The position numbers were made by a program, and so were the translations under genes. This document shows, one piece after another, positions 1-40,153 of a stretch of 40,153 nucleotides of DNA. This stretch comes from Myxococcales bacterium (GTDB lineage: Bacteria > Myxococcota_A > Polyangia > Fen-1088). Below the pieces are notes generated by a model. That model did no database searches. It saw only the letters and a program-made list of their open reading frames with translations, and had not been told where the DNA came from. Within the stretch, counting starts at the first letter, position 1. Each line of letters opens with the position of its first letter. The stretch is from contig JANXXE010000005.1 of assembly GCA_025350815.1 (NCBI GenBank), forward strand, positions 1-40,153. Reading direction: 5' to 3'.

Positions 1-187
1 GCACGCCGGCCTTGGCGGCCGCACCGCCGACGACGCCCTTGACGGCGTCCTTCACGGCATCCCCGACAAGAGTCTTCATATTGGCGGTCGGCGGTGGCGG
101 ACCATCCGCGGCGCGGGCGATGACACCCGCGGCCAGCAACAGGCCGCAACCGCCCGCAACCCACCCGCCCCTGCCAAGCCAGGTCAC
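1..187 (-). CDS. pilP: Type IV pilus alignment protein PilP, N-terminal part (cut by window edge)
   Basis: Only the first 62 codons are inside the window. The frame opens with GTG at 187, overlapping the pilO stop by three bases (GTGA), so it is translationally coupled. The N-terminus has a basic start (WLGRGG), a hydrophobic core (GLLLAAGVIA) and an ARA-like cleavage region at about residue 26, followed by a Pro-rich linker; this reads as a Sec signal peptide. PilP is known as an inner-membrane-anchored periplasmic protein linking PilN/PilO to the PilQ secretin. The assignment rests mainly on position after pilM-pilN-pilO and on the export signal, because the conserved PilP beta domain lies outside the window. 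A Cys at residue 14 is not in a convincing lipobox. An in-frame ATG at 79 would remove the signal and is less likely. Confidence 0.72.
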   Translation of the reverse strand, partial: MTWLGRGGWVAGGCGLLLAAGVIARAADGPPPPTANMKTLVGDAVKDAVKGVVGGAAAKAGV

Positions 188-816
188 GGCGTGGCCCCCG
201 GTGCCGGCGCCGCGCCGGGCGCCGCGGCGGGCTGATCCTGGAATCGATAGGCGACCGTGACGAATTTTGCCCGCAGCCGCATTCGCCCCGACGAATCGGG
301 CTCGCCTGCGCCGGGCTTTTCGGGCAGCAAGCTGACGTTCTCGAGGTTCACGATGCGGGGCAGCTCGCTGATGTTGCGAAAAAACTTGGTCACGCCGTGG
401 TAGCTACCCACAACCTCTAGCTTGACCGGAATGCGCACGTACAGATCTTCGGGCACCTCGGCCTGGGGCACCGTGCTTTGCACCTCGATCCCGGATAGCT
501 CCGCCTGCTCTTGCAGGCTGTTGAGGAAGGTCGGCAACTCGGCCTTGTTGGGCAACACTTTCAAGATCTCCCGTTGCTCTTCCATCAACTTGGTCAGCTC
601 GTTCCGGTAGGCAAGATACTCTGTCTTGCGTTTCTCGTACGACGCGCGCTCGGTGGTCAGCTGGGTCTTTTGCGTCTGCGCCGCCGAGATTTCGTCCTGC
701 AAATCGGCCAGAAACATGAAGTTGTAGATGCCGCCCACGGCCGCCATAACCCCCAGCGTCAGGCCGACCTTCGCCACAAGTTTCAGGCGCAGGATCTTGT
801 CGAGCAGCTCGTTCAT
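184..816 (-). CDS. pilO: Type IV pilus inner-membrane protein PilO
   Basis: A 210-residue bitopic protein with a short cytoplasmic N-terminus, one membrane segment at about residues 14-35, and a long charged helical stretch (about 38-85) rich in Gln, Glu and Lys that fits the PilO coiled coil. The rest (about 90-190) matches the ferredoxin-like periplasmic domain, including the RIPVKLEVVGSYHGVTKFF stretch typical of PilO. The C-terminal tail is an Ala/Pro-rich low-complexity run. PilO pairs with PilN in the periplasm and connects PilM to PilP/PilQ in the alignment subcomplex. The ATG at 816 lies two bases after the pilN stop. Length is normal for the family. Confidence 0.93.
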   Translation of the reverse strand: MNELLDKILRLKLVAKVGLTLGVMAAVGGIYNFMFLADLQDEISAAQTQKTQLTTERASYEKRKTEYLAYRNELTKLMEEQREILKVLPNKAELPTFLNSLQEQAELSGIEVQSTVPQAEVPEDLYVRIPVKLEVVGSYHGVTKFFRNISELPRIVNLENVSLLPEKPGAGEPDSSGRMRLRAKFVTVAYRFQDQPAAAPGAAPAPGATP

Positions 817-817
817 G

Positions 818-1453
818 TCAGTAGATCACCGTGGCCGTCACCGTGAAGTTGTTCTGCTTGACCGACCCTGCGGGCCCCGGCACACGCTCAACCGATTCGA
901 AGGCGGCGTCGGCGAAGAAGACCGAGATCTGCAGGCGCTTGACGAATTCCGCAACGTCCTCGGCTGACTTGGCCACGCCCTTGATCTTGACCTTCTTGCC
1001 TTCCTCCTCGAACGACTCCAGCCACAGGCGCCGTGTTTCCCAGGTTGCATTGAAACCGACATTCGGATCCCGGCGCAGGGTCTGCTCGTAGGTGACGTGA
1101 TCGAAAGTCGGGCCCTTGCCGGGCGTCAAGATCTCCGACAGCTCGCGCAGCAGGAAGACCGGCCCCGTGCGCCCCGTCTTGAGGGCCTCGATGCTTTTCT
1201 TCTGCTTTATCAAGATCTCGCGCTGCCCCTTGATCTTGTCGTAGTCACCCATCTCGGCCTTGAAGCGTTCGATGTCCGACTGCAAGACCCGGTTGCCGCG
1301 CAACAACTCGTCCCGCTCGCCTGTGTACGTCATGTGCACGAAGATGACGCCGCCAATGGTGGCCAGGATGGCCATCCCCATGTACAGGATCTGGCGCTGC
1401 CCGGCTTCGCGGCGCTTGGCCTTCTTGACCGGCAGCAGGTTGATACGAATCAT
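818..1453 (-). CDS. pilN: Type IV pilus inner-membrane protein PilN
   Basis: A 211-residue protein that begins MIRINLLPVK, the conserved cytoplasmic PilN motif that docks into the PilM cleft. A single membrane segment (about residues 24-41) is followed by a coiled-coil region (about 45-85) and a periplasmic ferredoxin-like domain (about 105-195). PilN links cytoplasmic PilM to periplasmic PilO/PilP and so transmits assembly-motor information to the secretin. The start overlaps the pilM stop by four bases (ATGA), and pilO follows after two bases, so the set is almost certainly one transcript. Confidence 0.94.
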   Translation of the reverse strand: MIRINLLPVKKAKRREAGQRQILYMGMAILATIGGVIFVHMTYTGERDELLRGNRVLQSDIERFKAEMGDYDKIKGQREILIKQKKSIEALKTGRTGPVFLLRELSEILTPGKGPTFDHVTYEQTLRRDPNVGFNATWETRRLWLESFEEEGKKVKIKGVAKSAEDVAEFVKRLQISVFFADAAFESVERVPGPAGSVKQNNFTVTATVIY

Positions 1454-2511
1454 GACTTGTCACCCGGGCGCCGCAGCGCCAACCCCAGTGCCACGGCGGC
1501 CTCGGCCGCGTGCTGGTGCAGGAACGTCATGTCGAACTTCTTGTCGTCGATGATGATGCGCTTGAACGGGTCCATGACCTCGACCGGTAGGCCTGCTTTT
1601 TCCTCCAGCGCCCTTTGCAACGCCGGCACCTGGGCCGACCCCCCACACAAATAGATCTTCACGACGGCCGCCTCGGCGCTGGCCGCCAGGAAAAAATCCA
1701 GCGAGCGCTGAAACTTGCCGGCCATGCTGTCGGCCACCTCGGCGACAACGGCCTCGACCTCGTTCGGGACGACCTCGCTGGCCTGATCGCCCCCGCGTGA
1801 GCCAATCTTCCACGCCTCGGCCTGTTCCTGACTGACGCTGAGGCGCTTCTGGATTTCCTCGGTCAGCGCATTACCGCCAATCGCCACGTCGCGCGTGAAC
1901 GCACTGGTTCCGCCTGACAGGATATTGATGTTCGACAGCGCCGCGCCGACGTTGATCAGCACGACGGATTCATTGGGCGCCAGGGTGTAATTGACCTCGA
2001 AGGCGTTCTGGATCGTGAACGCCGTCACGTCCATCACCACCGGCTGCAGCTTGGCTTCGCGAATGACCATACTGTAGTCGGAGACGACCTCTTTCTTCGC
2101 CGCGACCAGCATCAATTCCATCTGACCGGCCTCGCCCCCGTCGCCGCCCATGATCTCGTGGTCGATCTCGACGTCGTCCTTCGAAAACGGGATGTGGTGC
2201 TCGGCCTCCCAGGGGATCTGTTCCTCCAGCTCGTCGGGGGTCATCTGGGGCACCTTGATCTTCTTGATGATCACCGAATGCCCCGATATCGCGGTGGCCA
2301 CGTCCCTGCCGCGCAGTCCCAGCGTCGTCTTCAGCGCGCGAATGGCGTCGACGACGGCGGTCTGGTTCATGATCGACCCGTCGACGATGGACTGCGACGG
2401 CAACGGCTCGATGCCGAAGTTCACAAGGTGGATGCCCTTGCCCGTCTCCTTGAGCTGGACCAGCTTGATCGAGCTTGATCCTATATCCAGCCCTATGCAG
2501 TTCTTCGCCAT
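1450..2511 (-). CDS. pilM: Type IV pilus actin-like ATPase PilM
   Basis: A 353-residue cytoplasmic protein of the FtsA/actin fold. The phosphate-1 loop is visible at the start (GLDIGSSSIKLVQL, residues 8-21), and a second nucleotide-binding Gly-rich loop occurs near the C-terminus (YLCGGSAQVPAL). The PilM hallmark stretch with EEQIPWEAEHHIPF is at about residues 96-109. PilM binds the PilN N-terminal peptide and forms the cytoplasmic ring of the pilus alignment complex. It is first in the pilMNOP run; 66 bases separate it from the upstream response-regulator gene, and that gap holds a sigma-70-like promoter. The ATG at 2511 puts the domain at its usual distance from the start. Confidence 0.95.
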   Translation of the reverse strand: MAKNCIGLDIGSSSIKLVQLKETGKGIHLVNFGIEPLPSQSIVDGSIMNQTAVVDAIRALKTTLGLRGRDVATAISGHSVIIKKIKVPQMTPDELEEQIPWEAEHHIPFSKDDVEIDHEIMGGDGGEAGQMELMLVAAKKEVVSDYSMVIREAKLQPVVMDVTAFTIQNAFEVNYTLAPNESVVLINVGAALSNINILSGGTSAFTRDVAIGGNALTEEIQKRLSVSQEQAEAWKIGSRGGDQASEVVPNEVEAVVAEVADSMAGKFQRSLDFFLAASAEAAVVKIYLCGGSAQVPALQRALEEKAGLPVEVMDPFKRIIIDDKKFDMTFLHQHAAEAAVALGLALRRPGDKS

Positions 2512-2538
2512 CAGTCAGCCCGGGCCATCGTTACCTAC

Positions 2539-2566
2539 ACTGTAAGACGGCCTGCGAATGCGTCAA
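2539..2566 (-). promoter_or_regulatory. Candidate sigma-70-type promoter of pilMNOP
   Basis: On the minus strand, TTGACG (2561-2566, five of six matches to the -35 consensus) is followed after 16 bases by TACAGT (2539-2544, four of six matches to the -10 consensus). It sits in the 66-base gap just before pilM, which would give a leader of about 20 bases. It was found by eye; no scoring was run. Confidence 0.4.
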
Positions 2567-2577
2567 AAAAGTTTGGC

Positions 2578-3972
2578 TCAACTGGCCTTGGCTTCCCCGG
2601 CGATGCCGTATTCCTTGATCTTGTACAGCAGCGCCCGGTGGCTGATTTCCAGCAATTCGGCGGCGCGCGTTCGGTTTCCCCCCGTCCGGGCCAGCGCCCG
2701 ACGGATGAGATCCTCCTCGGATCGCCGCGAGGCCCGCTTGATGGACAGATCGCCGTCAACGGGCGCCGCCGTCGGTGCGTCGCGCCCCGCCATCTTCGTC
2801 CGGTCGGGCAGGCTGTCCACGTCAATTTGCGCGCCCTCGCACAACACCATGGCCCGTTCGATGGTGTTCTCCAGCTCGCGCACGTTGCCGGGCCAGTCGA
2901 ACTGCACCAGCACGCGCAGCGCCTCGGGAGACGTCCCCGTGATGGCCAGACCCATGCGGGCGTTCATCCGGTGGATGAAATGGTCGACCAGCAGCGGGAT
3001 GTCCTCGCGTCGTTCGCGCAGGGGCGGGATGTGCAGGGCCAGCACGTTCAGCCGGTAATACAGATCCTCGCGAAAGCCGCCACGCTTGACCTCGGCGGCG
3101 AGATCCCGCGCGGTTGCCGCCACGACACGCACATCGACCTTGATGTCCTGAGTATCCCCCAGCCGCCGGATCTCTTCTTCTTGCAGCACGCGCAGAAGTT
3201 TCACCTGCAAGCCCAGCGGCAGCTCGCCTATCTCGTCGAGAAACAGCGTACCGCCCGTGGCTTCCTCGAACAGGCCCTTCCGATCGCGGTTGGCATCCGT
3301 GAACGCGCCCTTGCGGTGCCCGAATAGCTCGGATTCCAGCAACGGACCGGGGATCGCACCACAGTTGACCGCGATGAACGGGGCCGACGCGCGCGGCGAC
3401 AGACGATGCAGCGCACGCGCGACCAGTTCCTTCCCGGTGCCCGACTCGCCCTCGACCAGTGCGGTGGTCTTGTATTCGGCAATCTTGCGAATCGTGCGAA
3501 ACAGCTCGTTCATCGGCGCGCTGCGCGCGACCATCTCGCCGAGGCCCGTCTCCGGCTCGCGTCCACCTGATTTCAGCTGCGTCCGCAGCTGGCGGTTTTC
3601 GCGCGACAGGCGCTCACGCTCCTCGGCCTTGCGCAACAGCAGAACGACTTCGTCCGCCTCGAACGGTTTCGAAAGGTAATCATAGGCGCCGCGTTTCATC
3701 GCCTCAATGGCCACCTCGCGGCTGCCGTACGCGGTCATCACGACCACTGTGGTGTCCAGGTTCCGACGCCGAACCTCGTCGACCAGTTCCAGCCCGCCCC
3801 GACCCGGCATGCGCAGGTCGGTCAAAATGATGTCGTACGGCCCCGCGTCCAGCTCGCCCAGCGCCGCGTCGACCGACGCTGCGCCCACGGCTTCATAGCC
3901 CTCTCGTCGAAGAAGGATTTGCAGCATGTGACGAAGGTTTTCCTCGTCGTCGACCACTAGCACCCGGCGCAT
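2578..3972 (-). CDS. NtrC-family sigma-54 response regulator (PilR candidate)
   Basis: A 464-residue three-domain regulator. Residues 1-120 are a receiver domain with the acidic pair in VVDDE, phospho-acceptor D52 (ILTDLRMPG) and K102 (YLSKPF). Residues about 145-375 are a sigma-54 AAA+ domain with Walker A GESGTGKE (175-182) and Walker B LFLDEI (243-248). The sigma-54 contact loop reads GAFTDA (222-227) instead of GAFTGA. The C-terminus (about 425-460) is a Fis-type helix-turn-helix ([20 protein letters not shown]). The ATG at 3972 was chosen over one 54 bases upstream because [10 protein letters not shown] is the usual receiver start and AGAGG lies eight bases before it. Position next to pilMNOP suggests PilR, but no pilS or pilA is in the window, so the target is unproven. 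Confidence 0.9.
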
Positions 3973-4090
3973 GGTTCTGCCTCTGTCCTTGCCAGGCGCC
4001 ACAGTATCATGGATCGGTTCGGCCATCTTTCGGGTCTTGTCTCCCCGCTTGTCCCGCTAGCGAATGTCGCGGGGCCCGCGAATCGGGGCT

Positions 4091-4981
4091 ATGTTTTGCG
4101 TCGTGAGTCTGGCCGATTCTTTGGCGAAGCTGCTAAGTCTGGGCGGGCACGGAGCCCAGCAAGCCGTGCCCGGCGATGGCGACGCCAGTGCGGTCTTTAT
4201 CAAGAATCCCCAGCCGGGCCGCGCGGGGCCCGGTGTGCTGTGCCTGCACGGTTTTTCGGGGACGCCGTTCGAGGTTCGGCCATTGGCGCTGGGACTTGCC
4301 CAGCAGCAGGGCTTCACGGTACTTGCCCCCGTACTGGCGGGACACGGCCACACCGCCGAGGCGCTGGCGTTGACCCGGTGGCAAGATTGGCTGGCGTCCG
4401 CCGAGGCGGCGCTTGACCGACTGCTGGGCGAAGTCGACGGGCCGGTGGCAATCGCGGGATTTTCGCTGGGTGGGCTGCTGGCCCTGCGGCTGGCGCGTTT
4501 GCGACCACATGATGTCGCGGCCCTGGCGATTCTGGCGGCACCGCTGCGCCTGGGTCCGACTCAGACCCGCGCGATGGCGGCCATTCAACATCTTCCGGCG
4601 GCCCTGCGCCGGGGCCCGCTGGCGTTCCTGCCCAAGCGCGACGGATTCGACGTCACCGACGAGGACATGAAACGAAGGAACCCCGGGTTGCCCGCCCTTC
4701 CCCTGGTCGGCGTGGCCAGCCTGCTGGAACTGGGCACCGTCGTTCGGCGGGACCTGCCCTTTTTGACGCTGCCGACGCTGGTCGCGCACGGGGACAAGGA
4801 CCACACGGTGCCGATCGAAGATTCACTGGAGGTCCTGGGCTCGCTGGGGTCGCAAGTCGTGGAACGGCTGTGGCTGCGGCAGTCCGGACACCTGCTGGCC
4901 CTCGACGTGGAACGGGCGACGCTGATCGAGGCTGTCGGGCGATTCTTCGGCGCGCATCTGGCCGCGGCGGTGTCCACATGA
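4091..4981 (+). CDS. Alpha/beta hydrolase, carboxylesterase or monoacylglycerol-lipase type
   Basis: A 296-residue cytoplasmic serine hydrolase. The oxyanion region is CLHGFSGTP (51-59), the nucleophile elbow is GFSLGG with S125, the acid is probably D237 (HGDKDHTVP), and the base is H267 (QSGHLL). The layout resembles the Est30/monoacylglycerol lipase group with a small cap between the elbow and the acid residue. ATG 4091 is preferred over 4064 because a GGGG run lies just upstream and the domain starts at the usual distance. The stop overlaps the glycerol kinase start by four bases (ATGA). This coupling suggests, but does not prove, that the enzyme frees glycerol from acylglycerols for the next step. 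Confidence 0.85.
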
Positions 4982-6432
4982 TCGCCGGCATCGACCAGGG
5001 CACGACCGGCACCACCGTTCTGCTGGTCGACGAAAACGAAACGGTACTGGGCCGCGGCTATCGCGAGATCCCGCAAAGCTACCCCGCCCCGGGATGGGTG
5101 GAACACGATCCGGAACAGCTGTGGTCGTCGGTGTTGGCGGCCCTGGGCGCCGCGCGCGCAACCGCGGGCGACGGATCGATCACCGCCATCGGCATTACCA
5201 ATCAGCGCGAAACCACCATTCTGTGGGACCGCAGCACCGGCAAGCCCGTAGCCCCGGCGATCGTCTGGCAGGATCGCCGCTGCACGCCGGTGTGCGAGGC
5301 GCTGAAGGCCGACGGTCACGAACCCGAGGTCCGGAACGTCACGGGTCTGGTCATCGATCCCTATTTTTCGGCCACCAAGATTGCCTGGCTGCTGGACCAC
5401 ACGCCCGGCCTGCGCGCGCGCGCCGAGCGCGGCGAAATCGCGTTCGGTACCGTCGACAGCTATCTGACGTGGCGCCTGTCTGGCCACCGTCGGCACATCA
5501 CCGACCTATCGAACGCGTCGCGGACGTTGCTATTTGATCTGCACACGCTGGACTGGAGCGACCGCCTGTGCGCGCTGTTCCGCGTGCCGCGCGCCGTGCT
5601 GCCCGCGATCTGTTCGTCGGCAGGGCAGCTCGCCACGACTTTGAACGTGCCCGGCCTGTCCGACGGCACGCCCATCACGGGAATGGCGGGCGATCAGCAG
5701 GCGGCGCTGTTCGGCCAGGGCTGCACCGGGGTGGGCGACGCCAAATGCACCTTCGGCACGGGATCCTTTCTGTTGATGAACGTTGGCGCGCGGCCCGTCA
5801 TCTCGCGACAGCGTTTGCTGGGCACGGTGGCGTGGCGACTGGGGGAAACGACGTCGTACGCCCTGGAAGGCAGCGCATTTGTCTCGGGCGCGCTGGTGCA
5901 GTGGCTGCGCGATGGCCTCGGCATCATCGACAAGGCCGCCGACGTCGAGACACTGGCGCGGTCGGTGCCGGATGCCGGCGGCGTGACCATCGTGCCGGCG
6001 CTGGCCGGGCTCGGGGCGCCGCACTGGCGGCCGGACGCGCGTGGCCTTATCACAGGCATCACACGTGGGACCACGCGCGGACACATCGCGCGCGCCGCGC
6101 TGGAGGCGATGGCGCTGCAGAACGTCGAACTGGTCCGCGCCATGGAGGCAGACGCCGGCACGGTGATCACCTCGCTACGGGTCGACGGTGGCGCAACGGC
6201 GAACGATCTGTTGATGCAACTTCAGGCTGACTTGCTGGGCGTGGACATCTTACGGCCCGCGTTCGTCGAGCTGACGGCGCTGGGCGCGGCCCGCCTGGCG
6301 GCACGGGGCGCCGGTGCCCGCACGGCCCGCCCCGCCACTGACAAGGGCGTCACGCGTTTTTCGCCACAAATGTCCCAGGCCGAACGGCAAGAACGGCTGG
6401 TACGATGGAAGGCCGCCGTGGCCAAGGCATAG
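4978..6432 (+). CDS. glpK: Glycerol kinase
   Basis: A 484-residue FGGY-family sugar kinase that phosphorylates glycerol to sn-glycerol 3-phosphate with ATP. Diagnostic stretches are the phosphate-binding start [10 protein letters not shown], the substrate-region [37 protein letters not shown], the FGGY signature region GTGSFLLMN, and the C-terminal loop [16 protein letters not shown]. The ATG at 4978 overlaps the upstream hydrolase stop. A longer in-frame opening inside the hydrolase was rejected because it adds residues without homology to the family. No glpF uptake facilitator is adjacent; glpD is in this window at 35208-36854. Confidence 0.96.
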
Positions 6433-6458
6433 GCCCGAGCGCCTGACAGAAAGCTGCG

Positions 6459-7274
6459 ATGTCATCCGAGCCCGCATCCCCCGGCCCCTCCCCCCGCACC
6501 GCGGCCCAGGCGCCACCGCTGGTCGCCTGTGGACACACGCACCCCGGGCAGGCGCGCGGCGAAAACGAGGATGCCTTCGGCGTGTGGCAGGACCTGCGTC
6601 TGTTCGCGGTGGCCGACGGCATGGGGGGGCGCACCGGCGGCGCGATCGCCGCACGCATGGCGGTCGACGTGCTGGAGATCTTCGTGCGCGAGCGCCACGC
6701 CCACCCGCGCGCACCGTGGCCTTTTCCCATGGACCGGGGGACGTCGCTGGGCGCGAACCTGCTGCGGGTCGGGTTGCAGGTCGCCAATCAGAAAATTTGC
6801 GCGGCCGTCGGTGCCGAGGCCGGCCCCCGGCGCATGGGCGCCACCTTCGCCGCCCTCACCGTCGGCGTCACGCAGATTGTGATCGCCCACGCCGGTGACG
6901 TGCGGGCGTATCGCGTGCGCGGTAACAGCTTCCGCCGCCTGACGCGCGATCACTCGCTGTACGAGGAGATGCTGGCAGCACGACCACAGGGCGGCACCGA
7001 AGACTTGCCCGCCGCCCAGCACCGCAACGTCGTCACGCGGGCCCTGGGGATCCGCGATAGCGTCGAGCCGACGGTGTACGTGAATTCGTTTTTGCCCGGT
7101 GATCTGTACCTGCTGTGTTCCGACGGCTTGTGGGGCGTCCTCCCCGACGCGCGCCTGGCGCAGATGCTGACGGGCGCGATTCAAATCGAAACCGCCTGCC
7201 ACGCGCTGGTCGACGCGGCCAACGAGGCCGGCGCCCCCGACAACGTGACGGCCCTGCTGGTGCGCGTCGGTTGA
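6459..7274 (+). CDS. PP2C-family Ser/Thr protein phosphatase
   Basis: A 271-residue soluble PPM/PP2C phosphatase, metal-dependent and active on phospho-Ser/Thr. Its motifs appear in canonical order: RGENEDA (about 28-34), VADGMGG (about 51-57), RMGAT, IAHAGDVRAYRV, RLTRDHS, VVTRALG, LLCSDGLW and APDNVTALLV. All metal-ligand aspartates of the family are present. The first 20 residues are a Pro/Ala-rich tail. It starts 26 bases after glpK and its stop overlaps the start of the next gene (TGATG), coupling it to an ArsA-like ATPase. No Ser/Thr kinase gene is in the window. Confidence 0.93.
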   Translation: MSSEPASPGPSPRTAAQAPPLVACGHTHPGQARGENEDAFGVWQDLRLFAVADGMGGRTGGAIAARMAVDVLEIFVRERHAHPRAPWPFPMDRGTSLGANLLRVGLQVANQKICAAVGAEAGPRRMGATFAALTVGVTQIVIAHAGDVRAYRVRGNSFRRLTRDHSLYEEMLAARPQGGTEDLPAAQHRNVVTRALGIRDSVEPTVYVNSFLPGDLYLLCSDGLWGVLPDARLAQMLTGAIQIETACHALVDAANEAGAPDNVTALLVRVG

Positions 7275-8413
7275 TGCTGAACGCGCTGGCGCAGACCCGA
7301 CGCATCCTGGTCGTCGCCGGACCGGGCGGCGTCGGAAAAACCACCAGCGCTGCGGCCCTGGGTGTGCTGGCCGCGCGCGCCGGCCGCAAGACACTGGTGT
7401 GCACGATCGATCCGGCGCCGCGACTGGCCGATGCCCTGGGCGTCCCCGCGCTCAGTGCCGACCCGCAGCCGTTGTCGGCGGCCGCCAACGCGGCCCTGCG
7501 CATCGACGGCGACGGGCAATTGTACGCCGCGCGACTGGACACCACACGGGCCTTTGCGCACCTGGTGCAACAACAGGTCGCCGATCCCGAAATGAGGCGG
7601 CGCATTTTCGACAATCCCATCTACCGACAAATCACAACCACGCTGACGGGGTCGCAGGAATACGCGGCGACGCTGGCGCTGTATGACCTGCACGCGCGGG
7701 GCGAGTACGACCTGATTGTTCTGGATACGCCGCCGACGGCCAACGCACTCGATTTTCTGGATGCACCCCGCCGCATCGCCGAGGCGGTGGCCAGCCCCGC
7801 CATCCGCTGGTTCGCACGATCCGGCGAAGACACGGGCCTGTTCTCGTGGCGCCGCGTCCGCGCCGGCGGGGCGCTGGCCCTGCGGCGGCTGGGGAAATTC
7901 GTGGGCAATCAATTTCTCGACGATCTGGGTGCCTTTCTCGCTGACTTTCACGCGGTACTGGGTGGCTTTCTGGATCGCGCCCGCGCCATCGACACATTGT
8001 TGCGCCAGCCCGAGGTGGCCTTTTTGCTGGTGTTGGCGCCCGAGATCCCGGCCGTCAACGAGGCGCTGTACTTCCGCGAGCGATTGCGCGCCGGCGGCAT
8101 CGCACTGAGCGGCTTCATAGCCAACCGCGTGCTGACGGCCCCGGGGCTGCACGACGCCGACACGCTGCGCGCGCGCCTGGGCAAGCTGCCCCAACTGGCC
8201 GCGCTGTCGCCGGCCGTGCTTGATCGTGCCAGCGATGGGCTGGCATTCGCCGCCCGCTACCTACGCGACACCGCCGCGTCACACGCCCAGCAGCTGGCGC
8301 GCCTGCAACACGCGGCGCCCGACGCGACGGTCACCCGCGTTCCGCTGTTTGCCAACGAAGTCTCAACGCTGGATTCGCTGCGGGTGGTGGCGGACCAGCT
8401 TGGCCGGACGTGA
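7274..8413 (+). CDS. ArsA/Get3-like P-loop ATPase
   Basis: A 379-residue SIMIBI-class ATPase. The deviant Walker A GPGGVGKTT (16-24) has the signature Lys, LVCTIDPAPRLADALGV (41-57) is the switch I/DPA region of the ArsA group, and DTPPTANALDFLDAP (151-165) is the A-loop/switch II. Family members include arsenite pump ATPases, Get3 and many bacterial homologues of unknown role. I see no arsenite-binding Cys cluster and no ArsB neighbour, so arsenic resistance is not supported. The ATG at 7274 overlaps the PP2C stop, giving a two-gene unit. Confidence 0.85.
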   Translation: MLNALAQTRRILVVAGPGGVGKTTSAAALGVLAARAGRKTLVCTIDPAPRLADALGVPALSADPQPLSAAANAALRIDGDGQLYAARLDTTRAFAHLVQQQVADPEMRRRIFDNPIYRQITTTLTGSQEYAATLALYDLHARGEYDLIVLDTPPTANALDFLDAPRRIAEAVASPAIRWFARSGEDTGLFSWRRVRAGGALALRRLGKFVGNQFLDDLGAFLADFHAVLGGFLDRARAIDTLLRQPEVAFLLVLAPEIPAVNEALYFRERLRAGGIALSGFIANRVLTAPGLHDADTLRARLGKLPQLAALSPAVLDRASDGLAFAARYLRDTAASHAQQLARLQHAAPDATVTRVPLFANEVSTLDSLRVVADQLGRT

Positions 8414-8505
8414 CGAACGGTGCAGCGAGACGTCCTTAGGGCGGGATCTCGACGCCCATCGCCGCCAGTAACGGTGTATGCTGGGATTCCGTTTCAAAGG
8501 GCGAC

Positions 8506-10197
8506 ATGACACAAGACATTGTCACCAGGTCCTGGGGTCCCGCTCTGGTGGTGCTGTGCCTCGCCGCCTGCACCGGAAATATAGATTCAAGCCCCGTGAC
8601 GGCGGGCGATCTGGCCAGGCCCAGCGGGACAGGTGGCTCCGCCGGCGCGGGCGCTGCGTCCGATACCGCCGGCGCCGGCCCCGCAGCGCCGCAGTCGGAC
8701 TTCACTACCAGCGCGGAGCTTCGTCGTCTCACGCGCGTGGAATACACCAATACGGTTTTCGATCTACTGGGCGTGGATCTAAGCGCCGAGGACCGCCCGA
8801 AAGAATTGCTTGTACAGGGCCACAGCGAAATTGCCGGCGCCCAGAAGATTGGCTACGAAGACACCAGCCAGTACTTGGGCCTGGCCGACAAGGTTGCCAC
8901 CGCCGCGGCCGCCAAGATCGATGCCGACATGAAATGCGTGGATGCCGCGTGCGGCCGGGCCTGGACCGAGGCCTTCTTGTTGCGGGCGTTTCGTGAACCA
9001 CCGACGCCAACCATTATTGACAGGTACGCCGCCATCCTTGGCGCCGCAGATGCGGGAGGAACCTCGGTCGAACGTGTCACAGCGCTGTTGGCCGCCGTCC
9101 TGACGTCGCCGCATTTCCTGTACCGCAAGGAACTGGGCGCCGCCGTAGTATCCGGCAATCCCGGGGTGCGGACGCTAAATGCGTACCAGGTGGCGTCCCG
9201 CCTTTCGTATTTGGTGTGGCAATCCATGCCGGACGCCCAATTGTTCGCCGCGGCCGACAAAAGGACCTTGCTGGATCCCGCGACCCGCAAGGTCGAACTT
9301 GAACGCATGTTGAAGGACAAACGCGCGCAGAATGGCTTGCGCGCCTTCGTCGCCGACTGGATGGGGCTGTTCGACAACAATCTGGGCAAGAAGTCGGCGA
9401 CGGTCTTGATGGGCACGCCGCCCGACCTGCCACAACAGGCGGCACGATCCTTTGATTTGCTGGTGGACGACGTACTGACGACGCGCACGCCCTCGCGCTT
9501 TTCTGATTTGCTGAAGACAAACCAGATTTACGCCAATGCCGCCCTGGCAACCGTTCTGGGCGTCAACGCGGCCGGTTCCGCCTTGCAGAAAGTCACACTG
9601 CCCGCCGGCGACAGGCTGGGAATCCTCACGCATCCGATGGTGATCGGCGCGCACAGCAAGGAAAGTGGCGCCTCGCCCTTCCCGATTGGCAAGTTCATCT
9701 ACGAGAATCTTCTGTGCGAGGTCATCCCGCCGCCGCCGGCCAGCGTTCCCAAGATCGACGACAGCGCCGCGGCCGTCACCACCTTGCGGCAAAAGCTTGA
9801 ATCACTGACCAAGGACCAACCCTGCGCCTCGTGCCACGTCCGCATCGGTCCACCTGGATTTGCTTTCCTGCCCTTCGATCCCATCGGGCGCTTCAAGAAC
9901 AGCGACGCCCGCGGGCAGGCCTACGACACAGCAGGTGTACTGGTTCTCGGCGGCGTCGCTGCAGTCCCGTTCAGCGGGGCCGCGGATCTCAGCGCGAAGC
10001 TGGCCGCGCGGCCCGAGGCCCTTGGCTGCATTTCGCGGCGCATGTTCCGTTGGGCTTATGGCCGTTTCGAGGCGGGCGCCGATACAGCGGCCCTGTCGGC
10101 CGTTGAAAATGCCGCCGTGACAACTGGCGCCGGTGTTGTCGAGATCTTGCAACAAATCGTCGCGGACCCCGCGTTTGCCCAAATGCGCGGCCGTTGA
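8506..10197 (+). CDS. DUF1592-family lipoprotein with one CxxCH motif
   Basis: A 563-residue exported protein. The signal ends in a lipobox (LAAC, Cys22), followed by a Gly/Ala/Thr-rich linker to about residue 65. The body follows the Planctomycete-type multidomain order: DUF1587-like (LRRLTRVEYTNTVFDLLG, about 75-92), DUF1595-like, DUF1592 (SPHFLYRKE through FVADWMGLFD), DUF1588 (GDRLGILTHP through GFAFLPFDPIGRF) and DUF1585-like at the C-terminus. CASCH at 440-444 is a possible heme c site inside the DUF1588 region. The molecular function of this family is unknown. A DUF1552 gene follows after 15 bases, the usual partner arrangement in Planctomycetes and Myxococcota. SD-like AGGGCGAC precedes the ATG. 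Confidence 0.9.
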   Translation: MTQDIVTRSWGPALVVLCLAACTGNIDSSPVTAGDLARPSGTGGSAGAGAASDTAGAGPAAPQSDFTTSAELRRLTRVEYTNTVFDLLGVDLSAEDRPKELLVQGHSEIAGAQKIGYEDTSQYLGLADKVATAAAAKIDADMKCVDAACGRAWTEAFLLRAFREPPTPTIIDRYAAILGAADAGGTSVERVTALLAAVLTSPHFLYRKELGAAVVSGNPGVRTLNAYQVASRLSYLVWQSMPDAQLFAAADKRTLLDPATRKVELERMLKDKRAQNGLRAFVADWMGLFDNNLGKKSATVLMGTPPDLPQQAARSFDLLVDDVLTTRTPSRFSDLLKTNQIYANAALATVLGVNAAGSALQKVTLPAGDRLGILTHPMVIGAHSKESGASPFPIGKFIYENLLCEVIPPPPASVPKIDDSAAAVTTLRQKLESLTKDQPCASCHVRIGPPGFAFLPFDPIGRFKNSDARGQAYDTAGVLVLGGVAAVPFSGAADLSAKLAARPEALGCISRRMFRWAYGRFEAGADTAALSAVENAAVTTGAGVVEILQQIVADPAFAQMRGR

Positions 10198-10212
10198 AGA
10201 AAGGATGATGAC

Positions 10213-11628
10213 ATGATCCTCCAATCGCGACGCCAGTTAATCCAGCAAGCAGGCGCCTGGTCCCTGCTGTGGCCGCTGGTTCAACACGGGCTTGCACGCG
10301 CGGCGGGTGCGACAGTACCAAAACGTGTGGTCATCATCTTCAGCCCCAACGGCCCCATCATGGAACGCGGACCCGCCGCCGGCACCGAGACCGCGTTTGC
10401 GGTCAACGAGTTCTGGTCGCCCCTGGCCAGACACCAGGCGGACGCGTTTTTCTTCACCGGTTGCCACCAGGCGGGGGTGCCCTTCGGCAAACACAACGAA
10501 TACGGGCACCAATCGGCCGGCACCGGCGCCCTGACCGCGCGCACCACCGAGGGAACCAACAACTCGACAGGTCCTTCGCTTGATCAATTCATCGGCCAGG
10601 AACTACAAAAGAAGGGGATTGTCACCCCCAAGCGTTCGTTGCTGATGGGTCTGCACAAGAACGTCGGCAACTGGGGTCCCTGGTACGAGACTGCAGGCAA
10701 ACCCGCCCTGCCGATGATCGATCCCTACAAGATCCTGGCAGATATCTTGCCCCAGGTGTCGGCGGCCGCGGGCGGCAACAAGACGCCGCTGGTGGATAGG
10801 GTGCTGCTGCGAAAGAACTTCGTCCTTGACGCGGTATACAAGGATTGCGTCGAATTGGCGGGCGGCCTGGGCGCGGACGCCAAGGCCCTGCTTGATTTTC
10901 ATTGCGGCAATATCGAGGCGTTACAAAAAAGCGTCGCCAAATCACTGGTAAGCCCCGTGTCCGTCGCCAATCCGGGGTGCGTGGAGACGACCAAACCCAA
11001 CACGACCTTGGCCGCCACTGCGAATTTCGAACAGGCGGACAACCGCGACGAAATCATGAAGGCGTTTACAGATCTGGTCGCCCTGTCCTTCAGCTGCGAC
11101 ATCACGCGGGTCATCGGCGTTTCTTTTGGCGACACGTCAGCGCGTTTCGCCATCCCCGCAAAGTACGGCGTCCCGAGTGCGGCACAGGTCGATAGCGGGG
11201 ATTCGGGCCCGCAGCACCACGCCTGGACCCACACCTACAACATGAGCCCCGAAAAACGGGGGGCCATAAAATCGTTTTACAACTGGTATGCCGAAAAGGT
11301 CGCCCTGCTGATCGACAAGCTGAAGTCGACCATGGACGCCAACGCTAAGCCCCTGATGGACAGCACCCTGGTGCTGTGGACCTCGGAACTCGGCGGCGAG
11401 GTCAACGTCCTGGAGCCTCACCCCAACTTCAACATTCCCGTGGTGCTATTCGGCAGCAGCCAGGGCGCCTTCAAGCCTGGCCGCCTGTACGCCACCAAGG
11501 ATCCGCAGCAAAAGTCGGCCCTGGTGCTGCATTCCCTGTTTGTTTCCCTGATACAGCATGCCGGCCTGACGGAGATCGACACTTTCGGCAACCAGGGCAC
11601 GGGGGGCCTGGACTGGCTGCGAGGGTGA
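10213..11628 (+). CDS. DUF1552-family protein with Tat-like signal
   Basis: A 471-residue protein that starts with a twin-arginine-like signal (SRRQLIQQAGAW, Arg6-Arg7) and a short hydrophobic stretch ending near ARA at about residue 31. The rest matches the DUF1552 family, distantly related to DUF1501/sulfatase-like folds: KRVVIIFSPNGPIME, HNEYGHQSAGTGALT, HAWTHTYNM and LWTSELGGE are recognisable. The family function is unknown; it nearly always sits beside a DUF1592 gene, as here. AAAGGA precedes the ATG. Tat export suggests folding or cofactor insertion in the cytoplasm, which is inference. Confidence 0.88.
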   Translation: MILQSRRQLIQQAGAWSLLWPLVQHGLARAAGATVPKRVVIIFSPNGPIMERGPAAGTETAFAVNEFWSPLARHQADAFFFTGCHQAGVPFGKHNEYGHQSAGTGALTARTTEGTNNSTGPSLDQFIGQELQKKGIVTPKRSLLMGLHKNVGNWGPWYETAGKPALPMIDPYKILADILPQVSAAAGGNKTPLVDRVLLRKNFVLDAVYKDCVELAGGLGADAKALLDFHCGNIEALQKSVAKSLVSPVSVANPGCVETTKPNTTLAATANFEQADNRDEIMKAFTDLVALSFSCDITRVIGVSFGDTSARFAIPAKYGVPSAAQVDSGDSGPQHHAWTHTYNMSPEKRGAIKSFYNWYAEKVALLIDKLKSTMDANAKPLMDSTLVLWTSELGGEVNVLEPHPNFNIPVVLFGSSQGAFKPGRLYATKDPQQKSALVLHSLFVSLIQHAGLTEIDTFGNQGTGGLDWLRG

Positions 11629-11645
11629 ACGATCCAAGACCCGTG

Positions 11646-11674
11646 TTGTTCTTGCCATCCATCGCCGCTATGCT
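11646..11674 (+). promoter_or_regulatory. Weak candidate promoter before the Cys-rich secreted protein gene
   Basis: TTGTTC (11646-11651) and TATGCT (11669-11674) are separated by 17 bases, in the 70-base gap after the DUF1552 gene. Each hexamer matches the sigma-70 consensus only partly. Read-through from the upstream pair is equally possible. Confidence 0.2.
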
Positions 11675-11698
11675 GACCGGTCTCAAGGAGACTCACAC

Positions 11699-12049
11699 AT
11701 GACCAAGACCCTGCTGACCGCGCTCTTCTGTGCCTTCGTTGCTCTCACCGTTGGCGTCAACACCAGCCACGCCGCCGACAAGAAGGAGGCACCCGCCGCC
11801 AAGGAAGTCACCGTCAAGGGGACGATGATGTGCGCCAAGTGCAGCCTGAAGGAGACGACGGCCTGCCAGAACGTCCTGAAGGCCAGCGAGGGCGGCAAGG
11901 ATGTGAAGTACTACCTGGTGCAGAACCCCGTCGCCAAGGACGGCCACGGCAAGGTCTGCGGGGGCACCGCCGCCGCCACCGTCAAGGGCACCGTCGCCGA
12001 AGAAGGTGGCAAGAAGATGCTGACCGCGTCCGAGATCAAGTACGAGTAG
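11699..12049 (+). CDS. Small secreted Cys-motif protein (DUF6370-like)
   Basis: A 116-residue protein with a Sec signal peptide (cleavage near SHAA, residue 26) and a Lys/Ala-rich linker. The mature part has TVKGTMMCAKCSLKETTACQ (C45, C48, C56), a YYLVQN strand, and KVCGG (C87) before a second VKGTV. The CxxC plus two more Cys could bind a metal or form disulfides. The pattern resembles the small DUF6370-type proteins of Planctomycetes and Myxococcota, recognised from memory rather than by search. AAGGAG lies eight bases upstream of the ATG. The 3' end overlaps the convergent ybeY gene by 14 bases. Function unknown. Confidence 0.72.
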   Translation: MTKTLLTALFCAFVALTVGVNTSHAADKKEAPAAKEVTVKGTMMCAKCSLKETTACQNVLKASEGGKDVKYYLVQNPVAKDGHGKVCGGTAAATVKGTVAEEGGKKMLTASEIKYE

Positions 12050-12539
12050 TCGCCTTTCGCCCGGGGCGCGTGGCCGCGTGAGTGCCGGCGGGAAGAAGCC
12101 GCAGGCGCCGCAGCCGCCGCTCCAGGGCGAACATCACGCGCGCGTCGCGGGCGCGCTGGTGATCGTGCCCGAACAGATGGCACAGGCCGTGGATGGCCAG
12201 GCGTTCGAGTAGGGGGGTGTATTGGCCCCGGGACGCACGCCGCCGCGCGGTTTCGACCGAGATCACGATGTCACCCAGCGCGACGCCGTTGCCCGCGGGA
12301 TCCTCGTGACCGGCCAGTTCTTGCAGGTGAAAGCTGAGCACGTCCGTGGCGCGGTCGTGCTTACGGTAGACCCGATTCAGCGTGCGAATCTCGCTGTCGT
12401 CCGTGAACAGCAGCGTCGCCGAGCAGCGGGATCGCCCCAGCGCACGCAAGGCCGCGCGCAGCAACGTCGCCACCCGCTTGCGGGTCGCCGTATCAACTAG
12501 CCTCGCGACTTGCGGCCGCAGCAAAACATCGACGGGCAT
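12036..12539 (-). CDS. ybeY: Endoribonuclease YbeY (16S rRNA maturation)
   Basis: A 167-residue UPF0054 metalloprotein. The zinc site is HGLCHLFGHDHQ (H117, H121, H127), a version of the family HxxxHxxxxxH motif. Upstream are the conserved DSEIRTLNRVYRKHDRATDVLSF stretch (about 48-70, with the invariant R59) and GDIVIS. YbeY acts in 16S rRNA 3'-end maturation and ribosome quality control. It starts three bases after the HD-GYP gene, in a phoH - HD-GYP - ybeY run. The C-terminal about 30 residues are Arg-rich and outside the conserved domain. Confidence 0.94.
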   Translation of the reverse strand: MPVDVLLRPQVARLVDTATRKRVATLLRAALRALGRSRCSATLLFTDDSEIRTLNRVYRKHDRATDVLSFHLQELAGHEDPAGNGVALGDIVISVETARRRASRGQYTPLLERLAIHGLCHLFGHDHQRARDARVMFALERRLRRLRLLPAGTHAATRPGRKATTRT

Positions 12540-12542
12540 GCG

Positions 12543-14150
12543 TCACAGAACCTTCTTGTAGACCTCGGCCTGCACGAAGACCTCGAACAGCAGCGGGTCG
12601 CAGCGGCCGTTCTTTACCTCGCCGCCGATGATGTCGAGGGCCCGGTGGGTCGGCACGGCCAGTTTGTAGGGGCGGTCCGACGCCGTCAGGGCGTCGAAGA
12701 TGTCGGCGATGGTCAAAATGCGCGATTCGATGCAAATCTCGTCGCCCTTGAGCCCGTGCGGGTAGCCCTGCCCGTTCAGCGACTCGTGGTGGCCGCCGGC
12801 GATGCGGGGAATGCGGCGCAGGTTGCGGCTCCACGGGATCATTTCCAGAAACGCGATGGTGTGGCTGACGTGGCGCTCGATCTCCTTGCGCTCGGCCACC
12901 GTCAGGGATCCACGCGGGATCTGCAGCGCTGTCAGCTCGTCGTTCGTCAGGTACGGACGAACCGTGCCGTCCAGGTCGACGAATTCCATGCGCGCCATGC
13001 GCGACAGACGTTCGATGACCGGCGCGACCAGCAACGCCGGCTCGTTGGCCTCGTACACGCAGCGCAGGCATTCATCGACTTCCGCCATCTGGATTTCGGC
13101 CGCCCGTTGCAGGGCTGCCAGCTCGGTCAGCGCCGCCCGTCCGCGCGCCGACACCAGTTCAAGCTGCCGGCGCAGACTGTCGGCCTCCAGCGCCTTGCGG
13201 ATATAACGAAAGCGCAACTCGATCGCGACCAGTTGCGGATCGTGCAGCTTCTTTGCCTTGACCAGAACATTCTCGCGAACGCCGACCTTACCGAAATCGT
13301 GCAGCACGCCGGCATATTCCAGTTGGCGCAGATCGTCGCGGCTGAAGCGTGCGTACTGCAAGGGACCTGATGGAATCTCATCCACCCGCTCGGCCAGGGC
13401 CACGCTTAGCGTCGCCACCCGACGCGAATGGCCCGATGTGGTCGGGTCGCGGGATTCGATCGCGCTGACGGACGCGTCGACGAAACCCTCGAACAGCTTC
13501 TTGATTTCATCGTAGAGGGTGGCGTTCTCGAGGCAGATCCCGGCCTGCGATGCCAGCGCAAGGGCCAGCTGTTCCGACCGTTCGTCGAACGGGACAATGT
13601 CCGCGGGCGCGCGCCTTTTGTTGATCAGCTGAATGACACCGATGACTTCATTGTGTGCGGACAGCATGGGCACCGTCAGCATTGACCGCGACCGATAGCC
13701 CGTCCTGTCATCCAGAGTGCGGTTGTGCCGCACGGACCACGGATTTCCACCGGGCTGGGCCAGCGCGTCCAGATCCGGAATGTTGATCGGGCGACGATCC
13801 AGCGCGGCCTTACCGACGATCGATTCGGCGTCCACGGGCAACGTGAATTCCTGGACATCGATCTTCAGAGAATCGTTTTGCAACAGCATGAAGTGCAGGC
13901 GCTTCTTCCGCGGCGCCCGTTCCGTGCCCGGGCGAAACCCCGTCGACGACGGCTCGTCGGGATCGTCCTCGACCACATAGACGCTGCCCGCGTCTGCGCC
14001 GGTGACAAGGCGGCTTTTCGAAAGGATCAGCGTCAGCAACGCCTTGATGTCGCGCTCGGAAGACAGCGCGCGCGAGATCGCCAATAACTCGTCCAGCTCG
14101 TAGCGAAAACGCTCGGCGCTGTCGTCCTGCCCCCCGGCTTTTCCGTCCAT
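12543..14150 (-). CDS. GAF-HD-GYP domain cyclic-dinucleotide phosphodiesterase-like protein
   Basis: A 535-residue soluble protein. Residues about 20-210 are a GAF sensor domain (LILSKSRLVTGADAGSVYVV; SMLTVPM; VIGVIQLINK). A linker helix leads to an HD-GYP domain: SGHSRRV (H241), LHDFGKVGV (H284, D285), HVSHT (H427, H430), GGHHES (H454, H455), NGQGYPHGLKGDE (459-471) and IADIFDALTASDRPYK. HD-GYP proteins hydrolyse c-di-GMP. Metal-ligand residues look intact. About 110 residues, partly coiled-coil-like, separate the LVKAKKL segment (296-302) from SLTVAERKEIE (414-424), where canonical HD-GYP domains have almost nothing. ATG 14150 is preferred to a TTG at 14165. The gene sits between phoH and ybeY, where a 7TM-HD protein is usual. 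Confidence 0.9.
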   Translation of the reverse strand: MDGKAGGQDDSAERFRYELDELLAISRALSSERDIKALLTLILSKSRLVTGADAGSVYVVEDDPDEPSSTGFRPGTERAPRKKRLHFMLLQNDSLKIDVQEFTLPVDAESIVGKAALDRRPINIPDLDALAQPGGNPWSVRHNRTLDDRTGYRSRSMLTVPMLSAHNEVIGVIQLINKRRAPADIVPFDERSEQLALALASQAGICLENATLYDEIKKLFEGFVDASVSAIESRDPTTSGHSRRVATLSVALAERVDEIPSGPLQYARFSRDDLRQLEYAGVLHDFGKVGVRENVLVKAKKLHDPQLVAIELRFRYIRKALEADSLRRQLELVSARGRAALTELAALQRAAEIQMAEVDECLRCVYEANEPALLVAPVIERLSRMARMEFVDLDGTVRPYLTNDELTALQIPRGSLTVAERKEIERHVSHTIAFLEMIPWSRNLRRIPRIAGGHHESLNGQGYPHGLKGDEICIESRILTIADIFDALTASDRPYKLAVPTHRALDIIGGEVKNGRCDPLLFEVFVQAEVYKKVL

Positions 14151-14167
14151 GTCCCGCGGCGACAATA

Positions 14168-15175
14168 CTACGGCCTGGCGGCCCGCGGGCTGGCCCGGTC
14201 GTAGGCCTTGATGATCTCCTGCACCAGCCGATGCCGCACAACGTCGATTTCGGTGAAGTAGGAAAAATTGATGCCGTCGATGCCGCGCAGAATGTGCTCG
14301 GCCTCGGTCAGACCCGAACGGCGATTCTCGGGCAAGTCGATCTGCGTGACGTCGCCGGTGATGACCGCCTTCGATTCGAAGCCGAGGCGGGTAAGAAACA
14401 TCTTCATCTGCTCGCCGGTCGTATTCTGAGCCTCGTCCAAAATCACGAAGGAATCGTTCAGCGTGCGGCCACGCATGAACGCAATGGGCGCAATTTCGAT
14501 CATGCCGTTGTTGATCAGCTGGTCGGCCTTGTCGAAATCCAGCATGTCGTGCAGGGCATCGTAAAGCGGCCGCAAGTAGGGCGAGATCTTCTCCTCCATG
14601 CTGCCCGGCAGGAAACCCAGACGCTCGCCCGCCTCGACGGCCGGACGGGCCAGCACGATGCGCTTGACCCGCTTCTCCATCAGGTAGCGAACGGCCAGCG
14701 CCATCGCCAGGTAGGTCTTGCCTGTGCCCGCCGGACCGATGCCAAAAACGATGTCGTGCTCGCGAATGGCATCGACGTACCGCTTCTGCGCCAGGCCCTT
14801 GGGGGCAACAGGACGCGCGCGGCTGGCCACCAGGATGGTGTCCGAAAATACCTGCGAAAGGTTCGCATTTCCGTCGCTGCGCAAAACTTCAGCGGCGCGG
14901 CCGATGTCCTCGGGCCCAAAGGCCTTACCGGCGCGCAACATGCCGTACAGCTGCTCGATCAAACGGCGGGTCATCGCAACCGCTTCGGCCGGGCCCAGCA
15001 AAGTCAGCTCGTTGCCGCGCGTGTGCACCTGGACCCCGGTCTCGCGTTCGATGCGCTTGAGGTTGACGTTGCGCTCGCCAAACAGGCTGACCGCCACCCC
15101 GTTGTCATCAAGGGTAAGGCGCACGGTGACCTCGATGTCTTTCGCCCCCGAGGCCCCGGGAAATCGATGATTCAA
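14168..15175 (-). CDS. phoH: PhoH-like P-loop ATPase
   Basis: A 335-residue PhoH-family protein. The N-terminal about 100 residues form the KH-like region ([20 protein letters not shown]). The ATPase part has Walker [17 protein letters not shown] (about 146-161), [15 protein letters not shown], Walker [12 protein letters not shown] and [10 protein letters not shown], as in PhoH/YbeZ. YbeZ-type PhoH interacts with YbeY in ribosome-linked RNA metabolism, and ybeY is two genes downstream. The likely start is TTG at 15175; no in-frame ATG lies near the domain boundary, and GTG 51 bases downstream would clip the first strand. MazG is divergent, 59 bases away. Confidence 0.93.
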
Positions 15176-15234
15176 CTTGGTTTCTCAGATAGCATGCGCG
15201 TCGCTGCGGTTCAACGCCGCGACCACATCGCACC

Positions 15235-16080
15235 ATGCCCAACGCCCCGACCGATTTCACCCCGCTGCCGGGCACGCAGACCGGCGCCGCCTTGACCCAG
15301 CTGGTGGGGCTGATGCAGCGCCTGCTGGCGCCCGATGGATGCGCCTGGGATCGCGAGCAGACCCTGGCAACCCTGGTGCCGTATCTCATCGAGGAAACTT
15401 TCGAAGTGGTGGACGCGCTGGCCGACGGCAGCGTCGACGAGCACTGCGAAGAATTGGGCGATCTGCTGCTTCAGATCGTCTTTCAGTCCGAACTGCGCCG
15501 GGCCGAGGGCGCCTTCGGCATCGACGACGTCGCGCACGGCATCGTCGCCAAACTGGTCCGTCGGCACCCGCACGTCTTTGGCGACGTGAAGGCGGGCAAC
15601 GCCGACGAGGCGCTGGCCAGTTGGGCCAAGCTCAAGGCCGAGGAGAAGGTCGCCAAGAAGGCCGAAAATGCCAGCGCCCTCGACGGCATTCCGCGCAGCG
15701 CGCCCGCGCTGATCCGGGCCAGCCGAGCGGGCGAAAAGGCGGGTGCCGTCGGATTCGACTGGCCGGACGCCACCGGCCCGCGCGCCAAAGTGAATGAAGA
15801 ACTGGCCGAACTGGACCAGGCCTGCGCGGATGGCGATCGCGCGGCCATGCAGGCGGAACTGGGCGATACGCTGTTTGCAGTCGTGAACCTGGCGCGCAAG
15901 CTGGGCCTGGACGCCGAGTCCGCCCTGCGCGAGGCAACGGCCCGCTTCGGTCGGCGTTTTCGCCACGTCGAGGCCAGTGCAGCCGAGGCGGGTCAGGCGC
16001 TTGCCAGCCTGTCGGCCGAGCAGCAGGACCGGTTGTGGCGAGCCGCCAAGGACGCGACGGCAGCCGCGATCAAACCGTGA
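15235..16080 (+). CDS. mazG: Nucleoside triphosphate pyrophosphohydrolase MazG
   Basis: A 281-residue protein with two MazG-type all-alpha regions. The first carries the Mg-binding EExxE...ExxD pattern: LIEETFEVVDAL (E53, E54) and CEELGDLLLQIVF (E72, E73, D76). The second has RAKVNEELAELDQAC and ELGDTLFAVVNLARKL. The CAWDREQTLATLVPYL start is diagnostic of full-length MazG. It hydrolyses (d)NTPs to NMP and pyrophosphate as house-cleaning. Its stop overlaps the GTG start of the next gene (GTGA), so the two are coupled. Confidence 0.95.
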   Translation: MPNAPTDFTPLPGTQTGAALTQLVGLMQRLLAPDGCAWDREQTLATLVPYLIEETFEVVDALADGSVDEHCEELGDLLLQIVFQSELRRAEGAFGIDDVAHGIVAKLVRRHPHVFGDVKAGNADEALASWAKLKAEEKVAKKAENASALDGIPRSAPALIRASRAGEKAGAVGFDWPDATGPRAKVNEELAELDQACADGDRAAMQAELGDTLFAVVNLARKLGLDAESALREATARFGRRFRHVEASAAEAGQALASLSAEQQDRLWRAAKDATAAAIKP

Positions 16081-18617
16081 CCGATTTCGCCCCCCGCAGC
16101 CGGGCCTTCGTGCGCTGGACGCTGCGCCACGGAGGCAAGCTGTGGATCGCCGCCGTGCTGCTGGCGTTACCGGCCATGGTGGTGACGGCGCGCCTGTACC
16201 TGCGCCTGAACAGCGACGTCGAACAACTGTTGCCCCGCGATTCCGCCAGCGTTACGGCCATCGACGAACTGCGCTCGCGCATGCGCGGCTTGCAGTACCT
16301 GGGCGTGGTGGTGGACGCGAAGGACACGCGCAATCTGCCCGCCGCTGAACACTTCCTCGACGATCTGGCTGCGCGCATTCGCACCTATCCGGCGGCGCTG
16401 GTCCGCTCGGTCAAGACTGGCGCCGAGGAAGAACGACAATTCATCGCCCAACACAGCGCGCTTTATGCCGATCTCGCGGATCTGGTCGCCGTGCGCCAGC
16501 GAATCGCCGAACGCAAGCGCTGGGAGATCTCCAAGAAGCTGGACCTGCTGCTGGACGACACGCCGGCGCCTTCGCTGGAACTGGACGACATCACCAAGAA
16601 GTATGGTGATAGGGCTCGCCTCGCTGGCCGCCTGGCCCGCGGTCGATTCTCTGGCACCAGCCCGCCCACAAGTCTGCTGCTGGTGGAAGTCGGCGGATTC
16701 TCGACGGGCATCGAAGCGGCACGTACGCTGGTCAATCGGGTCAACGACGACATCCGCTCGCTCGGAGGTCCGGGGCACTACGCAGCGGGGATGCAACTGG
16801 GGCTGTCGGGTGACGTGGCCGTCTCGATGGAGGAGATTTCGGCCCTGGCGGCCGACCTGACCGTTGCCTCGGTGCTGGTGATCGTCGCCGTCGTACTGGC
16901 GCTGCTGCTGTACTTCCGCTGGTGGCGCTGCGTGCCCGCGCTATTTCTGCCGCTGCTGGTGGCAACGGCCCTGGCATTCGCGCTGACCACGCTGCCCCCC
17001 TTTCGCATCACCGAACTGAATTCCAACACGGCCTTTCTTGGTTCGATCATCATTGGCAACGGCGTCAACTTCGGCATTGTCCTGCTGGCCCGCTATGTGG
17101 AGGCACGCCGTCGCGGCGTCGCCGTGCAAGACGCGCTGGTCGAGGCCGTCTGGGGCGCCCGCCTGGGCACTTTCGTCGCCGCGATGGCCGCAGGGGTCGC
17201 CTACGCATCGCTGGTGATCACCCAGTTTCGCGGCTTTCGACAGTTCGGCGTGATCGGTGGGCTGGGCATGCTGCTGTGCTGGGGCACCAGCTTCCTACTG
17301 ATGCCGCCGCTGGTCGCATGGCTGGATCGGGGACCACGCACAGCTCCGCTGCCGTACACCGGCCGAACTTTGATGGGGCCACTGGCCCGCTGGGTGGCGC
17401 GCAAACCCGTCGTCGTCGCGACGCTGGGGACTGTCTTCACGATCATTGCCGTGCTGGTTTTGCCCCGCCTCGATTCGTCGCGTCTGGAAAGCGACTTTTC
17501 GCGCCTGCGCCGCAGCGACACCTGGACCGTGGGCGAAGGCTACTGGGGCCGCAAGATGGACGATCTGCTGGGACGATATCTGTCCCCGACAGTGATTCTG
17601 TCTGACACGCCCGAGCAGGCCACGCGCATCGCCACCGAGTTGCGGGCGGCCATGCACAGGCCGCCGCTGGAAAATTTTGTCTCCGAGGTGCGTGCGATTG
17701 ACGATGTCTTGCCGCCGCAGCAACCGGAGAAGCTCAAAGAGGTCGCTGCCATCCGCCGACTGCTGACCCCCGCCACGCGCGCCGAGCTGCCGCCCGGACG
17801 CCTGGCGACGCTGGATCGCATACTGGGCGACGGAACGGCGGGCCAGATCAGTGGCAAGGATCTACCGCGGTCGTTCACGGCGGGCATGCGGGAACTGGAC
17901 GGATCGCTTGGCCGCGCGGTGCTGGTCTTCCCGGCGCTGACCCGGGCGACGTGGCAGGGCGACAACCTGACCGGCTTCGTGGGCCAGTTGCGACACATCG
18001 CCGCCGATTCCAGCGCGGCCCACCCGGGGCGCGTCGCTGGCGCCCTGCCCTTGTCAGCCGACATCGTGTCGTCGATCCGGCGCGACGGCCCACTGGCAAG
18101 CGCCATCGCCTTCGTCGGCGTGATGGCCCTGGTGGTGCTGATGTTCCGGTGGAGCCGCTACACCGTGTTCGTGGCCGGCGCCCTGGTGGTGGGCGTGCTG
18201 TGGCTGCTGGCGACGACGTATTTCCTGGGCGTGAAGATCAATTTCGTAAACTTCATCGCCTTCCCGATCACCTTCGGCATCGGCGTCGACTACGCCGTCA
18301 ACATCATGTCCCGCTACGTGCAGGACGGCTCGCTGGATGTGCAAAGCCCCATCCGCTCGACGGGCGCTGCTGTCGGCCTGTGCTCGATGACCACCATTAT
18401 CGGCTATTCGTCCCTGCTGCTGGCCAAGAATCAGGGACTGTTTCTGTTCGGCCTTGTGGCCGTCATCGGCGAAATCACCTGCCTGGTCACGGCGCTGGCC
18501 GTGTTACCCGCCGCGCTGCTGTTGTGGGGTCGCCGCCGCGCACGCCCGGGCAGCGTCCTGCTTCCGGGGTCTTCGGGCACGCTGTCAGAGCCATCCTGCG
18601 AAGCGCGCGAGGACTAG
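16077..18617 (+). CDS. MMPL/RND-superfamily exporter
   Basis: An 846-residue membrane transporter made of two repeats, each with one leading membrane segment, a large periplasmic domain and a bundle of about five segments. Membrane segment 1 is at about 22-38; the first bundle begins near residue 262 (ASVLVIVAVVLALLLYF), the second near 678 (AIAFVGVMALVVLMF). The second bundle holds the D738-Y739 pair (GIGVDYAVNIMSRY) expected for proton coupling, but the first has N331-F332 (NGVNFGIVLLARY). HpnN-type hopanoid transporters and other lipid exporters share this layout; no hopanoid genes are here, so substrate is open. GTG 16077 overlaps the mazG stop. The 3' end overlaps convergent pgpA by 33 bases. 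Confidence 0.88.
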   Translation: MTDFAPRSRAFVRWTLRHGGKLWIAAVLLALPAMVVTARLYLRLNSDVEQLLPRDSASVTAIDELRSRMRGLQYLGVVVDAKDTRNLPAAEHFLDDLAARIRTYPAALVRSVKTGAEEERQFIAQHSALYADLADLVAVRQRIAERKRWEISKKLDLLLDDTPAPSLELDDITKKYGDRARLAGRLARGRFSGTSPPTSLLLVEVGGFSTGIEAARTLVNRVNDDIRSLGGPGHYAAGMQLGLSGDVAVSMEEISALAADLTVASVLVIVAVVLALLLYFRWWRCVPALFLPLLVATALAFALTTLPPFRITELNSNTAFLGSIIIGNGVNFGIVLLARYVEARRRGVAVQDALVEAVWGARLGTFVAAMAAGVAYASLVITQFRGFRQFGVIGGLGMLLCWGTSFLLMPPLVAWLDRGPRTAPLPYTGRTLMGPLARWVARKPVVVATLGTVFTIIAVLVLPRLDSSRLESDFSRLRRSDTWTVGEGYWGRKMDDLLGRYLSPTVILSDTPEQATRIATELRAAMHRPPLENFVSEVRAIDDVLPPQQPEKLKEVAAIRRLLTPATRAELPPGRLATLDRILGDGTAGQISGKDLPRSFTAGMRELDGSLGRAVLVFPALTRATWQGDNLTGFVGQLRHIAADSSAAHPGRVAGALPLSADIVSSIRRDGPLASAIAFVGVMALVVLMFRWSRYTVFVAGALVVGVLWLLATTYFLGVKINFVNFIAFPITFGIGVDYAVNIMSRYVQDGSLDVQSPIRSTGAAVGLCSMTTIIGYSSLLLAKNQGLFLFGLVAVIGEITCLVTALAVLPAALLLWGRRRARPGSVLLPGSSGTLSEPSCEARED

Positions 18618-19052
18618 CAGCAGCGCCGCCCAGAGGCCGGCGGCGACGTCGTCGAGGACAATACCCCAGCCGCCCGGAAGCCTTTCGGCAGCGCGCGCCG
18701 GCCACGGCTTGACCTGATCGAAGATCCGAAACAGGACGAAGCCCGCCAGCGTCCCCCTCCACCCCGGCGGCGCAGCGGTCAAGGCCACCAGCACGCCGGC
18801 GACCTCGTCGATGCAGATGATTTGCGGATCCTTGGCGCCAAGATTCGCGGCCACGATCGACGACGCCCAGATGCCAACGACCGTCATGACCACAGCCGCG
18901 GCCGCCACCGCCCACGGGCCCGATGGCGCCAGCAACAGATACAGGGGCAACGCCCCCACCGTTCCGGCGGTGCCCGGGGCGACGGGCACACGACCGCAAC
19001 CAAACCAGATCGACAGGATGTACGCCAGGCGACTGACCGCGCCGCCGGTCAT
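18585..19052 (-). CDS. pgpA: Phosphatidylglycerophosphatase A
   Basis: A 155-residue PgpA-family membrane phosphatase of phosphatidylglycerol synthesis. Conserved parts are GCGRVPVAPGTAGTVGALPL (about 18-37), ICIDEVAGVLVAL (acidic pair) and the C-terminal FRIFDQVKPWPARAAERLPG followed by IVLDDVAAGLWAALLL. Several hydrophobic segments are present. ATG 19052 overlaps the gtrA stop by four bases; a start 54 bases upstream would add a non-homologous extension. It is the last gene of the 12-gene minus-strand run. Confidence 0.92.
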   Translation of the reverse strand: MTGGAVSRLAYILSIWFGCGRVPVAPGTAGTVGALPLYLLLAPSGPWAVAAAAVVMTVVGIWASSIVAANLGAKDPQIICIDEVAGVLVALTAAPPGWRGTLAGFVLFRIFDQVKPWPARAAERLPGGWGIVLDDVAAGLWAALLLVLARFAGWL

Positions 19053-19450
19053 GGCTGTCCCGCCGTTACGCGAAAGACAAAGTAGCGCTGCATGGGAAAG
19101 TTCCACAACACGCCCACCAGCGCCGCCACCAAGATCCGCGCGGCGACGTAGGGAATGTGCACGACGCCCTGAAAGACGTACTCGCCCAGGGAATTGAGCG
19201 CCAGGCTGCCGGCCGACACCACGCCGTATTTCGCCGCCTGATTCTTGAACGGGCGGGCGGTGGCGCGGAAGACCCAGCGACGGCCGATGGTGAAATTGGT
19301 GACGGCGCCGCTTGCGGCCCCCAGAGCCGTCGCCGCCACGGGAGAAAGGCGACCGAGTTCAACGCAGGCGATCATGATGCTGAAATCCGTCGCCGTCGCC
19401 CCGATGGCCACGACCTGGTGCTTGAGCAGCGACCACCAGGGCGGCCTCAC
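19049..19450 (-). CDS. GtrA-family membrane protein
   Basis: A 133-residue protein with four predicted membrane segments and the GtrA signature parts: HQVVAIGATATDFSIMI at the start, ASGAVTNFTIGRRWVF in the middle, and LVGVLWNFPMQRYFVFR at the end. GtrA-like proteins are thought to act in flipping or transferring undecaprenyl-linked sugars, but many are uncharacterised. The start overlaps the methyltransferase stop by four bases. No glycosyltransferase is adjacent, so the substrate cannot be inferred. Confidence 0.9.
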   Translation of the reverse strand: MRPPWWSLLKHQVVAIGATATDFSIMIACVELGRLSPVAATALGAASGAVTNFTIGRRWVFRATARPFKNQAAKYGVVSAGSLALNSLGEYVFQGVVHIPYVAARILVAALVGVLWNFPMQRYFVFRVTAGQP

Positions 19451-20187
19451 GGTGTCTTACCGGCCAGCATGGCCAGTACCTCAGCAGAAAAGCCGCCGTC
19501 CTGATGTGTGATGAGCGGGTCCACCGTGCGGGCGGCGCGGGATGATCCCCGTTGCGCCTCGACGAGGATCCTCTGCGCCGGCTGCCCCGCCTGCGGGTGG
19601 ACCGCGCGCAGCCGCGTGGGCGAAAGTCCGCGCGCTGTCAGCCCCGCGCACAGCTCGACCACACGCTGCGCCGGGAAAATCACCACCAGACGGCCTTCGG
19701 GCCGCAACGCATGCGCCGCCAGGCCGATCCATTCCACCAGGGTCAGCGCCACCTCGTGATGGGCGATGCCCTTTTCGCGATCCGCGGGCAGAACCCCTGT
19801 GCCCAGAGGCCGGAACGGCGGATTGGTCGCGACCAAATCGAACGATCCCGCGGGCAGCGCGCGCACCGTCCTACGCGCATCGCCGGACATGACCCGGTAG
19901 CGCGCCTCGAAATGGTTTTCCGCAGTCGCCAGCGTCGCCAGCGCCGCCAGTCGGTCTTGCAATTCGGCACCCACGCCCTGCGCGGCGGGATCGCGGGCCA
20001 ACAGCAAAAAGGACAGCGCCCCGGTGCCGCTGCCGATATCGAGGAATCGTCCGTACGGCGGTTCGCTAAAGGCCGCCAGCAAGACCGGATCCAGGCTGGA
20101 ACGAAAGCCCCGCAGCGGCTGGATCAGTTTGATCTGCCCGCGCAGCAAGGTGTCATGGGTGACTTCATCGTCGACGGCGGCGGTCAT
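19447..20187 (-). CDS. tRNA1(Val) adenine-N6 methyltransferase-like (TrmN6/YfiC family)
   Basis: A 246-residue class I SAM-dependent methyltransferase. The start region LLRGQIKLIQPLRGFRSSLDPVLLA is typical of the YfiC/TrmN6 group (the Q/Y-R-x-s-D motif). The SAM loop is FLDIGSGTGALS (48-59), and the N6-adenine catalytic motif is NPPF (122-125). The C-terminus carries VFPAQRVVEL and QPAQRILVEAQRG, as in YfiC. ATG 20187 overlaps the tsaC stop (ATGA); the frame stays open upstream inside tsaC but without homology. The substrate is by family inference. Confidence 0.85.
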   Translation of the reverse strand: MTAAVDDEVTHDTLLRGQIKLIQPLRGFRSSLDPVLLAAFSEPPYGRFLDIGSGTGALSFLLLARDPAAQGVGAELQDRLAALATLATAENHFEARYRVMSGDARRTVRALPAGSFDLVATNPPFRPLGTGVLPADREKGIAHHEVALTLVEWIGLAAHALRPEGRLVVIFPAQRVVELCAGLTARGLSPTRLRAVHPQAGQPAQRILVEAQRGSSRAARTVDPLITHQDGGFSAEVLAMLAGKTP

Positions 20188-20786
20188 GGCGGGTCCAACT
20201 TCAAGGCCCCAGGACGCAGGATTTCCAGGTTGTCCCCGCGCACCCTGACCAAGGTACTGGGCGCACCGCCGGGCGTCGCACCACCGTCCAGCGCCACGCA
20301 CTGGCCATCGAACGCGGCGAAGGCTGCCTGTGCTGTCGTGGTCGCAGGCTCGCCGGCACGATTGGCACTGGTCGCCGTGACGGGACGGCCGAAGCGCGAC
20401 ACCAGTTGCCGGGCCAGCGGATGTGGCGACTGCCGCACGGCCACGCAGCCGTCGGAGATCAGCGCGGCGGGCAGGCCGGCGCGTGCAGGCAACGCCAATG
20501 TCAGCGGCCCAGGCCAGTGCGCGGCCATCAGCCGGCGCGCCAGATCCGGGATCTCGGCGCACAGTCCGTCCAGCATCGCCGGCCCGCTGACCAGGACGGA
20601 TATCGCCTTGTCGGCGCCCCGCCCCTTGAGGGCGCCAAGCCGGGCCAGCGCGACTTCATCCAGCGCGTCGACGCCAAGACCGTAGAATGTCTCGGTCGGA
20701 TAAATCAACACCTCGCCCCGTTCGAGGACAGCGACCGCCTGCGCAAGATCCCCGGGCAACAGCGACGGTGCCACAGTCGCCCTCAA
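20184..20786 (-). CDS. tsaC: Threonylcarbamoyl-AMP synthase (Sua5/YciO/YrdC)
   Basis: A 200-residue YrdC-domain enzyme that makes threonylcarbamoyl-AMP for tRNA t6A37. Diagnostic parts are EVLIYPTETFYGLGVDA (about 27-43), LKGRGADKAISVLV (KxR...K), HWPGPLTLALPA (WPGPLT) and PVTATSANRAGEPAT. The C-terminal Sua5 domain is absent, so it is the short TsaC type. The start appears to be TTG at 20786, overlapping the purE stop (TTGA); a GTG at 20774 is the alternative. Confidence 0.92.
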   Translation of the reverse strand: MRATVAPSLLPGDLAQAVAVLERGEVLIYPTETFYGLGVDALDEVALARLGALKGRGADKAISVLVSGPAMLDGLCAEIPDLARRLMAAHWPGPLTLALPARAGLPAALISDGCVAVRQSPHPLARQLVSRFGRPVTATSANRAGEPATTTAQAAFAAFDGQCVALDGGATPGGAPSTLVRVRGDNLEILRPGALKLDPP

Positions 20787-21289
20787 GGAAACTGCGCGCG
20801 AACTTCGGCGTCGCTGTCGAGGACCTTCTTGCGCCGGGCCTCACGTTCGGCCGCGACCTTCGCCGCCAGGTCCTGATCGCCGACAGCGATGATCTGCGCC
20901 GCCAGCAATCCCGCGTTCTCGGCGCCGCCGATCGCCACTGTCGCCACGGGCATACCGGGTGGCATCATGACCGTCGACAGCAGCGCATCCAGCCCGCCCA
21001 ATGATCCGCCCCCGACGGGGATGCCGATCACCGGACGCAGGGTGTGTGCGGCGACAGCGCCCGCCAGGTGGGCCGCCCCGCCCGCGCCACAGATGAAGAC
21101 CTTGGTGCCCTGGGCCGTCGCCTCGCGCACGAAGGCCGCCGCCTGTTCGGGTGTCCGGTGCGCCGACAACACGCGAACGGCCACACGCAGTCCCAGTTTC
21201 TGAAGTACCTGGGCCGCAGGCCGCATGGTTTCGAGATCCGACTTGGATCCCATCAGGATGGCGACGTCACTGACCTGTGTGCTGTTCAT
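20783..21289 (-). CDS. purE: N5-carboxyaminoimidazole ribonucleotide mutase PurE
   Basis: A 168-residue PurE of purine synthesis. Motifs are AILMGSKSDLETM, RVLSAHRTPE, FICGAGGAAHLAGAVAA, PVIGIPVGG and LLSTVMMPPGMPVATVAIGGAENAG. ATG 21289 overlaps the purD stop, and its AGAGGA Shine-Dalgarno sequence lies inside the last purD codons. purK is not in the window, so whether it uses N5-CAIR or CO2/AIR directly cannot be seen from context, though the length and SAHRTP motif fit the bacterial class I enzyme. Confidence 0.96.
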   Translation of the reverse strand: MNSTQVSDVAILMGSKSDLETMRPAAQVLQKLGLRVAVRVLSAHRTPEQAAAFVREATAQGTKVFICGAGGAAHLAGAVAAHTLRPVIGIPVGGGSLGGLDALLSTVMMPPGMPVATVAIGGAENAGLLAAQIIAVGDQDLAAKVAAEREARRKKVLDSDAEVRAQFP

Positions 21290-22599
21290 GATTGTCCTCT
21301 TAGTCCGATGTCCTTGCGAAAGTGCATGCCCGGCCATCTTATCCGACCAATCGTGTCGTAAACGTTCTGTCGCGCCTCGACCAGCGAGACCCCCGTGCCT
21401 GTCACACCAAGGACACGGCCCCCGGCGGTGACGAAGCCGTCGCCTGCGCGCCTGGTTCCGGCGTGGAACACCATCGCGTCCGTCGCGGCGACCTGACCGT
21501 CGTCAGCCAGGCCCTCGATCCTGTCACCCGCGCGCACCTGGCCCGGATAGCCTTCGGCCGCCAACGCCACACACAGCGAAAGCCCGGACCGCCAAACCGG
21601 CCCGCCGGGCGGTAACTGGCCGTCAGCCGCGCCCACAAGCCACGGCAAAAGATCATCCTGCATACGCACCAGCACCGCCTGCGTTTCGGGATCGCCAAAA
21701 CGGCAATTCCATTCGATCACCATCGGGCCACGATCCGGCGTCAGGATAAGCCCGCCGTACAGCAAGCCGCGAAACGTCCGTCCCGCCGCCGCCATTGCCG
21801 CGATCGTGGGCGCGAAGATCGTTCGACCGATATGCGCCGTCAGCGCATCGTCGACCAGCGGCGACGGCGAGTACGCGCCCATCCCCCCGGTGTTGGGACC
21901 GCGATCGCCGTCGAGGACCGATTTGTGATCCTCGGCCGATGCCAGCATCGCGAAACGCGTCCCGTCGCACAGGGCCATCATCGAAACTTCGCGCCCGATA
22001 AGACGCTCCTCGATGACAACACGCGCCCCTGAAAGACCGAAGGCCCGATCGGCCAGCATGTGCCGGACGGCCGCGCGCGCTTCATCGTGCGAGGAAGTCA
22101 CGACCACGCCCTTGCCCGCACACAAGCCGTCGGCCTTGACGACGACGTCGCCGGGTTGCTGCGCGATGAAGGCATCCGCCGCCGCCACATCGTCGAAGGA
22201 TCCGAAGGCAGCGGTGGGGACGCCCGCGCGTTTCATCAAATCCTTGGCGAAGGCCTTCGAACCCTCGATCTCGGCCGCCGCGCGCGAGGGACCGAAGAAG
22301 CGCACGCCAGCTGCCGCAAACGCATCCTGCAGGCCGGCCACCAGTGCGATCTCGGGGCCACAGACGACAAAATCCAGCCGCTCGCGGGCGGCCAGCGCCA
22401 CCAAGGCTTCGATGGCCTCGGCCCCGACGGACACGCACGAGATCTTCCGCGCGCCCGCCACATCACCGCGCGACAGCGCCTCGATGCCGGGATTGCCGGG
22501 CGCCACCACCAGGCGGTCGCACAGGGGACTGGCTGCCAGCTTCCACGCCAGCGCGTGCTCGCGCCCGCCCGATCCAACCAGAAGAATGCTGTGGCCCAT
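21286..22599 (-). CDS. purD: Phosphoribosylamine-glycine ligase
   Basis: A 437-residue ATP-grasp enzyme joining phosphoribosylamine and glycine to give GAR. The start [17 protein letters not shown] is diagnostic, followed by [43 protein letters not shown], the [22 protein letters not shown] loop, [14 protein letters not shown] and the C-terminal [15 protein letters not shown]. Length is normal. It starts 15 bases after purH and overlaps purE, in the order purH-purD-purE. Confidence 0.97.
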
Positions 22600-22614
22600 T
22601 TCCCGCCCGGGCGC

Positions 22615-24165
22615 CTAGTGCCGGAAATGCCGCTCGCCGGTGAAGACGACGGCGATGCCACGCTCGTCGGCCGCCGCAATCACTTCTTGATCTCGAACCG
22701 ACCCTCCGGGCTGGATGATAGCCGTGATACCGACCTTCGCCGCCTCGTCGACGCCGTCGCGGAACGGAAAGAACGCGTCCGAGCCCAGGACCGATCCCTG
22801 TAGTGGCGCGCGCGCCTTCGCGACCGCCAAGCGGACCGAATCGACGCGCGACATTTGCCCGGCACCGATGCCCAGCGTCCGGCCCCCGCCGGCAAATACG
22901 ATGGCATTCGATTTCACGTGCTTGGCCACGCGCCAGGCAAAATCCAGATCTTCCAGCTCTTGCGCGGTCGGTGGTCGCGCCGACACGACCCTGCCCGCCG
23001 CCGCGGCCGCCGTGGTCACATCCCGCGTCTGCACCAGCGCCCCACCCGCCACGCTGCGCAGCTCGAACTCGGGCGGCAAGGCCGACACGGGACCGCGCAG
23101 CAGCCGCAATCCCTTCTTCGCCGACAAGACGCCGAGCGCCTCTTCCGTGTACCCGGGCGCGATCACGCACTCCAAAAAGGTCTCGGCCATCTCCTTGGCC
23201 AGTGCGCCGTCGACGGGTCGATTGACGGCGACGATGCCGCCAAAGGCGGACACCGGATCGGTCTCGCGCGCGCGCCGGTACGCGGCACCCACGTCCTCGG
23301 TGGAAGTCGCCACCCCACAGGGATTGGTGTGCTTGATGATCGCCGCCGCGGGCAGGCTGAATTCGGCACACAACTTCATGGCGGCATCCAGATCCAGGAT
23401 GTTGTTGTACGAAAGCTCCTTGCCCTGCAACACGTCGGCGCGCGCCAGCGACGGGCCCTCGGCACCCTCGATCGAATAAAACGCGGCCTTCTGATGCGGG
23501 TTCTCGCCGTAGCGCAACACCCGTTCCAGGTGCAGCGCCGGATGCATCGTCACGGGAAAATCCGCCAGGGGCGCCGCCGGCTGTTCGAGACGCCCCAGGT
23601 ACCCGGCGATCGCGCCGTCATAAGCGGCCGTGTGCGCAAACGCCTTGCGCGCCAGCAGAAAACGCAGCGCCTCTGACACCTCGCCCGTCGCCCGCAATTC
23701 GGCCAGCACGCGCGCATAGTCGGCCGGATCCACCAGCACGGCCACGCGTTCGTGGTTCTTCGCTGCCGAACGAATCATGGCAGGGCCGCCGATGTCGATG
23801 TTCTCGATGACGTCTGAAAAGGGCGCGCCCCGCGCCACCGTCTGCCGAAACGGATACAGATTCACCACGACAAGATCGATGGCCTCGATGCCGTTGCTGC
23901 GCATCTGCTCGCGGTGGGCCTCGGTGTTCCGGCCCAGCAGGCCGCCATGAACGCGCGGGTGCAGCGTCTTGACGCGGCCGTCGAGAATTTCTGGCGAGCC
24001 CGTGAACTCGCTGACGTCGCGAACAATCAGCCCATCGTCACGAAGGGCGCGGGCCGTTCCGCCCGTCGACAATATGTCGAAACCCAGCTTGGCGAGGCCC
24101 TGGCCCAGTTCGGCAAGGCCGGTCTTATCGAAGACAGAGATAAGGGCGCGCGCCATCTTTTTCAC
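22615..24165 (-). CDS. purH: Bifunctional AICAR transformylase / IMP cyclohydrolase
   Basis: A 516-residue two-domain enzyme for the last two steps of IMP synthesis. Residues about 4-145 are the MGS-like cyclohydrolase ([59 protein letters not shown]). Residues about 200-516 are the AICAR formyltransferase ([97 protein letters not shown]). Length matches the family. The first start is GTG 24165, preceded by AAAAGGGCG; the in-frame ATG at 24156 is equally possible. Confidence 0.97.
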
Positions 24166-24194
24166 GGCGCCCTTTTACCACGGGCCCCGGGGAT

Positions 24195-24923
24195 CTACGT
24201 GCCCGCCATGCGACGCAGAGAGACGACCTCGGACTTGCTCAATTCGCGGTAGCCGCCCATGGCCAATCCCTCAAAGGACATGCCGGCCAGCTTCACGCGC
24301 GAGATCTTCAGCACTGAATGCCGGATGACGTCGCCGCTGACCTTCAGCGCCCGCGGCCGCGCCTCGGCCACCACCATCTCGACCCACACATTCTTCCCGG
24401 TGGTCGCCAGGATGGCGACGCTCAGCGGCTTCACCGTGCGGCTTTCCACCTTCCAGCCGCGCAGCAGGCGCTGGACGTTCTGATCGTTGACGATGCCCTG
24501 GTACTTGATGTGGTAGGTCATCGGGGCCTTGCCGCCGCCCTTCGACATGCGCTGGGCCAGATCGCCGTCCGTCGTCAGCAGAATCACGCCCTCCGACGGA
24601 AAATCGAGCGGCGCCACTACCTGCCACCCGGGCTCAAGCGCCCCCACATAGCGCGCCAGCGACGGCCGACCCGCGCCCTCGCCGGTGACGACCTTGGTCA
24701 AGGTGGACAGGCAGGAACGCGGCTTCAGCAACAGGCGGTAACCGAATTCCTCGGGCTGCACACGCCGGCCATCGACCTCGACCCGATCCGCGCGCGCGCT
24801 GACCTGGGTGCCCAGCGCCGTCACCACGACGCCGTTCACGCGCACCGACCCGGCGGCGATCAGCGCCTCGGCACGGCGGCGCGAGGCCACCCCTGACTGC
24901 GCCAAAAACTGTTGCAACCTCAA
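24195..24923 (-). CDS. RsuA/RluB-family pseudouridine synthase with degenerate motifs
   Basis: A protein of about 242 residues if it begins at the TTG at 24923, just after scpB. It has an N-terminal S4 RNA-binding domain (RLQQFLAQSGVASRRRAEAL, then GSVRVNG) and an RsuA/RluB/RluE/RluF catalytic domain. The catalytic Asp is kept (D107 in APLDFPSEGVILLTTDG), but the preceding GR of the usual GRLD is AP. The normally Arg-rich EGxNRQVRRMF motif reads EARPRALKVSG (188-198). It sits where rluB normally follows scpB, so it is probably the RluB orthologue, but activity is doubtful. A longer opening to 25004 lies inside scpB. Confidence 0.78.
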   Translation of the reverse strand: MRLQQFLAQSGVASRRRAEALIAAGSVRVNGVVVTALGTQVSARADRVEVDGRRVQPEEFGYRLLLKPRSCLSTLTKVVTGEGAGRPSLARYVGALEPGWQVVAPLDFPSEGVILLTTDGDLAQRMSKGGGKAPMTYHIKYQGIVNDQNVQRLLRGWKVESRTVKPLSVAILATTGKNVWVEMVVAEARPRALKVSGDVIRHSVLKISRVKLAGMSFEGLAMGGYRELSKSEVVSLRRMAGT

Positions 24924-24930
24924 GACAGCA

Positions 24931-25869
24931 TCAACCTGGTGACGTCGGCTCGGGTTCGGCAACGCCCACGCCCACGCGCGCGGCCGCACTGGCCGCCCGG
25001 TCAAGCTCTTCGAGCAGGCTGTCGTTCTCTTCGGGATCGACGATCAAGGACGGATGCACGCCCTCGCCGACCACACCCGAAGGCTGAGCGCTTGCAGAGG
25101 CCTCGGCGCTGGTTCCCGTCTGGGCGTCGACGCGCGCCATCTCCTCGGCGGCCAGCTCGTGGAATTGCCGCAGCGTCGGCAGATCGTTCAGATCGTTCAG
25201 ACTGAAGGTCTTCAAGAAATCACTGGTCGTCCCATACAGCATCGGCCGACCGACGTCTTCCTTCTTGCCGATGATGCGGATAAGACCCCGGTCCAGCAGC
25301 GTCTTGAGCACGGGGCCGCAGTCGACGCCCCGGATCTCGTCGATCTCGGGTCGGGTGATGGGCTGCCGGTACGCCACGATGGCCACGGTCTCCATCATGG
25401 CACGGGAAAGCCGCACGGGCCGACCTGATAACAACTTGCCCACCCACGGCGCGTTTTCCGGATCCGTCCGCAACTGCCAACCACCCGCCACCGTGGCCAC
25501 CTGGACGCCGGCGGTGGCATGTCGGTGCGTCAAGGCCTCCATGACCGCCGTGATCTTCTTGCCATCGCGCTCGCCCAGCAGGCGCTTGAGCTCGACCACG
25601 CCCAGCGGTTTGTCCGACGCAAACAGCAGACTCTCGATGATCGATTCCATGCGCGCCGGTGGCAATGCGACGTCGGGCTCGCCATCAACGGCGGCCTCGT
25701 CGGCACCCTGGACCACTTCCCCGCCGGGCGGCTCGTCGCCGACCACCGGCACGGGCTCGGTCGGCGTGTCGAGGATCTCGTCGGGCACCGCCTCGGCCAG
25801 CGCGACCAAGTCGGTCGCTGCCACGATGGGCTCGCTGTCAGGGATTGTCGGCTTGTTCCGTCGGGCCAT
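24931..25869 (-). CDS. scpB: Segregation and condensation protein ScpB
   Basis: A 312-residue ScpB, the winged-helix (kite) subunit of the SMC-ScpAB condensin. The core (about 75-255) has ESIIESLLFASDKPLGVVEL, GVQVATVAGGWQLRTDPENA, LSRAMMETVAIVAYRQPIT, PEIDEIRGVDCGPVLKTLL and RGLIRIIGKKEDVGRPMLYG, ending with TTSDFLKTFSLNDLNDLPTL. The N-terminal about 70 residues and C-terminal about 60 residues are acidic, low-complexity tails that make it longer than the usual about 200. ATG 25869 follows AAGGAG by four bases and overlaps scpA by 32 bases. Confidence 0.95.
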   Translation of the reverse strand: MARRNKPTIPDSEPIVAATDLVALAEAVPDEILDTPTEPVPVVGDEPPGGEVVQGADEAAVDGEPDVALPPARMESIIESLLFASDKPLGVVELKRLLGERDGKKITAVMEALTHRHATAGVQVATVAGGWQLRTDPENAPWVGKLLSGRPVRLSRAMMETVAIVAYRQPITRPEIDEIRGVDCGPVLKTLLDRGLIRIIGKKEDVGRPMLYGTTSDFLKTFSLNDLNDLPTLRQFHELAAEEMARVDAQTGTSAEASASAQPSGVVGEGVHPSLIVDPEENDSLLEELDRAASAAARVGVGVAEPEPTSPG

Positions 25870-26734
25870 CGGACTCCTTGTCTTGCGTCGTTTCGTCCCC
25901 ATCCGCCGTCGCGTGCACGCGCCGCGCTTCCGACAGGGATCCGTCGGTCGACTGGGCGATAATGAAAGTTTCCGACTGCGGATCGTGCAGCACGCGGATC
26001 GCCCGCAGCTTGGCCAGTTCGAGAATCGCCAGCAGCGTCACCACCAGCTGATGCCGCAGGTCTTCCTCGGGCAGGTTGGTGTCTATCAGCGTGTCAAAGC
26101 GAAAGCTGCCGTTGCCCGCCTCCAGCCTGTCGACGATTTCGTTGATGCGGGCGCCAATCGACACGCGATCGACCGTGACGTCGTGGGTCAGCTTGGGCCC
26201 CGCCTTCTTCAGTAGATCCCCGAAGGCGGCGATCAACTTCCACGGCGAATGCTCGGCCAGTTCCGACGTCGCGCCCCCCTCGCCGTCCAGTTGAATCGGC
26301 ATGCCACGCGGAAACACGTTGCGTCCCTCGATGGGCCGCGAACCCAGTTGCTCGGCGGCGTTCTTGTACTTCTGGTACTCCAGCAGGCGGCGAATCAGTT
26401 CTTCGCGCGGGTCGAGGACTTCCTCGCCTTCCTCCTGCAGCGTCTCCAGCGGCTCGGGCGACGGCACCAGCTCGCGCGACTTCAGGTACGCCAGATGCGC
26501 CGCCATGACCAGATATTCAGCGGCCACCTCGACCGACAACGATTCCATCGTGTCCAGATATTCGAGGTACTTCGACGCGACGAACGCAATCGGGATGTTG
26601 AGGATGTCCAGCTCATGCGACTTGCACAGGTGCAGCAGCAGATCCAGCGGCCCTTCGAACTCGGGCAGGGTCACGCGGTAGGCCGACCCCTGCGGGATGT
26701 CGCTGCTGGATTCGCCCCCTTCGCTGATACTCAC
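25838..26734 (-). CDS. scpA: Segregation and condensation protein ScpA
   Basis: A 298-residue kleisin subunit of SMC-ScpAB. The N-terminal SMC-neck-binding part has FEGPLDLLLHLCKSHELDILNIPI, followed by VEVAAEYLVMAAHLAYLKSRELVP. A winged-helix region near the C-terminus (LPEEDLRHQLVVTLLAILELAKLRAI) would bind the SMC head. The tail is acidic. The GTG at 26734 overlaps the stop of the upstream M50 gene (GTGA) and is preceded by a G-rich SD-like run. The frame stays open far upstream, but that part is the antisense-frame shadow of the protease and xerD genes. Confidence 0.95.
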   Translation of the reverse strand: MSISEGGESSSDIPQGSAYRVTLPEFEGPLDLLLHLCKSHELDILNIPIAFVASKYLEYLDTMESLSVEVAAEYLVMAAHLAYLKSRELVPSPEPLETLQEEGEEVLDPREELIRRLLEYQKYKNAAEQLGSRPIEGRNVFPRGMPIQLDGEGGATSELAEHSPWKLIAAFGDLLKKAGPKLTHDVTVDRVSIGARINEIVDRLEAGNGSFRFDTLIDTNLPEEDLRHQLVVTLLAILELAKLRAIRVLHDPQSETFIIAQSTDGSLSEARRVHATADGDETTQDKESDGPTEQADNP

Positions 26735-27396
26735 AGCCCCGCCCCCCGCAAAACGCTGTCCTGCCAGAACGCCGCCACGACAGCGCCAGGATACATGAGG
26801 AATTGCAGCAACGGGCTCATGACCATCGCAAAAAGAATCAGACTGCCCCAGCGTCCCAAAAAGGCGATCACGCCCTGCAGCGAGCGGGGGAGAACCCACG
26901 CCAGAACGGCCCCCCCGTCCAGCGGCGGGATGGGCAACAGGTTGAAGAACATCAGAAACAGATTCAGTCGGACCAGGTGGTCCATCAAGCCCAGGGCCAG
27001 CGTTTCGGACAGCGCACCCGACCGACCGCCGACCACGACCACCGTCGACACCAGGACAGCCAGCAACAGGTTCATCAACGGCCCGGCGATGGCGACCAGC
27101 ATCTGGCCGGTGGCCTGCGAGACGCGTTTCGTGTAGTTCCGCGGATTCGTCTGCACCGGCCGGCCCCAGCCCAGCAACGGCACGTGCGTCAGCTGCATGA
27201 TCAGCGGCAACAGCAGCGTCCCGATGGGGTCGACGTGGGGAATCGGCGACAGCGTCAGACGCCCCTGCGCCCGCGGCAGGGAATCGCCCAGCTTGGTCGC
27301 CGCCCACGCATGGCCGAACTCGTGCACGGTGATCGACAGGACAAGGGCGATCAGAAATAGAATCGCCTCGCGAACCTGATCGATGGTGATGGACAC
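26731..27396 (-). CDS. M50-family site-2 protease-like membrane metalloprotease
   Basis: A 221-residue polytopic membrane protein. The zinc site HEFGH (25-29) lies in the first membrane segment (ILFLIALVLSITVHEFGHAW), and the second motif NLLPIPPLDGGAVLAW supplies the third ligand Asp. GRLTLSPIPHVDPIGTLLLP and VAIAGPLMNLLLAV are typical of the compact Rip/SpoIVFB-like rhomboid-unrelated M50 group without PDZ domains. Cleavage of a membrane regulator is the known family role; no anti-sigma factor is adjacent. GTG 27396 is chosen because GGAGG lies nine bases upstream; another GTG at 27417 is possible. Confidence 0.9.
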   Translation of the reverse strand: MSITIDQVREAILFLIALVLSITVHEFGHAWAATKLGDSLPRAQGRLTLSPIPHVDPIGTLLLPLIMQLTHVPLLGWGRPVQTNPRNYTKRVSQATGQMLVAIAGPLMNLLLAVLVSTVVVVGGRSGALSETLALGLMDHLVRLNLFLMFFNLLPIPPLDGGAVLAWVLPRSLQGVIAFLGRWGSLILFAMVMSPLLQFLMYPGAVVAAFWQDSVLRGAGL

Positions 27397-27470
27397 GGAC
27401 TCGAACCTCCGCCCCACCGTATCGCTGACGGCGCACGACCGTCAATGCGGATCGGGGCCCGGCACGCCCG

Positions 27471-28439
<969 letters not shown>

Positions 28440-28467
28440 GGTGCGCCCCACACGGAAGGAGCCCCGA

Positions 28468-29199
28468 ATGCCTCGATTCGACCGCACCGTTTTCGCACGC
28501 GCACTGACAGCCGCCGCCGTCCTGATTGTCCCCGTCGTGGCATTCGCCCAGGGCCCGTCGGGCCCGGCCATCCCGATGGGCGCCGACCTGAAGAAGACCG
28601 CCGTCGGCGCCTGGGGTGAATATTCGCTGGCCGCCGGAAAGATGCCGCCGATGAAGCAGCGTTTCGCGCTGGTCGGCAAGAACGCCAGCAGCTACACGCT
28701 GGAGCTGGGCATGGAAGGCGGCATGATGGGCCCCACCAGCAAGGCCGTCATCCAGCTGGTGCTGGGCAACGATCTGACCAAGGCTGACCGAATCAAGAAG
28801 ATGGTCATGCAGATCGGCGCCGGTGATCCCATGGAAATGCCGGCGGGCGGCGCGAACATCCCCAAGGATCAGTTCGGCCCCGTCGACCCGAAGAAGTTCG
28901 TGGACAAGCAAGACATCACGGTCCCTGCAGGAACGTTCAAGACCAAGCACTACCGCGACAAGACGCCGACCGGCGACGGCTTCGACTACTGGCTTAGCGA
29001 GGACGTGCCGCCTTTCGGGTTGGTCAAGATGGAGGGCAAGATCTCGAACGGGCCCCCGGGCATGGGCGGCGCGGTCACCATGTTGCTGATTGGGCGGGGT
29101 ACCAACGCCAAGCCCGGCATCACCAAAACCCCCAAGCCCTTCGACGCTGCGGCCGTGATGCGCCAGATGGGGCAGGCCGGCGGCCCCCCGCCGAAGTAG
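28468..29199 (+). CDS. Secreted protein of unknown function
   Basis: A 243-residue protein with a clear Sec signal peptide (Arg-rich start, hydrophobic AAAVLIVPVVA, cleavage after AFA at about residue 27). The mature part is rich in Gly, Pro, Met and Lys, with KQRFALVGKNASSYTLEL, a Met/Gly-rich loop (GMEGGMMGPTS), and VPAGTFKTKHYRDKTPTGD leading into FDYWLSEDVPPFGLVKME. That last stretch resembles beta-rich periplasmic proteins whose ligand-exposed strand ends in VP-G-LVK-E, but I cannot name a family. AAGGAG lies six bases before the ATG. The alpha/beta hydrolase follows after seven bases. Confidence 0.8.
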   Translation: MPRFDRTVFARALTAAAVLIVPVVAFAQGPSGPAIPMGADLKKTAVGAWGEYSLAAGKMPPMKQRFALVGKNASSYTLELGMEGGMMGPTSKAVIQLVLGNDLTKADRIKKMVMQIGAGDPMEMPAGGANIPKDQFGPVDPKKFVDKQDITVPAGTFKTKHYRDKTPTGDGFDYWLSEDVPPFGLVKMEGKISNGPPGMGGAVTMLLIGRGTNAKPGITKTPKPFDAAAVMRQMGQAGGPPPK

Positions 29200-29206
29200 C
29201 GCTCGC

Positions 29207-30010
29207 ATGCACGTGCAGCTTGGATCGCGCCGACTGGCGTACCAGGTAGCCGGCCACGGCCAGCCCCTGGTCCTGCTGCACGCATTCCCTTTCGACGGAC
29301 GCTTCTGGGATGGCACCGTCGAAAGGCTGCGCGACCACGCGACGGTCATCGTCCCCGACCTGCGCGGCTTCGGACAATCCGACCGGGGCGCGGTGGCTTT
29401 CTCCGTCGCGGATCTTGCCGACGACGTGGCGGAATTGCTGGACGCCCTTGGGCAGCAGTCGGTGACGCTGGTGGGCGTGTCGTGGGGCGGCTACATTGCG
29501 CTGGCCTTCGCGCAGAAATTTCCGGCGCGATTGACGGCGTTGATCCTCGCCGACACCAAGGCGGGACCGGACAGCGCCGAGGCGCGCGACGCCCGCGCGG
29601 ACGCGATCGCACTGGTCGCCAGCGACGGCGTCACCGCCTACGTCGAAAAGCAACTGCCGCGCTTGCTGGGCCCCGCTGCTGGCCCGGCTGTTCGCGAGAC
29701 TGTTCGGACGCTGGGGCGGCAGCAGCCTGAATCCATCATGGCGGGCCTCGCGGCGCTGCGGGATCGCCCGGATCGCCGGGCCGAGCTGCCAGCCATTTCG
29801 TGCCCGACTCTGATCATGGTCGGCGCCGACGACGTTCTGACCCCGCCGGCCGAGGCCCGCGCCATGGCCACAGCCATCCCCAACGCGACACTGGTGGAAA
29901 TCCCCGGCTGCGGGCACCTGCCCAATCTGGAGGCCCCCGACGCCTTCTGCGCGGCGGTCGTCCCGTTCCTGGCCCCCGGACCCCGACCGTGTCCCCGCGC
30001 AGCTCGCTGA
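29207..30010 (+). CDS. Alpha/beta-fold hydrolase
   Basis: A 267-residue soluble hydrolase of the epoxide-hydrolase/3-oxoadipate enol-lactonase-like group. The oxyanion region is LLHAFPFDGRFW (about 23-34), DLRGFGQSD is at 51-59, the nucleophile elbow is GVSWGG (S92), the acid is D208 or D209 (GADDVLTPP), and the base is H237 (GCGHLPNLE). No signal peptide is seen. It is co-directional with, and seven bases from, the secreted protein gene. The substrate cannot be told from the sequence. The last about 12 residues are a Pro/Arg tail. Confidence 0.88.
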   Translation: MHVQLGSRRLAYQVAGHGQPLVLLHAFPFDGRFWDGTVERLRDHATVIVPDLRGFGQSDRGAVAFSVADLADDVAELLDALGQQSVTLVGVSWGGYIALAFAQKFPARLTALILADTKAGPDSAEARDARADAIALVASDGVTAYVEKQLPRLLGPAAGPAVRETVRTLGRQQPESIMAGLAALRDRPDRRAELPAISCPTLIMVGADDVLTPPAEARAMATAIPNATLVEIPGCGHLPNLEAPDAFCAAVVPFLAPGPRPCPRAAR

Positions 30011-30023
30011 TGGCCACGGTGCC

Positions 30024-31250
30024 CTACTGCTCGGCCAGGGCGCGCGCCGACCAGTCCAGCGCGTCCCGGTAGGTCTGCGCCACGACCTTCTCGCGCAACT
30101 TCAGCGCAGCAACCAGCCGACTGGCATCCGTCCATTCGGCGCGCTCGTAGGCACTGATGAGCTCCAGCAACTGTCCGATGGGCGACTCGCGATCTCCGGT
30201 CAGCGCCCGTTCAACATCCTTGCTGACCGCCAGCTCGGCCAGAATTTCGGCCAGGGGCCGCCCCACCATCGCGTCTATCGAGCTCAAAAGTCCTGCGAGG
30301 AACAGATCCAGCTGCCGCCCGCCCAGCCCGACATCAGGCGCCATCAGTTCGCAGAACCGCGCCCGCGTCAGGCACAGGCCCACAAGTTCCGTCGGTCGAT
30401 CGGCGGCAATGGCGACGATCGCGACCAGCGAGGCCCACTGCCGAAACGGCCGCTCGCCCAGCATGACGATGGCCTGCTTCAGCGACGTGACCCGGCTGCG
30501 CCAACCAAATGCCGCCGAATTCAGGTAGCGCAGAAGCTTTACCGACAGGGCGATGTCCAGCTTGATGACCTGCTCCAGCTTCTCGAAATCCAGCTGGGGC
30601 CGCTGCAGTTCGCGCAGAAACTGCAAATGCACCAGCTTCGACGCCGGCATGTCCTTGCGCGAAACGATCTCGGGCCGCGCGAAGAAGTAACCCTGAAAGT
30701 AGCTGTAGCCTTCCTTGACGGCGTCCGCGAACTGCTCGGGCGTCTCGACCTTTTCGGCCAGCAGCTTGACGTTGAAACGGGACAGCCGCTCGGGCAGCGC
30801 GCGCCGCTCGTCGGGCGCCGTGGCCAGCCAGTCCACCTTGATGACATCCGCCAGTTGCAGCAAGGGCTCCATCTCGGGACGGTAGACAAAATCATCCAGC
30901 GCCAGGATGTACCCCGCCTTCTTGGCTTCCCGACACGCGGCGACCACCGCGGCGTCGGGTTTCACGCTTTCCAGAAGTTCGAGCGTCGTGCGACGGTGGG
31001 GCAGCACGGCGTACAGCCTCTCGATCAACACCCGGCGCGTCACATTGACGTACGCGCTCTTGCCGCTCATCAGCGAATCGAAACCGAACACCATCAACGT
31101 GTCGTTGATGACCCGCGAAGAGGCTACATCGCCATCGGTGCCGAAGGGGAAGGCATTCTCAAGCCCGGCCCGAAACAGCAGCTCGTAGGCGGTAACCGCG
31201 TTTCGACGGTCGAAGATGGGCTGGCGCGCTACAAATACGTCCACGGACAC
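30024..31250 (-). CDS. EAL-HDOD (YuxH-like) signalling protein
   Basis: A 408-residue cytoplasmic protein with an N-terminal YuxH-type EAL domain (about 1-200: VFVARQPIFDRRNAVTAYELLFR; YVNVTRRVL; TLELLESV; ALDDFVYRPEMEPLL; IKVDW; LLAEKVETPEQF; YFQGYFFARP) and a C-terminal HDOD domain (about 205-390: LDIALSVKLLRYLNSAAFGW, SLKQAIVMLGERPFRQWASL). Most residues that bind c-di-GMP and metal in EAL enzymes have counterparts, but the EAL motif itself reads ELL, and members of this family are often considered inactive binders. HDOD is associated with signalling. The start is GTG 31250. It is divergent from the metallophosphoesterase gene. Confidence 0.9.
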   Translation of the reverse strand: MSVDVFVARQPIFDRRNAVTAYELLFRAGLENAFPFGTDGDVASSRVINDTLMVFGFDSLMSGKSAYVNVTRRVLIERLYAVLPHRRTTLELLESVKPDAAVVAACREAKKAGYILALDDFVYRPEMEPLLQLADVIKVDWLATAPDERRALPERLSRFNVKLLAEKVETPEQFADAVKEGYSYFQGYFFARPEIVSRKDMPASKLVHLQFLRELQRPQLDFEKLEQVIKLDIALSVKLLRYLNSAAFGWRSRVTSLKQAIVMLGERPFRQWASLVAIVAIAADRPTELVGLCLTRARFCELMAPDVGLGGRQLDLFLAGLLSSIDAMVGRPLAEILAELAVSKDVERALTGDRESPIGQLLELISAYERAEWTDASRLVAALKLREKVVAQTYRDALDWSARALAEQ

Positions 31251-31321
31251 ACCCCAATTTTACACGCTGCCCGGCCAATACGTCTTGCTGTGTTCTTCCC
31301 GGCGGTTACACTCGGAGAACG

Positions 31322-32314
31322 ATGCGTCTGCCGAACCTCGGCTGGGGTCTGCTTGGGGCCAAGCCGCGGGAACGCGACCCGGTCTCGCGACAACGCATTT
31401 GCCTGCGCCGTTTCGCCGGGCCAGCCACTTACGCTGGCCAGCTGGATCACCTGCGCATAGCCCACCTCACTGATCAACACGTTGGTCGGGTGACACCTTA
31501 CGCGATCCAGCGCGAAGCCGTGACCCTCGCCTGCGCACAAAATCCCGACCTGGTGGTCATCACGGGCGACTTCGTCTGCCACAGCCAGCTTTACCTCGAC
31601 CAGCTGACCGAGCTCATGCAGATGTTCACGGTGCCGGTGATGGCCGTGCTGGGGAACCACGACCACTGGGCAGGCGCCGGCGAGGTGCGCGTTGCGCTCA
31701 CGCGCGCCAACGTCGAGGTGTTGACCAACCAGCACAGCACCATCACCCTGCGCCACCAGCGCCTGCAGGTGCTGGGGCTCGACGACGCATACACGGGACA
31801 CGCCGATCGCGAGAAGGCCGTCCGGGGCCTCAGACTCGACCTTCCCGTGCTGGCCCTGTCGCACATCGCTGAGGAAGCCGACGGCCTGTGGCGCCACGGC
31901 GTCCCGCTGGTGCTGGCGGGCCACACCCACGCGGGCCAGGTGACCGTCGCCCGACTGCACGAGATCTCCGTCGGCAAGATTGCCGGCCACAAGTACATCC
32001 ATGGTCTTTACGGCTCGCGCGCCGCCCACGAGCCCGGCCACCCACACGCGACCGACCCGCGCGGCGCTGTTTACGTCGGGGCCGGGATCGGCGCCGCCAT
32101 CATTCCGCTGCGCCTGGGCAAGCGCGGTAAGCGCGAGGTCACCATCTTTGAACTGGGCACCCTGCCCGGCACTTTTGACGAGCCCCTGCGCGAACAAGCC
32201 GCCTTCCGGGGCCGCAAGCCGCCCGCCGAACTGGTCGAGCGCCGCGCTACCGCCGTGGCAACCAAGCGCCAGCGACGGGCCCGCCGCCGCACCCTGCGTT
32301 TCCCAGCGTTGTAG
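31322..32314 (+). CDS. Calcineurin-like metallophosphoesterase (YkuE-type)
   Basis: A 330-residue protein with the full two-metal site: IAHLTDQH (D51, H53), VITGDFV (D83), GNHDHW (N112, H113) and LAGHTHAGQ near residue 200. The order and spacing fit the YkuE/LpxG-like group, which includes UDP-2,3-diacylglucosamine hydrolases and other phosphodiesterases. The N-terminus has no membrane segment or signal peptide, unlike many relatives, and begins with a 40-residue Arg-rich stretch. CGGAGAAC precedes the ATG. The C-terminal about 35 residues are basic. The substrate is not known. Confidence 0.88.
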   Translation: MRLPNLGWGLLGAKPRERDPVSRQRICLRRFAGPATYAGQLDHLRIAHLTDQHVGRVTPYAIQREAVTLACAQNPDLVVITGDFVCHSQLYLDQLTELMQMFTVPVMAVLGNHDHWAGAGEVRVALTRANVEVLTNQHSTITLRHQRLQVLGLDDAYTGHADREKAVRGLRLDLPVLALSHIAEEADGLWRHGVPLVLAGHTHAGQVTVARLHEISVGKIAGHKYIHGLYGSRAAHEPGHPHATDPRGAVYVGAGIGAAIIPLRLGKRGKREVTIFELGTLPGTFDEPLREQAAFRGRKPPAELVERRATAVATKRQRRARRRTLRFPAL

Positions 32315-32318
32315 GTCG

Positions 32319-33281
32319 TCAGGAACTCTGCAACAGGTCGATGACTTCGCGTGCGATCGTGCGCGCCTGATCCAGCTTCTCGTGCGGCACCGAAATGGCG
32401 CCCACCACCGGATGTCCGCCGCCGCCGTATTTTTCGCAAATCGCTGCAATGTTGTGCGTGCGCGGCGTCGCGCTCCACGGATTCGATCCGACAGAAATCT
32501 TGATCCGGTTGTCGGTCGCCAACACCACCACTGCATAGCGCGCGTCAGGGTGGTGGTAGTAGACGATGAACTTGTTGAGCGACGCCACGCCATGTTCGGC
32601 GAGGTCCAACACCACCACACCTTTGTCCAGCCGCGCCTCTTTCCGCACCGTCTCGATATTGACCGCGTGCTGCACCAGAATCGGGGCCAGCGGTTCTGTC
32701 ACGTAGGGCTCGCGCGCGATGTCGCCGAGGGGCCGCGACACCAGATCCATGATGAACCGCTCGGACAGCGCAGGGTCGCGGTTGTTCTCCACCCACGTCA
32801 TCAGCCGCAACGCGGGCTCCTTCAATTCGACGGGCATCTGCGGATTGGGGAACAGGGCCCCGTCAATCATCTCGGCCCAGTCGACCAGTTCCTTCACCGG
32901 CCCCATGTCGAAGCCGAACTTCTCGGCGGCCGTCCGGGCCAGGAAACGCGCGCAGCTACGTGCTGTCGAATCGTAGAACTTCCGTCCCGATGAATCAGCG
33001 CGAAAGTGCGCCTCGTCGCCCGGCTGCTGAAACGCCGAGATGTGGTGGTCGAACCACCAGGTCAGGCGCGGGTCCTGCGAGTATCGAAAGTCGACGCAGA
33101 CGTTTTCGTCCCCGTCGAACAGCGCCGGCGGGATTGCCGGACCATTGCCCTTGTGCTCCAGGGGTGAAAAACCCACTGACAGCTCGCCCCTGGCGATTTG
33201 TTCACGGTAAAAACGCACGAATAGGCCGGCCGAGCTGCATCCGTCGAAACAGTTGCCGTGATAAAGCACCCGAAGCCGCAT
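32319..33281 (-). CDS. DHH-family phosphoesterase
   Basis: A 320-residue DHH/DHHA1 phosphoesterase-like protein. The N-terminus VLYHGNCFDGCSSA (5-18) is the first metal motif of this subgroup, WWFDHHIS (75-82) is the DHH motif, and YGGGGHPVVGAI near the C-terminus is the DHHA1 glycine motif. Family members cleave nanoRNA, pAp, cyclic dinucleotides or polyphosphates; the subgroup with YHxxCxDG is poorly characterised. ATG 33281 is preferred over a TTG 36 bases upstream. It converges with the metallophosphoesterase gene (four bases apart) and is divergent from aspS. Confidence 0.85.
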   Translation of the reverse strand: MRLRVLYHGNCFDGCSSAGLFVRFYREQIARGELSVGFSPLEHKGNGPAIPPALFDGDENVCVDFRYSQDPRLTWWFDHHISAFQQPGDEAHFRADSSGRKFYDSTARSCARFLARTAAEKFGFDMGPVKELVDWAEMIDGALFPNPQMPVELKEPALRLMTWVENNRDPALSERFIMDLVSRPLGDIAREPYVTEPLAPILVQHAVNIETVRKEARLDKGVVVLDLAEHGVASLNKFIVYYHHPDARYAVVVLATDNRIKISVGSNPWSATPRTHNIAAICEKYGGGGHPVVGAISVPHEKLDQARTIAREVIDLLQSS

Positions 33282-33396
33282 GCGGCGAAGTTTGGGGGAC
33301 CACGCGCCAGACAGCAAGCAGTAAAGGTCCCGATCCAGGCGTCATCCAAACGTCTTGCCCTCGACGCGGCCGGGCGCAGCGGGTAAGTTCCCGCCC

Positions 33397-35207
<1,811 letters not shown>

Positions 35208-35208
<1 letters not shown>

Positions 35209-36854
35209 TGACGGACGGTCCCCTGTGGCGGACCACCGCACTTTCGCGCCTGGCCCGCGAGACCTTCGATGTCCTGGTCATCGGCGGCGGCGCCACAGGC
35301 GCGGGCATCGCGCGGGATGCCGCCTTGCGCGGCCTGCGGGTCGCCCTGTGCGACCACGGTGACTTTGCCGGACAAACCTCCAGTCAGTCTTCAAAGCTGA
35401 TCCACGGCGGCCTGCGCTACCTGCAATACGGCAACTTCGAACTGGTCTTCGAGGGTCTGACCGAACGGCGCCGGCTGATGACATCGGCCCCGCACCTGTG
35501 CCGGCCGATCGAATTCGTCTTTCCCGCGTACCACGGCGAGCGGCCGTCTCTGCGCGCCCTTGGCGCCGGGGTCGCCCTTTACAACGCGCTGGCACTGTGG
35601 CGGCCGCCCGCGGCCAGTCGTTGTGTCGCCGGCAGCGATCTTTATTCGCTGCTACCCCTGCTGCGCACGGCCGGCCTGCAGGGCGCACAGGTCTACACCG
35701 ACTGCCAGACCGACGACGCACGCCTGGTGCTCGAAAACATTCTCGACGCCGAGGATTGCGGCGCCACGGTGGCGTCATACGTCGACATCGCCGCACCGCC
35801 ACCCGACTCGAAAGATCGATGGCGCCGCGCCCAGGCACGGGATCGCGCATCGGGCGCCACCTTCAACATCGAGGCCCACGTTATCGTGAACGCCACGGGG
35901 CCTTTCTCCGATGCCATTTCGGGCGGTCCCCCCGCGCTGCGGCCGACGCTGGGTGTGCACCTGGTGCTGGACGCTGACCGGCTGCCCACGGGCGGCCGCG
36001 CGGTGGTGTTGCGCTCACCCCGCGATGGGCGCCTGTTCTTCGCCCTGCCCGCGGCAAGCCGTACGATCGTCGGGACCACCGACACCGACTGGAACGGCTC
36101 GTCGCCAGGCCACCCGCCCCGCCCCGACGACGAGATAGCCGCGCGCCCCCACGATGTCGACTACCTGATTGAGGCCGCCAACCACGCCTTTCCCGCCGCG
36201 CGCGTCGGCGCCGACGACGTCATCTCGACCTTCGCTGGCCTGCGACCCCTTATCGCCAGTCCCGATCCCACCCCTTCGGCCACCCCGCGTGAACACGAGA
36301 TCTGGCTCGACCGGCGTGGCTTTGTGACCGTGGCGGGCGGCAAGTTGACGACCTACCGGCGCATGGCCGAAGAAGCGGTCGACCGCCTGATTGAGGTTCT
36401 GCGTGATCGCGGCTTCGACCGCACCGTGCAGCGCTGCCAGACCCGCGACCGCCCTCTGCCCGGCGGCGCCGCCCCTGGGCCCCTGGCCACGCACGAGCTT
36501 GCGAGCGACGTGCGCGAGCACCTCGTGGCGACCTATGGCGGTCGCGCGGCCCAGGTGCTGGCCCTGGCCGGCGGGTCGCCGACGCTGGCGGACCGCATCG
36601 ACGCCGACCTGCCCTATCTCCGCGCCGAGATCGTCTTTGCTGCGCGGCACGATCACGCCTGTGAAGTGGAAGACGCGCTTCGCCGGAGGATACCGATATT
36701 CCGCGACATGCACGACCAGGGGCTATCGATCGCCAGCGACGCAGGCGCGATCCTTGCCCAGGAATTCGGCTGGTCCGGCGCCCGGCAAGAACGCAGCGTG
36801 GCCGCCTATCGCAGTGCCGTCGAAGCTTCGCGCCGGTGGCGCTCGCAACGCTAA
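35208..36854 (+). CDS. glpD: Aerobic glycerol-3-phosphate dehydrogenase
   Basis: A 548-residue FAD-dependent, membrane-associated dehydrogenase that oxidises glycerol 3-phosphate to dihydroxyacetone phosphate and passes electrons to quinone. The FAD fold is VLVIGGGATGAGIARDAALRG (about 25-45), then QTSSQSSKLIHGGLRYLQYG, IVNATGPFSD, TIVGTTDTDW, ISTFAGLRPLI and VTVAGGKLTTYRRMAEEAVD. The C-terminal domain (about 410-545) is of the DAO_C type. It is coupled to aspS by a one-base overlap and converges with the histidine kinase gene with a four-base overlap. It completes the route begun by glpK at 4978. Confidence 0.95.
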
Positions 36855-37993
36855 GATTCGTCCGCGCGCGCGACCGGCAGTCCAACGGTAAAGGTCGCGC
36901 CCCCCGACGGGCGGTTCCGTGCCGCAATCCGGCCGTCATGCTCGCGCACGATGGCGTACGTCACCGCCAGGCCCAGCCCCGTGCCCTTGCCTTCTTCCTT
37001 CGTCGTGAAAAACGGATCGAAGATTTTCGCCATATGCGCCTCCTCGATGCCACCGCCGGTATCCGCAACCTCCAGCTCGACCCAGCCATCGCGCATCACG
37101 GTGCTAACACTGATCTTGCCGCGGCTGTGGCCACGAACGCCGGTGATGCTGTCGAAGGCGTTCGACAACAAATTGACCAGCACCTGTTCCAGCTGATTGG
37201 CGTTGCCCATGACAGGCGGCAGGTTCTCGCCCAGTTGACAGGCAAGTTCGACGTCGCGGACCGCGTACTTGTAGTTCGCGAACTGCAAAGCCTCGCGCAC
37301 GATCTCGTTCATTGACAGCAATCGGCGCTGGACCTGCGGGCTTTGCCGCGAAAAGCGCAACAACGATTCCACGATCGCCTTGCAGCGCAGGGCGCTTTTC
37401 TCGATCTCGGCCAGGTACTCCTTGCGCTCGTCGGGCGTGACGTCTTCTCTGACCAGGATTTGCGCAAAGGCCAGAATGCCGCCCAGCGGGTTGTTGATCT
37501 CGTGCGCGACGCCGCCCGCCAGGCGCCCGATGGCCGCCAGCTTCTCGGCGTTGGACAGCTGCCGGGTCATCTCGCGCTCCTCGGTGACGTCGTGGTAGCT
37601 GCACACGGTCAACGCGGTCGCTTCATCTTCCAGCGGGTAGGCGCGCATGCGGTACACGCGTCCTTTCGTCGATCGCAGCTCGCCTTCGTGAACGGTGCCC
37701 TTCGCTTTCGCCTGCGCCACGGGGCAGCCCTGACAGGGCGCCGTCGCCGCGTCTCGCGGAAAGGCCTGCGCGGATTCCGCCCGGACCTCGTGGCACCTGC
37801 GCCCGACCACGCGCTGAATCGCGACGCCCAGTGCATCCGCCAGCGCAAGGTTGGCCCGCCGGATGACGTAGTCGGGATCGATGATCATCAGGGGCTCGGA
37901 GATGGCATCGAAGGTCCGCTCCCACTGGCGTTTGGCCACCGAGACCAGCACGACGGTCCGGTCGTCCATTTTCTCCGGGGATTCGTGCGTCAT
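36851..37993 (-). CDS. PAS sensor histidine kinase, NtrB-like, with CxxC in the PAS domain
   Basis: A 380-residue soluble kinase. Residues about 20-140 are a PAS domain (WERTFDAISEPLMIIDPDYV) with three cysteines in the CHEV...PCQGCPV arrangement (C67, C87, C90). Residues about 150-215 are HisKA with H164 (GGVAHEINNPLGG). The ATPase domain has the N box (NQLEQVLVNLLSNAFDS), G1 (VADTGGGI), FDPFFTTKEEGKGTGLGL and a final GGATFTVGLP. No membrane segment is present, so it senses a cytoplasmic cue; the cysteines could bind metal or respond to redox. Such kinases often pair with NtrC-type regulators, but none is adjacent. ATG 37993 is preferred over GTG 38002. Confidence 0.92.
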   Translation of the reverse strand: MTHESPEKMDDRTVVLVSVAKRQWERTFDAISEPLMIIDPDYVIRRANLALADALGVAIQRVVGRRCHEVRAESAQAFPRDAATAPCQGCPVAQAKAKGTVHEGELRSTKGRVYRMRAYPLEDEATALTVCSYHDVTEEREMTRQLSNAEKLAAIGRLAGGVAHEINNPLGGILAFAQILVREDVTPDERKEYLAEIEKSALRCKAIVESLLRFSRQSPQVQRRLLSMNEIVREALQFANYKYAVRDVELACQLGENLPPVMGNANQLEQVLVNLLSNAFDSITGVRGHSRGKISVSTVMRDGWVELEVADTGGGIEEAHMAKIFDPFFTTKEEGKGTGLGLAVTYAIVREHDGRIAARNRPSGGATFTVGLPVARADES

Positions 37994-38041
37994 GCTCCGC
38001 ACCTAATCCTCACCGGTAAAGCGACACCGCGAGGTTGGGCG

Positions 38042-38065
38042 GGGCCAGTATAAGGCATATGGCCC
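38042..38065. repeat. Inverted repeat, 6-base arms, 12-base spacer
   Basis: GGGCCA (38042-38047) and TGGCCC (38060-38065) are exact reverse complements separated by 12 bases. The centre is about 277 bases upstream of the predicted start point of the sigma-54 transcript. It could be an operator or enhancer site; six-base arms can occur by chance in GC-rich DNA. Confidence 0.3.
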
Positions 38066-38105
38066 GCTTTGACTCGGCTCGGGCGCACGCAGCCCGCAGG
38101 CAGCA

Positions 38106-38131
38106 GCGGTGCGAAACGACCTATGCACCGC
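38106..38131. repeat. Inverted repeat, 7-base arms, 12-base spacer
   Basis: GCGGTGC (38106-38112) and GCACCGC (38125-38131) are exact reverse complements separated by 12 bases, the same spacer as the repeat centred 65 bases upstream. The centre lies about 212 bases before the predicted sigma-54 start point, within the usual range for an enhancer-binding protein site. It could also fold as a hairpin in RNA. Confidence 0.4.
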
Positions 38132-38277
38132 CGTTTCCCGCTGTTTTTCAGGGCACTGGTGAAAATCTGTCACGTTCGCGACGGTGGCGCTGGATGGAGA
38201 GCGAAGGCCCTCCGTGGCGCAATGTGCGTAAATCCCTTCGCAGTTTGCCGGACCTACATTTCCATATGGTCTAATAT

Positions 38278-38290
38278 TTTCAATATCTTA
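38278..38290 (+). promoter_or_regulatory. IHF-like bending site
   Basis: TTTCAATATCTTA matches the IHF consensus WATCAANNNNTTR with one mismatch, inside an AT-rich patch. It lies about 40-53 bases upstream of the predicted start point, the usual IHF position between enhancer and sigma-54 promoter. Confidence 0.45.
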
Positions 38291-38304
38291 CACAATATTG
38301 TCGC

Positions 38305-38320
38305 TGGCACGGGGCATGCT
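38305..38320 (+). promoter_or_regulatory. Sigma-54 (-24/-12) promoter of the small-protein gene
   Basis: TGGCACGGGGCATGCT matches the sigma-54 consensus TGGCACRNNNNTTGCW at all fixed positions except one (A for the first T of TTGC). The invariant GG (38306-38307) and GC (38318-38319) are exactly ten bases apart. The predicted start point near 38331 leaves a 27-base leader with a strong ribosome-binding site before the ATG at 38358. Confidence 0.72.
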
Positions 38321-38357
38321 AGAGATGGCCGCGACCTTCTGGGAGGAGGGTTCCAAT

Positions 38358-38552
38358 ATGTCTCAAGCACTAGCAGCCCGCCCATCGTCGGCACCGACAC
38401 CGAACAAGGAAAGGGCCCTTAGGATCCTTTCGCGCTCTCTTTACAGGGAGCTTCGGCAGAACGGGTACGAACCGAAGCAGATTGTGGCACTTGCAACCGA
38501 ATTGATTAGCCAGGTGACCTCCGACATCAAGGACGACGCCCGGCTCGACTAG
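38358..38552 (+). CDS. 64-residue protein of unknown function under sigma-54 promoter
   Basis: The ATG at 38358 has an excellent Shine-Dalgarno run (GGGAGGAGGG, 38341-38350) seven bases upstream; an in-frame TTG at 38298 lies within the promoter and is excluded. The protein has a disordered Ala/Ser/Pro-rich N-terminus (1-16) and two predicted amphipathic helices (about 17-34, ERALRILSRSLYRELRQ, and about 38-58, EPKQIVALATELISQVTSD) joined by NGYEPKQ, then an acidic tail. It has no signal peptide, membrane segment or Cys. I do not recognise a family. A hairpin terminator follows, so it is a stand-alone transcription unit. A helical-hairpin adaptor or regulator is one possible role, but this is only a guess. 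Confidence 0.8.
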   Translation: MSQALAARPSSAPTPNKERALRILSRSLYRELRQNGYEPKQIVALATELISQVTSDIKDDARLD

Positions 38553-38574
38553 AATTAGTTTTGTGTTTTTCCTT

Positions 38575-38603
38575 GGGGGGCTGATGGCCCCCCTTGGCTT
38601 TTC
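38575..38603 (+). terminator. Rho-independent-type terminator after the small-protein gene
   Basis: GGGGGGC (38575-38581) and GCCCCCC (38587-38593) form a perfect seven-base-pair stem with a TGATG loop, followed by TTGGCTTTTCT. The T-tract is interrupted but adequate. It lies 23 bases after the stop and insulates pgk downstream. Confidence 0.7.
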
Positions 38604-38699
38604 TGGCGCCGACGCAACAGTGCGCCGCCCGCGAGGCCGGCTGTTTTCCGCGCAGGTCACTGGAACCCCGTGACGCTTCCGTGTAAAACACCGACCTCC

Positions 38700-39890
38700 A
38701 TGGCCATCAAGAGCATTACGGACCTCGACCTTCAGGGGCGCCGCGTATTCATCCGGGTCGATTTCAATGTCCCGCTGACGCCCGCCCGGGGCGTCGCCGA
38801 CGCAACCCGCATTCGCGAAAGCCTGCCCACCATCAAGTACGCAATCGAGCGCGGCGCGCGCGTGATTCTGGCCTCGCACCTCGGCCGCCCCAAGGGCAAG
38901 CCGAACCCCGAGTATTCGCTGATGCCGGTCGCCGCCTACCTGGCCGAGGCCCTCGGTCGCGAAGTGGTTCTGGCCGACGAGCCGGTCGGCGACGGCGCCA
39001 AGAAGGTGGTCGCCGACCTGCGCGAGGGCGGCGTGGCCCTGCTCGAGAACCTGCGTTTTTCGCCCGGCGAAGAAGCGAACGACGAACAGTTCGCACGGGC
39101 GCTGGCCAGCTACGCCGATGTTTATGTGAACGACGCCTTCGGCACCGCGCACCGCGCACACGCCTCGACCGTCGGGATGATCAAGTTCGTGTCGGCCAAG
39201 GGCGCCGGCCTTTTGATGGAGCGCGAGGTGAAGTTCCTCAGTCGCCTGCTGGGCGAGGTCGAACGTCCCTTCGTGGCGATCATTGGAGGCGCCAAGGTTT
39301 CGGACAAGATCGAGGTCCTCGAAAACCTGCTGGGGCGGGTCAACGCCCTGCTGATTGGCGGCGCGATGGCCAACACCTTCCTCAAGGCCAAGGGCGGTCA
39401 ACTGGGCCGCTCGCTGCTGGAGGACGACAAGCTGGCCCTGGCGCGCGCCTTCCTGCGCAAGGCAGAGGACCGCGGCATCGAGGTGGTCCTTCCGCGCGAC
39501 GTCGTTGCGGCCGCCGGCATCAAGGCGGAGTCGGGCAAGGTCGTCTCCGCGATGAACGTGCCTGAAGATTTGGCGGCGCTGGACATCGGTCCCGAGACCG
39601 CGCGCTCGTTCGCGGACGTCATCGCCAAGGCCAAGACCATTTTCTGGAACGGGCCCATGGGCATCTTCGAGATCCCCGCCTTCGCCGAGGGCAGCACCGC
39701 GATCGCCAAGGCCATGGCCGAGGCCACGGGCAAGGGTGCGATCACCATCGTGGGCGGCGGCGACAGTCTGGCGGTTCTGGCCAAGACCGGCCTGGCCGGC
39801 AAGATGAGCCATTGCTCGACGGGCGGAGGCGCCAGCCTGGAGCTTCTCGAGGGCAAGGTCCTGCCCGGCTTGGCCGCGCTGGCGTCCTAG
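38700..39890 (+). CDS. pgk: Phosphoglycerate kinase
   Basis: A 396-residue glycolytic enzyme converting 1,3-bisphosphoglycerate and ADP to 3-phosphoglycerate and ATP. Diagnostic stretches are [14 protein letters not shown] (about 12-25), [96 protein letters not shown] and [17 protein letters not shown]. Length is normal. ATG 38700 is preferred to a GTG 30 bases upstream. No gap gene precedes it, and tpiA, which usually follows in this order, is missing before secG. Confidence 0.97.
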
Positions 39891-39902
39891 CACGGGAAAA
39901 GG

Positions 39903-39908
39903 TATAAT
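39903..39908 (+). promoter_or_regulatory. Perfect TATAAT before secG (possible -10)
   Basis: TATAAT stands in the 27-base gap between pgk and secG, but no -35 element is placed 16-18 bases upstream, and a start point would fall almost on the secG ATG. It could give a leaderless transcript or be chance in a locally AT-rich gap. Confidence 0.2.
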
Positions 39909-39917
39909 CGAGTCAAC

Positions 39918-40153
39918 ATGTACCATCTTTTTCTGACGATCCACATCGTCGCCTGCCTGTTCATGATCCTATTTGTGCTTCTGCAGACCGGCCGCGGCGC
40001 CGGCCTGTCGATGTTCGGCGGGGGGGGAGACTCCCTGATCAACACGCCCAGCGGCTCGAGCTTCATGAAGAAGTTCACCGCCGGCCTAGCCGCGACCTTC
40101 GCGCTGACGTCTCTTTTCTTGACGCTTCTCTCCGACCGCACCGGCATGTCGAG
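39918..40153 (+). CDS. secG: Protein-export membrane protein SecG, N-terminal part (cut by window edge)
   Basis: The first 78 codons of a SecG-type subunit of the SecYEG translocon. Membrane segment 1 is about 3-22 (HLFLTIHIVACLFMILFVLL), the cytoplasmic loop has LLQTGRGAGLSMFGGGGDS, the hallmark of SecG, then SSFMKKFTAGLAATFALTS begins segment 2. The reading frame is open to the window edge. It starts 27 bases after pgk. The loop contains an eight-G run, a weak spot for sequencing errors, but the frame through it is consistent with the family. Confidence 0.92.
   Translation, partial: MYHLFLTIHIVACLFMILFVLLQTGRGAGLSMFGGGGDSLINTPSGSSFMKKFTAGLAATFALTSLFLTLLSDRTGMS

Follow-up and report, generated by a model that had tools for sequence, protein, structure and literature searches.

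The three genes at the locus

The window analysed here, a stretch of 40,153 nucleotides from contig JANXXE010000005.1 of a Myxococcales bacterium, carries three open reading frames (ORFs) lying head to tail, and reading of the ORFs confirmed the positions and arrangement given in an initial annotation of this DNA (Table 1). Genes 1 and 2 are 15 bases apart and genes 2 and 3 are 70 bases apart. None of the three proteins matched NCBIfam, and a sequence search of the PDB returned nothing relevant to DUF1552, DUF1592 or DUF6370.

Table 1. Coordinates of the genes and motifs at the locus, in positions of the window
Feature	Position	Strand	Description	Basis
Gene 1	8506..10197	+	563 aa predicted lipoprotein; DUF1587-DUF1595-DUF1592-DUF1588-DUF1585, planctomycete-type domains
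Lipobox-type Cys22 in gene 1	8569..8571	+	LAAC followed by TGNI	sequence
CASCH in gene 1	9823..9837	+	haem-c-type motif, residues 440-444, within DUF1588	sequence, Pfam
Gene 2	10213..11628	+	471 aa; DUF1552 (HXXSHH), twin-arginine N-terminus
Twin-arginine Arg6-Arg7 in gene 2	10228..10233	+	N-terminal SRR	sequence
HAWTH in gene 2	11218..11232	+	His336-His340, the HxxSHH motif as it reads in the window
Gap between genes 2 and 3	11629..11698	+	70 bases; no consensus match, promoter-like or terminator-like
Gene 3	11699..12049	+	116 aa secreted DUF6370 protein, predicted OB fold

The five Pfam domains of gene 1 follow the order PSD3-PSD5-PSD4-PSCyt3-PSD2 (DUF1587/1595/1592/1588/1585) and each passes its cut-off (E values of 1.3e-11, 3.8e-13, 1.8e-25, 2.6e-23 and 1.6e-10, respectively). 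The lipoprotein-type signal and the CxxCH motif that had been described for this protein are both present, as LAAC and CASCH. The Cys22 column was nearly invariant in an alignment of 20 DUF1592 sequences of the genome, which omits 4 of the 24 copies. The initial annotation had named a non-conserved CASCH as grounds for abandoning its reading; across the 24 copies, window included, the site reads CxxCH in 21 and CxxxCH in three, both residues of CH occur in 24/24 and the second cysteine is there in every row. For these counts, as for the flank search of the DUF6370 loci and the distance comparison below, the DUF1592 protein of the window was trimmed to residues 158-563. The conservation of this site, and that of the twin arginine of gene 2, is more than expected by chance.

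Gene 1 resembles the X132 part of Cellvibrio Cbp2D and of Teredinibacter TERTU_2913/3803, which, in passages of PMC8981238, PMC10916295 and PMC12542752, is likewise exported and combines a DUF1587-type start with a single CxxCH. The protein answers to this description on both points, and by this analogy, drawn from the description rather than from the sequence, it may be a module of the X132 kind found in Cbp2D. We read the DUF1687 of one X132 legend as a misprint, the other paper naming DUF1587. A difference is that gene 1 stands alone and is paired with a DUF1552 gene. The comparison bears on whether the motif holds haem at all. A structural, haem-free CxxCH, with gene 1 serving only as membrane anchor and chaperone for the DUF1552 protein, would fit the three CxxxCH copies and the absence from the window's gene 1 of a histidine that precedes the motif by six residues in 18/24 copies. 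We consider this unlikely, given the C and H of CH in every copy and the ever-present second cysteine, the genes for cytochrome c assembly in the genome (three PF01578 matches above cut-off) and the expectation, in PMC10916295, that X132 binds haem through its CxxCH. Gene 1 is thus probably a lipoprotein carrying one putative haem.

Gene 2 was assigned to HXXSHH/DUF1552 by Pfam with 126 bits against a cut-off of 30 (E 2.8e-36). The Tat-type start that had been pointed out in this protein was borne out by the SRR at its N-terminus and by an RR in 23/24 DUF1552 copies, the lone exception having a start chosen by script. His336 is found in 23/24 and His340 in 24/24 copies, and His99, Asp124, His336, His340, Asp383 and His403 are all present in gene 2 and each kept in at least 23/24 copies, although these residues could not be matched to a known site. 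No close family relative of the window's DUF1552 protein was found at E 1e-60 beyond its own genome.

Structure prediction for gene 2 gave a model with a mean pLDDT of 69.4 and a pTM of 0.79. The best VIA-align match of this model reached a Z of 16.9 over 283 residues with an rmsd of 4.5, and the titles of the 50 rows shown (Z 15.0-16.9) were sulfatases, nucleotide pyrophosphatases/phosphodiesterases (NPPs), and phosphoethanolamine transferases or YejM-type proteins, save for one title without a family name. We take all of these to be members of one superfamily. Foldseek gave an E value of 2.3e-5, with a query-normalised TM of only 0.30-0.39 in the rows shown. DUF1552 is therefore predicted to have the alkaline-phosphatase (AlkP)/sulfatase superfamily fold, a likeness that lies in the predicted fold (Z up to 16.9 to sulfatases, NPPs and phosphoethanolamine transferases), DUF1552 being without a sequence match to AlkP-superfamily chains in the PDB. 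Because of the mean pLDDT of 69 and the low query-normalised TM, the active site is not readable from the model. In AlkP enzymes a metal-ligand Asp usually lies at the end of strand 1; by hand reading, gene 2 has Asn46 where this residue is expected, and His99 approximately at the place of the nucleophile. The protein could be a binding protein.

DUF1592 and DUF1552 form a two-gene module

The genome gave matches to 24 DUF1552 and 25 DUF1592 genes, and every DUF1552 gene (24/24) adjoins a DUF1592 gene of its own. In 23 of the 24 pairs the two genes are co-directional with DUF1592 upstream, and 14 of these 23 overlap by 4 bases when the paralogue starts picked by our script are used. Among 45 genomes profiled for the two families, 32 held both and 13 neither; the 18 genomes of the same family divided into eight with both and ten with neither, and 24 of 27 genomes that carry DUF6370 had both, the same three lacking one family and the other. 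The pairing proposed from the sequence of the window is thus genuine, and DUF1592 and DUF1552 together make up a two-gene module.

The distance matrices of the DUF1592 and DUF1552 proteins were strongly correlated (Mantel r 0.914, with 0 of 20,000 permutations as high), showing that the genome's pairs diverged together as units, a test that cannot tell co-evolution from duplication of whole pairs. At the level of single pairs, the nearest paralogues by DUF1552 and by DUF1592 agree in only 14/24 cases, and the nearest DUF1552 paralogue of the window (C41) is not among the three nearest by DUF1592. A search for a constant third partner found none among the 99 of 117 neighbouring ORFs that were scanned against Pfam (ORFs called by a simple script; the 18 omitted include the window's own nine): in one batch of 57 the commonest family, sigma-70 factors, occurred in at most four, and in the other, of 42, no family occurred in more than one among the 25 of 66 families listed.

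Uncultivated viral contigs also carry DUF1552 genes, which lie there amid T4-like phage genes. DUF1592 was absent from the viral contigs in three scans and from the flanks searched beside the viral DUF1552 genes with profiles of the genome's own 24 copies, and phage records matched neither DUF1592 nor the viral DUF1552. One viral neighbour (L090:2767-3747) had been a candidate phosphate permease, an assignment that we dropped as it had no Pfam match. These viral flanks, together with one relative (G003) in which the 11.4 kb searched for one DUF1552 gene gave no match to DUF1592, indicate that a DUF1592 neighbour is not always present beside DUF1552.

Related arrangements have been described. 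PMC5615132 and PMC2754498 report PSCyt/PSD proteins of Verrucomicrobia and Planctomycetes with the same domain families as gene 1; PSCyt3 genes are reported there to adjoin, as a rule, one family of unknown genes, which from the text rather than the figure we take to be DUF1552, and a Rhodopirellula list includes a secreted DUF1552 protein. In comparison, each such protein of the present genome is of lipoprotein type, the count covers all 24 pairs, and we propose a fold for the DUF1552 partner. The DUF1800-DUF1501 pair, as presented in part of PMC5122149, is likewise made of two genes of unknown function with a Tat-signal partner, but belongs to different Pfam families. Compared with two DUF1501 sequences, DUF1552 gave a weak profile match, with a probability of 63% over 121 columns for one sequence set (A13) and of 32% over 77 columns for another (A2), and two of 20 DUF1592 proteins touched DUF1800 (best E 0.029). 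The literature thus already holds a similar pairing, and no function for the pair was found in it.

Gene 3 and its relation to the pair

Gene 3 passes the Pfam cut-off for DUF6370 (PF19897; 32.3 bits against 25, E 1.1e-7), as do relatives in G003 and in another genome, G013. The initial annotation had described a small secreted CxxC protein without naming its family; the CxxC is indeed conserved, Cys45, Cys48, Cys56, His83 and Cys87 all being invariant columns in 34 sequences, with His83 dropping to nearly invariant when the sequence L013 is added. The predicted structure, whose alignment left out L013 and L049, has a mean pLDDT of 81.8 (at least 90 in 79/116 residues) and a strand order that fits a five-strand OB barrel whose strands 3 and 4 are separated by a helix. 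Foldseek matched it to PriB, RPA and the OB domains of tRNA synthetases (best E 7e-4), while VIA gave a Z of only 8.2, near the range that the tool calls common. Gene 3 is thus predicted to be a secreted, cysteine-containing OB-fold protein, and with its four conserved cysteines it probably binds metal.

The claim of a single redox or metal unit outside the cytoplasm made up of all three genes, with DUF6370 delivering metal or electrons to the pair, was examined through the loci of DUF6370 relatives. The genes lie head to tail, the 70-base gap has no promoter- or terminator-like match, the conserved CxxC, Cys, His and Cys of DUF6370 would suit such a role and, in G013, the neighbourhood of the DUF6370 gene includes Nramp, TonB, TonB-receptor and NikR genes, which would agree with a role in metal handling. 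Against this, a wide search covering 34 DUF6370 loci found DUF1592 in the flanks of none and DUF1552 in those of one, namely G003, where the two genes are about 4 kb apart. The flanks totalled 170 + 189 kb (at most 8 kb each, often shorter) and were searched with profiles built from the genome's own 24 copies. The carriers do have the two families, both of which occurred in 24 of the 27 genomes searched. Furthermore, G013 (76% complete) has DUF6370 and neither DUF1552 nor DUF1592 was found in it or in any of the 7 genomes of its genus, g5. DUF6370 neighbours vary between loci, those of Planctomycetota adjoining ATP-grasp and Fae genes instead, and the third-position G+C of gene 3 (0.91) departs from that of genes 1 and 2 (0.75 and 0.78). 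We therefore reject the three-gene unit, which we regard as highly improbable: there is no conserved link between the pair and gene 3, which is most likely an unrelated neighbour. For the pair, a redox-linked role outside the cytoplasm, as had been proposed, remains reasonable, given the haem expected on X132.

DUF6370 was found in three of the 18 family genomes. A profile search of 377 genomes of the phylum returned one match, the window's own. A PF19897 search of the window's own genome gave none, though hmmscan matches gene 3, so searching at the genome level can miss DUF6370 and the count of one is a lower bound.

A possible role for the pair

The reading that we favour, and hold tentatively, is that a Tat-exported AlkP-fold enzyme is paired at this locus with a c-haem protein anchored as a lipoprotein, and that the gene downstream is unrelated to them. 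The product of gene 2 would be exported folded through the Tat system. Its target would be an ester (phosphate, sulfate or the like) on a polymer of the envelope or outside the cell, which it would either hydrolyse in a metal-dependent manner or bind. Gene 1, anchored to a membrane with one c-type haem on CASCH, would hold gene 2 at the surface and/or pass electrons, and gene 3 would merely happen to sit downstream. Since 24 pairs were kept and diverged as units, each probably serves a different substrate.

Alternatively, the pair might supply redox equivalents for polysaccharide oxidation in the manner of Cbp2D, the haem lipoprotein feeding an LPMO-like oxidase with DUF1552 as an accessory. 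Growth on insoluble cellulose is reported to require Cbp2D, whose X132 has a single CxxCH (PMC12542752); LPMOs accept electrons from the X183 domain of that protein (PMC8981238), and some PSCyt proteins bear carbohydrate-binding modules (PMC5615132). However, the Teredinibacter X183 domains failed to reduce their LPMO (PMC10916295), and a Pfam scan of gene 1 revealed neither a second cytochrome domain that could be X183 nor CBM, X158 or FN3 domains. No AA10 LPMO match was found in the genome by a search that gave a match in one of 14 controls (Lactococcus), so that the Cbp2D-like role is not transferable, and we judge this alternative to be improbable.

Returning to the proposed AlkP-fold enzyme with its putative haem-bearing anchor, we believe that separating DUF6370 from the pair will save effort that would otherwise be lost on a false three-gene operon. 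Some genomes carry dozens of such pairs, for which no function is known, and the predicted fold of DUF1552, in combination with its strict partner rule, makes two unknowns open to a concrete test. A bolder extension, which we think rather unlikely, is that the pairs constitute a haem-linked AlkP-fold toolkit with one pair per substrate, from which large aquatic T4-like phages captured DUF1552 as an auxiliary gene. If true, this would mean dozens of pairs per genome, comparable to the SusC/D pairs for glycans.

Pairing of DUF1592 and DUF1552 genes

The initial annotation had described a secreted three-gene unit with a suggested redox or metal-linked function, and the head-to-tail arrangement of its three ORFs was borne out at the coordinates tabulated here, with the lipobox, the haem-c-type CASCH motif and the twin arginine all present.

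Coordinates and domain assignments of the three ORFs
ORF	Position	Assignment	Remark
Gene 1	8506-10197	Five planctomycete-type domains (DUF1587/1595/1592/1588/1585)	Each over the Pfam cut-off
Gene 2	10213-11628	DUF1552	
Gene 3	11699-12049	DUF6370	

The genome from which the window derives (4.5 Mb in 226 contigs, 97.7% complete) yielded 24 DUF1552 and 25 DUF1592 matches, and all 24 DUF1552 genes have a DUF1592 neighbour of their own. With starts chosen by script, DUF1592 comes first and in the same direction in 23 of the 24 pairs, and 14 of these 23 overlap by four bases; the partners in the window are separated by 15 bases. Both families were found in 8 of the 18 genomes of the taxonomic family and neither in the other 10, and copy numbers in the eight are similar (DUF1552/DUF1592: 24/25, 34/36, 37/26, 47/42, 12/13, 9/10, 9/9 and 37/40). 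Within the window's own genome, the distance matrices of the two families were correlated (r 0.914; 0 of 20,000 permutations as high) and nearest neighbours were concordant between partners in 14 of 24 pairs. This shows that the pairs are retained and diverge as units, which alone does not prove physical contact.

The pair in the window has diverged from the others: the nearest DUF1552 paralogue (copy C41) is 36% identical, and the three nearest DUF1592 paralogues (31-32%) come from other pairs. The genes beside the pairs vary; in a first batch of 57 ORFs no Pfam family recurs in more than four, and in a second batch of 42 none of the 25 families listed occurs in more than one. According to the accessible text of one study, PSCyt3 (DUF1588) genes usually adjoin one family of unknown genes (PMC5615132), which we take to be DUF1552, and a pairing had been noticed there previously. 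In the openly accessible passages found by literature searches, neither a function of the pair nor a fold of DUF1552 was described, and HXXSHH and DUF6370 were not mentioned.

Genomic context of DUF6370

DUF6370 is carried by 3 of the 18 family genomes, two relatives clearing the Pfam cut-off, and neither DUF1552 nor DUF1592 was found in one of these carriers (G013). A wider search by pattern and tblastn in one genome per species (nominally 84,980) gave 34 loci, titled Planctomycetota and Verrucomicrobiota with the single exception of L036, titled Proteobacteria. In their flanks, which sum to 170 kb on the upstream and 189 kb on the downstream side, DUF1592 was found beside none of the 34 and DUF1552 beside one, L036, about 4 kb away. 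Absence of the pair families from the carriers does not simply explain this lack of linkage, since 24 of 27 further genomes, sampled as DUF6370 carriers and covering 27 of the 34 loci, have both families, the other three having neither. In the relative G003, whose contig C179 has the same length as L036, one DUF1552 gene (L016:4034-5488, G003:C179) lies about 4 kb from a DUF6370 gene, and the 11.4 kb of L036 searched around it hold no DUF1592 match. Third-position G+C is 0.91 in gene 3 versus 0.75 and 0.78 in the pair.

For DUF6370, structure prediction gives an OB barrel. Cys45, Cys48, Cys56 and Cys87 are invariant in 34 sequences, as is His83, but the latter is not kept in L013. One conserved gene lies 4-145 bases past DUF6370 in 13 of the 34 loci, all Planctomycetota (L037, L039, L040, L043, L046, L055-L060, L063 and L065), and was identified as ATP-grasp_3 in the 3 of 13 scanned; a second, on the opposite strand near DUF6370 in 8 of the 34, was identified as the formaldehyde-activating enzyme Fae in the 2 of 8 scanned. 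These neighbours make a link of DUF6370 to one-carbon metabolism possible. The surroundings in G013 (L017:1472-9857), with Nramp, TonB, TonB-dependent receptor and NikR genes, suggest a metal context.

DUF1552 on viral contigs

On viral contigs, DUF1552 queries returned 5, 2, 10 and 30 overlapping loci in four scans, and DUF1592 queries returned none in three. All 39 loci L077-L115, several from the same contig, contain DUF1552, without a DUF1592 profile match in the available flanks. Genes scanned next to DUF1552 include, in L095, a T4-type terminase and a tail sheath; in L090, AmtB and PhoH; in L096, a tubulin-type gene; in L078, SbcC/SbcD-like genes; and in L083, a ribonucleotide reductase and a helicase. 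Judged by these neighbours, L095, L078 and L083 at least look like phage genomes. The DUF1552 genes lying amid phage genes in these five loci and their relatives have twin-arginine starts. Three viral DUF1552 proteins were scanned against the PHROGs families without a match, and the one of them taken as query had no counterpart among 50,697 phage records. Viral DUF1552 may be an unrecognised phage auxiliary gene. On contig L113 (3483-6281), a DUF1501 gene stands immediately ahead of the DUF1552 gene.

Haem motif, predicted DUF1552 fold and proposed function of the pair

The Cys and His that end the DUF1592 motif are kept in 24 of 24 copies in the window's own genome, as is a second Cys, spaced as CxxCH in 21 and CxxxCH in three (C157:19576, C157:24883 and C121:40907, in L027 and L030), the latter spacing being unusual for a c-type haem site. 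A His six residues ahead of the motif occurs in 18 of 24 copies, the window protein lacking it, and cytochrome c assembly gave three matches in this genome. As far as the accessible descriptions go, the X132 module occurs together with DUF1587 in Cellvibrio Cbp2D, and its CxxCH is expected to bind haem, no characterised homologue being known (PMC10916295; PMC8981238); we read X132 as the five-domain module of gene 1.

A DUF1552 model built from 25 sequences (the window protein, L036 and 23 viral proteins) reached pTM 0.79 and mean pLDDT 69.4. Among the Foldseek matches listed (best E 2.3e-5; TM by query 0.30-0.39), most were sulfatases; the others included phosphonate monoester hydrolases and one protein bearing the title alkaline phosphatase superfamily. 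The top VIA-align row had Z 16.9 over 283 residues (rmsd 4.5), and the 50 rows listed bear the titles of sulfatases, nucleotide pyrophosphatases/phosphodiesterases, phosphoethanolamine transferases (EptC, MCR-1) or YejM, except for one title naming no family. His and Asp residues shared by 23 or all 24 of the copies are kept in the window protein (His99, Asp124, His336, His340, Asp383 and His403). Profile comparison of DUF1552 with two DUF1501 sequences gave a weak match (probability 63% for alignment A13 and 32% for A2; 0.2% for the DUF1592 control).

In the accessible text of the respective papers, Cbp2D is required for growth on insoluble cellulose (PMC12542752), PSCyt genes of freshwater Verrucomicrobia often have sulfatase genes near them, and some PSCyt proteins bear carbohydrate-binding modules (PMC5615132). 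A direct LPMO role here is disfavoured by the lack of any AA10 match in the window's own genome. On our best reading, gene 2 would be a Tat-exported protein of alkaline phosphatase superfamily fold and gene 1 its membrane-anchored, probably haem-bearing partner, and the pair would act, by a chemistry we infer, on ester groups carried by polymers of the envelope or outside the cell.
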